Source of the DNA: Terebella lapidaria
Taxonomy: Eukaryota; Annelida; Polychaeta; Terebellida; Terebellidae
Direction: 5' to 3'
Assembly: GCA_949152475.1 (NCBI GenBank)
Contig: OX424570.1
Span: 2,344,181 to 2,408,180, forward strand
Length of the DNA: 64,000 nucleotides
The notes below the pieces were generated by a model. It was not told where the DNA came from. It worked only from the letters and a program-made list of their open reading frames with translations, and searched no databases. Both the position numbers and the translations under genes were made by a program. Positions 1 through 64,000 of this stretch are shown here, one piece after another; position 1 is the first letter of the stretch; each line of letters starts with the position of its first letter.

Positions 1-76
1 AGTACACCACAATATTATAGCATATTTGTGACATGCAAACAATTACATAAAATAAAAATACAAATTTGGTATTCAC

Positions 77-240
77 CTGTGTACATGATTGACCAACACA
101 TCTTTGTTGCCACTTCGTCGCAGACCATGTTTCTCGAGCCAAGTTTTCAGCTCCTTGACCTTCCAACCCCTCAAGACTGCAAGGCTAACGATGCCTTCGT
201 CGACATCAGAGCTCTCCCCACTACTCATCACTGTTTCCAC
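77..240 (-). CDS. SAP-domain exon of a gene running off the left edge
   Basis: Read on the minus strand from 240 to 77 this gives 54 codons plus two bases. It includes the stretch LRGWKVKELKTWLEKHGL followed by RRSGNKDVLVNHV, which matches the SAP pattern: a leucine-rich helix, a conserved G-L turn, then S-G-x-K and a second helix. SAP domains bind DNA or RNA and occur in chromatin proteins and in YqaJ-type recombinase genes of invertebrates. The exon ends at ACAG/GTGAAT, a good splice donor, so the rest lies left of the window. An ATG at 228 could start the protein. Alternatively, an acceptor ending TACTAAG just above 240 keeps the frame open to the upstream exon at 475-678. The domain call is fairly firm; the gene model is inference. 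Confidence 0.6.
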
Positions 241-474
241 CTTAGTACCAATGAAAATGCATCATGAACAACATCATTCGTCGATTCGAAATCCGTTTAA
301 ATGACTGACTACCAATCACCCGATGTCTATTATTATCATACGACACTCGGTCAAAATGAGCGATAATCGGGGAATTTCGTGAATAAACACTCGATATTTT
401 AGGGCATATTAAATTTAAGATGAAATGAAATTATTAAATTGGATCGAAAGATGATTATTGTATATAATACTCAC

Positions 475-678
475 ATTAATAGGCTTATTATGACGTTTCC
501 ACTGTTTAATCACGGAAACAAAATTCGGAACAGTGCGTTTCTCGTTTTTAGGTTGAACGCCCCAGAACCTAGGAATATCGGTGGCGCCGCCTATCGAATA
601 GGCTCCGCATTGGTAAATAGCGGAACCGAGGCATTGTCGAGTCGGACAAATTCCGCACACAACGCCAGTCGCCAACAT
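475..678 (-). CDS. possible upstream exon of the SAP-domain gene
   Basis: A minus-strand open frame runs well above this point, but its first ATG is at 678, giving 68 codons to 475. It ends exactly at AAT/GTGAGT, a near-perfect splice donor, in phase 0. The next usable acceptor (before 240) is also phase 0, so a 234-bp intron would join it in frame to the SAP exon. The peptide is cysteine-rich at the start (CGICPTRQC) and basic at the end (IKQWKRHNKPIN). No known domain is recognised. The context at the ATG is weak. It could also be an exon of a separate transcript or a chance frame. Confidence 0.38.
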
Positions 679-1552
679 GTATCTAAGATCGGAGGGAGGG
701 AGATGATAGACGTGACAGCCGTGTGTGATGGCAGAGAACCTAACCTCTGGTGATGGGCTCTGAGATGGGCGAACGCAGGGCTCCACACTAAGGACAATGA
801 GGGCGAGTGAGAGAATACAAGCAGTCGCCCGACGGGCAACCACAAATTTGCGGCCATATCATCTAGCCTGAGACATATTATTAAAAAAAAATGTGTTCGT
901 TTTTGTCTCACAACCTGTCAAGATTGATTCACCACCGCATTGATTTACCGAGACTCCGAGTGCTGGATGACACATCAGTACTTTGTATGTACATAAATTA
1001 TGCAAATTACGAAGTCAGCCAATAGCATGCGCGGGTTTCTCAGATCGTGTGCATGTTTACGATGTTGCATAGCAACGCATCTACCGAACGAACCCGTGCC
1101 GAATAAATAGGCGAGATACGGTGGCTGCTGTTTTCCGGTTACGAAGCGATACTGTACAGTACTGTGTTATTGTTAATATCAGAATTAAATATAATTTGAT
1201 GATTGAAAGGAAGAAATTTGGATCTAGAGAACAATAACAAGTTATTAACAACACCATGCATTTCATTGACTGAAATATTGTGTAGGTAACTTGTCAGTCA
1301 CGACTGATGCAGGTCAGCTGAGATAACATTGCTGAGTTTATTGAACAAAGAGGCGGAAAAGATCTTCTTCGGATCCTGATATGATAAATTTCTACACTGG
1401 ATTCAAGGATTATGAAACGCTTAAAGGAGTATTTGTGGCACTGCAACCAACTGCCCAAAACATGATCATATGGAGTCAGATTTAGAGACATTCCCAGCGC
1501 ATGAACACTGCCGGTAGTGTTTTCCAGGAATCCTTGCCTTTGATCGACCAGT
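679..1552. other. no gene recognised
   Basis: Only short open frames on both strands, with no domain or splice pattern I recognise. It may hold the promoter of the leftmost minus-strand gene, but no TATA box placed to decide a start is evident. Confidence 0.4.
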
Positions 1553-2170
1553 TTTTAGGTTACCGGACCTTTGGTCCGACAACCTATTGGCATGGCGTTG
1601 CGTCCGTCGTCCGTCCGTCCGTCCGTCCGGCGTTAACATTTTTATCTTTAAAATTTACGATCGAATCTTTTTTGCACAAAAATGCCCAAAAATATTTTGA
1701 GAAGGAGGTATTTTTTTGTTTTTTGATTTTCGCATTTTTTTTTCGAAATGGTGGCTGTTTTTGTCGAAAAACGCTCAATTTTGGACTTTGATGGCCATTT
1801 TCTCAAAAGCTGTCTGATCAGTTTTGAGTTTTTGGTTTCAAAAAATTCCCCTCATATACCTCTGTGATATGTATAGGTTTGGTTGGCCTTGAGTTCGCCA
1901 GTCTTGGTGTGGCGGCCATTTTGAATTTTTGGCGGGTCTGCGAAAAAAATTTTTTCGCCCCAAATCCCTATATAATGGGAACTGTCAGGACTGTACTCAT
2001 AAAACACTTGAAGATACAGCTTAGAAATTGGCACTTTCAAATGGGAAGTCATATATGGCGACTTGTGTGGTGACCTTGAATTTGACCTTCGATGACCTTG
2101 AAAGGTCAAAACAGCCATTTTGGGGTCGAAAAATGCCCATATTTGCCTCTATAGGTATTTTCTGTAAACT
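1553..2170 (+). repeat. family F repeat, CCGTCC-rich copy 1
   Basis: Begins with a region reading TTTAGGTTACCGGACC and a tandem run of GTCC at about 1604-1630. It continues with blocks that recur at 22.2-23.3 kb: TGGCGGCCATTTTGA, a stretch around 'actcataaaacacttgaaga', and the motif cluster TGACCTTGA / TTGACCTT / TGACCTTGA / AAGGTCA at 2071-2110. No coding capacity is recognised. Short ORFs reading through the GTCC run are low-complexity artefacts. Confidence 0.75.
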
Positions 2171-4366
2171 TGTAGGACACACTGTATTTTATTCGGTAAA
2201 AAAAACTGCCACAGGTGTATGAAACATGAATTTTGTCCCTAGGAGGATTATTGGTATGCTACAGGAAACTTGGTCCTTTTTTGTAATTTGTATTTCTGTA
2301 AGCTTGCATAGGGGTATATTATGATAGGCTGCATCACGTCATAATGGGTACAATAATATATGCTAGAATCCGTCATAATGTACCCATATGTACCCATCTT
2401 CGGTGAGTACGGCGCCCCATGGGCCCTTGTTAATGATATCAATAATTTATTAGACTACAGGAGTGTCCAAACAAATACGAGGTGATATCTCAAGTGTTTG
2501 TATCAATAGCAATATTAATAATAGCAATAATAACAATAAGTAAAATGATATCAATGTATATATTTCCCATTATTGTCAGACTAACCCCATAGGGAATGTA
2601 CGACTAGCTATTTCATGTTAGGTTATAGTTTAATACGGAAAAGCCAGCTTTCCATGTTACACTATATATGCGAAAACCATTTCTCCATTTCGGCACCATT
2701 TCAATTGAGATACCCAAACAAATACTTCATTTCAGCTTGATTTCAAATGAAATAGGGAATAATCAACATTTGTTTCATTTCATTTGAAAGGAATAATTAC
2801 ATTTCACCTCAATTTTATCCCAATTCCCTAAGACCAGCTTCATAAGAACACCAAGTCTCATAACCATGAAACAGAATATTCGTTCCCAAGTTGGCAAGAC
2901 ACACCATGTTTCCCTCCGGATTTTTTATAACGATAATAATTATCATAAAAGTTGTTATGTAAACTTGTATGTAATTTTATTATTGCCAAATAAATCAAAT
3001 CAAATCAAAGTTCTTTCTTGGTGAACCTAAAGTCCTTTTTCCACAAATTCATTTCACACACAAACATATTTTTTCCAGATGCCTGTTGTCCGAATAGCCT
3101 CAACTATTTCAGTAATGATCTGACAGGGAAAAGGTTCTATTTGAAATGATTTTATGTTGTGTTTTTTTTGTGTGCTCATATCAAAAATCAACAGAGTAGT
3201 TCAAAGCCTTCTGCGTTATATATTATATAGTGTCAATTATAGAGCAGTCATAAGAAAGCAGCCACTGATGCTGTCAACCATGGAAAATATACTGTACGTG
3301 TTAAGAGCAATATTTTAAAAAGTGCATGACGTGTTGATAATGTTACAGATGGGCCAGACGAGTGTCCAGGCGTGTCATATACTTTCTATGTGTTGACATC
3401 TATTCTCGAATATATATTAATGAAAACGGGTATTAATAATATTGATACATTTCATGCTACTATTAATGCTTAGATATTCTCAATGATATTATTATTTCCA
3501 GTTATCTTGTTTTGTTTTGGAATTTCGGTATACATGTATTGCAAATTTAGCAGCAGGTGTTCAAAAATCCTTGAAGTCATAGTAGCAAGGTCCCATTATA
3601 TGGTTTAATTCCTGTTCAGATAAAGCTATTGGTGATAAAAAAAATATGTTTACGTAATTGGTAACTGATTACTACGACGCGTAATCGAGTATATTGAGCC
3701 AGTATTACAATCACCTTCTCATGACGATGAAAAAACTAGCTTCGGCAGTTTTCGTAATCTTGACGTCAGTTGAGGCAAAATGTGTTTGATGGCTGGCCAG
3801 AAACGTAAAATACGTAATTTGGGCGGTCAGCTCAAAGATGGAAAATCTCTTTAAAATGCATGTGACTCAACTGAATACACGCTAAAACCAACAAATACTG
3901 GACATCTTGCAGTTCAACAAACCTCCGTTCTGGGTGAATAAATAGTACTGATTCTAAATATCAAGGCAAGAATTGTCGTTTTCCCCGACATCTCACTCGT
4001 TCACTTGAATTGTCAAACAAGCACCGCGGGAATGATTATGCGACATGCAGTTTACCTTGCTGGCTACATGTACTTTCAGTTCTGCTTCAACTGACGTCAC
4101 CAACCACGTGACCCTTTCTAAAATCTGGATCAAAATCTTCGGCAATTTACGGAAGGAGTGCCTATTTGATGCAGTATCTCGAAAACAATTAATTGTATTT
4201 GTTAAATTCGTTCGAATTTATTGAAAACTATTCATAACAGACTAAATGAATTGTACTTTCGTCGGCATGCTAATAGGTCTTTAAAATGTTAATAATAACT
4301 AAGATTATTCCATTCTCTCTCCGATGAAATGTCATGAAGCATTGTGCTGTTTTTACACCAACGTAC
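2171..4366. other. no gene recognised; possible LINE tail
   Basis: No convincing coding sequence. At 2986-3009 a (CAAAT)n tail preceded by AT-rich sequence resembles the 3' end of a LINE, but no coding part is seen upstream on the plus strand. Confidence 0.35.
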
Positions 4367-4558
4367 CCACGTAGAATTTCCATCCAGTTCCAGTCATCAG
4401 GAATGTCCGGACGCCTCCCCTGTACAGGACACAGATGACGTTTGTGTTGTGGTAGTACATGGAACCACAGACCGTCAGGAGACAGGCGCGAATAACAGGT
4501 CTTGAGGGAGCCTTGTTATTGGGTAAATGTGGACACGAAATTCCCGTACAGTGTCTTG
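4367..4558 (-). CDS. possible orphan exon, phase 1-1, cysteine-containing
   Basis: On the minus strand, 192 bases are open between an acceptor-like CACTTAG (above 4558) and a donor GTACGT (4361-4366). Both junctions are phase 1, the arrangement typical of extracellular modules. The peptide has four cysteines and ends in TFLMTGTGWKFYV. The polypyrimidine tract is weak and no partner exon was found, so this may be chance. Confidence 0.25.
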
Positions 4559-4974
4559 CTAAGTGCTAGTGGTACAACCTGATTCGAAGTACACCATCAA
4601 GTGTACAGTAAGATACATACATTTAACGCACTTTCGAACCCTTGTGTAATAAATCGATCCTTACATTACAAAACTCAAATACACAGTCATTTTATTGGTA
4701 TTAGCAGGTATGAATGACACAGGCTATTAGCTACCTGTAGGCGCCTAGGACAGCGTTGTTAGCAGTCTCTGGTCTGCTTGGGTTTGATGTCGAGATCAAC
4801 TCATATTTCAGGAAGATTCTGGGAGTTTCGAAGCTGACTATTGGCTCGTTCGTGACCAAGGGTAGGCCAAGGGTATTATTTGTACCAGCTTGAAGCATCT
4901 ACATCAGAGATGAGGGTACCCATTTATTCCTTTCATGAACGTAATTTACTTACCTTTCGGAGTCGTGATTGGTG
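4559..4974. other. no gene recognised
   Basis: No coding or repeat signal that I can support apart from a short stretch near 4585 that weakly recalls repeat R1 (CACCATCAAGTGTACAGTA). Confidence 0.3.
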
Positions 4975-5400
4975 AAAATACAGAGCTTTCGCGACCATCT
5001 CGGCCACTTCGTAAGTGCTTGTGAAGAGACTCTCAGGTCACATGATCGCCGCTAGGGCCGTCACGTGACAAAGGAAGGCATGTAGCTGGCGCGGGTGTTG
5101 GGCTCGAGGTCAACAGGCGGTTGTAGATCGCTGGGAGCTCATACCAGGTGTTGCGGTTCAGGACTGGTTGGTTTACCTGGATATCAATGGATTTGCGGAT
5201 TTTCAGGTGTTGCTCCCGGGTTAGAACCTTCACGTCCGTGGGCTAGATGTCATGATTCCGTTGTTTACAGTTTTCGCCTACGGCCGTGAGTGGGGTCCTG
5301 TTGGCGACGTGGTCCTTCATCCTCGTGCCTGGATCTAGGACTCTCATTCCTGATCTGTGGGCGAGCACGGACCTCAATTTGTTTTCATGAATGTTTTTCA
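4975..5400 (-). pseudogene. Penelope-like (GIY-YIG type) C-terminal fragment
   Basis: The minus-strand reading contains VLTREQHLKIRKSIDIQV followed by NQPVLNRNTWYELPAIYN. This resembles the segment after the GIY-YIG nuclease core in GIY-YIG-bearing retroelements, where R/K-E-x-I-x-I and LNR-x-x-G...LP-x-IY recur. Upstream residues (TRMKDHVANRTPLTAVGE) fit the region before it. Stops interrupt the frame (for example just before the VLTRE segment), and no reverse transcriptase is attached, so it is a broken fragment. It is a different family from the RT fragments at 6.6, 37.9 and 54.1 kb. The family assignment is from memory of related sequences. Confidence 0.45.
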
Positions 5401-5839
5401 TTCAATATCCTCATCCATCTTGAAAGATTCTGAGCAGTAAATGGTTTGAAAATGAATATAATCCCAAAGAAAAGGACTCAACGAACTTATGTTCCCCCAA
5501 GATTATGTGATATATGATCCAGAACAAGTGAAAGATCCAGTCAAATCTTTACGGCTATCACTCTTATTGTAACCCAAATGTCGCCTGTACGTTTTGTCAC
5601 TGGGTTAATTGAGAATATACACTCATAATCGTGTGACTACAATACCAAATTGTGGTAACCAAGACCTTACTAAAGTGGCTCCAAATTAATGGATGGCACT
5701 GTATACACTACGTGACGTGTATTATTTTGCGATGTCCCGAGACAGTTCTGTCTACAATTGCTCTTTCTACAGAGACCAATTCACACGAAACATACCACTC
5801 AAAGTCATCAGTTCACGGTTGCCAATAACCCAAAAGGTA
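5401..5839. other. no gene recognised
   Basis: Left flank of the Polinton-like element. Only short frames; nothing recognised. Confidence 0.4.
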
Positions 5840-5845
5840 TGTGAT

Positions 5846-5986
5846 AGTAGTAAGGACCCCCCTTTGAGGTTTTTTTGGAAAAACCGATGGTTTTTGCTAT
5901 GGTTATATGATGTCACTTCCGGTTTCTGTTTCGGTTATACGTCACGTGGTTTGAGTGGTTATAATCATGTGGTTTCGGTGGTTATA
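5846..5986 (+). repeat. left terminal inverted repeat of the Polinton-like element
   Basis: 141 bp matching the reverse complement of 10797-10937 with about two substitutions. It contains CACTTCCGG (ETS-like), TACGTCACGTGG (CRE/E-box like) and repeated GGTTATA motifs. A further TGACGTCACTTCCGG lies just inside at about 5988-6002. Confidence 0.9.
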
Positions 5987-6018
5987 TGACGTCACTTCCG
6001 GTTTCGGTTTAGGGTTCG

Positions 6019-6321
6019 TCATAACGTACCCGTAAATGTTTGAAAAATCATAACGTTCACATAAATGTTTGAAAAATCATAACGTACAACCCATGGAATA
6101 TCATAACGCACCCATAAATGTTCGGAAAATCATAACGGTCCCATAAATGTTTGGAAAATCATAACGTTCCCATAAATGTTTGAAAAATCATAACGTACCC
6201 ATAAACGTCTGAAAAATGATAACGTACCCATTTATGTCTGGAAAATCATAACGTACCCATGTCTCAAAAAATCATAATGCACCCATATATTATCGACAAT
6301 CATTACACACCTATAAATGTT
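6019..6321 (+). repeat. 29-bp subterminal tandem repeat, about 11 units
   Basis: Units of the form CATAACGTACCCATAAATG plus TTTGAAAAAT follow one another without spacers, with substitutions increasing away from the TIR. They lie just inside the left TIR of the Polinton-like element. They are probably non-coding and could be a terminal regulatory or packaging-type array. Confidence 0.85.
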
Positions 6322-6375
6322 GAATATTATGATATATATTTCAATACATTATGAAATCATTTTTATTCACTTTAT
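6322..6375 (+). repeat. 54-bp direct repeat, left copy
   Basis: Identical to 7340-7393 over 54 bp (starts GAATATTATGATATATATTT). The two copies flank the Penelope-like insertion and look like a long target-site duplication. Confidence 0.85.
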
Positions 6376-7339
6376 GTTGAATATGTTGAATAGACGTGGA
6401 ATCAATACCCAGTATCAAGTATTCCGAGCAAACAAAACAGGGTCCGTTATCCAATCTCATAGTCCGGGGACAGAAAGTCATATCAGGCATACGAAGTGAG
6501 AGAAAACAAAAATGACAGGGAAACTCATGAACCCCCGTAAATGGCCATCAGGAGGTGAAATCAGGTGTTCCGGAAAGAGTGAGCATTTCCTGCCCCACTA
6601 GTGGCACCCGTCATGAATTCCCCAAAATTAACATGAAAATAGATCTAGTTGCATGGCAGACATGGATTTGCTGTATTTATCAACCAGATCATGATGACGT
6701 CCATAGAATTTCTTAAACGCAGCGATAAGTCTTGGTAAAACATATCCTTGTCGTAGCAGTTTAGAGACTAGCTGGGCACTTCGATAGACAAAGTCCTCAT
6801 ATTTGCAACTAGCTCTGGAATAGCGTATAAGTTGAGAAACAAACACACCATATGCCGGTGACATAGGAATGATGCTGCTTAGAAAAGGGAAATTGACTAT
6901 GGAAAAATTGAAATCATCACGTTTGTCATATAATCTAGTTGACAGGTTAGAATCATTATCAATCTCCAACCTCAGGTCTAGATAGTTGGAAAAATTAGCG
7001 GATTCTGTAGTATCCTTAATTTCAAGTTCCTTAGGATATATGATATCCAAATAATCACCAAACTTGGGATTATTTAGCGACAATACATCATCTATGTATC
7101 GGAAAGTGAAATTAAAATTACATGTTAGTTTCTTAGAACCTCCTCTTTGTAAATGTTGGATAAAATCTGATTCATATGAGTATAAAAACAGGTCTGCCAA
7201 TAATGGTGCACAGTTTGTACCCATGGGAATACCAATAGTTTGTTGAAATATTCGACCACCAAATTCCACAAAAATATTATCAATCAGAAAATTAACCATA
7301 TTTACCACATCTATTTCAGTATATTTGTATGGGGCATCA
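6376..7339 (-). mobile_element. 5'-truncated Penelope-like retroelement inserted in the Polinton-like element
   Basis: 964 bp between the two copies of the 54-bp direct repeat. Read on the minus strand it has the C-terminal half of a reverse transcriptase (7339 to 6628), then a non-coding 3' tail that ends in sequence shared with repeat R2. Penelope-like elements are often 5'-truncated with target duplications of variable length. The clean direct repeats and the absence of this sequence from the host element's logic mark it as a later insertion. Confidence 0.75.
6628..7308 (-). pseudogene. reverse transcriptase C-terminal part, Penelope-like
   Basis: About 226 codons are open. The frame continues a little further up, to 7339, where the element is truncated. 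Motif B is visible as GIPMGTNCAPLLADLF and the catalytic motif C as FRYIDDVLSLNN, so both C-motif aspartates are kept. The end reads KFYGRHHDLVDKYSKSM. Motif A and everything N-terminal to it are missing, so it cannot be functional. Close relatives in the window are at 37930-38661 and 54105-54484, with smaller scraps at 24.3, 30.8 and 31.9 kb. No endonuclease domain is seen. Confidence 0.85.
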
Positions 7340-7393
7340 GAATATTATGATATATATTTCAATACATTATGAAATCATTTTTATTCACTTTAT
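7340..7393 (+). repeat. 54-bp direct repeat, right copy
   Basis: Right copy of the target duplication flanking the Penelope-like insertion; identical to 6322-6375. Confidence 0.85.
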
Positions 7394-7621
7394 TGGTAAA
7401 TTTTCTTTAACTTTGTTTTCACTATTTTTGTTAGATTTTTCCCTTTTTTCAATCTATATTCAATCTGAAAAAAAAATGAGCGAGTATATGACATTTTTTC
7501 AGGGTTCTTTATTTCACAGTACACATTCACTATACATACAATTTCTACATACAATCAAAAGGCATGTGAAAAAGTACGCATGCACAATATACAGTTATCA
7601 TATAGGGGTAGGGTTTTCTTC

Positions 7622-8248
7622 TTAATATTCAATGTCCTCATCCATGGAGTCCTCTTCTTCCGGCTGAACAACATCATCAGAGAGATGATTGAGATTCTCC
7701 ATGAACAAATTCAGCGCTTCCTCGAAGTTGGCTCCCCGTCCCATATATTTTTCCACAGCTTTCATGATTTCAGTGTGGATCATGCTTCTTTGCAACAAAT
7801 GGTTCATCTTTACCATGGTTTTGTACATTTCCATCAACCCCGTCTTCTTTTCCAGTTTCACCTCATCTTCGGGCAACTCGGGTGTATATTCCATGACGCG
7901 ATGCAGCAGGTACTCAAAGGCCGTTTCGCATACGTCATGATCCTGGACTTCCTTGCATCCATTTTGGAACCAGCTTACGACTTGATCGAACCAGTCATGT
8001 TTCATCATGATAGCCATGTTAAGCGCATCTTTGAATGTAGCACCTCGCGCTCTGTATTCTTCAACCGCCTTTTCAATTCCAGCATGAATCTGACTTCTCT
8101 GGAGCAGATGGATGCAATTCGCCACTCTCTGGTAGGTGTTAATCAATTCTTCTTTGATTTTTTGCGCGACCTCTTCTTCCGGCACTCCTTTTTCCTCAAT
8201 TTCGCCCTGAACAGACTTCAGCATGCGTTTGAAGGCGCTTTCGTCCAT
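7622..8248 (-). CDS. unknown 208-residue protein with two internal repeats (Polinton-like element)
   Basis: Starts at an ATG at 8248 and overlaps the end of the ATPase frame by 31 bp, a compact arrangement typical of viral-style gene clusters. The protein is acidic and helical-looking and contains two related units of about 70 residues. Unit one has INTYQRVANCIHLLQRSQIH then EKAVEEYRARGATFKDALN; unit two has MEMYKTMVKMNHLLQRSMIH then MKAVEKYMGRGANFEEALN. The shared core is HLLQRS-x-IH...KAVE-x-Y-x-x-RGA-x-F-x-x-ALN. No signal peptide or membrane segment is present. I do not recognise the family; a role in the virus-like element (structural or regulatory) is only inferred from position. Confidence 0.7.
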   Translation of the reverse strand: MDESAFKRMLKSVQGEIEEKGVPEEEVAQKIKEELINTYQRVANCIHLLQRSQIHAGIEKAVEEYRARGATFKDALNMAIMMKHDWFDQVVSWFQNGCKEVQDHDVCETAFEYLLHRVMEYTPELPEDEVKLEKKTGLMEMYKTMVKMNHLLQRSMIHTEIMKAVEKYMGRGANFEEALNLFMENLNHLSDDVVQPEEEDSMDEDIEY

Positions 8249-9069
8249 TTTTCTGGGGAACTCGTCTTCCGATGACTTTTCGTCACGAACTCGTCATCGT
8301 GTGCGGGACATCTCGGCAAGTGCATTTGTAGCTCGTAGTTATTTGAAAACAGGGCTCCGCAGCTGAAACATTTCATTGTCTTGTCCGACTGCCATTCTAG
8401 AGATTTTGTATTACTTTGAGATGCTGCGGGTTGGTCCGAGGCTGGACTCTCGGACGACTGGCTGTGAAGCGGGTTCGGTCGCAGGCGTTTATTTTCCTGT
8501 GTTGTTAGTTTCAGGTCCACGACGAGATGTCCGTAGGGCTCAGAGGTTGCGCTGTTGAACCCTTGAAGAAACTTTTGGGGGCAGGCGGGATACATTTGCC
8601 TGGCCAGGGTCATGATTTGCTGCTGATCGATAGGGTTTCTGAACAGAGTCAGATAATGACAGTTTCTCCTCTGAGTCGGGTCCTTGCTGTAGTAGAGCTT
8701 CTGGTTCAAGCAAATGACGCTCAGATTCCGATGGTGGCTCCCTTCCGTGAACAAGTCCGTGATTCTCGGATCCTTGGCGGAAATAGACATGAGGTCGTCC
8801 AGGACGATGACGTTATTGTCCGTAGGTGAGACGAAGTCATCGGAATCCAGATTGATAGGTATCCCCTGTTTGAACTGCACGGGAGGCTGCACACTAGACC
8901 TTGTGATGTCGTAGAGGGGTTGCCATCTCTTGTACAGCCATATGATCCTGGTAGGGGCGGGGAATATTTGACCGGACTCCAAGAGGGATTTTACCCAAGC
9001 CGTCTTCCCACACCCAGTAGGTCCTGACACGTTCAGGGTGAAGGGGTGTTGAAATACCAGGGGATTCAT
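8218..9069 (-). CDS. Polinton/adintovirus-type packaging ATPase with C-terminal zinc finger
   Basis: 283 codons from ATG at 9069. Residues about 8-30 hold a P-loop (LNVSGPTGCGKTAWVKSLL) and residues about 86-94 a Walker B (NVIVLDDLM). A serine/asparagine sensor-like stretch (LSVICLNQKLYY) follows near 118. This order and spacing match the FtsK/HerA-type A32-like ATPases that Polintons use to package DNA into capsids. The C-terminus adds CFSCGALFSNNYELQMH...C, a C2H2/C2HC-like finger, after a serine-rich linker. The usual Polinton ATPase is a little over 200 residues, so the tail is an extension. It lies directly upstream of the 208-residue gene and downstream of a QP-rich tract on the same strand. 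Confidence 0.85.
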   Translation of the reverse strand: MNPLVFQHPFTLNVSGPTGCGKTAWVKSLLESGQIFPAPTRIIWLYKRWQPLYDITRSSVQPPVQFKQGIPINLDSDDFVSPTDNNVIVLDDLMSISAKDPRITDLFTEGSHHRNLSVICLNQKLYYSKDPTQRRNCHYLTLFRNPIDQQQIMTLARQMYPACPQKFLQGFNSATSEPYGHLVVDLKLTTQENKRLRPNPLHSQSSESPASDQPAASQSNTKSLEWQSDKTMKCFSCGALFSNNYELQMHLPRCPAHDDEFVTKSHRKTSSPEKWTKAPSNAC

Positions 9070-9101
9070 ATAATTGACGGACCAGTGCTTTTGCTGCTGT
9101 G

Positions 9102-9415
9102 GCTGAGGATGAGGTTGCCAAGTCTGTGGCTGTGGCTGAGGCTGAGGCTGTGGCTGAGGCTGAGGCTGAGGCTGTGGCTGAGGATGAGGCTGTGGCTGAG
9201 GCTGAGGCTGCCAAGGCTTTGGCTGAGGCTGAGGCTGTGGCTGCCAAGCCTGAGGCTGAGGCTGTGGCTGTCAAGCCTGAGGCTGAGGCTGCCAAGCCTG
9301 CGGCTGAGGCTGCCAAGCCTGAGGCTGAGGCTGCCAAGGCTGAGGCTGTTGCTGAGGCTGAGGCTGAGGCTGTGGCTGTGGCTGAGGCTGCCAAGCCTGA
9401 GGCTGAGGCTGCGAT
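9102..9415 (-). repeat. hexanucleotide-type coding repeat (GGCTGA/GGCTGT/GGCTGCCAA)
   Basis: About 310 bp of GGCTGW units on the plus strand. Read on the minus strand these give QP/QA dipeptides (QPQPQAWQPQ). Long open frames on both strands here (AEAEAV and LRLRLW types) are by-products of the repeat. Confidence 0.9.
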
Positions 9416-9501
9416 GGATAATCCATATGGTGCAATTTTTGATGTCTTTTCAGGTCTTGCTTCCAATTATATGTCTTGTGGCAGAGAGCACAAGAATTCA
9501 T
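9271..9501 (-). CDS. C2H2 finger plus QP-rich tract (part, Polinton-like element)
   Basis: Begins with ATG at 9501. Residues 4-25 form a C2H2 finger (CALCHKTYNWKQDLKRHQKLH), followed by a glutamine/proline-rich tract encoded by the GGCTG repeat. It lies immediately upstream of the ATPase on the same strand and is likely a part of the same fossil gene cluster. A nucleic-acid-binding role is suggested by the finger. The element is treated as a fossil, so no further reconstruction is given. Confidence 0.6.
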   Translation of the reverse strand: MNSCALCHKTYNWKQDLKRHQKLHHMDYPSQPQPQAWQPQPQPQPQPQPQQQPQPWQPQPQAWQPQPQAWQPQPQA

Positions 9502-9743
9502 GTTGCCTCTTCAACGTCTCTTCTTCGAATGATAGTTCCTAGCTGATATCGCCAATTTTATACTCTTCAGGACCACTTTTGTTGTATACTTCAAAATGAT
9601 GTCTTCCCTTGCTTGATCAGCAACTTGGCCCGTTCCACAGTCTGTTGTGTGGGTGTGACTAACTTTACCACTACTTTTTCTGTCTTGTCCGCCTTTCCAT
9701 TGACAGTGTGGCTCTTTTTTTCTTTCTTTTCCTATTGATTTTA

Positions 9744-10045
9744 GGTATCAATCTATTACCACAAATACAGCCAGATTTTGATGATTCCAATAACAAACGT
9801 AAAATACAACATTTTGCAATGGAAACAAAGCCCGACCAAATAGTTTATCAAACGTCACAATGGCGTCATCAGGGGCAGACAGTGTGATAGATGTAGTTGT
9901 TTCTACTGTACACCTGATGGAATTAGCATACAACTACCCAACAACCTATGAAAACAATTTAAAAATCCGAAACTAACCCCATGGAATAGATACATGACAA
10001 GTACAAAAGTACCCAATCACAAGCCAGAAGGCTACTGAGTTGATG
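9744..10045 (+). repeat. R1 dispersed repeat, near full-length reference copy
   Basis: Starts GGTATCAATCTATTACCACA and runs through CAACATTTTGCAA, AAAGCCCGACCAAATAG, GGGGCAGACAGTGTG and CCATGGAATAGATACATGAC to GGCTACTGAGTTGATGG. At least 12 further loci in the window share parts of it, in both orientations. The body is about 300 bp, with no tRNA-like box or poly-A tail recognised, so its class (SINE-like or short DNA element) is open. Confidence 0.8.
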
Positions 10046-10105
10046 GTATCCTCGGGGACAGATTTAACGTCCGCCAGCAGTGACACCGACTCAGTGGTAT
10101 GAATG

Positions 10106-10232
10106 TAGGTATCAATCTATTACCACAAATACAGCCAGATTTTGATGATTCCAATAACAAACGTAAAATACAACATTTTGCAATAGAAACAAAGCCCGAC
10201 CAAATAGTTTATCGAACGACACACTGGCGTCA
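10106..10232 (+). repeat. R1 partial copy
   Basis: Repeats the first 125 bp or so of R1 in the same direction, about 360 bp downstream of the copy at 9744. It ends near GGCGTCAT, where element-specific sequence resumes. Confidence 0.8.
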
Positions 10233-10329
10233 TATTTCTTTCTTCCAGGCATCCACTGCGGGAAGGTACGGCTTGAGGGGCATGTTGATCCTTCAGCGTC
10301 CGAAATGCGAATGAGCAAAAGCTCAGTAC

Positions 10330-10480
10330 AAAGACTTATATAGTTTTCTCCTTCGAAATGCTCGATTCTGATTGGTCCATTCGAATGGGGTGACGGTAGT
10401 GACGTCATCTAACGAGCGTGGGGGACGAGCGTGGGGGAATACCGGGACTCCTATTGGTCCGTTCGAATAGGGGGACGCCA
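10330..10480 (-). promoter_or_regulatory. promoter-like cluster upstream of the element's minus-strand genes
   Basis: Read on the minus strand this holds two perfect CRE sites (TGACGTCA near 10402 and 10473). Two inverted-CCAAT contexts (GGACCAAT) are associated with TTCGAATGGACC blocks. A TATA box (CTATATAAG) lies near 10336-10344, followed by a plausible start region. Order and spacing fit a classic RNA polymerase II promoter driving transcription leftwards through the finger/QP, ATPase and 208-residue genes. Function is inferred from motifs only. Confidence 0.55.
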
Positions 10481-10489
10481 TTGACGTCA

Positions 10490-10796
10490 TAATTTACCTA
10501 GCCTATTTTGCGACCTACTCAATCACCCATTACATGACCTATCACATATCCAACTATAACCAACGGGACGTTGTCATAACCCCATTGCATCACCTAGGCC
10601 TATTATATCACTTATTAAGTCACTTATTACACAATCTATAATGTAGAAAACGAAACTGATGTTGCATAACCTTCTAGTGCATTGCATAACCTATTACACA
10701 ACCCATTATGTCCTATAACCGCATCCAGGCCTATTATGTACTCCATAACCATCTATCACGTCGTATAGACACTGTATAACCACCTATTACGTGACG
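10490..10796. repeat. right subterminal degenerate repeats
   Basis: Loose repeats of the type CCTATTAcatnACC and CATAACC precede the right TIR, mirroring the subterminal array next to the left TIR. Units are too diverged to count reliably. Confidence 0.5.
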
Positions 10797-10937
10797 TATA
10801 ACCACCGAAACCACATGATTATAACCACTCAAACCACGTGACGTATAACCGAAACAGAAACCGGAAGTGACATCATATAACCATAGCAAAAACCATGGGT
10901 TTTTCCAAAAAAACCTCAAAAGGGGGTCCTTACTACT
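10797..10937 (-). repeat. right terminal inverted repeat of the Polinton-like element
   Basis: Reverse complement of 5846-5986 with about two differences. It is followed directly by the TGTGAT target duplication at 10938-10943. Confidence 0.9.
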
Positions 10938-10943
10938 TGTGAT

Positions 10944-12261
10944 ATGTGTTCTGGATATGATGCTAAGCTTTCTTTATATTGTTTGTTGTCTGACCAATGA
11001 CCAATGAATAAAATGTACGCCAGTTGGTCATGAAGTTCGAGAAACCGTCACTCATTAGATCTCCAGGGAGGAAATTTTGGAAATTGTAAGCATACACAAA
11101 CGGCCTAGATTTCGTGCAAAACTCATTTTGAACTCACTGAACATGTTTGAACACATTCCAAACAGACTATGATGGGCTGTATGGTAAATACTTCATCATT
11201 TGTGGGAAGTGTTCGTCGATTGTAGAATCACAAGTACATGCATCATCTCCAATTAAAGGTGGTGGACCATTAAAATGGCTCATTCGTACAGATTACAGAA
11301 AATATAAATTTCAGAATCACTTGTCCACTCCTGGTGCAGCTCGGCTTGATGGTGTCTGGTAATGGAATCCATCTGCACTATTAACAAATTGTTCTTGTGT
11401 ATTATGCTTTTGATGTCAGTTATGGGTGGAGATCAGTGGCATGCACCACTTCAGTCAATTTTGGGGAGCGATTGCAAGTTCGAATGATGAGTCTGCCATC
11501 TTGCCAAAATGAACCAAGGTGAAATGACGACACCGTAGTTCGAAATGAACCAAGGGTGTGCGAAAAAGCGATCAAAACATGATTCGCATATGATGAATGT
11601 AGTTTTCATTCCAACTATAAATAATTTCCATTCCAAGCTCTCCAGTTTAAGTTTCCTATTGGCATTATCATAATCCCACTGATTTATCACTTGAGAATAA
11701 TGTATACAATTATACCTGCGGGGAATTCCATATTTTTACGGATCCACGTATTTTTTTCTCGGCAAGTACATGTGACTTCAGCCGCTTTGTCACTCTCCGT
11801 GAAGATTATCTCATTCGAACATTAACTTGGAAATGATCAGTGGACAGCAAGATGCTCGTTTGACTTATTCTAGTGATTTCCACACTGATCATACAAAAAT
11901 GTGTAGGCTACATGTCGACAAAGTACCAAATTAAGATGAATAGGTATGGGGTAAATTCGAGTCTGACAAACTGAAGTGCCAAAGTCAGTGCTATATCTTA
12001 AGTCGGGCTAATACACAGAACTATACAATAACTCGTTACTTCCGGTGAAGTACCATTATCTCGGCAGTCTGTGTCCCTAATTATCCCAAGCGATCTAAAA
12101 ATCCGTGACATATTCTTGACAACTCCAGGATTCTATAGCTACCAAAAGTCTGGTTTTCTTCCGTTCACGGCGACATATTAACCTCACGACATTTTCCTAT
12201 GTCAAGTGTCAGCATTTGCACACAGCGACCAAGCGAGACAGGGTGTGTCCCTGAAAATGTA
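10944..12261. other. no gene recognised
   Basis: Right flank of the Polinton-like element. Short frames only. A stretch near 11325-11350 (CACTCCTGGTGCAGCTCGG then CTTGATGG) faintly resembles 51500-51525, but not enough to define a repeat. Confidence 0.4.
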
Positions 12262-12545
12262 TCAAACGCAAACGTGAATTATCAATTAAGCGAAGATGTT
12301 TGCAAGTGTTATTATCTACCGCTAATGTCCACAACTTGGACATACCGGTAGACTAATGACTGGTCGGCAAAAAGAGAATGTACTCCCTTCTTAAACCTTG
12401 ACAACATGACAGGAGTGCCACCTTTTGTCGTGACCAAGTTTATAACGCTTCTTCGCTTGAGAGCTCATTGAGAGTCCGTTACATATCGGTAGTGAGCGTG
12501 ATAAGCCGGGCATCAGTAAACAATATATATATGTGATACCCTGAC
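12262..12545 (-). repeat. R3 repeat copy 1 (TATA plus short ORF)
   Basis: About 280 bp similar to 53513-53822. On the minus strand a TATATATATTGTTTACTG stretch is followed at once by an ATG and an open frame (PGLSRSLPICNGLSMSSQ then KKRYKLG). The frame runs to GTTGTCAAG/GTTTA, which could be a splice donor. In the first 95 coding bases the two copies differ at only a few positions, while flanks diverge more. It could be a duplicated promoter plus first exon, or just a repeat; the product is not recognised. Confidence 0.55.
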
Positions 12546-12899
12546 TCTTTGCCGGACACGCATATTCGTACTGGTAAAGTCCGTTCATATTTAAAAGACG
12601 CCATCCTTTTGTGTAATATTTCGAGTTGTACGCACTTTAATTTTATCAAACCCAAAACAGATTGAAAACAAGCTACTGACCAAGTAGGATTAATGATGTG
12701 TTGTTAATGCAGAGCGATGGGTCATTGTAATATAAAAATATTTGATTTCAAATGGAGAGAATTGAGATTTAACATGGGCTTTCTCGTGACCAAATCGTAT
12801 TGCCTGTTGGTTGGGTTTTTGATACGGAACAGCCCGATTATGCAGATGACCTAGGGGGCTGCCTCACTAATAATACATAAGCGTAATGTGCTTACAGCC

Positions 12900-13790
12900 C
12901 TTTCTCCAAAGGGCTGTAAGAGCGATATAGAGCGATCCTCACCAAAAACTCATTCGAAAAGACTTATAAGAAATACAGATACTTCTATGTTGCATGATAC
13001 TAAAAGTTCTCCTGTGTAGTTACAGTTTCAAGGCAGTGTGGTCGAATACAAACAAAATCTTGGCATCAGCATCCATATGTATTCTGCCTGATGTCAACGA
13101 ATTCATTTCTCTCCCCGACAGGTGACGTCAAATCTGAGTACCGCTCCCCCTCAGGGGACACTCTGGAATCGAGCTCAAAACACGGCAGTTGATATATTTC
13201 CACTTTTGACAATCGGACTGCCACTGCCAGCCGTGCTGACTCGCACGCGAAGTCCTAGTCTCAGAGAAAGCTATGCGTAGTATATGTCGATCTTAAGACG
13301 CAGTGAGCTGAGAAACAGTGGCTGCTGAAGAAACAGCAACCACACGTGGACGGTAGCAGTTGGGATGGATTTGTACAGTCTAAGGCGAAAAATCGTCCAA
13401 AAATTACTTCTGCCGAAGTCTTTGAATGGCCCAACAAGAGCCTGTGTGGCCTGTCGATTCCTGTACAACATGAATGAGCAGAGAATCTAATATCTCCTGC
13501 TGTCAACCAGTCTGTAATTCGTAATCTAATCACCAAAGATAGTGTGATGTGTAAGGTTCCTGAGCATCTGAGACTGAGACGAAGTGGCGCATGCGCACTG
13601 CGAGAGTCCAAAGAACCGAACTCAGCCACAAATCAACACAAATTCGCATCCTTACCAATAAGTTCACCGTCATTATTGCCTGTATTGGTACTGGTTATGT
13701 GAGTTCTGCGACTCCCAATATCTGGATAATAGGGCTGGAAAGCGGAAGTATGATCGGTGATAAATTCCAGTGAAATATTCGTGAATAAGG
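12900..13790 (+). pseudogene. degenerate second copy of the unknown gene at 54962
   Basis: Patches align in order with 55380-56230: TATGTTGCATGATAC, CAGGGGACACTCTGgAa, CGAGCTCAAAACAC, GTGGCTGCTGA-GAAACAGC, CAAAGATAGTGTGA and GGCGCATGCGCA. The frame is heavily broken. Its end keeps an open stretch (13591-13773) reading TQIRILTNKFTVIIACIGTG, with a hydrophobic run like the putative membrane segment of the other copy. The original product is unknown. Confidence 0.55.
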
Positions 13791-15227
13791 CGTCGCCGGG
13801 GATAAACCTATCATCGCCCAATTTCTAACAACGTCATGCAATAACTGGCTTGTGTCAGATAACTTTAGCGAAAGTTCAAAGCAGGTATTCATGTGCCGTA
13901 ATTCGTTAGAATAACAGGCCTTCTGCCGGCAATTTTGGTGGAGCAAGTCTTTATTAGAAGTGCCGTTATTAGTGACTTCCACAGCTAGAATATGCTGTGG
14001 AATTGGACACTTTTCATCTTTCACAACAGTTTTTGTATATCTTCATCTGTATGGATACTATAATACACTAAAGACATCGTTTATATACTTAAAATCACCA
14101 TATTAAATGCACCCCCATGTTAAAAGATAGGGAGGCGTCAGGTGCTTATTCCCAGTCCGAATAAATTCATTGGAATTTGTCGTAGATCAGTACTTCCGCT
14201 TTCCAGCCCTATAAAAAAGGCGATTCATTGTGATCCATTTCACATTTGTGTCAAAGTTTGATCACGTGATAACTAACAACATGATGGTGGGATGTGTATT
14301 CAGTCGGTGGATTTATACACTGTGGCGAGACTGGATGCCCTAACAATCGTTGGTGAATCACGCCATGGCGGACAGTAAATACAGTCAGTTTGGTTTTAAC
14401 CATATTTTAACAAATGAAAGGTTCATTTGTGATGAATAAATATGTCGGAGGTAGATTAACGTTTTGGTCCAAGTCATGCCTGGTTATTTTAAGCAGATCA
14501 CGCTTTTTTATTGAAATATAACGACAAAAAGAATTAGTGATGGGATTCCCAAACGATATAAGTGAGATGCCCTAACAATAGGTTCATGATTTTTAGGGAT
14601 TTCCTAACGACTTATTTAAATTGAAGTATTCCTTTCAATTTCCAGAGTGTCAAACCGGTTCCGTGCAACAAAAATTGCTGTCGGACAAAACCGGTGTCTA
14701 CAAATACGAAAGATTATTAGGGCCAAGCAGAAAAAAAATATTTTGACCAGTATATCTCGGAGATAATATGACGTCTTACTTCAATATCTGGTCATAGTAT
14801 GACATCTTACTTCAATATCTCGTCATAGTATGACGTCTTATTCTTGGTGTGCACAATTCTTAGTGTGTAAAAAGACAATTAAAATATTTTTAAAATAAAT
14901 AGAATTAAAATATATGTGTAGTATCAATAATGTTTGCTGTTAGCGAAGAATAGATAAACACAAGTATATTCTTTCTTCTTGTTCGTACGATGCAATGTTG
15001 TACTGCTGTATACAATTGTCACGAAATCATGTTTGCATTGGCGGACATAGTAAGCGGCTATAAGCGGGCTTTTATGCAAATAGTAAAGCTAAGCACACTA
15101 CTTGGTATGGATATTGAATCAGAATTATCGCCACTTGGAAGTGAAAACTTGGCATGACCATTTACATGTATTGCTGTTGTTATTTTTCGACACAGACACA
15201 CACCTAGAAGCAAACATTCTACCCAAG
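13791..15227. other. no gene recognised; 31-bp tandem triplet
   Basis: AT-rich, no coding signal. At 14754-14845 three units of 31-32 bp (ATCTCGTCATAGTATGACGT then CTTACTTCAAT) stand in tandem. The 3' end of the galactosyltransferase transcript should lie here; a minus-strand AATAAA occurs near 14508, but the true site is undecided. Confidence 0.4.
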
Positions 15228-16433
15228 TCAAGGTCGCACCTCCACTGATCCCCTCCCGGGACCATACCAGGATTGTAGCTGGTGAGATTCGTACACTTCC
15301 AGGTTAGCTACCAGTTCAAAGTAATTTGGACCTTCAGATAATAGTCGATCCCGGAACACCCGCCAGGTATCCATACAGATATTGATAGTTACACACAGAC
15401 CAGCCATGTAAACATGGGACACTGTCCTATTGGCCACCAATTTCCGCAGGCGATCTCCGTGAAACTGCGGGATCCCCATCTGATAGCTGACAAAAGTGAT
15501 ATTGGGCAGTGAAGTCGCCAGAAAACCAGTAATATACACGTCCTCAATCCAGAACATTGGCACCCTGGCAGCAGCAGCGTAGAGTTCCGGGACAAGTTCC
15601 CTCGAGAAGCCATAGAGTAGACCTGCAGCATACGTCGGGTATTGCTCCTTTCCAGGAAACGTGTCATTTTTTACGTCCCATTTGCAATTTTTCCCAGTGT
15701 CTCGAAGTATTGGTGTTCCATTTGGGTAGATTTCCCCCCAAAATGTGCGCACTTTGTTGTCATGCGCTAGCAGGGCCTGTGCTAAGCCAGGAATGTTGAC
15801 AAAAGCATCATCGTCAGTTTTAAAAGCGTACCGAATGTGTGAGCAATACATGTGCATCCACTTGATGGCAGCCACGCCTTTCAGAGATAGGTTGAAGTAC
15901 GAGTCTTGAAAGTTTGCTTGGACGATGTCGTGGTACATATCGCTTTCCCGGCCAAGTCTCTGTTGCCGTGTAGTGTCAGTGGCATTGATGTCTCCTACCA
16001 TGAAGACCCGTCGGAAGCCGTATGAGGCCAGGAATTCTCCGTCGCCCCAGGTGTTGCGGACTAACGCCCTGTTGTCAATCCTGTCTTGCGCTGACACGAT
16101 GTAAATCAGATAGTTCAGAGCTTTATCAGTACACAACTCAGGATGGTTGATTGGGAAGTCTATCCATGCATACGGATGCGTGGAATTCATCATATCTTTA
16201 TCTGCGCTTAGTTTGAGGGCCACGTCTCCATGATGTTCAGCCTGTGAGTCACGTTTCATTTTGTTGCATTGAATCATCGATATAGACTCCGCCGTCAACC
16301 CATCTGGATAAACTTCCCGTTGTGAATTTCGTGTGTCAATTGGAGGTAAATGAACTAAGCGGTAATTGATGAGTGTTATTACAAATCCAGCGAAGAAGGT
16401 TAATCCAAGTGTATATCTGCGGAGATGCGCCAT
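15228..16433 (-). CDS. beta-1,3-galactosyltransferase-like (GT31) type II membrane protein
   Basis: 401 codons from ATG at 16433 (context AAACATGG, strong Kozak), uninterrupted, as is common for GT31 genes, many of which are intronless. Residues about 8-28 (LGLTFFAGFVITLINYRLV) are the single signal-anchor of a Golgi type II protein. A short stem follows, then the catalytic domain. Family motifs seen are RNTWG (near 125), FMVGD, ESDMYHDIVQANFQDSYFNL, the DxD motif in FKTDDDAFVN (metal/UDP-sugar binding), YPTYAAGLLYGFS and the IEDVYITGFLA acid motif. Several N-x-S/T sites are present. It would transfer galactose or GlcNAc in beta-1,3 linkage onto glycans; the exact acceptor cannot be told from sequence. 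This is the one clearly intact host gene in the window. Confidence 0.9.
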   Translation of the reverse strand: MAHLRRYTLGLTFFAGFVITLINYRLVHLPPIDTRNSQREVYPDGLTAESISMIQCNKMKRDSQAEHHGDVALKLSADKDMMNSTHPYAWIDFPINHPELCTDKALNYLIYIVSAQDRIDNRALVRNTWGDGEFLASYGFRRVFMVGDINATDTTRQQRLGRESDMYHDIVQANFQDSYFNLSLKGVAAIKWMHMYCSHIRYAFKTDDDAFVNIPGLAQALLAHDNKVRTFWGEIYPNGTPILRDTGKNCKWDVKNDTFPGKEQYPTYAAGLLYGFSRELVPELYAAAARVPMFWIEDVYITGFLATSLPNITFVSYQMGIPQFHGDRLRKLVANRTVSHVYMAGLCVTINICMDTWRVFRDRLLSEGPNYFELVANLEVYESHQLQSWYGPGRGSVEVRP

Positions 16434-16875
16434 GTTTGCCTTGCTGACAGAAGATGTTTGTGTTGATATGCCGGAGAGCTGGTTTATTCATACGAGTATC
16501 AGCAGTTACACAGTTTTCACATGGACATTGTTTTGGAATGTCACGAAACCAACAGGTGTATAATGTCCAAATTTGTTACAAAAGCGAAAATAGTTTACCC
16601 TGTAGCAGAGCAATATTTGTGGTAATCTTTTTGGCCGATTCTTTTAATCAATTGAAACTTTGTTGCGAACACACGTAGTATGCTCATAACAATGGAATTA
16701 TCGACGTGTTCACCGCGTGTACTGGTGAGCGATGTACACGTCAATAAAAAACTTAAATAGGACAAAAATTCGTGAATAGAATCTGACATAACAATCGCAT
16801 CCAAAGACACAATAGCCCCATCGAGTACACGTGTGGCACGTGTGTCACATACGGCTATCTCCGATAAAAACTTGC
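16434..16875. other. upstream region of the galactosyltransferase gene
   Basis: Probably holds the 5' UTR and promoter of the minus-strand gene. No TATA box or other clear promoter element stands out. Confidence 0.35.
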
Positions 16876-17075
16876 TGGGTACTCATGTACTTGTCATATT
16901 CCTATCGCATGGGTTTTTTTTCAAATTGCCAAAATGTTGCAGTAGGTTGTGGAGTAGGTTGTTTATTTCCATCAAATGGAAAGTAGAAACACCTATATTT
17001 TACACACTCTGTAGCCCTGATGGCATCAGTGTGAACAATAACACGGAGGTTTTGTTGGGCTTCTATTCCAAGGTG
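16876..17075 (-). repeat. R1 degenerate copy
   Basis: Reverse-orientation R1 showing CATGTACTTGTCATATTCCT, TAGAAACACCTATATTTTAC and CCTGATGGCATCAGTGTG. More diverged than the copies at 45.6 or 9.7 kb. Confidence 0.55.
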
Positions 17076-17302
17076 CTGCCTGTGAGTTTTTACTATTTTC
17101 ATCATCTCGTTGTACTAGCGGTGATATGTGGATACATACACTTGGATACAGAAGTGTTTGATGTATTATTTGGTTCCTATAAGATTTATTCATCATACAT
17201 TGTGAACATTCATTATTAATTATTCAAAGTCACAAAGAGGAGACACCATTAAAAACACCGCTGAGTAGAGATTATGTAAACACGTAACTAACCTTGATTA
17301 TG

Positions 17303-17350
17303 TAGGTATCAATCTATTACCACAAATACAGTAGATTTTGATGATGCAAA
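17303..17350 (+). repeat. R1 end fragment
   Basis: GTAGGTATCAATCTATTACC and the following bases match the R1 start, then the match stops. Confidence 0.7.
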
Positions 17351-18103
17351 ATGTTACATTACTGACGTAAGTAATTTGAATCATCTGTTAAATTACTAAT
17401 GTTACATCACACTACTACGTTGCACTGTCATTTCATTGCTTACAGGGTTAATTTACCATGTGGGATCAGTTTCCAAACTACAAATATGTTGCAACGTTAT
17501 TTTACTGTTGTTTGAGATGACGTAATAGTTGTTCATACATATGTGCATGCAGCGCTAAACATAGTATGAATCGTGTTGTTGCTCTTTGGTCTTTCAAACC
17601 TTGCAAATCAGGATATCTTTCCATCAGCTCGATCACAAACTGTACAAGAATCATGATGCAATGATTTGAATAGACTTATTAAATTGATAACATACCTGTA
17701 TTTTCACTTTTTTAAAATCAAATAGCACAGCTAATTTTATGGGGAATTAGATCAGCCTGACTTACATATTGTAGCTCAGAATATTGTATGTGTTGAACAT
17801 GTAATGGGATCAAAAGAAAAGCCAGAATGATAGCTTACACGATGGCAACAAAGCCCAGCCAATATTATTCAGACTACATGTATATATCCAAATGCACATA
17901 CTGTGTATGCTAATTTTTGGGTGAGCACGCATATAAAGTATCCATATAACATCCCTTGTTGGCACAGCCCTTGGCGTAACAGTAGTGATCAATGGCGGGT
18001 AGCACTGTGCATCGAGCACCTGTCGATGTGAGACAAGAGACGGTTACTTGTCTGGGGCATCTCATCTCACACTTAAACTGTGTGTTTTAAAACCAAAAAT
18101 GGC
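17351..18103. other. no gene recognised
   Basis: No coding signal. Near 17840, CAACAAAGCCCAGCCAA recalls the middle of R1, but the match is too short to call. Confidence 0.35.
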
Positions 18104-18276
18104 CATAGGCGTACGAGGTGGGGGAAGTGGGGGCTGCATCCCCCCCCCCCCCCAAAAAAAAAAAATCGGGAAGACCTGGGATATTCGGGCAAATCGTTTC
18201 TTGAAAAAGATCGAAAATATGACCGAGATCCAAACTTCCCTTCGCCCTGAAGCATGATTGCGTCCGTACGCCTATG
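18104..18276. mobile_element. 173-bp MITE-like element with CATAGGCGTACG ends
   Basis: Begins CATAGGCGTACG and ends with its exact reverse complement CGTACGCCTATG (12-bp perfect inverted ends). Inside is a poly-C then poly-A run. No coding capacity. A TA duplication could be hidden in the termini; no longer target duplication is visible. Confidence 0.6.
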
Positions 18277-20429
18277 AAACTGACTTTAACTTGGATTCAG
18301 CTTAACATATTTTGTGAATGTAAGTATCAATGTAGTCTAAATGTTGTTTCGTCTTCACACTAATGAGATGCAATTTGACTTTAAGGAAACTTCGTGCTTG
18401 ATAGAACCCGATCTATTTCCGTAGTGGTGATGGAATCTGCAGAAAAAAAGTGTACCCCTACTTATTTATGCGGGTGTGGAATGCAATGATAACAAATAAT
18501 TTTGTTGGATTAAATGGATAACAAATTAGACCAGAAGTAGGTTGGAAGGGCCTTGGCTGAATATCATGGGAATACGATAGTGAGTGAGTTTTTCCCACGC
18601 TATTCATCTTCTTGATGCTTACCACGAAGACTCTTGGTATGAGTACTGGCCCTTATCCAGAGTACTATCATCTTGAATTCGCTAGAAGTATTTCACAACC
18701 AAGAGTCTGAATGAAGGCCATCACCTCATAGCTAGAAATATCTCTGTTGACAGTGATTTATTGATACCTACATTCTTTCAAATAATCATCAAATCCACAA
18801 ACCTCATCATTCTCCAAGCTAGATATTAATTGGTACACCACAATCAGCCGACAACTATGACCACAAATACCTGAGAATTCTACCCAGGTGTTTGAGAATC
18901 ACCCCTGAACTAACAGGTATATATATGAGAAATGTCAAGTAGTGTGTCTGGGTTTAACATACGTTCTGGTCACAACTCTTGATATCCGCAACAGATGACC
19001 ATTAATTTCACACTATATGAAACTAATTTAGAAATCCGAAACAAACCCCATGGAATAGATACATGACAAGTACACAAGTACCTAATCACAAGCCAAAAGG
19101 CTACTTTTATGGTAGGTCAGTATAATATATGCCTACCATTGTAATATATCGCGAAAATAGTGAACATGAAATGTTCACTATTTAACATGAAATGTCAATC
19201 CCTTTGTGACATATTCAGCAGTGACATATTCAGCAGTCTATGACTACCTAATTAGTGTACCTCAAATGCAATGTCAGGGTTGCCATATCCCAGACTGGCC
19301 ATTCTTCATGGGGTCTTTCAGAGAAATGTCGTTATCGTGATTGATGTCCACTCGATGGAGTTTTGTTTTCACACAGAATGTAGGTATTATGTTATTATTA
19401 TTGCAACAATGTTGTGAAATCATCTGTGATGATGAACTAAAAACAGATACCAACATATCTGCCTGTGATAAAGTTGTTTTTTATTGCTGTCTATTTTGCT
19501 CGAAAATAAATTATAGGTTAGTTTAGACCAGGCGTACACTATACATTAAGGTAACAAGAGAGATAGAAATTTCCACTGCCAAGGGTGATCCTTTGGGTTT
19601 GGTGTTTTTTTTTTGGCATACATGAACGTCTATTCATTACAGAACACAAATGATAACAAACGCAATGCATAATCCGAAAATAAACAACATGAATGACGAC
19701 GTAGCACAAGTGTAATGTATGTGGGCTTCAATAGTAAAAACAAAGACCAGAATATTCAACTCGAGTGTTCATCGGCCATATCATTTTTGGGCATCAGCTG
19801 TGTGATGTACTTATTGAGAACCTGATGAATAATGCACCCGGACGTGTGTTCAGCTTGTGGTTCTGCTCAAGGTCGGGATATTATTGACACAAACCGTTCA
19901 TATTCATATCCCATGTTGACCTTATGATCACTGGGCTCAGAAATAAACCGCATGCTTGACGATATCCGGGATAGTCAAGAAAAAATTATAGTGTGAAGTT
20001 CACTGAAACAAGTTCCTATTATTTTGAACTTACAATAGTAAGAGTTTACATACAATCTGTGATAACAGTAGCAACACAATAGTAAGAGTTGACAAACTGT
20101 AGAATATAAGAGTACCACTTCACAAACAATATATCATAACTGTAGAATACAAATGTAGGAGATTATATACAACCTGTGACACTAAAGAATACAATGATAA
20201 GTTATATAAAGATTGAATAGTTTCATCGCACCATCGTTTTATTGCTGAGAACGCTGTATAAAATGAAGATTGCCAGATAATTGATCGCTTCATGCCACAT
20301 GGCATGTCCTCAAGGCCAGCTATGCCGAGATGTCTGGGATAAAACTACCTTTACTGGATCATGTATGGTGTATGACGGCAGCCATCGGGTTTCGTCTTAA
20401 AAAGATAGGGCGGGGATGCACAGGAAAGT
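18277..20429. other. no gene recognised; one R1 fragment
   Basis: No coding sequence supported. At 19012-19105 there is a forward-orientation R1 end fragment (GAAATCCGAAACAAACCCCA ... CAAGTACCTAATCACAAGCC). An 18-base scrap of R1 reversed also occurs near 18765. Confidence 0.45.
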
Positions 20430-20563
20430 ACGGAGCGGAAACTCGAAAGTACGAAACGAAAAATCAAGCCTGAAAATGGACAAATCGAATTTTTTCCTGG
20501 AAATGGCTTAAAAATATAGTGACTTGATTTGGGAAGAACTTTTTTTTCGTTGCCCTGTCGAAA
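20430..20563 (-). repeat. family F fragment, reverse orientation
   Basis: Reverse complement resembles 22430-22510 (CCCAAATCAAGTCACTAT, AGCCATTTCCAG). It lies directly before the 824-bp tandem duplication. Confidence 0.5.
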
Positions 20564-21387
20564 AAATATAAATGGCGAACCTTAAGTTACTGAACAAATT
20601 CTGAGAATCGACCGTCAAAGTCCAAAATTGGCCCTTTTTAGGTCACCAGACCTCTGGTTCGATAACCTGTTGCCGTGGCGTTGCATCCTTTGTCCATCGT
20701 CGTCGTCCGTCTACATTCCTATCTTTAAAGTTTACGATCAAATCTTTCTAAAATTTTGTCGAGGAAATTTTGACGGACGATAGACAGAAGGATGAATGAT
20801 TACGGACGCAACACCATGGCAATAGGTCATCAGACCTATTAGTTTCGAACTGTTCAGTCGGCTGTTATTATTAGTTGGTGCGGAAATCACTAGAGGATTG
20901 TGAATGTTTCGTGTGTACGTAATGCTGTATATTATATGAGGTGACGAGTCGGTAATGATGTATCCGATCATCCATGATTAGCGGTCTTCCATGGCAGTCC
21001 CACATTAGCAGTCCCACATCATTGGTGTCAGGCCACTGAAATGTACGTGTATAGCGCTCTATAAAATCATGAATAATATAAGTAATCTAACTCCAATCCG
21101 TTCAGTCCCCCCTGATGGGTCAGAGTTGTTGTCACGTTGATTTTCTGCGGAATACTGTGCATACGCACATATTGTCGAAATAGCGAAAATATGAAGCAAA
21201 ATAACGAAAACACTAAGGATTCAATATCGACTTTTTGCTTTGTGTTTTTAACGCACCGGCACTTTGGGCCGATAAGCTATTGTCATGGTTTTTCGTCCGT
21301 CGTCCGTCCGGGTCAGTAACTTTTTTTTGACATGATGAATTTCCCCATAAATTTGTCAGAACATCCCTCGGGCCAGTATCTAAAGTT
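20564..21387 (+). repeat. 824-bp tandem duplication, unit 1
   Basis: Matches 21388-22208 at a constant offset of 824 with only scattered substitutions. It contains a foldback segment (about 20641-20846) in which GGTCACCAGACCTCTGG is mirrored by a reversed, diverged copy ending GGTCATCAGACCTATTAG. It also contains CGAA-rich sequence like that at 25.9 kb. Confidence 0.9.
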
Positions 21388-22208
21388 AAATATAAATGGC
21401 GAACCTTAAGTTACTGAACAAATTCTGAGAATCGACCGTCAAAGTCCAAAATTGGCCCTTTTTAGGTCACCAGTCCTCTGGTTCGATAACCTGTTGCCGT
21501 GGCGTTGCATCCTTTGTCCATCGTCGTCGTCCGTCTACATTTCTATCTTTAAAGTTTACGATCAAATCTTTCTAAAATTTTGTCGAGGAAATTTTGACGG
21601 ACGATAGACAGAAGGTTGAATGATTACGGACGCAACACCATGGCAATAGGTCATCAGACCTATTAGTTTCGAACTGTTCAGTCGGCTGTTATTATTAGTT
21701 GGTGCGGAAATCACTAGAGGATTGTGAATGTTTCGTGTGTACGTAATGCTGTATATTATATGAGGTGACGAGTCGGTAATGATGTATCCGATCATCCATG
21801 ATTAGCGGTCTTCCATGGCAGTCCCCCATTAGCAGTCCCACATCATTGGTGTCAGGCCACTGAAATGTACGTGTATAGCGCTCTATAAAATCATGTATAA
21901 TATAAGTAATCTAACTCCAATCCGTTCAGTCCCCCCTGATGGGTCAGAGTTATTGTCACGTTGATTTTCTGCGGAATACTGTGCATACGCACATATTGTC
22001 GAAATAGCAAAAATATGAAGCAAAATAACGAAAACACTAAGGATTCAATATCGACTTTTTGCTTTGTGTTTTTAACGCACCGGCACTTTGGGCCGATAAG
22101 CTATTGTCATGGTTTTTCGTCCGTCGTCCGTCCGGGTCAGTAACTTTTTTTTGACATGATGAATTTCCCCATAAATTTGTCAGAACATCCCTCGGGCCAG
22201 TATCTAGA
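21388..22208 (+). repeat. 824-bp tandem duplication, unit 2
   Basis: Second unit; diverges from unit 1 only after AGTATCTA, where family F sequence continues. The near identity indicates a very recent duplication, or an assembly duplication. Confidence 0.9.
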
Positions 22209-23310
22209 GACGTTTTTTAAATTTTTTTTAATTGAATCGTTTTTGCCGATTTGGCGGCCATTTTTGACGAAAATTTGCAAATTTTGGACTTTTGTGGCCA
22301 TTTTCTCAAAAACTGTCTGATCAGTTTTGAGATTTTTGTTTCAAAACATTCCTTTCATGTACCTCTACGACATATATAAGTTTCGTTGAATCGGCGGTTC
22401 GCGTGTAGCGGCCATTATGATTTTTTGGCGGGTTGGCAAAAAAAATTTTGTCCCAAATCGAGTCACTATTCGTTTTGAGCCATTTCCAGTGAAAAAAAAT
22501 TTTTTTTGGCTATTGAAATTTTTTTTGGACTTATAAAATTTCACCCAATTTTTCCTTCATAATGGGAGCTGTGCAGAGTAAACTCATAGAACACTTCAAG
22601 ATAGAGCCTAAGTATTGGCACATTCAAATGGGAAATCATATATTGCGGTTTGAGTGGTGACCTTGAATTTGACCTTCAATGACCTTGAAAAGTCAAAATG
22701 ACCTTTTTTGTCAAAAAAACGATGAATTTTGTCTTTGGTGGCCCTTTTCTCAGAGTCCGTTCAGACATTTTTCTTCAAAATCATGTATAAGATTCTCCTT
22801 ATGTACCTTTATTATGTGTTCAAGTTTTGTTGCCTTTGAAATGACGGTCTGCGTGTGGCGGCCATTTTGATTTTCTGACCAGTAGACGAAAAATAAATTT
22901 TCGTCCCAAATGGAGTCACTATTCGTTTCGAGCCATTTCCAGCAAAAAGAATTTTTTTTTTTTTTGGCCATTGAAAATTGTTTTGGACTTAGAAAATTTC
23001 ACCCAATTTTTCCTTCATAATGGGAGCGGTGCGGAGTATACTCATAGAACACTTCCAAGATAGAGCCTAAGTATTGGCACATTCAAATAGGAAATCATTA
23101 TTGCGGTTTGAGTGGTGACCTTGAGTTTGACCTTCAATGACCTTGGAAGGTCAAAAACGACCTCCTTCTGTCGAAAAAAACCCCGATGAATTTGGTCTCT
23201 GGTGGTCCTTTTCTCAAATCCTATTCGAAATCCTCGAAATGCATAGGATTCCCCCTATGTACCTTTCTGATGTGTGAAAGTTTTGTTGCCTTTGAATCGA
23301 CAGTCTGTGA
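22209..23310 (+). repeat. family F, about 458-bp tandem monomers
   Basis: At least two and a half monomers with a spacing of 458 bp (for example ACCCAATTTTTCCTTCATAA at 22543 and 23001). Each carries the GGCGGCCATTWTGA block, the 'actcatagaacacttc' block and a cluster of TGACCTTGA-type motifs (22658-22698 and 23116-23155). It is related to the single copy at 1553-2170. No coding capacity. Confidence 0.8.
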
Positions 23311-23497
23311 ATATATGTCATTAACAAAAACAAATCTTCCGAGATGTAACTTGATTTCTTATTATAGTCTATACAGAAAATGTGTTTCCGGCTACATTTA
23401 CGAACATGTTTTGACAATAGAGTCCAAGATCAGTGTAACAATTTACATGTTGGAAAATCAATACTCTGTGCAATTCTCATGATTGCCGGTAAGCTAC

Positions 23498-25150
23498 AGC
23501 TGACCTCGTCCTTTTTCAGACTTGAGTTTTCACTTCGTCTTTTTGAGTTTTCGATTCAAACTCTCGTGTCTTTGCTTCGTGGCTTCGCGTTCTCGGTGTT
23601 TTATAGGTGAAAATCCAAAAAAAGGCCATCATCGTACACCATAATCACGTGCGTTATACTTGTATGGTGCGATATTAAGTGAACAACCGAAAAAGGTGTA
23701 ACTGAATGTTCTCAATGGAATGGCTTGAAGAGTAATTGCATCCCTCGAACAAAGTTTGGCGGATGTGATGGAATTGCGTCCATCGCGCGGCTACATTCGC
23801 CGAACATATAATTTCTTGTGAATGCTACTATTTCGTATGGGCATGTCTTTTCTCACAAAATCAGCGGTTTCAGCACACGTGACTAATGAACGCCCTAGGA
23901 TGGTAATTTTGCTGGAATCAATGGAATATTGGATAGGATTGTTTATCGGGAAGATAACAACAACAGTTTGTCGAAAAAATATTAGTTAATAACTTAGCTC
24001 ATTACAACACAGTGAATATCCAGTATTAGGTAGAATTGCTAGGAAGAATAAAATTCCACCTGATCTCATAGTTAAATGATTTCACAATATGATCCCATTC
24101 AACGTTAGCGGGTATATGTTTTTGGTATGTATAAGAATGTTTATATGTATTTTACATTTTATATATTTTCTTTGGTTTATATATACTTTGCTAAAGGTGC
24201 TAGTGCATTTTAGTTGCCTCGTAACATGTATAAAGCTTGCGCACTGATAACTGGTTACAATTTAAGAGTGACCACTGATCAGACACTCATTTTATAGATA
24301 ACCTTTGGAGTACTTATCAACCAAATCGTGACAACGTCCATGGCATTTCCTAAACGCAGTTATTAGTCCTGGTAATATATTTTTGTTATTTGTTTACCGG
24401 AATATGTCGGCAAAAACTTTGACGTTATTACCTCAGACATTTAAAACCAATATGAAACTATCCGTTCATATCATTCTCAAGGCACACACCATGATAAATC
24501 CCTGGATGTGCCTTCGAGAATGATATGAAGGGATATGGTGAATTGGTGCGAGTTTCATGCCTGGTTATTTGCTTGATATCCTTGTCACGTAGGACAGCTT
24601 TATTGTTCTCAGAACACCAGTAACACAGTCGACTTATCAAATGAACAATACACCGGAGGCAGTCAACCACTCAGTTGAGAACATAATTTGACGTTCAAAG
24701 GTTTGTTCCTGCACCATTTGAACCCAACCATAAATTGCTCAGTTGGGTTATTGATGAATTCCTGCCACAAAGACATTTCGTATCCTCTATCACTTCCCGG
24801 AAACAAGGTCATCTATGCCAAATAAAACTAACATCATTGATCATCCAATCACTCCTGAGGCACAGCAGTCATTAACACGAACGTAAAGTAGCGTAGTATG
24901 ATGGGCTGGTAAGTTATCAACCAAAATAGGTTTTGTGGGATATACCAGACGTATATATTTTCAATGGATGTACGGAAGAAGGCAGTACTCAAAGTAGATA
25001 ATTAACAATAATATCAGTCCCAGAATAAGGGTATCCATTATCAGAGAAAAGTTTGAGGTCACATGATTTTAAAAATATTTTCCTAAGATAATCCAAGTAA
25101 ACGTCAACCATTATCTACCGGGAGATCCTAAAGTCACATGACCAACAACA
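23498..25150 (+). repeat. 1.6-kb direct duplication, copy A
   Basis: Collinear with 29090-31690 once the solo LTR in the second copy is taken out. Shared landmarks include CTTGAGTTTTCACTTCGTCT, GGTGAAAATCCAAAAA, TAATCACGTG and AGACAGCTTTA-type blocks. It includes a Penelope scrap at 24317-24385 (reverse orientation) and an open frame of unknown meaning (24458-24670, minus) that has a diverged twin at 31000-31221. Confidence 0.8.
24317..24385 (-). pseudogene. Penelope-like RT scrap
   Basis: About 70 bp match the C-terminal RT coding region of 6.7 kb (TTATCAACCAAATCGTGACA, CGTCCATGGCATTTCCTAAA). Only a remnant; it recurs in duplication copy B near 30799-30870. Confidence 0.65.
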
Positions 25151-25326
25151 TCAGTGGAAGACGGTCTATCATGACCGTTGAGATTTTCGACCACACGCTT
25201 TGATTCGTCCAGGTTCGTGGGTTTGACAGCCACCTTTCCCTTCAGCACTGATATATCGTGTACAGCAGAAAACCGAAACGGTTTTCTCCCAGGAGCCGAC
25301 ATGATGCCGAAATTGAATTTACGCAT
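25111..25326 (-). CDS. possible exon, MYB/SANT-like start
   Basis: Just above the frame, on the minus strand, stands TTTTGTTTGTTACAG, a textbook splice acceptor. An ATG follows, then MSAPGRKPFRFSAVHDISVL, which resembles the start of MYB-like DNA-binding domains found with some transposon-derived genes (F-R-F/Y-x-x-x-H-D-I-x-L-L). The expected second and third helices are not recognisable, since the frame continues into sequence that is part of duplication A. Likely a truncated gene or transposon exon; low certainty. Confidence 0.3.
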   Translation of the reverse strand: MRKFNFGIMSAPGRKPFRFSAVHDISVLKGKVAVKPTNLDESKRVVENLNGHDRPSSTDVVGHVTLGSPGR

Positions 25327-25786
25327 TGGTTTACTGTAACAAACAAAATGATTGAATCAATTTACATGTAGTCTACTTAATTACTGCGATTCACTGGCCT
25401 AGTTCTGTGTATTTCATTATTGGCATTTTGACATACTGAAACTAGAGTGATGGACCGTCCGACACTGAGTAAGAAAGTAATCAGTCGGCGACTAGCTGAT
25501 TCACTGAAAGTTTCAAAGTAATAATTCAATTTGTGAATTGAATAAAAAGAACAGCGTCGAACATGTAATTAATGTTACAGGTAAAACGCCAATTAATTCG
25601 CCGCCAGAATTTTCACAGTGGCCTTCTTTGGTCTTTTTTTTAATAGAGTTAATTTAAGGAATTGGCTGAAAGTTATCTCATATGTTGATACTATGCAATG
25701 TCACTGCTATAACTGCATAACTTCTTGTTACTCGAATATACTTCCAACACAGATTTTTGCGCCCGTGAACAAGTGTATAACTTACG
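25327..25786. other. no gene recognised
   Basis: Spacer between duplication A and the 1.1-kb tandem pair; nothing recognised. Confidence 0.35.
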
Positions 25787-26914
25787 TGTGCACAACGATC
25801 TTCTCTTTGAAATCTGACGTCTGACGAACAGCTCTCCAACGTGCCAGTGATTGAAAACGTCATTTCGTCTTTTTTTGCTTTTCATAACTACGTTCGTCAC
25901 CAAACTTAAACTCTCTTTTGTCACGTTGACTCTCTGCGTAATACTGTGCATACGCACATACTATCTGGTAATCACTGTGGGAATAACAAAAATATGAAGC
26001 AAAATAACGAAATTACGAAGCAAATAAACGAGATTCAATCTTGACTTTTTGCTTTGTGTTTTTGTTTCGTGTTTTCGACTTTTCACTTAGGGCTTAAAGG
26101 GTTTATATAGGGTTTAAAGGTTTATATAGGGTTTAAAGGCCCTATATAAGTCAATGTAAATTGCTCCACTTCGGACCCTCTTATCTCTATGAAAGGGGAA
26201 GAAACTAATAATATCGTTCATTCTTTCTGACAGCTACATCACTTGGCAGTAATAAAAATGCCATTTCGTCATATGGTCACACGCTCGTTTTTTCGCTAAG
26301 TCTAAATGAAAAAAAACCACCAGTTTCCGACCGTTTTGCCGACGATCGTCTGACAGTCCAGGCCCTCTCGGAACATGTGTATTCGGCGTAGGAATACCAG
26401 ACATTTAATGTTTTGTCAGAACGACAAGTCATGCCATTTTCGAAGCTTTTTAGCTGCAAAACATCACTAGTTATATTCAAAATCCACAAAGACTGCATAC
26501 ATGCCTGAAATCCAAGGTTTTTTTAGGCACTATTTGATTGGGTACACGGATGTTCATCAGAGGAATACCAGGTGTGATGCCTTATAAGAAACTTAATTTG
26601 TCCTGATTGTTATTTTTTTGCTACTACATAGAATAAGTAGCATTTGTAGTTAAGAGAAAAAGTGGCTGGGTGAAATTAAGTATAATTCATTTCGAAAAAG
26701 GTCCTCAGATATGAGGTCTTTTGTCCTACATTCCGTCGCAAGCGAGGTGAACGACACGTGATTTGTAACATAAAGTCAAATATTGAGTAGAATTGCTGCA
26801 GCATTTTATTCATTTTTATTTTGTTCTAGTAGCTACTTTGAACAATATAATACATATATATGACAATTGCGAAATGCGCAGCGAGATATCCGTTGATAAT
26901 AAAACCCATTATCA
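25787..26914 (+). repeat. 1.1-kb tandem duplication, unit 1
   Basis: Starts GTGTGCACAACGATCTTCTC and runs to CCCATTATCA. Almost identical to unit 2; differs mainly by a small extra tandem (GGGTTTATATAGGGTTTAAA) near 26098-26150. Contains CGAA-rich sequence shared with the 824-bp units. Minus-strand frames inside are duplicated too, but match nothing I know. Confidence 0.88.
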
Positions 26915-28020
26915 GTGTGCACAACGATCTTCTCTTTGAAATCTGACGTCTGACGAACAGCTCTCCAACGTGCCAGTGATTGAAAACGTCATTTCGTCTT
27001 TTTTTGCTTTTCATAACTACGTTCGTCACCAAACTTAAACTCTCTTTTGTCACGTTGACTCTCTGCGTAATACTGTGCATACGCACATACTATCTGGTAA
27101 TCACTGTGGGAATAACAAAAATATGAAGCAAAATAACGAAATTACAAAGCAAATAAACGAAATTCAATGTTGACTTTTTGCTTTGTGTTTTTGTTTCGTG
27201 TTTTCGACTTTTCACTTAGGGCTGCACACTCGGGTTTAAATGCCCTATATAAGTCAATGTAAATTGTTCCACTTCGGACCCTCTTATCTCTATGAAAGGG
27301 GAAGAAACTAATAATATCGTTCATTCTATCTGACAGCTACATCACTTGGCAGTAATAAAAATGCCATTTCGTCATATGGTCACATGCTCGTTTTTTCGCT
27401 AAGTCTAAATGAAAAAAACCACCAGTTTCCGACCGTTTTGCCGACGATCGTCTGACAGTCCAGGCCCTCTCGGAACATGTGTATTCGGCGTAGGAATACC
27501 AGACATTTAATGTTTTGTCAGAACGACAAGTCATGCAATTTTCGAAGCTTTTTAGCTGCAAAACATCACTAGTTATATTCAAAATCCACAAAGACTGCAT
27601 ACATGCCTGAAATCCAAGGTTTTTTTTAGGCACTATTTGATTGGGTACACGGATGTTCATCAGAGGAATACCAGGTGTGATGCCTTATAAGAAACTTAAT
27701 TTGTCCTGATTGTTATTTTTTTTGCTACTACATAGAATAAGTAGCATTTGTAGTTAAGAGAAAAAGTGGCTGGGTGAAATTAAGTATAATTCATTTCGAA
27801 AAAGGTCCTCAGATATGAGGTCTTTTGTCCTACATTCCGTCGCAAGCGAGGTGAACGACACGTGATTTGTAACATAAAGTCAAATATTGAGTAGAATTGC
27901 TGCAGCATTTTATTCATTTTTATTTCGTTCTAGTAGCTACTTTGAACAATATAATACATATATATGACAATTGCGAAATGCGCAGCGAGATATCCGTTGA
28001 TAATAAAACCCATTATCAGT
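26915..28020 (+). repeat. 1.1-kb tandem duplication, unit 2
   Basis: Begins at the same GTGTGCACAACG and ends at CCCATTATCAGT, after which an R1 copy follows. High identity to unit 1. Confidence 0.88.
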
Positions 28021-28039
28021 TGCCATGGAAACGGTTATC

Positions 28040-28172
28040 ATCATGATAAAGTATTTGATAAAGTATTTGGTCGGGCTTTGTTTCTATTGCAAAATATTGT
28101 GTTTTACGTTTGTTATTGAAATCATCAAAATTTGGCTGTAATGGTGGTAATAGATTGATTCTTACAGTCTTA
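28040..28172 (-). repeat. R1 partial copy
   Basis: Reverse orientation: GTATTTGGTCGGGCTTTGTT, TCTATTGCAAAAT and GGTGGTAATAGATTGAT. Directly follows the tandem pair. Confidence 0.75.
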
Positions 28173-28739
28173 CAATCTCTGAATATCTTCAAAACTCTGG
28201 ATTTTATGGTCAAATTTCGGATTTGTTCATGTCCCATTGCCTATTGTACGACTTTATTACCCAATAGGAGGGTTTTCATTAATATTCATACTTATTATGT
28301 TTGAGTGAAAGGAACGTGGGACCTGCTGAACTGCATACCAAGGACAGACCAGTCTTTAAAAATTACTTCGACTGCCAGGACTGCTTAAAGGGTTGGGTTA
28401 CAGTTAACTTGTTCCTGCAGTACTAGCTTTATCTAACAAGTCGTGGTGAAAAATGATGTGCTGTGGTCAAAGTCCTCCCTCGGAAAAAATCGCTAAGAAA
28501 AAAAATATATTGGTTGCCATGGCAATTATGCTTGACTGCACCCGATTCAGTCATTTTTGACTTCAAATTAGAGCAGTTTCTGTGAATTTTGCCAGAAATA
28601 CTTTTTTCGTGATTTTTTTTGCCGATTCAGCTGGATAAGTGATGCAGACATTAGTCGAGTGTCATGCAATGCATGAACTCAACATGCCAAAATATTAAAT
28701 CAAGAGAAAATATGATCGATTAGCATGTAAAATGTTTTT
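28173..28739. other. no gene recognised
   Basis: Unremarkable sequence between R1 and the third relative of the 1.1-kb unit. Confidence 0.35.
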
Positions 28740-29080
28740 TAAGGCTGCACACTTGGGTTAAAAGGCACTATATAAGTCAATGTAAATTGTCCCACTTCGC
28801 ACCCTCTTTTCTCTATGAAAGGGGTAGAAAATAAACATATCGTTCATTTTTTCTGGCAGCTACATATTTTCGTCATATGGGCACACGCTCGTTCTTTCGC
28901 TAAGTCTTAATGAAAAAAAATCAGTTTCCGACCGTTTTGCCGACGAGGGTCTCACAGTCGAGGTGCCTTCGAACGTGTATGTTCGGCGTAGGAATACCAG
29001 ACATTTAATGTTTTGTCAAAACGACATGTAATGCAATGTTCATCGGAGATTTACCAGGTGTGATGCCTTAGTGTTATCAA
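28740..29080 (+). repeat. diverged third copy of the 1.1-kb unit (part)
   Basis: GGCTGCACACTTGGGTTAAA, TATAAGTCAATGTAAATTGT, TTTCCGACCGTTTTGCCGAC and GGCGTAGGAATACCAGACAT match the centre of both tandem units, with many more substitutions than the units show to each other. Confidence 0.75.
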
Positions 29081-29089
29081 TTTCCTGAC

Positions 29090-31690
29090 CTCGTCCGTTT
29101 TCAGACTTGAGTTTTCACTTCGTCTTTCTGAGTTTTTGCTTCAAACTGTCACGAATATGTGACATGTTGTTTACTAGATTATTCCCGTACCGGGCTTCAC
29201 GTTATTGTTGAGCAGTGGCAAGTCCCATTGCGAGTAGTACCCGAAGAGTGAAGTATTATAGTGTGTGTTATTTCAGAGTTGAGTTTACTTATATGTATAT
29301 TATTTCAGTGGAACTCTCGTGGCAGAGCAATGTATATATGTTATTGCATTCATTTGGTTAATCCTGTTGTGCTTGTTCACGCCTGGTGACCACAGACGCT
29401 CACTAGGGTATATAAACTCGAGGCTAATTTGTGTTTGTTACAATGCAACCGGTGGCTCAGCGACTGCACCAGACAGAGGCAGTAGTGATAGTGCGATGTA
29501 GTGCTATGTGATATTACCAGTATTATGTGAAATTGTGTGGAGGACTTGACACTTTCACCGTGAGTACATGTATATATGTTGGAATTTATCGATAGGTCGG
29601 GGATAGGGTAAGATAGTTAGGTGGGTTAGGACATGTTGTGCTATTTGTTTGATTTATTTAGCTTCAGGGTCGGGAACCTGATATGATGTAACAGACGTTG
29701 TGACAGACGCCTAGAACAGGGCTGAACTAGAGAGCCGACAACAGTCATACGGGGAAGAACTACGTGGGAAAACTCAAGAATTCAAGTCGGGTTGCCGCTA
29801 ACCTCCAAGCAACGCGGGAGCGTCTAGTACAGCAGTTCAAGATTGAAATTATTGTAACGGGAGCAGTGTTGCTCGAAGCGTTATTTTAATATTACACAGC
29901 TTTCATTTATTGTACATATTGTCTACTTATTAAACGTTTAAAAGTTATATTTGGTTGTCCGAGTTAGTTATTTGTCCAATATATGAGTCGAGTGAATTAG
30001 GTACCAAGAGGTGCTTTATATGTCTGACCAGTCACAGAATATCGTGACACAAACTCTCGGCGTTTTATAGGTGAAAATCCAAAAATGACCAATATCGTAC
30101 ACCATAATCACGTGAGTTATAGTTGTATGGTGCGATAGTAAGTGATCAACCAAAAAAGGTGTCACTAAATGTTCTCAATGGGATGGCTTGAGGAGTAATT
30201 GTATATGTTATGAATTGCGTCCATTGCGCGGCTGCATTCGCCGCCATATATATTTTCTTGCGAACGCTCTGCAGGTCGCAAATCTGAGCTAATTTTGATA
30301 GTTTTTCGTATGTGCATGTCTTCTCACAAAATCAGCGGTTTCAGCACTGGTGACTAATGAACGCTCTAGGGTGGTAATTTTACTGGAATCAATGCCGTAT
30401 TGAACAGGACTGTTTACCGGAAAGATAACAACAACAGTTTGTCGTAAAAATATTAATAAATTAATAACAACTTATTACAACAATGTGAAATATCCAGTAT
30501 TAGGTCTGTAGAATTGCTCATAGAATAAAATTCTACCAGATGTCATAGTTAAATGCTTTTACAATATGATCCCATTGAACGTTAGCAGGTATATATTTTG
30601 GGTATGTATAGGAATGTTTATATGTATTTTACAATTTATATATTTTCTTTGGTTTATATATACTTTGCTAAAGGTACTTTAGCATTCTAGTTGCCTCATA
30701 ACAGGTATAAATCTTGGGCACTGATAACTGGTTACAGTTTATGAGTACACATTGATCAGTTACCAGCGACACTCATTTTATATATAACCTTTGGGGGTAC
30801 TTATCAACAAATTCGTGACAACGCCCATTGCAGTCCTTGAACGCAATTATGACAAACTTAAGAGTTGGTTTATATTATTTCATAAGACATTTATAAAAAA
30901 AATGTGCATATCTAAAAATGGGTTTTTCGTTATTGTGTACAGGAATATGTTGGCAGAAACTTTGACGTTATTACCTCAGACATTTAAATCAATATGAAGC
31001 TATCCTTTCATATAATTCTCAAGGCACACACCATGATATATCCCCGCATGTGCCATTGAGACTGATATGAAGGGATTCGGTGAATTGGTGCGAGTTTCAT
31101 GCCTGGTTATTTGCTTCATATTCTTGTCATGTAGGACAGCTTTATCGGAACACCAGTAACACAGTCGACTGATCAAATTAACAATACATCGGAGCAAGGC
31201 AAACCACTCTCTTGAGAACATAATTCAATGTTCAAAGGTTTGTTTCTGCACCATTTGAACCCAACTATAAATTGTTTAGTTGGGTTATTGATGAACTTCT
31301 GCCACAAATACATTTCGTATCCTCTATCACCTCCCCGGAGACAAGGTCATCTATGCCAGATAGAACTAACATCATTGATCATCCAATCACTCGTCAGGCA
31401 CAACAGCCATTAACACGAACATAAAGTAGCGTAGTATGGCGGGCTGGTAAGTTATCAACCAATCTAGGTTTTATACCAGACGTATATATTTTCAATGGAC
31501 GTACGGAAGAAGGCAGTACTCGATGTAGATAATTAACAATAATATTAGTCCCAGAATAAGGGTATCCATTATCAGAAGAAAGTTTTATGTCACATGATTT
31601 TTAAGAGAGTTTCTAAGATAATCCAAGTAAACGTCAACAGTTATCTACCGTGAGATCCTAAAGTCACATGACCAACACAACATCCGGGTC
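29090..31690 (+). repeat. 1.6-kb direct duplication, copy B (interrupted by a solo LTR)
   Basis: Matches 23498-25150. The match is broken only by the solo LTR with its target duplication (29147-30054), so the LTR arrived after the duplication. Ends near CATGACCAACA, beyond which the copies differ. Confidence 0.8.
29147..30049. mobile_element. solo LTR of an LTR retrotransposon, about 900 bp
   Basis: Starts TGTCACGA and ends TCGTGACA (8-bp inverted termini of the TG...CA type), and is flanked by CAAAC on both sides (29142-29146 and 30050-30054). A TATA box (TATAAA at 29411) and an ATTAAA near 29929 fit promoter and polyadenylation signals on the plus strand. No internal region is present, so it is a solo LTR left by recombination. 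The intact target duplication suggests moderate to young age. Metaviridae (Gypsy-like) is the likeliest family, from the 5-bp duplication and terminus. Confidence 0.8.
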
Positions 31691-31872
31691 ATGTGACTAG
31701 CGACACACAAACACTTTTCAGTCAACGCTGATGAGGGTGACGAGATTGTCACCGAATTTGGCGCGGCAAATGTATCCAAAAATGGCGCGGCAAATGTATC
31801 CAAAAATGGCAAACTAGTTGAGGATTGACTATATGAAAAAAACTTCAATTAATGGAATATATTATACTTTCG

Positions 31873-31975
31873 TATATTCTTTCCATAGTCAATTTCACTT
31901 TCTAAGCAGCAGCATACCTTTGTCGCCAGCACAATTATGGCGTGTTTGTCTGACGACTCCTACGCTATTCCATAA
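31873..31975 (+). pseudogene. Penelope-like RT scrap
   Basis: TCCATAGTCAATTTCACTTT, CTAAGCAGCAGCATACC, TCGCCAGCACAATTATGGCG and TACGCTATTCCA match the coding strand of the 54.2-kb fragment (around FNFSIVNFPFLS...RYSRA). Frame broken; only about 100 bp survive. Confidence 0.7.
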
Positions 31976-34010
31976 CTATGACTCCATAACTAAAACAGCG
32001 GTGAAATTGAACCATCTGAAGGCCGCTAATAGTATCCTAAAAAATACATAATGTCCTAAAAATACATGTGCATATTGATTTGTGGGGTCAAACCAATACA
32101 TACGTTGAATGTAATCTGACATTCCCGACCATTCGCCTCGCAACAACACTGAAGTATGTCTGAAGGTCCTCCACATCGGATCAGTGTCAATGTAATCATG
32201 CGTAGGTGGCACGTGGGGTGTTTTTTATCAGTTGTATATGGTACTGATATCATCATATATATCTGACAGCCAGGTGTCATTTCTGATTGAAGCACATGTG
32301 TATATGGTAATTGTATGTTAATTGTAGTTGTAATTATAAACGTATATACACCATGCTTTTATATTACCAGTCATCTGAGGTTGATACTATCGTAGCAGCA
32401 TATACATTGTAAGTGAAGTTATGGTACATCACGTCCAGGTTATAGGGCCTGTAAATCTCGTTCACATGTCACGTATAATTCATGTACACAGTGGTGAAAA
32501 ACACTGCCACGTGGTCATTTTTGCTCGATTTCAGAAGCACCATACAAATTATTATCAAGAGTATTGTTACAATTCATTATTTTTACACTTGTTCCTAACT
32601 ACAGCATCTCACTATATGCCAATAAAATACTGAGGCGAAATATTTTCATAGTCAAGTTGACCCCGATCTACAGATCATGTAGCGAAAAACGTTTGCTGGC
32701 TCTTCCCTTTTTTTCGCTTGTGATGAGTTCACTGTAGTTATTTGAGTAAACGTCACTTTTGAGTAATCGTCACATCCAATGAACAAATGACAAGAAATGG
32801 CTAGAATGGAACTGAGCCGAACAACTGCATGTATATTTTTTCCTTGTTTATTCCACTAATAATGCAGCAGCACAAGCTATTGTTTGCCTGATAGATAACC
32901 ACCAGTTCTTCATTCGCTTTACTGTTCCTTATTATATCAATTCACAGGAACGTGTGTCAGGGCTGCTAGCGTCTCTTGTTGGATCGATGTTTCTTTTCTG
33001 TGTATGTTTATTCAGTCAGAAAATCTGCACAAAACCCCAACAGACAAGATATCGACACATCCCGAGCTCGGATCAAAATGCCAACATGAGTGGTGATTAC
33101 CTTCTGGGATTCTGACGACAAAAAGCACTGTCGATTCTATGTCGTGATTGTGCTAGCTGCAGCCAACAGCTGAGTGCTCTCACTAGCTCATCCCCACGGA
33201 CGCCCCGGCTGACAGTCAGGAGTTCTCGCCTCCTACTGTCTGGCGGGCCGAGTCCGGAGATTGTGCCGCTTGAGCAGGATACAGTCTGTGTGAGGTACTG
33301 TTTAGTATCAGTTTCGCGACCAATCGCGGTAGGGGACTGGAGTTGAGTAGATACAGTGGGGCATTTCAGAATCAGTTAACATCATGACATAGGGATGCAG
33401 CGTTGTCCTATCCTTCCTGGTGTTGATTCATGGACGCCGCCGATTTTGATCGCTCATAACCTCCAAATTCCACAGCAAGGTCACACTCAAAATAGCTTTT
33501 TGTGCAGAACGGAAAAATATAATCGACAGCAATTCAGATTGGAGGTGGTACTATAATAAATATTAAAGAGGAATTGTTGCCACTAGGGAAGCGTTTGAAA
33601 AGCACTGCAGACGAATTAGAGATATTAAAAACACCTGTGACCTCAATACGTTTGGAATAGGATCTCTAGTTCTTCCAATATAAATATATTTTATTATGCA
33701 TTCTATTCAACATAAGGCACTAAACTGTCAACCGTACAGTTTCGATAAATGATGGCATATTGATTACTTGTGGATTTATGACCAATTACGTCGACAGGGC
33801 ATTGATTTTCTGGATAATGGAGAGTCATTTGAAAGCTTGTGGTAAATAAGGTTTTGGCCCCGTGAACTGTCTTGCTTGTGTTTGATCATCAACATTTCAC
33901 GAACGTACAAAAATGGAACATCCATACCTCCTGTCCGAACGACTAGTGAGAAATGATTTTCTTGCAGGTCAGGTTTTCTTAATCATGTTCTAAACCCGGT
34001 ACAGGTAAGA
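31976..34010. other. no gene recognised
   Basis: No domain found. A GC-richer patch at about 33180-33330 contains an imperfect hairpin (GACAGTCAGGAG ... CTCCTACTGTC), with a 54-codon frame from ATG 33392. It could be a 5' exon region, but nothing supports this further. Confidence 0.3.
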
Positions 34011-34072
34011 TGTTTATTATTGTCACAATCAAAATCTGATTGTTGGGTATAGGTTGATACTTACATTATATA
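34011..34072 (-). repeat. R1 end fragment
   Basis: CACAATCAAAATCTGATTGT and GGTTGATACTTACATTA match the R1 end in reverse orientation. Confidence 0.6.
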
Positions 34073-35580
34073 GCTCTCTTGTCTGGGTCATGAACCCATA
34101 TCATAAATCTCAGATTGCCCGATCATGACCTGTATATGTGATCATGTGCAGCATCTCAGATCAAATCTAGCAGCATATCTGCTCATATTTTGTTATTTTG
34201 TTTCAATCCGTGAATGAATATACAATGCACTACAGTAACTCGTTGCAGAGTTGATGGATTTGATTGATGAGAAGTGTTGCGATATCGATTTTTTTCTAGA
34301 TCGCATCACGTTATGTGAATATGGTGCTACCGCTCATTGGGTTCAGCCCGGAAACTTGAGTACTCTGACATTGTTCGTAACTCATGTCGACTACTTTCAG
34401 CACGTGGATTTTGTTAACTAAATGCAAAATTATCAACCGTAATTGATGTAAAAAGCCTGAGGACTCATTGGGATGTGTCTACTTCATACTTGAGAAACGA
34501 ATGTGGGATGCCGAAGAGATTCATTCCGTCTAATCTGAACAGCCTTTTCATCAGAATATCACCAATTGGCCATAATTAACTGCACAGTGGACTGACAGGT
34601 GGCTGATGGGTTAATGAGTAGAAATCGTATTGTGACAATTGCAGATATCAGTTCTGGGACGCCCATCTGGTCACGACAGTTTTCAGTTTAAATGTTGTGT
34701 TAAAAACAGCCTTGTTTCTCAAATCAATCGAACAGTATATCTATCAACTCATATGCCTGTAGGCTCTTGATTGGGTGCTTGTCTGAAATGTTTTGATTGG
34801 CTGCTTGTTGTTTAAAGTATTAACTATTGATATCGCTCTATACCTGAGAAAAAAAAAACAATTATATGTTGGGAATGTAAATTTCGTCATCCATGGAAAT
34901 TAAGGAGTTTTCTCGGGAACTGGCGGGCCAGATGTCATAAAACAGGTGTCTGTGAAACCGATCTTTGTCGCAGAATTCGCAATCAGGTCGTTTGTAGGAC
35001 AAGCCAATAAAGTCGGTTTGGTCCGTAAATACTTGTTAGAAGTTTGAGTGAACTAGTTTGTACGTTATGATTCGATGACCCATCCTTTTATTTAAAGCCC
35101 TGAGAAGATTTTTTCCATACTATTACTTCGATTCCTCAAGACAAGATTGTATTCACTTGAAATTCTATGTGTGTTTTCTTTCGAAAATCACTTTGGTCTG
35201 TAAAACCTCGCGTCGTTTTAAAGCGAATCAAATATGTTTCAAATTAAACTATTCCTGCATGTTGTTTTGACGAACAACTGTATGAACAATTGTGTCGTTG
35301 ATACATTTTCCCGGTTGTAAATGGAATCTGCACAATTGCTGAAAGCCATGGATAATGTTAATGGGGCATATAAAAGGAAACTCGATGAGTTATGACCATT
35401 ATGTGACCGATAAATCAACGGAAATGTCCTTCTGTGATATGTCACACTGCATCCCGTTAATATCGTGGTACCATCAGCTACATATATTTGACAAAAACCA
35501 ACAAAAACCAACACACGCTTCGCGCACCCTTATAGATCCGAAACGCGTTAGTCAGTATAAAATTATACAAATTGGTTTAT
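34073..35580. other. no gene recognised
   Basis: Short frames only; no domain or repeat recognised. Confidence 0.35.
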
Positions 35581-35745
35581 GTAAGTATCAGTCTATTACC
35601 ACCAATACAGTCAGAAGTTGATGATGCCAGTAACAAACGCAACATACAACATTTTGCAAGAGAAACAAAGCCCGACCAAATAGTTTATCCAAAGACACAC
35701 TGGCGTCATCAGGGGCAGACAGTGTGTTAAATGTGGTTGTTAAAT
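35581..35745 (+). repeat. R1 partial copy
   Basis: GTAAGTATCAGTCTATTACC, AAAGCCCGACCAAATAG, and GACACACTGGCGTCATCAGG, then divergence at a short AT-rich duplication. Confidence 0.8.
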
Positions 35746-37499
35746 GTACTTTTTGTGTGTTAAATGTACTTTTTTTGTCTTAATATTTCGCTTCTACACA
35801 TAATAATTATTATAATAGTTGCCATCGTCTCGAATCCATTTTACAAAGTATGAACCGAGTACATCCAGATGCGTCAATGTACAGAGACACTACTGGAATA
35901 TATTTGACAAAGCCTGTCTTAGAGGTCGACCGTACGACATGTGTTATGAGCTCATAAGAAGTCAAGTATATATAACATCTTTTGGTGAACTTGATAGCAG
36001 GCAACCTTGAAGGCTAAATTTCAAGCTCAGGTTTTACCTGGAGTGTGTAAATTGGCCGCTACAGACATAATACTTGTTGATAGAGCCTCCTATGTTTGTA
36101 TTATGAACATATAGGAAGATATATGCAACACACCTAATGATGACATTCAAGTTCACAAGGATGACATTGATTAGTAAATCTCAAGTCATATGTTATCTGC
36201 AATGCTTAAAACCAAAACTGTCTGTTAAAATATCTTAGCCATTGGGTCAAAACTGACATTTTCATCGAAAAAGATGACCATTTCGGACGCTTCACTTGGA
36301 CCCACTCAGGGCCCCAGTGGGGGGGGGGGGGTGAGGGGTTATAATTTGTTGTTGACACACACAAAGGTGTGCACTATTCGTCCATATACACGATTTGTTT
36401 CCGTGAGTCTGCGTGAAAGGAAAGCAAACAAATTGAATTAAATACTTTCATTTGCAGTGAAGGTAGGAACCATTGTACACCAAGTTCAAACTCATTGTAG
36501 ACCAATTAAAACGGTAACCCTTTGGAATGAAATTAACAGCGATGCAAGATGCTGAATAGTACAAGAGATTACTGGAATTCTATAATCCAAGCTCTGTAGC
36601 TGTATGTTATCCATACAGAAAATTTAAAAAAAAACAGTCATTTTAGGTTTTTAACGCTGTAAATGTATAAAGATAAAAACTGTATTTCGAGGTAGCATCT
36701 TGCTTCAATACAAACACGAAAGCACTATCCTTAACATAACCTTTGTCCCAAAATAACATAATAGTATTGCTCTCTCATTGATTGATGGTCAAATTGCAAG
36801 TAAAACTGTCATATTTTCTGTAAACAGATATTAAGAAATCCGACCTATATATTTACCTAACATCGATTACATATTAATTTCGGAGATGTTGATTCACTTT
36901 ATACTAATGTATGGAACATAAGTATCAGCATATTACATGTATTGTTCAACACAGAGATTGCGTGCTTTTACAGCGGTTCTTGCAAATGCTGAAAAGAAGA
37001 AACAAGCAAGATTGGTGGACCAGGTTAATGTCACCTCGAAAAGGACACGAGGTGTGCGAAAGTGCGACCGGACACTGGTGAATCTCGATCATGTCATCAA
37101 TAACCAGTTTGAGTGTATGTATATATTTTATGTTCAAGTAAATAACCAGTTGTTCCCATGTTTTGCAGATTGCAAGACTGAAATTTCAGTTTTATACTTG
37201 TCATAGTATTATTCTTGTACGACTTTTATCCTGCCTTCTTATTAATATATTTCTCATTCATTCTATTTTCAAAATAAAAATTGTTCCATAGTAATCACTT
37301 TCAGTTACGTTTGTTCCTCCAGATTATGTCATAACAATACTGATAACGGGGTGGGAAGTTTACATAGTGTAAGTTTATAATATAATGTATAACTGGACAA
37401 GATTTTAGCATTCAGTTCTGACGTGAATGGCATGGTATAGAAACCGCGGCTCATGGACTTCATGTACTTTCATCATAACGTGTTGACGAACTATTTTAA
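35746..37499. other. no gene recognised
   Basis: No coding signal. A short poly-G run stands near 36320-36331. An open frame at 36937-37206 (plus) shows no domain. Confidence 0.35.
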
Positions 37500-37690
37500 T
37501 TAATCTAATTGCTGGATGTGATGTCACCCCGTGAACTGACATGACTTCCCAGTATTACAAAACAGTGCAAACACAGCAACAAGGTTCATACTCATTAACC
37601 CTTGAATATAAAACCTCTTGTTTTTGTAACCTGACCGGCGGAGTTCTCTATGTCCACACTTGTCATCTATCATATTCTGTCTTAGTTCAT
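37500..37690 (-). repeat. R2 partial copy
   Basis: CCGTGAACTGACATGACTTC, CAACAAGGTTCATACTCATT and CCTCTTGTTTTTGTAACC recur at 44.6 kb; the first blocks recur at 50.8 and, reversed, 62.2 kb. It stands next to a Penelope-like RT fragment. Confidence 0.7.
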
Positions 37691-37929
37691 TTGTTTTACC
37701 GCAAGAATGATGTAGCGGACGTCCACACGTCAAGAACCATGTACTTGGATAAAGAATGTACTTCCAGGACTTTCAAGCCTTTTATAACTGCCTTTGGCAT
37801 TACATTTTTCAATGATTTAAAAAATAATACACTGCGGCAAGGATTTAACAGTTCAAAATTTCCTTGGCATTGGCCGTCATTTGTTCTTATTCTAAGACTT
37901 TGTGTCGGCCACTGCATGTATATCATAAA

Positions 37930-38661
37930 TTACCCAAAAATATAACATGAAAATAGATCTAGTTGCATGGCAGACATGGATTTGGTGTATTTATCAACCA
38001 GATCATGATGACGTCCATAGAAGTTCCCAAACGCAGCTATAAGTCTTGGTAAAACATATCCTTGTCGCAGCAGTTTAGAGACTAACTGGGCACTCCGATA
38101 GACAAAGTCCTCATATTTGCAACTAGCTCTGGAATAGCGTATAGTTGAGAAACAAACACACCATAATGCCGGTGACATAGGAATGATGCTGCTTAGAAAA
38201 GGGAAATTGACTATGGAAAAATTGAGATCATCACGTTTGTCATATAATCTAGTTGACAGGTTAGAATCATTATCAATCTCCAACCTCATGTTTAGATAGT
38301 TGGACAAATTAGCGGAGTCTGTAGTATCCTTAATTTCAAGTTCCCTAGGATATTTGACATCCAAATAATCACCAAACTTGGGATTATTTAGCGACAATAC
38401 ATCATCTATGTATAGGAAAGTGAAATTAAAATTACATGTTAGTTTCTTAGAACCTCCTGGTTGTAAATGTTGGATGAAATCTGATTCATATGAGTATAAC
38501 AGGTCCGCCAATAATGGTGCACAGTTTTTCCCCATGGAAATACCAATAGTTTGTTGAAATATCCGACCACCAAATTCCACAAAAATATTATCAATCAGAA
38601 TATTAACCATATTTACCACATCTATTTGGGTGTGACCGGGGACCGGAGTTGTAAGGTCCAT
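37930..38661 (-). pseudogene. reverse transcriptase C-terminal part, Penelope-like
   Basis: Open over about 240 codons and closely related to 6628-7308. It keeps IDVVNMVN, a motif B with changes (GISMGKNCAPLLADL) and motif C as LYIDDVLSLNN. Near SPALWCVCFSTIRYSRA the protein departs from its relatives for about nine residues, consistent with two compensating small indels. One residue is also missing after ADL. Motif A and the N-terminal half are absent. The few codons before IDVV differ from the 6.6-kb copy, so the truncation points are different. Confidence 0.8.
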
Positions 38662-41600
38662 TGTCGCCTACTGCTTGTCATTGGATACATGTTTTCTAGA
38701 AAATTTCCCTTGTTCCGGCTTTTACAAGGATTTCATCTCTCGTTTTGGCCTAGGCCGTAGTGTGAATAATCCGGATTATTTTGTCTTATTTGATAATGTA
38801 ACATGCGTCGTCATTCCGTTACGGATGTAACGCGGCTTACGACTTGGGGGTCTTAACTCTTTGCTGAAATGAACTGTAGCAGCGGTTCTGCTGTCATTTT
38901 GTCACCAAAAGTTGAGAAATGCAGTTTTAATCTGTCTTATAAACTGATCAAATATTTACGATTTCATTCCGTGGAAAGAGATGAATGATAGAATCGTGTT
39001 GTCAGCAGTCCTGTTTTCCAGACAGTGCCATAAATTTGGCCTACAATTTTTTAATTTTACCTCACTACTATTTCAGAACTGACAGGTAATGTGTCTGTCT
39101 GACAGTGTGTGTTTCAATCTAAACAAAGTACCGTTCATTTATTTTCAGTCTTTCTTCCAAATTGCAATAGAATGTCAGTTAAGCTGAGTTGGTTTAAATA
39201 TTCTTGAAGGTTTTAAGTATCGAAATAGTAGATTTGAATAATCTGAGATATTTGAAATGATGTACAGAAAACAAGTTCAGTTTGCTTCTCCTTTTCAAAC
39301 GAACAAAATCAATGTTGAATTGCTCAAAATTGAATATAGTATCAAAAATAAATCTCATTCCAAAGATGAAGGCTGGGAAATATTAGACTTTTTACTCATT
39401 TGAATATTACACTTTTACTTGGTCAGGAAAAATATTTACGAATTGTTGTTTGCTTCTGATTTTATATTCCAAAACAAACAACGTCAATTGCTTATAATCA
39501 ATCACTTCAATGAACGTCTGAAGTGTTGGTCCTAGCATTTCGCACTCAATTCATTTAGCTATTTCAAAGATGTAACGTTTTCTGAAATTGGTCGAGTGAA
39601 ACTGGGCATGATCAATCACAAATGCGTGCTTTTACCATCGAGCCAAAAAAGGATTCGATACTTTAATGTGTATGAATATGTCAAAACCAGTGTTTATTCA
39701 CCAGTAAATGAAAATAATCCAATGTCAAAAGTTCGCATGGGAATTAAATCATGTAGACTTTCTGTTCTTGTTTATATATATATTTTTTTATTCGGACTTA
39801 TCAATTCAGCTTATTTAGAACATCCATACTGTTGAATATGCACGACCTAATTCAATACCTTTTATTATTTGTTCTTGTTCTATCTTCATTGCTGCTAGGG
39901 TACAATTTGAGACACGAAAAATGTCATTGCTCCAAAATGACAGACGCACGAGGCAAAAATGCTGCAACCAAACCCTATACAACACGTATTACTGTTTCAT
40001 GTCAACATGTCGCACAATCAAACAGACGATTTCCTTCCATATTGGACATCCCTTTACAATGAATTGTCAGCATATCGGTCAATTGAAACTCATTTACAAT
40101 GAGTTAGATGGTTTACTCTCATTTTGTGTATTGGCCAATCCATATGAATGCCAGTCTTGCGGTTGTTGTTCAAACTCCATATTGGTTTTATTTAACCTTG
40201 AATATTTTGTTCGTTTTTATAAATCCTGTTATAATAATTTCTGGCTTCTCAGTGCCTTCAGAACATTCAGAAGAAATGTGCCTAGTATACTACCATCAGC
40301 TGTAAACCCAACTTTAGCTATAATAAAATATGTGTACATCTTGAAAAGAACATAATCATCAAAACACATCATCATTAGATTCTACTCAGCTGCTCCCAGA
40401 AGAGTAGCGTGTCTAAACTGTGCCGAGATGTGGCACGATGCTATGTATCCGAGAATTGAATTTGACATTTACCCCACTCTGGAGACTACAGTTTACAGCA
40501 CAAAATGTACACTAATTACCCCAGACACCAAATAGCACAGTGTCATAATCATCAAATGTACATCTATAGGACGAGGAGTCAGAACGCTGTCCACGATATA
40601 TAGGTTTTGTTACATGTGGACGTGGCCTGTTTAATATATTACTGCACGAATATACCACCCATGGTAATTTCCCGATGACATTATTCAAAATTCATTTGTT
40701 TTTTCTCTTTGCTCCTCTGTTTGTAATAGCCGTGGGGGGGGGGGGGGGGGGGTTAAGGAGAGAACCTAAAACGGTGGGGGAAATTGTGATATATTCTGGT
40801 ATTTTGTACAGTTTCATCTTTTGACTTTCACATTGGTAATTATGATTTTGTATGGTTCAGTAAATTCATTCTCTTTGTCATTTACGTTGTCTTCATACCT
40901 AAAGCAGTAATTAATTATGGAGTAGGTTCGAACATATCCATTAGTTTAACGGGCATGATTGCAGGTGGTATAAATTGAATCCACATGGAATTGAAAGCAA
41001 TGTTGATTTTTCTATGTTCATATATGTAATGTTATCCATAGTGGAAAAACGAGCCTACTCACAGAATGTCATTGAATTATCCACCAGGAAATATTTGAAG
41101 TGCCACTGGGAGACACAAATAAGACACATACATGTACACACCAATCATATACACTCACTCGTTTTGTCCAGCAGATGCCTTCTTCTTAGTGATTTCATCA
41201 CGAGTTTCCATTGAGTGGGAAATGTTCGAACATGTTGAGGTTATCACCATTCTCGTCGGTCTCAGGGCCCAATGCACCGTGTGAACGCATATAAACAAAC
41301 AAGGTGTATACATATGAGCACTAGTTACGTTTAGTATACTTTAAAACCCTATATTACTTCACAATATGTCCCTGATAAAGGAAGTGTGGCTCTGGATGTA
41401 AATTATTCTGAAAATGTTTTACTTGTTTGTGTCTCTGTTATTTTAAGTTATGAATGTTTCAATATTTCACGGAAACCCCCAACCCACAGACCTATTTCCC
41501 TCCAACAGATTTAGACTCTGAATTGTAGTCACAGCTGTTCTGTGTCAGACAGCTTTGCACTCACCATGGGTTTCCTCGGCCATGAATGGCATGGTGAATC

Positions 41601-42929
41601 GCTCAATTACAGACCTGTCCTTATCCAAGTACAGGCCTGTATCCAAGGGGTTGCGATGGGTGTGAACGCACCCCTTGGGGAATCACAATGTGTCAGGTTA
41701 CTTTTACTCAAGTCAAATGTGTTGTGTGTCAAATGTGTTATGTGTGTTACTAAAAGTAGGCATGTCCATGAAACCAAAGTTGTAATTAGCTTACCTAGTG
41801 TACGGGTATCAATAGCCAGTCTACTGTTGGTCTGTGCCTATACGGTCATATTATCAAATTTGGTTATCATCACATATTACATTTTTGTGGGGCTTTTAGA
41901 TCTTTTTGATTCCTACATGTGTGTGTTGCGAAGAAGCATAAAGCCCCAGTCCCATTTGAAGCCGGACAACCACGAACGAACACGGAAGAGCACTGATCAC
42001 GAAATCACATCGTCCTGGGTGGTTCAGGATGCTTTAGGAAAAAATGGCCAATGACCATCAACCCGGATTCTACACGGTGGGAACATGGACCATACCGGCA
42101 GGGCTCCGGTGCCAACATAGATCACCCCAGACCCAACACGAACTGTCATGATCCATGGTGTCAAAACGGACGAACATGGATCAGTATGGACGGCACCGTC
42201 CCAGACCCAACACAGCGCCAACATGGACTATCCCGATGGGTTATATAAACTGTGGTTTCTCGAGCAAAAATCATTTTCCCACATACCTTTGAAGAAGTCA
42301 AGACGTCAAAAAGATGCTCCTGTCAAAGAAGAAACTTTCAGTGAAGCTAGGGAGAACTGCCAAGTGTGTCTCTAGAAAAGAAGAAGACAGAATCGTTGTC
42401 TCATCTGAAGTGGAAAACGTGACAGCAATGGCGCAAAAAAAAAAACATTAGGGGGAATCACTGGTCCTGAGCGAGGAGCAGGAAGTCAGTGTAGGCGAGT
42501 TGCTTCGAGAAAATGCCTCGAAGAGCTTGAAATAATACAAAGACAAAGCCCGGAAAAAGCATCTCTGGGAACAGAAGGCGACCAAATAAATTTAGCAGGA
42601 GTATCGATGATAATTGCGGAAGAGTGGTGTTGCATTGCAAACGTATTCTTAGAGCAACGATTTGATCTTTATTAGGGTGAAATTGTTGGATGGATTTCAG
42701 CATGCATATTGTATATCCAATATGGTAGAGTAACACCAAAATGGCACAGAGACAAATTACCTTACACCATTGAAATATAATCCAGTTGATGTTTATTCTG
42801 AATCGTGATATGTCAAATTAATGGCATAGTCTGGAATACAGGATTCTTGACACACATCACTCTACAATTTGTCTGTTCCCACGGTAAATATATCGTGAAT
42901 ATTTCATTCTATTGTAGATAAACATAGCT
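38662..42929. other. no gene recognised (4.3 kb)
   Basis: Long stretch without a recognisable gene. Features seen: a poly-G run at about 40735-40752; and a segment at 41940-42250 with repeated ACGAACACGG / AACACGAAC-type motifs and GGGTTATATAAACTG (TATA-like), probably an unidentified short element. Open frames such as 41542-42054 show no domain. Confidence 0.35.
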
Positions 42930-43030
42930 CGGATACTTTCTGTCCCCGGACTATGAGATTGGAAAACGGACCCTGTTTTGTTTGCTCAGAATATTTAACA
43001 CTGGGTATCGATTCCACGTCTTGTATGTCT
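42930..43030 (+). repeat. R2 / Penelope tail fragment
   Basis: TTTCTGTCCCCGGACTATGA, GACCCTGTTTTGTTTGCTCA and GGGTATCGATTCCACGTC are the reverse complement of the tail of the 6.4-kb Penelope insertion. Confidence 0.75.
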
Positions 43031-43974
43031 TCACTATGATGATATAATCGTGAGATACTTGTCAGACTACAACTACTTCTAATCAATAGTTTGTGAATAT
43101 GTGCAATAATCCCAGAAGTGATATCCATGTACATGACGTTTAATAAACTGATTTGTGAAAGTGACTCTCGCTAATCAATGTTAGCCAAAGAAAGACTTTC
43201 CCTTTGTCTACAATATACACGGAGACGCTTTTTAATTTTTAAATATACCATGCACATCAGAGACACATGTAATACTGCTGCAACATCTTGAAAATTTTTG
43301 CAGATGAATGAACATCGCCTGAAAATGCACATACATTCATTCCCTTCTTGACGTGTATTTGATTCAACATCATGTCATTATTTCTGCGTGCATCTGATAT
43401 ATGATGCCTGTAGGTGATTAGCTTATATTTTATGGTGTGAATTCTCCAGGGAAATGATAGATGCAACCTCGAGTCGAATTCCACTGCAAGAACATAGCAT
43501 TACATTTCAAATTGATGTAATTCAGACACGCGAGTCTACCAGAAGACGAATAGCATTAATTGCATATTTTCGTCACACACTAAAAGGTTTACTACGGCAA
43601 CATCTTGACAATTTTTGCAGATGACTGAACATGACCTTATTTTTTTTTTATAAGATATGCATAATTGGTTTGTCATTATGTGATCAATTATGTGTGTAGA
43701 CGAGTGTCTAGTGAGCAATGAAAACATCTATATCAGAATACTCGTTTACTGTGCAGGTTGGTAAAGTTTTATCGTGATGTCGAATCATTTTGGGGTACAA
43801 TGTTATTCCATGTTTTTGAAAACACTTGTCTCATACAAGTAACACCTACCATACATATATTACAATACATTTATATCGTCATCCTGAGCAACAACAGAAT
43901 TAAAATTATATCATATTTACCTTCCATCATTGCAACATGACGTTATATTAGGAATGACTCTCTGAATGTGAAAC
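43031..43974. other. no gene recognised
   Basis: A short motif (CAACATCTTGAaAATTTTTG then CAGATGA) occurs twice, at about 43278 and 43600. Otherwise nothing recognised. Confidence 0.35.
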
Positions 43975-44555
43975 TTTTTTGGTGTTTCGCCTCTTCCAAT
44001 ACTTGTCATATCATGGAAACGTTGAACTTCGCAGTTATTTCTGCTGCATATCATATCCATAACAACTGCAATAAAAGGTGTCATTGCCCAGAGTAATCAC
44101 TGTTGTCACCTCTTTCTTGGTTGTTGTCAAAATGTCAAGGCTATTAACTCGAGGAATCGTGCTCATTTAAATTGCAGACATAATAACATTAATCACGCAC
44201 AAAGATGAAAACTGCCTTTTCTGTGCATATAAGAGAACCTGCACAGAAGAACATATCTCCATATCAGCACGAAACTCCATAGTATCACGCTTATTCCTTA
44301 TTAACTTCTAGTTCACTGGATCATCCGCACCGTAATGGTGTTTGTGATCGTGCGTATGTTTCTTTGAGGAAAAAATGATTAATGACAGGTTACCTACACT
44401 GAAGTATCGGGTACTTGAGGACGGGAGTGGTACACAGAATGAACCACTAAGTCATTCGTGAGACATAATTTATCGCTTTACATCGAGTGGTGTTGATGAA
44501 TGGGATGGCCATATATTTACCCTCGGACTCATAAACCACTATTAGTACTACCTAA
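43975..44555 (+). repeat. R4 repeat copy 1
   Basis: Collinear with parts of 45555-47130: TTGGTGTTTCGCC, GTGTCATTGCCCA, CAAGGCTATTAACTCGAGGA, ATTAACTTCTAGTTCACTGG, GAACCACTAAGTCATTCGTG and CCACTATTAGTA. No coding capacity. Confidence 0.65.
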
Positions 44556-44559
44556 CGAT

Positions 44560-44850
44560 GAAATTCATGTACCTACAATTTATCGTGGAGTCTGCTTACT
44601 CTTGGGTTATATCAAACAAATGTATCTAATTGTTGGATGTGATTTACCCCTTGAACTGACATGACTTCCCAGTATCACGAAACAGCACAAAGACAGCAAC
44701 AAGGTTCATACTCATTGACCCTTGAACGGTGCACCAGACATCTATCACAATAACGTATCTCGGAGCAATATGAAACCTCTTGTTTTTGTAACCCGACCAG
44801 CGGAGTTCTCCGCGTCCACATTTCTCATCCAATATATTCTGTGTTAGTTT
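44560..44850 (-). repeat. R2 copy
   Basis: ATGAAATTCATGTACCTACA, ATTTATCGTGGAGTCTG, CTTGAACTGACATGACTTCC and CAACAAGGTTCATACTCATT match the R2 copies at 50.7 and (reversed) 62.2 kb. Confidence 0.75.
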
Positions 44851-45232
44851 TTTTTCAGAATTTTATTTTATCAGAATGAAATAGCTGAGTGGGATATGAC
44901 ACAGTGAGTGACAAATGACATAGATTTTGTTTTAACCATGAGAATGGAATAGCAGAACCAACACCAAGAACAACGTACTTGGATAAAGAATACGCTCTGT
45001 ACTGAAACAATTGAACACATTTCTTGGTGAATTGAAATCCACATTGCAAACTATTCAGTTCCAGTATCACTGGTTTATGAATCTATGTCTGGTCTGATCG
45101 TTTGAACCCCTATCAGTCCAGAACCATATTTTCACTGCACTTCTAAATAGATATTGTTTGACCTGGGTAGCCTATTACATGTATTGCATGTATTACCCTG
45201 AGACACACTGCTTTTTTTCATTCCCCAAATGA

Positions 45233-45480
45233 CGATTCCCACGCCTGTGTTTCATTTCCCGACGCTAGGATGCAAATCATCCCTGATAGCTGTATTTGTG
45301 GTAATCGATTGATACCTACATTCTCTATATCTAGGAAAGATATTGATATAATATTTCAGACATCCGTTCCCACACCTGCGTTTCATTTCCGCATTTCACA
45401 CCCGACGCTAGTAAAGAAAATTATCCCTAATTATTCACTATATCTAGGAAACCCGTTGATAAAATCCATCAGACATCCGT
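45233..45480 (+). repeat. small tandem duplication holding an R1 scrap
   Basis: CCCACGCCTGTGTTTCATTT and CATCCGTTCCCACACCTGCG recur about 130 bp apart, with TCTATATCTAGGAAA also repeated. In the first unit a 44-bp R1 end (45282-45325, GCTGTATTTGTGGTAATCGA) is embedded. Confidence 0.6.
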
Positions 45481-45554
45481 TGTATTAATCCAACCAGTAC
45501 TAACTTCTACTTCTCTATCTTCATACTGATCAACCACTGGGAACGACGGTCCAA

Positions 45555-47130
45555 TTGTCGTTTTTTTGGCGTTTCGCTCCTCTTAAAGTATCATTTTTAT
45601 CGCGAGGGCCATATTGCTGCATATAATATTCAGTACCATCAACTCGGTAGCCTATTGGCTTGTGATTAGGTACTTATGTACTTGTCATGTATGTATTCCA
45701 TGGGGTTTGTTTCGGATTTCTAAATTAGTGTCATAGGTTCTTGAAAGTTGTATGCTTACCAGCTTACTCCATCAGGTATACAGTAGAAACAACTACATTT
45801 CACACACTGTCTGCCCCTGATGACGCCAGTGTGTCTCCGGATAAACTAATCGGTCAGGCTTTGTTTCTATTGCAAAATGTTGTTTTATGTTTGTTATAAT
45901 CATAATCAAAATCTAGTTGAATTGGTGGTATTAGATGGATACTTACATTCATAACAATTACCATTTAGTGTCATGCTCAGAAAAGTATTGCCCACACCGA
46001 TCACTGTTCTCACCTCTACATTGGTGGTTACCAAATGTCAAGGCTTTTAACTCGAGGAATCTGCTTGAAGAAAATAAACTCTGAAGTGTATATGGTACAT
46101 GCTATTCTATCAGATATTGAAAAGAGATTTGAAAACATACCCAGCAGGATCTCCACATTGCCAAAATTTCGAATGGAAAATGTTATATGCCTGACATAGA
46201 AGACATTGAATGTGAAAATGTGATTATCCTAAGGGACCTTACTCATGTATACTTTATTATATTAGAAGACACGTATACTCTGATTCTTTTTAACTCGTTT
46301 ACACCGCTTTTTGCCTTCAGTTCAGTCAAGTAACTTCGAGCGAACTATTCAACTGAATATTGCATGTCTATGGTAAAAACGGCAATTAGTTTACACAAAC
46401 CTGCCTTCCGGAACGCTATCTATTTTTTTCAAAACACAAAAGTTTTATTCAAGCGAGGATTTGCCCGAACCATGGGCGCCGACATATTGTTGATTCTCGA
46501 CAACTGATGACGGAATCCAAATGGACAAGTTCAACTTAGTCATAGTAGGGGGATCGGGTTGTCAGTTGTCGTCAAGGTGCCTGCACGTGCGAGTCATTTC
46601 AAATCAGTTTACATGCGTGGGTGGTCCCGAATCCTAACCCTCGCCCCTATGCAAATTATCCGAACAGAATCGCCTATCACGTGCCAAAGGAAAACAATAT
46701 TTGTTGACATGCATACGACAGGACTTCAGGGAAAATTTGTCATTGCAGTAGATTGCTAACTCTCACAGTTCTATGAGCAGAAGTTTGCAGAAAAATGCCG
46801 TTTGATCTCCAGGTGAAGTATGCCAAGTTACAATACGATACAATTAAACACATTCGGACGATACCTCCTTGTCATCAGGCTCATGCCTGTGTATTAACTT
46901 CTAGTCCACTGTTCATTAGCAACTGTTATGGTGTTGTGTGTTTTTTTGACGTGAAAATGATTATTGACGGGCTATCTAAGCTGAAGTATGGGGTGTTTTA
47001 GCAAGAGACTTGTACGCATAATGAGCCACTAAGTGACTTCGTGGGACATAAGTGATCGCATTACATCAAGTTGTGTTGACAAATGGGGTGGTCACATAAT
47101 GACCCACGAACACATACATCACTATTAGTA
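45555..47130 (+). repeat. R4 repeat copy 2, interrupted
   Basis: R4 blocks at 45555-45635, 45956-46075 and 46885-47130 are in the same order as in copy 1. An R1 copy (45636-45955) separates the first two and about 800 bp of unrelated sequence separates the last two. Confidence 0.6.
45636..45955 (-). repeat. R1 near full-length copy
   Basis: Reverse orientation from CCATCAACTCGGTAGCC to GATACTTACATT. It contains CATGGGGTTTGTTTCGGAT, GTAGAAACAACTACATTTCA and CCCCTGATGACGCCAGTGTG. Inserted within R4. Confidence 0.8.
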
Positions 47131-48084
47131 GCAACTTTATGTAGGCGAGTATAATACATATAGTATTATACCTACAAACTGGACACATTCATGATATAGG
47201 AAATTTACGAACAGACTATTCTCTTTGAAGTTTATGTGCGGTTTTACTGTAATTACCGAGTATACAACAATGCATCTCAACAATAGGTATCGTCACACTT
47301 TGGACTAGAAACTATTTATCGTTCTAGCTCATTTGAATACCTTTTTTGCTCCGCTAACAAGAAGGTTGTGGTGTGATACTGTGGCAAGATAACATTCAAA
47401 CGTGGCTATAACACCACGATGCATGTAAGTGTGTTCACCACGACAAATAAAACATCCACCTGAATCATACAGAGGGTTTCACCAGTGGATGTGGGCTATA
47501 TGCATGTATATTTTATAATACTTGGATACGACTTTTATCAAGTATACAATGGAAAAATCCACATTTTATACACTAGATTCAATACGTTTCTGATAATATG
47601 CAGTGTTACATTGAGTATTCAAATATGTTGTTATACAACGCTCAGCCCGTGGTTTGCGAACGTGACAAATTCATGTTAGATACAAGTGTTTTACACAATA
47701 TTACAAAACTTCTCACATGGCATTTCTAAGAGAAATGGAAAAGTCAATTGGAAAGTACAGTGTCATCAGCATAAAACGGTTCTTGCATATACCGGAGTTT
47801 TGTACATAGCGGCGTTCCTTGTAAGTCCTAATTTCTTCTCCTTTGTTTCTATAGTGAGCAAGTCTTGATCACATGAGTTGAAATGATTAATTACATGACT
47901 GATTCTTCATTTTGACGGTAATGAAAAGAGTACGTTGTAATCAAACTTAGCCGGTACTGATCCATACATTCATTGCACATGTGCTAATTATACAAGCAAA
48001 TCACAACCAACAATGAATCATTTTTATTTACATGTTACATCCCTATGGGTGATATTAGAAGTCAGTCATCACGTTTACCTGGAG
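47131..48084. other. no gene recognised
   Basis: No supported feature. Confidence 0.35.
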
Positions 48085-48137
48085 TGTGTTATATACCTTA
48101 TTGTTTATCAGTAGTGCAGTGTATCAGTAGTATCGTT
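48085..48137 (+). repeat. minisatellite units left of the LINE
   Basis: ATTGTTTATCAGTAGTGCAG and a second partial unit match the 36-bp minisatellite that follows the LINE, so the LINE lies within the array. Confidence 0.65.
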
Positions 48138-48149
48138 ATGTGGTAAGGG

Positions 48150-49421
48150 TGGGGGGGGGGGGTAGCACTTGACTGGGTAAATGATTACTTGTGCAATAGA
48201 AAAGAGTATGTTTTATATTATGGTGTACGATCAGATTTTAGAACATTGTTGTGTGGAGTTCCACAGGGTTCTATTATAGGTCCCACACTTTTTGTACTCT
48301 ATATCAATCACTTACCAAATATTTTACACAAATTTAAATTCATACTATTTGCGGATAACACAAATGTATTCTATTCAAACAAGGATAGCTCCCAAGTTTT
48401 TGAAGTCCTAAATTTGAAAATGAATAGACTTAGTATATGGTGTGAAGTCAAAAAATTATCACTTAATGTTAACAAAACTAATTACACGGCTTTTAGAAAA
48501 AAAGGACAGTGCTGAGGGTACTATAAAAAATATGGCTTTAAAGTTGAACAATACATGTCCCCAATTCTCGGTGTGATGGTTGATGAAAATCTGACATGGA
48601 ATACTCAAATAAATGCTATTCATCGTATTGTATCAAGAAATGTTGCCATTATGTGTAAAATTAAATACTTGCTTAACTGTAAAAGTTTGCATACATTACA
48701 TTATGTATATATTATGTATTATTATGTATTATTATATTATTGCATACGTTATAGTACTCCCACATCTATCATATGCATATGACATCTGGGCAATAATTAC
48801 AAAACAAAATTGAATAATCTCTACATATTACAGAAACGAGCAATGCATGTAATAGATGGTGCTCACGACAGAGCTCGAACTAGTTTTATTTTTCAGGAAT
48901 ATAAGTGTCTCAAACTATAGGATATAATAGATCTAAAAACTTTAATTGTTATTTATAGGGCCAAATCATGTACTCTACCAGCAAATATTCCATCACTATA
49001 TGACGAAACTAACAAAACTAAAAATTATAATACACGAGCTAGTTTCAAATGTAGTTTTTCTTGCAAAAGTGTAAAAACAGCTGCAAAATCTATGTACATA
49101 AGCATAAAAGGTGTCAAACTCTGGAACAATCTTGAATTTAATGGTACAATTATTCACAATATTGTCAGTTTTTAAAAAAAATTTTTAGCAATATTGTTCA
49201 TTCTTGTTTTTTATTATCGTTTTTTTTTTTTGGTTTGTTAACATACTAGTATAGTAATTTCTATGGTTGGGTGGGATGTAATACTTCGGGTGGGAATTGG
49301 GGAATTGTTACTTCATAAGCTTCAAACAATTTGATTTTCATTATTCAAATGTATTATCATTGTATTGTATTGCACTGTTATGAATGTTGAATATTGAAGA
49401 AACTGATTTGAATTGAATTGA
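48150..49421 (+). mobile_element. 5'-truncated LINE (CR1/Jockey-like group), decayed
   Basis: The first frame (48168-48515) reads LDWVNDYLCNRKEYVLYYG, then CGVPQGSIIGPTLFVLYIN and LFADNTNVFYSN, the palm motifs of a non-LTR reverse transcriptase. The second catalytic aspartate of the FADD box is N. Later pieces (LGVMVDENLTWNTQIN at 48570; RAMHVIDGAHDRART near 48840; VKLWNNL near 49118) follow the family order, but stops and shifts separate them. The AT-rich 3' end finishes TTTGAATTGAATTGA. A second copy of the 3' end lies reversed at 63555-64000. Confidence 0.8.
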
Positions 49422-49767
49422 AGTGCATTCTCTACTATATGATCATTGTTTATCAGGAGTGCGTTATTTACTATATGATAACTGTTTATTAGTAGTGCGT
49501 TTCTAGTATATGATCATTGTTTACCAGGAGTGCATTATTTACTATATGATCACTGTTTATCAGTAGTGCGTTATCGAGTATATAATCATTGTTTATCAGT
49601 AGTGAGTTATCTACTATATGATCATTGTTTATCAGAAGTATATTATCTACTTATGATCATTGTATTATCCGTAGTGAGTTATCTAGTATATAATCATTGT
49701 TTATCAGTAGTGCTTTATCTACTATATGATCATTGTTCATCAGTAATGGGTTACTATATGACCTTTG
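49422..49767 (+). repeat. 36-bp minisatellite, block 1
   Basis: About nine units of the form TATCTACTATATGATCATTG plus TTTATCAGTAGTGCGT, with small indels. Because the unit is 36 bp, frames through it read RYLLYDHCLSVV repeatedly; this is not taken as a gene. Confidence 0.9.
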
Positions 49768-50345
49768 TATATATACATCTTCACAAGTACATACTCATTT
49801 TATTTTCATTCCATAAATAACATGTTTTACTAATTCTACAGTTCACAAATGCCAAGTCCTATAGTTTTTCCCGCCAATATTACTTCATTTCCTGTTTATT
49901 GCTGCCTAGTATAAAAGCAATTTGACGCCATGTTCATCGTCTTTTGCTCTACACAACTGACGGATGAACATCGGCTCGTTCCTCATACTTCGTACATATC
50001 ATCACTACATGGCACATCGTTGTATATATTTCAGGTTAGTGACTGTAACTACTCCTAGATTATTATGCATATATGGGTGATTATATTTCTCTGTGTAACT
50101 CCAGGTAGATTTCATTCCAACTTAGTCTATATTGCTCTTGTTAGTTTAGTATGGTCATCCGTCACTATATTCTTATATAACTATATGGTATTTTGCTCTA
50201 AACAACTGACGGATGAACATCGGCTCGTTCCTCATACTTCGTACATATCATCACTACATGGCACATCGTTGTATATATTTCAGTTATTCGCACGCCTGTA
50301 AATAAACATTGAACACCACATCGAGTCGTTCATTCCACCGGCGAC
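49768..50345 (+). mobile_element. 578-bp insertion in the minisatellite
   Basis: Non-satellite sequence flanked by ATGACCTTTG on both sides (49758-49767 and 50346-50355). It contains a TATA box (GTATAAAAG near 49910) and a 93-bp segment present twice (49942-50034 and 50191-50283, one mismatch). The first copy is followed by CAG/GTTAGT (donor-like) and the second by a region with AATAAA near 50302. It may be a promoter-bearing element; class unknown. Confidence 0.5.
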
Positions 50346-50355
50346 ATGACCTTTG

Positions 50356-50716
50356 CTTATCAATTGTACGTTATCTAGTATATGATCATTGTTTATCAGG
50401 AGTGCATAATTTACTATATGATCACTGTTTATCAGTAGTGCGTTATCGAGTATATGATCATTGTTTATCAGTAGTGCGTTATCTACTATATGATAATTGT
50501 TTATCAGTAGTGGGTAATTTACTCAATGATCACTGTTTATCAGTAGTGGGTTACTATATGATCATTGTTTATCAGTAGTGCGTTATCGAGGATATGATCA
50601 ATGTTTATCAGTAGTTGGTTATTTACTCTATGATCATTGTTTATCAATAGTGTGTTATCTACTATATGATCACTGTTTATCAGTAGTGCGTTATCTATTA
50701 TATGATCATTTCTCAT
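50356..50716 (+). repeat. 36-bp minisatellite, block 2
   Basis: About ten further units, ending at TATATGATCATTTCTCATGT. Continues block 1 across the insertion. Confidence 0.9.
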
Positions 50717-50724
50717 GTGTCTAC

Positions 50725-51130
50725 TAAATATGAACTTCATGTACTTACCTGAATATGAAGTTCATGTACTTATAATTTATCGTGGAGACGAATTACTGTT
50801 GGGCTATCTCAAATAAATGAGTCCATAATTTTAAGTCCATGTGGTGTTAACCCTTGAACTGACATGACTTCCCAGTATCACAAAAAAACGCCAAGACAGC
50901 AACAAGGTTCACACTCATTGACCCTTTAACGGTGTGCAATGACATGTCTGGGAATAATAGACGTAGAATTAATACCCAGTACATGTATTAGGTATTCACT
51001 ATTCAGAGCGAACAAAACAGTGCAAAACAGGCATACGAAGTGAGAGAAAACAAAAATGACAGGGAAACTATGAACCCCCCCCCCCCCCTTCCCCCCAAAA
51101 AATGGCCTTAAGGAGGTGAAATCAGGTGTT
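50725..51130 (-). repeat. R2 copy next to the minisatellite
   Basis: TTTATCGTGGAGACGAATTA, CTTGAACTGACATGACTTCC, CAATGACATGTCTGGGAATA, ATAGACGTAGAATTAATACC, CGAAGTGAGAGAAAACAAAA. The last blocks are the Penelope tail seen at 6.4 kb. Mirrored at 62095-62395. Confidence 0.75.
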
Positions 51131-51181
51131 GTGTTAGGAGGTGAAATCAGGTGTACCATCAGAACAATATGTAAACCCCCT

Positions 51182-51380
51182 GATTGTTCTGGCATTCTAC
51201 GTAGCTCCCGCCATGGTCTTTGCTACGCTCGGGCAAAACTGACTGTTTGTTGATTGTACTGGCAGTCTACATTGCTCCCAACATGATCTTTGCCACGCTC
51301 GGGCACAACTGATAGTTTGTGGATTGTCCTGGCAGTCTACATAGCTCTTTGCTACGCTCGGGCATAACTGACAGTTTGTA
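51182..51380 (+). repeat. 70-bp tandem repeat, 3 units
   Basis: Units start GATTG at 51182, 51252 and 51322 and share CTGGCAGTCTACATAGCTC and CTTTGCTACGCTCGGGCA. The third lacks about 11 bp. Confidence 0.85.
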
Positions 51381-51596
51381 GATCAGTATATATCTTGTTG
51401 CTGGTCTACGACAACAGCAATGACAAAGTAGAGGTCGTAATCCGTGGTCACCGACATGGATCTTTGATTAAGTCTTGCACAGAAATACAAGATTCACTCG
51501 TTCACTCCTAGCGCATTTGGGCTTGATGACCAAGGTTGTTGGTTAAATTCATCTGCGCCAACAGCACTTACAGGCAGCTACAAATGACGGACTTCT

Positions 51597-52335
51597 AAAT
51601 TATTTTCATAGGATGTTGGGCAGTTGTATACTAATTCCATCAAGTGTACAGTAGAAACAACTACATTTACCACACTGTCTGCCCCTGATAACGCCAGTGT
51701 GTCTTTTGATGAAGTATTTGGTTGGGCTTAGTTTTTATTGCAAAATGTTGTATTGGCATTATCTTACATTAGACCCCCACCAAAACGTTGGGGGTTTTAA
51801 GGAAGATTGTAGTAGGTGTCTTATAATAGTCTTCGATTAAACCCCCAATACATGATATAGGTATAGGTGTGGGGGTCTAAAGGAAGACTATATATTAGTC
51901 TTCCTTTAGACCCCCGTACCATTTTACAGGTACAGCAATGGGGGTCTCAACGAAGACTAGTATTAGGTATAGTATTAGGTATACTATACGAAATGGTCAT
52001 TTGCTTTCAAACTCCCATGCGTATGTCTCCAACACGTAATGGGGGTATGAATGAAGACTAGTATCAGACACATGGATTTTAAGTGACAAAAAATATAGTA
52101 AAATATAGTATAAGACACGTCGATTGTAACTGACAATAGGATCTTATTTCTTGCGATTTTAAACACGTATTTATGTCTTTATTGCAACAAATTTCATGTA
52201 TTCTTCCTTAGTCTTCTTTCGGACCCCCACATTTTTGGTGGGGGTCTAATGTAAGATAATGCCGTTGTATTCCCCATTTGTTATCGGATTCATCGAAATT
52301 TGGCTGTATTGGTGGTAATAGATTGATACTTGGAA
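51597..52335 (-). repeat. R1 copy split by a short inverted-repeat element
   Basis: R1 in reverse orientation at 51597-51754 resumes at 52264 (TTCATCGAAATTTGGCTGTA, GGTGGTAATAGATTGATACT). The break is exactly the 509-bp element plus its 8-bp duplication. Confidence 0.85.
51755..52263. mobile_element. 509-bp MITE with 31-bp perfect TIRs and 8-bp TSD
   Basis: Both ends read GGCATTATCTTACATTAGAC followed by CCCCACCAAAA (31 bp, perfect), continuing imperfectly for about 20 bp. Target duplication GTTGTATT at 51747-51754 and 52264-52271. The inside contains repeated, inverted blocks of GGGGGTCTAAAGGAAGACTA, so it can fold into nested hairpins. No coding capacity. An 8-bp duplication fits hAT, P or Merlin superfamilies; the termini do not settle which. 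Confidence 0.9.
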
Positions 52336-52817
52336 CCAAATGTTCATTGATGTCTTTTGTGGGCGGAAATTATAGTGGCGGGTACCGCATCAGTAATTAC
52401 TTGGGAAAACTGCCAAGTGCAAATGATCAGTGTACCATTATGTCCATATACTTTCATGGGGGAAGCGAAGACACATGTAATTTGGAATGATTCGTGTTCG
52501 TTTCTCCCATGTAAACAAAACACATGGGAGATAAGAAAGTGTACAATCGTATGTCCAAAATCAATAAATAATGAATCGTGCACTTTACACCGTTAATGAT
52601 CATTCATGCCACATAGACAGAAGAACGAATTAAGTGTAAATCTCCAGTTGTTTTCATACTAGTTATATACTTCCCTTTTTATATTGAAATTATCAAAATT
52701 CATACACATATCAGACAGGAAAATGTATAAAGATGTCCAGAGCCGCGATTTATGTAAAATATCGAACTATACCAATACTAAATGATTTGATACCAATAGA
52801 AAACCGATAATGACATA
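52336..52817. other. no gene recognised
   Basis: An inverted pair TTTCTCCCATGT / ACATGGGAGATAA around 52501-52535 could form a small hairpin. Nothing else. Confidence 0.35.
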
Positions 52818-52885
52818 CTACTGGAAGAAAACAAAGCCTGGCCAAAAGATTACACCCAGAGTTACAATGGCGTCGCCAGAGTAAA
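52818..52885 (+). repeat. R1 scrap
   Basis: AACAAAGCCTGGCCAAAAGA and ACAATGGCGTCGCCAGAGT match the middle of R1 loosely. Confidence 0.45.
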
Positions 52886-52934
52886 ATAGAAATAGTAATC
52901 ACATGTCAAATAGTGTGCAAGTGCAAGAATCAAT

Positions 52935-53155
52935 GTAAGTATCAATCCAACACCATACAGGTAGATTTTGATGATGACAATAGCAAATGTAAAATACAAC
53001 ATTTTGCAATAGAAACAAAGCCCGACCAAATAGTTTATCCAAAGAAAAACTGGCGCCATTAGGGACAGAGAGTGTGTGAAATGTAGTTGTTTGTACTGTA
53101 CACCTGAATGAAATAGTATATAACTGCCCAACAACCTGTGAAACTAATTCAAATT
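52935..53155 (+). repeat. R1 copy
   Basis: TGTAAGTATCAATCCAACAC, CATTTTGCAATAGAAACAAA, GCCCGACCAAATAGTTTATC and AACTGCCCAACAACCTGTGA. Confidence 0.8.
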
Positions 53156-53512
53156 TTAACAAACGAGTTCAAGCAACCTAGACAGAACACATAATCACAC
53201 AATGCAATGAAGATAACGACAAAAATATTTCATTCCCAGACCAAATGCATGGATGAAGTTTAAAAGGTCAGTGGAAGTTGTCAAAACCAGATTTTTTCTT
53301 CTCGTATCCCGTTGCCGTAGATCGATACATATCTTTGTTTAGACATGATATCGATCTGATTACAGCTTGTTGTAATTAATTCGAGAAAATTAATTTCGAG
53401 TGTATGAATTTAGATGGTATATGTATAATGTATCGGTGATGTCCACGTTTTTATATCTAAACCATTCTTTATCCCATGTCTGCTAGCCATTAACATGCTA
53501 CGTATCACCGAC
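53156..53512. other. no gene recognised
   Basis: No supported feature. Confidence 0.3.
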
Positions 53513-53837
53513 AATGTATCAAACACCACGGTGAAATATTTATGCGAAAATTGTGTGCAAGTGTTATTATATGCCGCTAATGCCACAAAATGGACATATT
53601 TTGCCCCGTGCAGAGATACTGGAAAAATAATGACTGGCCGACACAAAAGGGACAATAATTTAATGCCCATGTATCCACTTTATAAACCTTGACAACATTA
53701 TGGGAGTACGACCCTCTTTCGTCACCAAGTTTATAACGCTTCTTCGTTTGAGAGCTCATTGAGAGTCCGGTACATATCGGTAGTGAGCGTGATAAGCCGG
53801 ACATCAGTAAACAATATATATATATATATATATATAC
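53513..53837 (-). repeat. R3 repeat copy 2 (TATA plus short ORF) with (TA)n
   Basis: Partner of 12262-12545. The same frame begins at an ATG near 53804 (SGLSRSLPICTGLSMSSQ, KKRYKLG), preceded on the minus strand by a longer (TA)n run (53813-53837). The frame ends at GTTGTCAAG/GTTTA as in copy 1. Confidence 0.55.
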
Positions 53838-54104
53838 GCGGTGTATATCACAAGTTTCTACTCAGTGATTTTTGTTGTTCATGACTTTTTCGTTTATCAA
53901 TCGAGGGGTACGCAATTAATTCATTTGACAACATCATTTGTCACTCTGACTGAATGTGTGACAAACGGGGGGTGATCACAGGGTTTGTGTGTGCGCCTAA
54001 ACATGCTAAAACCAAATGGAAACTGCAAAACAGTCAGAGAGTGATGAGTTCAGTCTTCCAATGCTGTTGGATAGCTACTATGAAGGTGAGTCAATGGCAC
54101 TTGA

Positions 54105-54484
54105 ATACGAGTACTTTGAATGATTCCAACTACTTAGACCTAAAGTTGGAGATTGATGATTCTAACCTGTCAGCTAGGTTGTATGACAAACGTGATGATT
54201 TCAATTTTTCCATAGTCAATTTCCCTTTTCTAAGCAATAACATTCCTATGTCGCCAGCATATGGCGTGCTTGTCTCACAACTCATACGCTATTCCAGAGC
54301 TAGTTGCAAGTGTGAGGACTCTGTTCATCGAAGTTCCCAGCTAGCCTCCAAACTGCTGCGACAGGGATATGTTTTACCAAGACTAATAGCTGCTTTCAAG
54401 AAATTCTATGGACGTCATCACAATCTGGTTGACAAGTACACAAAATCTGATACAAGTATGCAACAAGAACTTTTTGCATGGTAA
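54105..54484 (+). pseudogene. Penelope-like RT C-terminal end
   Basis: Open frame from about NDSNYLDLKLEIDDSNL through KRDDFNFSIVNFPFLS and RYSRASCKCED to KFYGRHHNLVDKYTKS and a stop at 54484. It lacks motifs A to C, so only the last third of the RT region is left. Compared with the 6.6-kb copy it is diverged but in frame. The preceding codons (from 53954) belong to unrelated sequence. Confidence 0.8.
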
Positions 54485-54690
54485 TGTTTTGGAATTCATG
54501 ACGGGTGCCACATGTGGTGCAGAAAATGCTCACTCTTTCCGGAACACCTGATTTCACTCCTTTATGGCTATATTTGGGGGTTCATGAAGTTCCAATAAAA
54601 CTTTCTCGATTTTGCCTGACACTGGATTTTGAGACTGGTTTGCTATTGGTTGCTCGGATACTATATACTAGGGTATTGTTTCCATGTTTA
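54485..54690 (+). repeat. Penelope 3' tail
   Basis: TTCATGACGGGTGCCACATG, AAATGCTCACTCTTTCCGGA and ACACCTGATTTCACTCC match (reversed) the tail of the 6.4-kb insertion at about 6545-6615, confirming the extent of the shared element beyond the RT stop. Confidence 0.7.
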
Positions 54691-54961
54691 TTCCATTAAA
54701 TGATGAGAATCTCGCTTGAAATCGTATCAGAAGTGTATACCATACATAATAGTGCACAGTTCCACAAAAGCGAGACAGTGAAACACAAGCTTAGTCGGCT
54801 ATCGGTAATGAAAGTAATACACGAACGCTGCATCCCTTGATTGAGGTCAGTTATTAGGCAACCCTGTTTATAAATAAACAGGTTTAAATTAGTGTTGTGC
54901 ATTATCAGGTCCTGATGATAATGGCATCACGTTGTGCTACAAAATATGTTTCGATTAAGAC
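54691..54961. other. no gene recognised
   Basis: Short spacer; nothing recognised. Confidence 0.3.
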
Positions 54962-56262
54962 ATGTTGACATCCAAGACGCAGAAGGATATCCACTCGTTT
55001 AGGTCGACTCTGGGCGATATTAGGAGTACAATCCAGAGTCTCAGCGGCCAGTACCACACCGAGAAAATATCGGAGCAGCCTGAGGGACACGGGGCCCAGG
55101 AAAACGGTCCTACCCTGGCTGATGATGAAGGGAATAGTGGCCCAGGAGACATTGAAGTGGGCTTTGGAGAATCAAGTATCCCATCAACTCCAACTTGAAA
55201 GCGAGAGGATTCCTTGTTGAGTGATCCAGATGGTAACCCCGACATGGATGGGAAAGGGGACGTCTGGCCCGGCAGAGCGATAGAGGGGAGAGAGTGTCTA
55301 AAACAGCTGCGGAAAATGAGCTGGCTAACGAATCCTGAACAGCACCAAAGATCGGGTAATTACGGCCGAATATGCGAATACCTGAAGGAGAGCGACTCTC
55401 ATCGAAAACTCAGTCGAGAGGACACGAAAATTACAAAGAATTATATGTTGCATGATACCGACACCAGTGACATAAACAGTTCTCACGTGCGAAACAGCTC
55501 CAATGCCAAACAGATGAATACAGTCCGGGTATCACCATCTAAATATATGCTGCCCGACCCCAACGACGAAAGTCATCGACAGATTATGTCATGCCGGTGT
55601 ATCTCTCGCGGCATGATAGACATACCCCACCCCCTCAGGAGACATGCCACAGGGGACACTCTGCAACCGAGCTCAAAACACTTCACAGCAGTTGACATCT
55701 TCCCTCTTACATCGCTCGACTGCCAAAAACGTATCATCGCTGAAAATCGGACTTTCACTGCTTTCACAAGTCAAGTAAGGTGGTTCACCTCGATCCTAAG
55801 ATGCGAAGAACTCAGAGAGAGTGGCTGCTGAGGAAACAGCGACCAAACGTGGACGGTGCCTACAAAACTCAGGAAAGGTTGGATCGGAGAGATGGACTGG
55901 TAACACCCAGGGCAAAAACTCGTCAAAAAATTAATTCCATCGAAGTCTTCAAATGGTCTAACCGTATTCTGGGTAAATTGTCGATATCTGCACAGCATGA
56001 ATCAGCAGATTGTCCAAGATCCAGTCCCGTCATCCAACCCAAACACCGAAATCTGAATACCAAAGATAGTGTGAATGATAAGGTTCCGGAGCGTCTGAGA
56101 CTCAGAGAGGTGGCGCATGCGCATTGAGAGAGTTCAGACAACCAAACTTTGAAAAATGCCAACACAGACTCGCATCCTTGAGAATAGGTTCATCGTGACG
56201 ACTGTGGCAGCGTCTGTATTGTTGGTGAGAAGGTGGTCTCTCAACTCCAGTATCATAGCGAT
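54962..56262 (+). pseudogene. unknown gene, broken; one of two copies
   Basis: Frame one (54962-55198, then 55214-55831 in the same frame after a TGA) is hydrophilic and rich in S, D, R and K (TSKTQKDIHSFRSTLGDIRS near the start). A shift near 55785 moves the frame to 55780-56127 (HLDPKMRRTQREWLLRKQRP ... NDKVPERLRLREVAHAH). A further shifted piece at about 56156-56250 reads TRILENRFIVTTVAASVLLV, a possible membrane segment. The second, more decayed copy at 12900-13790 keeps the same order. It may be a decayed host gene or transposon gene; I do not recognise any domain. Confidence 0.5.
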
Positions 56263-57325
56263 GAACACGAGGAAAAATGCCAGGATGCATTGAATGCGAT
56301 ACGGACATGACTCTGTCGAACGGATTTGCCTGAATGGGACCTATTACAAATGACGGAATACTGTATTGTGTGGTGCTTTGTGTGTTTTGAACAATGTTAT
56401 TTGTGCTTCAATATGTGATGTAAAACATCTTTTACCTAAAGATATCTGTTGATATTATTAGGTGCACCTAATATAATTAGAATCTACATCTTCTTAAAAC
56501 AATATGATTTTTAATAATATATATTTCTAGCTATTCTAGCTATTGAAAATTTCTGTTAATTGTTTTTTATAAATATATACTCCCATGAGGGGGCTATGGG
56601 GCAGTGATTAGATGCTGAAATTAGGAGATGAGACATCACGGCACAAATGAACCCGGTTTTGTACACACACTGGTCGCAGTATACAATGACGTGAGTTCAA
56701 TATAAATTGAGATTTGAGCCATGAAACTCCATAGATACACGGTACAAAGTAAACATTTTCAGTAGCCTGTAAGCCGCAGATAAGTGGTTTGTGTGTGTAT
56801 TGTTGGTCAAGGACAGGTCTTGTTGTCTCTGGTCTCTATTTCATCCACATGGGTCACATCGATCGAATATAGATTTGCGAAGCATAATATCAGAAACTCT
56901 CATGATATTGTTCATGTAAGCGTGTGAGATATATCTAATTTGTGTATCACTAACAATTGTTTTCCATCATGTTCATTATGAAAATTAATCGTGTTTTGAC
57001 TTAGCGCATGAAACTAAGTTGATATTATCAAGTTAGTAAGCCGGGAATTTGAAAATAAATTCAGGCCATCAGTCCTAAGTCGATAATATCGAGACACTTA
57101 GTCAATATTATCGAGATATATGTCGCTATTATCGAACCAGGGAATTTATGAAAACTGTTTCATAGGCGGCCCTTCTAGGCTTCGGTAATATATTAGAGGG
57201 GAGGTTTCAAATTTTCAAACACAGCAATTGACACACTCGTTATTGACTACTAACATAGATTGTACAATATGCATGTGTCGAGTTTGATACTCCTGATATA
57301 TTAGCCAATATAATCGATATATTGA
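56263..57325. other. no gene recognised; left flank of the hAT insertion
   Basis: At 57060-57190 sequence of the type GTCAATATTATCGAGATATA and GGCCCTTCTAGGCTTCGGTAA resembles, in the same orientation, 60120-60230 on the other side of the hAT element. An unidentified repeat may therefore have been split or duplicated there. Confidence 0.4.
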
Positions 57326-57333
57326 GTTGATAT

Positions 57334-60022
57334 TAGTGTTCGGACTCGGTGATGTTTTCAAGCTCGATCATCGTTGGGAAAATAACGACCGATGATCGAG
57401 CAATCTCGAGCTTTTCTCAATGTAATTATTCGACGAGTGCTTGCCCGAAAAATGGACGATGATACGAGATGTAAAGCGATTCACTGTGTGATTCATGTTA
57501 ATGCAAATAAATCCAGCGTGAAACACATCGATGAATGGAAACACATCTAGATTGTGTTTGTCAAATTTGTGTTACTTGTCTGCCCATTAATTCATCAACA
57601 TCTTAAATAATCAAATCATAACAGAAATGTGAAAGGTCGAGGAAAAAGCAGCAAAATAATTTGAAGTTCCATCTCCCCCGGCCGAGTGGGAGGCTCAGGG
57701 AGCATTCGTTTTTGACAAATGTATATAAACACCGACTTCACATTTTACCCAAACCCATTCCCTGAATTCGATGACAAACATAAAAAAAATGTGCTTCAGA
57801 TTCGTATTTGTAATCTCTTGAGATGTGGGGTGAGATTTGTGTTGAATTAATAAAAAAAGTAACTTGATGATTGTTCAGCGTTACATTCATTTATCTTTAA
57901 CAAAACCCCCAATTTTGTAATCATTGGAAATGCATCATTTTTTACAAACAAAAATCGGTAAACAGATCTGACATTCTTGTCTGAAATCCAAACAAATAAA
58001 ATAATCGCTGTATATATGTGACTAATGTGATTATCAGCAATCTCTGTCAAACATTAAACAACACCAAATATGTACAAAAAGTGGCCAACAAGTAACAAGT
58101 TCAACTTCAGTCGGTTCACTTAGCCTTCACTTTCGATTCTTGTTCAGGGAAATGAGCAATCAATCGTCTCTGGCAACAGATTACAGCGTTTTTTTAGATT
58201 ATGTTACCAGCAAGGCTGAACACCCTCTCACTGGGTACACTTGAAGCAGGGATGGAAATGTACTTGCGAGCCAGGATGGACAGAGTGGGGAACAAGCAGG
58301 ACCGTTGTGCCCACCATTTCAGTGCCGGTTCATTCGACCGAGGTTCCAGGAGGTCTCTGTCCAGCTCTGTCATGAGAGGCTCTCTGATCTCGGCTTCTGT
58401 TTGAATAACATCGTCCAGCCAACCTGATTCATATTTTGCTTTTTTCTACCTATGGTTCATTCCATGCACTTACACTCGCTACGTTCCCACTATCTGCTGA
58501 TTCCGGCAGGGAACTTCCTGTGCTCAAACCACTGGCCTTAGTGTCAGTGGCCTCACTGGCTTGATTCTCTTCTTCCGCCTTCTGCTGCCCAATCAGTGCC
58601 TAAGCTTCAGTTTTCAGCAGTTCAATCGTCTGCATTTTCTCATCCGGATCCACGAATCCCAGTTGCTTAGTTTCGGGGTGCAACAGACAAGCGAGCTTGA
58701 TTTCCTTGTTCTCGAAGTCCCGTTTGTTGAGATTGTCTTCCATGGTCTTCTTCAACTTTCTGACAACAGCTCCATCTTCATCCGTCAAGTCCAAAGTGGC
58801 ATTGATCTTCAAGCATGAAAGTACCCTCTGCAGCGTAGGTTCTTTGTCGCCACACATCAGAATTGTAGCTCGTTTGAAGGGTTCAAAGATGGCCAAGAGA
58901 CTCTCCACAAGACTCTGGTCAGCAAAACTGTACAGGTATGTTTTCAGCTCCTTGACATTTCTTGTGGCAGCAGGATCTAGTATTGTAGCATGTAGTGCAG
59001 GTAATTGCTCAGTGAATCTGACTAGCATGTCGTACGTGCTATTCCATCGAGTGGATACATCCTGTATCAAATGATGACCTTGGTGGGCATCTGGGAGAAG
59101 CAGTTTTTGTTTCTCAGTCAGAAAGCCCATGGCAAAAGGGCTTATGAGAAAGAAAGTTACAATTTTCCTTCCACGAGCAATGATCTTCGACACCTGAGTT
59201 ACTGCCAGCCCTGCCTTCACAGCTAAGTTCAGCTAAGCGCGGCCAATTTAACAGTGTGAAAGCTTTCACTTCGTTTGCTGCGTTATCACTGACAGTAGTT
59301 GGGACCGACGACAAATTCCTTTTGTTGGCAGCTTCGTCAAGGACACTATGGATGTTTTTTGCAGTGTGTGACCCCTCAACTCTGGTTGTCTGAAGCACTT
59401 TACTTTTCATTTCCCAGTCATCTGTTTTGATGTAGTGACCGGTGATTGTCTCAAATGATTCATTGTTCAATGAAGTCCATGAATCATGTGTGGCGGCCAC
59501 ATTCTGAACATTGCTGATCTCCATCGTCAGTACTTCTTTTTCTTTTGTGTACATCTGGTCCAATAATTTACGAAGTGTCTCAGCAGTTGGAGGCACATAT
59601 CGTGGTTCCATGGCGGCCAGGAGCTTCCGAAAACAGTCTTTCTCCACTACAGAAATGGGCTGCAAGCCATGAACGACAAAGTTTGCAATCGCCTTTGTGA
59701 TTGCTTCCTTGCATGAATTTGGTAAGGGGGCAGTCACACCGAGTGCTGCAGAAATTGACGGCTGTGCTGGTCTCACATCTTCATTGCTATCAGACAGCCC
59801 GTGTGCACTTTTCAAGTGAACAGCCAAGTTGGTTGTCTGACCCTTGTATGCATAGACCTTCTTACACACATTGCATTCGGCTTTTTGCTTATCATCTTCT
59901 TTAACTTCGAAATATTTCCAAACCCACGACCTTTTTGTGCTACCGCGTGATGCCATTTTCACATCGCTTAAAGCCCAAGCTTGAGCGATTGATCGATCGT
60001 TCGGGCGCTCGATCTAACTCTA
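57334..60022 (-). mobile_element. decayed hAT transposon with 8-bp TSD
   Basis: Bounded by GTTGATAT on both sides (57326-57333 and 60023-60030), the 8-bp duplication expected of hAT. Ends are short imperfect inverted repeats (TAGTGTTCGGACTCG against TAGAGTTAGATCGAG). It contains one transposase gene on the minus strand. Length 2,689 bp is normal for the superfamily. Confidence 0.9.
58140..59956 (-). pseudogene. hAT transposase with BED zinc finger, inactivated
   Basis: ATG at 59956 (MASRGSTKRSWVWKYFEV). Residues about 28-60 hold a BED finger (CNVCKKVYAYKGQTTNLAVH, then H). The catalytic region follows: AATHDSWTSLNNESF and SDNAANEVKAF are hAT blocks around the first and second acidic residues. 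Near 59220 a small deletion removes the expected C-x-x-H-x-L-N-L block and shifts the frame. The rest continues at 59220-58600 (LIQDVSTRWNSTYDMLVRF). Beyond 58600 the reading is further interrupted, but the hAT dimerisation motif is still visible at about 58193-58296 (KYISIPASSVPSERVFSLAG), closed by an in-frame stop. A full-length protein would have been about 600 residues. Nonfunctional. Confidence 0.88.
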
Positions 60023-60030
60023 GTTGATAT

Positions 60031-62094
60031 TATTGAAACAGTAGGTTGACATCAATAAATCAGGAGGTTGACATGTCTTAATTGACTCTTTTGGCTGTTC
60101 CACGTTTAAATGGATAATTCGAAGATACTAAGTCAATATTTGGAGAAAAGGTCGATTTTATCGAGATATTGAATCAGGAATATTAAAGAATAAAGTTTCG
60201 TGGGGTCCCTTCTACGCTTCCGTAGTCGACACTGACCTCTGTGTGCAACTTGCCAGAATGTAGACGTAATATATTAAAGCAATGTTCCGGGAGAATATTT
60301 GGTTTCTGAAATTCATAACCTATTGATCAACATAAAATAGATAAATAACTCAATTGAGATGGAGCATCAATGTTGAGTGTATACCAGCTCATTGCGTCTT
60401 AGCATAAACCACCACAACAAACAAGAGATTATGTAGAACAAAGATTTCTGCTATCACAAATCAATTCTCATATCAGATCAATGATTCTTTTGCATTCTTC
60501 AGAAGCTCTCTAGCGTTTTACTACTGCATATAAACTAACATTACATTGTTATTGCTTCCTGCCATAAATACATTCCACGCTAGCTAATAACTCCATTGAG
60601 ATCGACTGCAAAATCTCCCGACGCTGGTATATCAATGGCAGAGTCAATATCATCGCCTGACACAACAGTAACTTCATGATCTTTTTGTGAGCTTGCCAGT
60701 TGATTCCCATCATATAATTGATCATAGAGTTAACATAGTACACTTGTATACAGGGTTGCCATTTAATATTGAATATATCGGTTGGGTGGGTGAACTGATA
60801 AAATATTATGTCATAGATTCAAATTGATGAGCACCATGAAGTTGTTACATGATCTGATGTTCAGCCAGGCATATCACCTGCCGACCAGGAGATTATCATG
60901 CCAATTGACACCACGGGAGTGCACATGGGGTGACGAAATAACTGAAGACTGTGATATGGGGTGGTTTTTTGGTCTGCTATTAATTATGTGGGCTGGTCAA
61001 ATTTTTGTGCATATCTCAGGATCTCCTTGACTTGGAGCTGCGAAATTTTAAACACAGATTCCTGAAGTAATTGTGCGTCAATTAAGTGCACCAGTCTGTC
61101 ACGGAGTGGTTGCCCTGCGACGTAATGGGCTAAAACAGACTAGATAGCGAGGCAAAACAACATCACACAGGGGGAGGTCAGCAAGATCCTGAAGAGGAAC
61201 GCCAAGACAGGTGTACCTACTCCTAGATTTCGCCCAGGACGTCCTTTAAAGACAACTAGAAGACAGGACCGTTTGTTGATAGCAGTGTTATAGTTCGTCA
61301 GCACGAATTAATTAAACGTTTATTCTTCGACAGAGCAGATATATGCAAAAGATCATGAAGTATGAAATTGTTACTAATATGGCCATGTCATGGCCTCTGC
61401 ACTGAAACGTCATGTACAGATACCAACATATATACAAAGGTATACCACTGATCCTGTGGTGAAATTTAATTTGCTCGTCTACGTGCGCTCATTACCGAGT
61501 ACTTCAGGTCGTCTGGAATATTTGCCGCGGGCCAAGGACGACGCTTTGAGATTTGTTCATTCATGACATACATACTGTATGTTAAACGGATCCAATCTCT
61601 TTGTTGATACACTCACCATACTGTCGTCTCAGAACACACAATCGACGTTGTCCAGAATACACAAATCTGACCAAACAAAATGCATAATTCAAGGCTGGTG
61701 GAAGCTCGATCCGGGCGCTCTGAGATATACACCCCCAATTGCACAGCTCCCGTGTGTGAGTTCTGAAAGCCTGTTAGTAATACGACCAGGGTATTCTCAA
61801 CTCGAGTATCAACTTTGGTCCAGATCACACAAACAAATCAATGTTAATACACGAATATTCATAGAAAATGTATCTGTTCCGTTACAATGGTTCTCTTCAA
61901 GGTCATATCCTTCATGGCCTAGTCGCTGACACAGTCAGGTATTCATATCACATCGTGTTCATATTCCACGTTTATCATATGGTTATTAAGCTTTGCAAAA
62001 TACTAAGGAAAGGGTTATATTACGTAATTCACTGATATTTCCAACACTCCACCTGAAGGTTGCTCGTCAGTGTAGCTTTCATATATATGACCTT
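60031..62094. other. no gene recognised
   Basis: Apart from the flank repeat at 60120-60230, nothing is recognised. The frame at 61579-61929 (plus) shows no domain. Confidence 0.35.
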
Positions 62095-62395
62095 CTGATA
62101 TGACTTTCTGTCACGGTACTATGAGATTGGATAACGGACCCTGTTATGTTCGCTTGGGATACTTAATACTGTGTATTGATTCTACGTGTATTGTTCCCAG
62201 ATATGTCATCGCACACCGTTGAAGGGTCAATGAGTGTGAACCTTGTTGCTGTGTTTGCACTGTTTTGTGATACTGAGAAGTCATGTCAGTTCAAGGGGTA
62301 ACAACATCACATCCAACAATTAGACACATTTGTTTGATGAAGCCCAACAGTAACTCGTCTCCACGATAAATTATACAAGTACATGAATTTCATCT
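62095..62395 (+). repeat. R2 copy, inverted relative to 50.7 kb
   Basis: ACTATGAGATTGGATAACGG, TGTATTGATTCTACGTGTAT, CCAGATATGTCATCGCACAC, GTGTGAACCTTGTTGCTGTG and ATGTCAGTTCAAGGGGTAA. Mirrors 50725-51130 and leads straight into the minisatellite. Confidence 0.75.
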
Positions 62396-62399
62396 CTAG

Positions 62400-63030
62400 G
62401 TAGACACAGGAGAAATGATCATATAGTAGATAACGCACTACTGATAAACAATGATCATATAGTAGATAACACACTATTGATAAACAATGATCACAGAGTA
62501 AATAACACACTACGTATAAACAATGATCATATAGTAAATAATGCACTACTGATAAACAGTGATCATAGAGTAAATAAGGCACTCCTGATAAACATCGATC
62601 ATATAGTAGATAACGTACCACTGATAAGCAATGGTCATATAGTAACCCACTACTGATAAACAATGATAATATAGTAGATAACACACTACTGATAAACAAT
62701 GATCATAATAGATAACTCACTACTGATGAACAATGATCATAAGTAGATAACACACTCCTGATTACCAATGATCATATACTACATAACACACTAATGATAA
62801 ACAATGATCACATAGTAACCCACTACTGATAAACAATGATCATATAGTAGATAACACACTCCTGATAAACGATGATCATATACTAGATAACACACTGATG
62901 ATAAACAATGATCATATAGTAACCGACTACTGATAAACAATGATCATATAGTAAACAATGCACTCCTGATAAACAATGATCATATACTAGACAACGCACT
63001 ACTAATAAACAGTAATCATATAGTAAACAA
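62400..63030 (-). repeat. 36-bp minisatellite, inverted block
   Basis: About 17-18 units, reverse complement of the block at 49.4-50.7 kb (CACTACTGATAAACAATGAT then CATATAGTAGATAACA). Some units lack about 8-12 bp. The 130-codon minus frame through it is a repeat artefact. Confidence 0.92.
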
Positions 63031-63516
63031 GCTACAGAATAGTAGGAATGGAAAGTGTTAAGAATATGTCCGGAGGAAATGTTTTGCTGTTTTTTTATTT
63101 ATGAATTAAATTATTATCTCGCCTATTATTCCCCAGTGCTCGAGTCTTCACTCCAGGTCTTTTCTATGCGCATAGGCCTATGCCTATATCCTAGTCCAAG
63201 TGCGATTCTAACATGATTCTATTACTGTAACATCAGCGTTATATCAGCGCGTGCAAAAAATCACTGCCTGGGCAAACAGAGTGACAATATTTGCGACCCT
63301 CGCTGTACCACACAAACATCCCTGACATCTGGCATGAGACATTGTGAACTACAGTTCACAGCATAGTAAACGGGCGAAGCCCGCACAATAGCACGCAACG
63401 TATGTCCACCGTGGAATCACTCCCTGCCCGTCACTGCGGGAGACCTCACAAAACGGAACCAGCTGAAATTAGTGCGTTTTTAGTATATCCGGGCCCGGGG
63501 CCCGGACAATAACACA
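63031..63516. other. non-satellite segment interrupting the array
   Basis: About 480 bp unlike the satellite, with GC-rich palindromes (GGGCGAAGCCCG near 63372 and CCGGGCCCGGGGCCCGG near 63498). Array units resume at 63517. Probably an insertion; no target duplication identified. Confidence 0.4.
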
Positions 63517-63554
63517 CTCCTGTAAAACAATGATCATATAGTAGATAACACACT
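63517..63554 (-). repeat. minisatellite unit at the LINE junction
   Basis: One unit (ACACACTCCTGTAAAACAAT, GATCATATAGTAGATAACAC) lies directly against the LINE 3' end. Confidence 0.85.
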
Positions 63555-64000
63555 TCAATTCAATTCAAATCAGTTTGTTCAATATTCAACATTCATAACA
63601 GTGCAATGATAATACATTTGAATAATGAAAAGGAAATTGTTTGAAGCTTATGAAGTAACAATCTCCCGATTCCCACCCAAAATATTACATCCCACCCAAC
63701 CAAAGAGATTACTATACTAGTATGTTAACAAACCATAAGAAAGGTAATAAAAAACAAGAATGAACAATATTGCTAAAAGAAATAAATGAAAATAAATAAG
63801 ATGAAATTGATGCATGGAATGGTTTGATAATTTGGCTATTCATGACCCAAGCTGTAATTTTCGAGCATCGACTTCTTAACTAGTTTTTCTAAAGTGACAA
63901 TATTGTGAATATTTTTAACATTAAATCCAAGATTGTTCCAGAGTTTGACACTTTTTATGCTTATGCACATATATTTTGCAGCTGTTTTTACATTTCTTCC
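63555..64000 (-). mobile_element. LINE 3' end, second copy, running off the window
   Basis: Reverse complement of the 48-49 kb LINE end: the (TTCAA)n-type tail, then a 3' UTR with the same blocks (CCCACCCAACC, TTGAATAATGAAAA). From 64000 down to 63836 the coding end is open (VKTAAKYMCISIKSVKLWNN ... ENYSLGHE, stop at 63836-63838) and better preserved than in the left copy. Confidence 0.85.
63836..64000 (-). CDS. LINE ORF C-terminus (partial)
   Basis: 55 codons ending in a stop, with the conserved G-V/S-V-K-L-W-N-N-L block of CR1/Jockey-type C-termini. The rest of the ORF lies to the right of the window, so whether this copy is intact cannot be told here. Confidence 0.7.
   Translation of the reverse strand, partial: GRNVKTAAKYMCISIKSVKLWNNLGFNVKNIHNIVTLEKLVKKSMLENYSLGHE

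Follow-up and report, generated by a model that had tools for sequence, protein, structure and literature searches.

Short Polinton-type elements carrying a zinc-finger-flanked packaging-type ATPase gene in the annelid Terebella lapidaria

The element and its main gene

The window analysed here, a stretch of 64,000 nucleotides from contig OX424570.1 of Terebella lapidaria, contains an element of 5092 bp (5846-10937) with (AGT)2//(ACT)2 ends, whose features are collected in Table 1. The terminal features claimed in the original prediction were recovered: the AG-type ends were present (first bases AGTAGTAAGGAC, last bases GTCCTTACTACT), the 141-nt terminal inverted repeats (TIRs) differed at two sites (TIR positions 17 and 41) and the TGTGAT target-site duplication (TSD) was perfect. 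The predicted packaging-type ATPase was also found inside: with the frame read through one stop, Pfam Pox_A32 matched at E 2.3e-5, which passes the curated cut-off, and an unbroken relative gave E 9.8e-5, slightly below it. The combination of TIRs, TSD and internal ATPase in the window element is far beyond chance. An Rfam search gave no match.

Table 1. Features of the element and its target site, in window coordinates.
Feature	Position	Strand	Remark
Left TSD, TGTGAT	5840..5845	.	
Left TIR, 141 nt, starts AGTAGT (Maverick end motif)	5846..5986	+	motif named in PMC8097293
29-bp tandem repeat TCATAACGTACCCATAAATGTTTGAAAAA	6019..6260	.	arm holding the repeat matched in other copies
Later insertion, ~1.0 kb, 54-bp direct repeats 6322-6375 / 7340-7393	6322..7393	.	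missing from L037
Reverse-transcriptase fragment	6628..7299	-	RVT_1 E 0.0025, under curated cut-off
Main gene (zinc finger, Pro/Gln/Trp repeat, ATPase, zinc finger, helical C-terminus), broken in window	7622..9501	-	single ORF of ~540-700 aa in relatives
C-terminal helical piece with internal duplication	7622..8248	-	part of main gene
A32/FtsK-HerA-like ATPase piece; frame lost close to its end	8218..9069	-	
N-terminal piece: C2H2 finger and repeat start; ended by in-frame stop within repeat	9271..9501	-	
Later insertion, ~0.5 kb, 134-bp direct repeats 9736-9869 / 10100-10233; splits small upstream ORF	9742..10239	.	
Start of small ORF (MPLKPYLPAVDAWKKYQQEKK...), interrupted in window copy	10230..10283	-	62-64 aa in relatives
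Right TIR, terminates ACTACT	10797..10937	-	
Right TSD, TGTGAT	10938..10943	.	

The length of about 5 kb had been taken as the natural size of the element, which did not hold, as the window copy consists of ~3.58 kb plus two later insertions (~1.5 kb), comparable to the 3591 bp of L037 and the 3600 bp of L038. The reverse-transcriptase fragment, which we take to be Penelope-like, has a second copy elsewhere in the window (37930-38661).

The main gene encodes, in order, a zinc finger, a Pro/Gln repeat, an A32-like ATPase, a further zinc finger and a helical domain. The ORF at its C-terminal end had been read as a separate novel gene and proved to be part of the ATPase gene; the two pieces lie in one frame in 10 clade-A cores as well as in L037, L038 and L061. 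The ATPase piece contains GPTGCGKT and VLDDLM, presumably its Walker A and Walker B motifs. The packaging ATPase expected of a Polinton is represented by a Pox_A32 match near the cut-off, in a frame that is broken in the window and open in many relatives, in which the small ORF is often found upstream. AlphaFold modelling without an alignment gave an all-helical, low-confidence C-terminal piece (pLDDT 49.8) and a poor ATPase model (pLDDT 41.9), and neither sequence searches of the PDB nor a PHROGs search returned anything meaningful or useful.

Copy number, gene content and selection

Copies were examined in 21 regions including the window, 16 with both ends and 5 with one end. The ends were (AGT)2//(ACT)2, the end motif of vertebrate Mavericks (PMC8097293), or an (AGC)2 variant, and all 16 two-ended copies were flanked by perfect TSDs of 6 bp, the length given for Polintons (PMC10045372), so that the family shares AG-type ends, TIRs and TSD length with Polintons. 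It had been proposed that other copies with different 6-bp duplications would support a real lineage, and 14 distinct hexamers were indeed found among the 16 copies. The alternative of a one-off internal loss is ruled out by the copy number and the TSDs.

Uninterrupted single-gene copies measured 2994-3600 bp, most palindromic copies ~5.7-6 kb and two-gene forms with a second TIR type (type B) ~5.4-5.8 kb, and forms of 1.7-1.9 kb with no scored ATPase match were also present (C9:18036481-18038422, C12:4173863-4175549). Loci L061, C3 and C15, where gene X lies beside the ATPase, were considered as full-length Polintons and rejected on account of paired family TIRs ~5.4-5.8 kb apart. In the short forms examined, ATPase matches over the full length were 88-97% identical to the ATPase of the window element, apart from a single match at 78%; for broken pieces the lowest value was 79%. 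A pattern search for relatives among viral_contigs gave 62 matches, of which none was confirmed.

For the ATPase gene, the best 150 of 420 candidate places in the genome were scored; 97 spanned at least 219 of 231 residues, and six of these held a stop. No integrase, PolB or capsid-cassette match was scored within 30 kb of 145 of the 150 places. None of the 150 places had a match to protein-primed PolB, a mark of autonomous Polintons, within 30 kb, and an rve integrase, another such mark, lay within that distance of five, three in a distinct relative and two beside a decayed remnant. Decayed integrase and capsid matches were found 12-16 kb from two ATPase places at C4:13.96 Mb. Among capsid genes the search covered the one adjoining the integrase, probably a minor capsid gene judging from gene order, and at 148 of the 150 places no match to it lay within 30 kb.

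Comparisons in which dS exceeded 0.05 gave dN/dS values of 0.19-0.46, mostly 0.2-0.4. One clade made up of short forms had 16 synonymous and 14 non-synonymous variants (p 7e-4); this test used 30 variants, drawn from 10 cores belonging to 6 elements whose two arms are not independent, and gave p 0.026 with singletons alone. Two decayed copies, L021 and L036, were without constraint (ratio 1.6). The protein has been preserved by selection. Part of this selection may date from the time of the gene in a full-length Polinton, because in a relative that bears an integrase (C2:32918473, C11:34642983, C13:19089471) the ATPase has the same architecture and is 64-66% alike.

Larger Polintons and palindromic forms

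At C1:76507652 lies a P1-type Polinton with gene X, an integrase, the capsid-cassette gene, PolB and an ATPase of its own; the end of this element and the type-B TIR were 98% identical over 212 aligned bp. For the TIR of the window element, the end at C1:49820505 gave 89% identity and that at C13:34118937, which belongs to a 19.5-kb P1-type element, gave 81%. The family therefore shares its ends with enzyme-encoding Polintons of the same genome, as non-autonomous derivatives do. PolB holds stops in both of the best end-sharing Polintons, the best 40 of 234 candidates, which were scored, included no end for the majority of young P1 Polintons (~40 in all), and the single young P1 element inspected (L068, 901 bp) had no family-type TIR where expected.

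The P1 ATPase, mostly open and located between PolB and integrase (L066 1391-2005; 41 of 150 matches at least 91% alike), was only 37% identical to the main-gene ATPase, and invariant columns are common to both. The original prediction of a non-autonomous lineage mobilised by larger relatives is thus supported in part, by Polinton-type ends in multiple copies, by the gene content around the scored places and by integrase-bearing Polintons with related ends. That the short element is a simple internal deletion of these end-sharing Polintons was not supported, because they encode a different ATPase.

Near-complete palindromes accounted for 10 of the 16 two-ended copies, the window copy not among them, and gene pairs were divergent in 17 cases and convergent in 5. 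These ten have a snapback-type arrangement, in which one terminus stands at both ends of an inverted duplication with an optional single-copy loop, and a loop of 349 bp was present in L023, L024, L026, L027 and L030. One palindrome, recognisable by its fixed junction, has in turn multiplied. Assembly artefact is ruled out, since the TSDs lie outside the palindromes, the arms differ by ~0.5-6% and the 349-bp loop recurs across loci. A larger Polinton (C17:27762159-27778397) is also palindromic.

Origin of the family and comparison with known systems

Judged from sequence, the window element is probably a decayed member of a lineage of Polinton satellites that carry a gene, exist in many copies and are mobilised in trans. 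The unit lacks integrase, DNA polymerase and capsid-cassette genes, and its ends resemble the ends of Polintons in the same genome that bear an integrase. Because of the shared ends, the end motif and the 6-bp duplications, the protein-primed polymerase of the Polintons would most likely replicate it in trans and their integrase would most likely insert it. The large gene it has kept encodes a zinc-finger-flanked packaging-type ATPase that differs from the ATPase of the Polintons whose ends resemble its own, and the most likely task of this ATPase would be to bring the DNA of the element into helper-made particles. The ATPase may in this way steer packaging, with the zinc fingers as putative readers of the element's repeats. 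Linear intermediates would snap back during replication, giving the observed palindromes with one end at both termini. We suggest only tentatively the fuller scheme, in which a chromosomal satellite of an endogenous virus-like element uses a heterologous, zinc-finger-guided ATPase to redirect helper capsids to its own DNA and transposes as self-complementary palindromes. This would be the equivalent in eukaryotes of the phage satellites that hijack packaging.

Alternatively, the short forms may be debris that arises repeatedly by deletion from full-length Polintons with the main-gene ATPase, the frames being open since the copies are young and the gene being a passenger with no satellite lifestyle. 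Clade-A copies lie 0-5 nt in 693 from their nearest copy, palindromes and tandem copies resemble replication accidents, and the larger palindromic Polinton fits this account as well. However, none of the larger elements found had the main-gene ATPase (among ATPases linked to an integrase, the closest is the one 64-66% alike, against mostly 88-97% among short forms), constraint was detected inside a clade composed entirely of short forms, and the end-sharing Polintons encode a different ATPase; we regard this origin as rather unlikely. An interference element, kept for shielding the host cell through an extra ATPase that poisons helper packaging in a dominant-negative manner, would draw on the same evidence as the satellite, and AAV snapback genomes in excess inhibit their parent (PMC8235507), but the Walker A and B motifs appear intact and this reading is improbable. 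A segmented (multipartite) Polinton, whose short element provides the packaging ATPase missing from the large one, would fit the related ends and the presence of a conserved ATPase on a small unit of its own, but was dropped once the P1 element showed its own ATPase and is largely refuted, surviving as a very improbable case only if the two ATPases divide their functions.

The family resembles Polintons/Mavericks (polintoviruses) in its (AGT)2//(ACT)2 ends, 6-bp TSD, TIRs and A32/FtsK-HerA-type packaging ATPase. It differs in size (mostly 3-6 kb, against 15-20 kb), in the lack of an integrase, PolB or capsid-cassette match, in the fusion of the ATPase to C2H2 fingers and a long Pro/Gln repeat, and in the frequency of palindromes. 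Like non-autonomous DNA transposons and MITE-like deletion derivatives, it has the ends of an enzyme-encoding element and would need the enzyme in trans, but it keeps a gene under selection. Virophages, Polinton-like viruses and transpovirons are also small DNA elements that rely on a larger virus; virophages and Polinton-like viruses have capsids, whereas the family has no capsid-cassette match, no transpoviron gene was recognised among its ORFs, and its host is presumably not a protist. Phage-inducible chromosomal islands are satellites with their own packaging-specificity protein, and the likeness to them is by analogy only, with no homology. The palindromes recall the snapback defective genomes of AAV, in which one end is duplicated and inverted around a single-copy loop or none, in left-end and right-end versions (PMC8235507). 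In contrast to these, the family is inserted in chromosomes with TSDs and spreads as such, and it presumably derives from a dsDNA Polinton with protein-primed replication rather than from a parvovirus.

No earlier description of gene-bearing or palindromic Polinton derivatives was found in titles and abstract openings among the matches listed, with subscription papers and Repbase reports outside this scope, and phrases for non-autonomous or mini-Polintons were absent from the literature searched, apart from 'Polinton-derived' in three papers. The structure of the palindromic insertions, that of a larger Polinton included, is evidence that replication passes through linear intermediates which prime themselves and are later integrated. 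It is difficult to see why a packaging-type ATPase should be under selection as the sole gene kept between Polinton ends if packaging did not matter to these elements, and the family offers a direct, testable handle on this.

The window element and its broken gene

The Polinton-like element in the window is 5092 bp long, starts with AGTAGTAAGGAC and ends with GTCCTTACTACT, and its 141-nt TIRs with 2 mismatches and the TGTGAT duplication at both flanks confirmed the intact ends of the original prediction. The most frequent end motif among vertebrate Mavericks is (AGT)2//(ACT)2, with a proposed role in jumping back during protein-primed replication (PMC8097293), and 6 bp is given as the characteristic Polinton TSD (PMC10045372).

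Features of the window (positions in the window)
Feature	Position	Strand	Detail
Polinton-like element	5846-10937
Gene piece	9271-9501	minus	C2H2 finger and start of Pro/Gln/Trp repeat
Gene piece	8218-9069	minus	ATPase
Gene piece	7622-8248	minus	helical, internally duplicated
Small upstream ORF	10230-10283		interrupted start
Further copy of the element's RT	37930-38661	minus
36-bp repeat array	49422-49753
36-bp repeat array	50346-50710
36-bp repeat array	62414-63025		repeat shared with the two arrays above, reversed
BED-zinc-finger ORF	59114-59956	minus	zf-BED 1.2e-12
Galactosyltransferase-like ORF	15228-16433	minus	1.8e-39

The three gene pieces belong to a single gene, which relatives carry as one ORF (653 aa in the fetched region L023), so that the ATPase and the novel gene of the original prediction are parts of one gene. 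The stretch from the ATPase to the C-terminus (473 codons) is open in 10 cores of clade A, a clade of short forms, and in regions L037, L038 and L061. In the window copy, the gene is broken by an in-frame stop within the repeat and by a loss of frame towards the end of the ATPase piece. This copy also carries two later insertions, one (~1.0 kb) containing an RT fragment flanked by 54-bp repeats and the other (~0.5 kb) containing 134-bp repeats. Their removal leaves ~3.58 kb, comparable to L037 (3591 bp) and L038 (3600 bp), and the predicted unit size of about 5 kb was revised accordingly. Element L028 also contains a copy of this RT.

A conserved ORF of 62–64 aa lies upstream of the main gene (L023, L037, L061 and others), with a nearly invariant terminus ...VERAKLLIKQGKTSF. 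It was intact in 11 of 18 sources scanned (16 elements, L061 and L036), is split by the second insertion in the window copy, and possibly encodes a regulator or DNA-binding partner.

Copy number and palindromic forms

The TIR search of the assembly (761.6 Mb, 438 contigs) gave at least 50 matches (40 scored of 251 candidates). Among 20 fetched regions and the window, 16 elements had both ends, whereas L034, L035, L036, L039 and L040 had a single end only. All 16 had perfect TSDs comprising 14 distinct hexamers (CACAGG occurred twice; L037 and L038 shared one), and this check on further copies upheld the predicted multi-copy lineage, to which the window element belongs rather than being an accident. 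The ATPase search gave at least 150 places (150 scored of 420 candidates); at least 219 of 231 residues were covered in 97 of the 150, with a stop in 6 of these, and the remaining 53 matched over a shorter stretch, among them a tandem array with 1242-bp units on contig C11. This array (C11:31706752-31710951) consists of four finger-ATPase gene fragments, 74% alike and arranged head-to-tail at exact 1242-bp intervals, and more fragments occur as far as C11:31.90 Mb; it is a piece of the short-element family converted to tandem repeats. TIR-bounded forms of 1.7–1.9 kb that contain none of the 150 scored ATPase places (C9:18036481-18038422; C12:4173863-4175549) are perhaps gene-free, MITE-like derivatives.

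Near-complete inverted duplications were found in 10 of the 16 elements (L021, L023-L027, L029-L031, L033), L031 being a compound palindrome; L032 is a partial one. In L023, L024, L026, L027 and L030 the window-left arm is the source of both ends, and a 349-bp single-copy loop containing the small upstream ORF separates the arms. The source of L021 is the opposite arm, and this element lacks a loop. In L029 and L033 the left arm occupies either end, but the genes are shortened and face inward, indicating further rearrangement. Neighbour pairs within 3.6 kb among the 150 scored ATPase places were divergent in 17 cases, convergent in 5 and tandem in 6. The palindrome itself spreads, as one and the same 349-bp junction is found at several loci whose flanks differ, and palindromes arose more than once, since L021 was built from the opposite end and falls into another sequence clade.

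Integrase-bearing Polintons of the same genome (P1) include a palindrome as well (C17:27762159-27778397), in which gene X (a gene beside the integrase or finger-ATPase in some loci), integrase, capsid-cassette gene and ATPase share exactly one mirror centre, which lies within PolB sequence. Left-end and right-end, symmetric and asymmetric forms are common to the short elements and to AAV snapback genomes, as the latter are described in PMC8235507. Palindromes would most naturally originate by snapback of the displaced or growing strand in protein-primed replication and subsequent integration. Head-to-head PolB pairs ~12 kb apart in another Polinton lineage (C16:15680186-15697360; C1:2932450-2949455) are perhaps palindromes too.

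Selection on the ATPase gene

Pairwise dN/dS was 0.19–0.46 wherever dS exceeded 0.05 (up to 472 codons; 55 comparisons). Close pairs ranged from 0.07 (L023/L024) to 1.6 (L021/L036), and the genes of L021 and L036 are no longer whole; post-insertion decay is therefore visible. Distinct variants in clade A (10 open cores from 6 elements, all short forms, with one real copy as reference) comprised 16 synonymous and 14 non-synonymous changes against a neutral expectation of ~75% non-synonymous (p 7e-4; 1e-4 to 3e-3 under other transition weights), and singletons alone comprised 9 and 10, respectively (p 0.026). Restriction to open frames biases this test against stops and not against missense changes, and a palindrome's two arms are non-independent in it. 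Some of the more ancient constraint could date from before the short form arose.

Related Polintons and the origin of the short elements

Of 115 integrase matches, 40 belong to P1, being 89% or more alike across 349 or more of 366 residues, and the integrase of L035 has rve and chromo domains. PolB is present in P1, and a further gene upstream of the integrase, with no Pfam match, is a putative minor capsid gene by the gene order in PMC8097293. Between PolB and integrase, P1 encodes a 204-aa ATPase of its own (fetched region L066, 1391-2005). At least 91% alike in 41 of 150 matches, this protein shares 37% identity with the window's ATPase, lacks fingers and repeat and scored below the Pox_A32 cut-off. 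An integrase-linked relative (C2:32918473, C11:34642983, C13:19089471) has an ATPase 64–66% alike with the short-element architecture, and neither PolB nor capsid-cassette matches were found within 30 kb of it. When all rows of the integrase, PolB, capsid-cassette and ATPase match lists were compared, integrase, PolB and capsid-cassette matches were absent within 30 kb of 145 of the 150 scored ATPase places, in agreement with the original prediction as far as these three genes go; the five exceptions were the three integrase-linked relatives and two places at C4:13.96 Mb next to a decayed Polinton.

Two ends at C1:49781465 and C1:49820505 match the window's TIR at 89% identity; their flanking hexamers differ, and they may not belong to one element. 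An end at C13:34118937 matches it at 81%. This C13 end is part of a 19.5-kb element (C13:34099423-34118920) that has related ends on both sides, 86–87% identical to the C1 end. The element's integrase, its ATPase, gene X and the capsid-cassette gene are open, and its PolB has stops. A second TIR type, type B (AGTAGTATGGGG; minimum counts from 40 scored of 59 candidates), bounds short elements of ~5.4–5.8 kb, with gene X also in at least seven, and palindrome-like elements of ~6.1–6.6 kb. Its end matches the start of the P1-type element C1:76507652 at 98% over 212 aligned bp, and that element carries gene X, integrase, capsid-cassette gene, its own ATPase and PolB with stops. Among 49 typed loci, gene X lay within 4 kb of the integrase at 21 and within 4 kb of the finger-ATPase at 21, and at no locus was it this close to both. 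The short elements thus combine P1-type Polinton ends, sometimes together with gene X, and an ATPase from another Polinton lineage.

P1 integrase and polymerase would, judging from these sequences, mobilise the short elements. The window's predicted ATPase is probably kin to packaging ATPases: it matches Pox_A32 close to the curated cut-off and can be aligned with the ATPase of P1; a predicted model and a PDB sequence search gave no structural support for this kinship. Packaging may be the reason for its retention, and its fingers may serve as DNA-recognition parts. That the element's own ATPase acts as a packaging-hijack factor, redirecting helper capsids to its own DNA, is a tentative and rather doubtful proposal. 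Polintons, non-autonomous transposons and snapback defective genomes have all been described before, and the literature searches found no description of a Polinton satellite with a selected heterologous ATPase gene that transposes as a palindrome.
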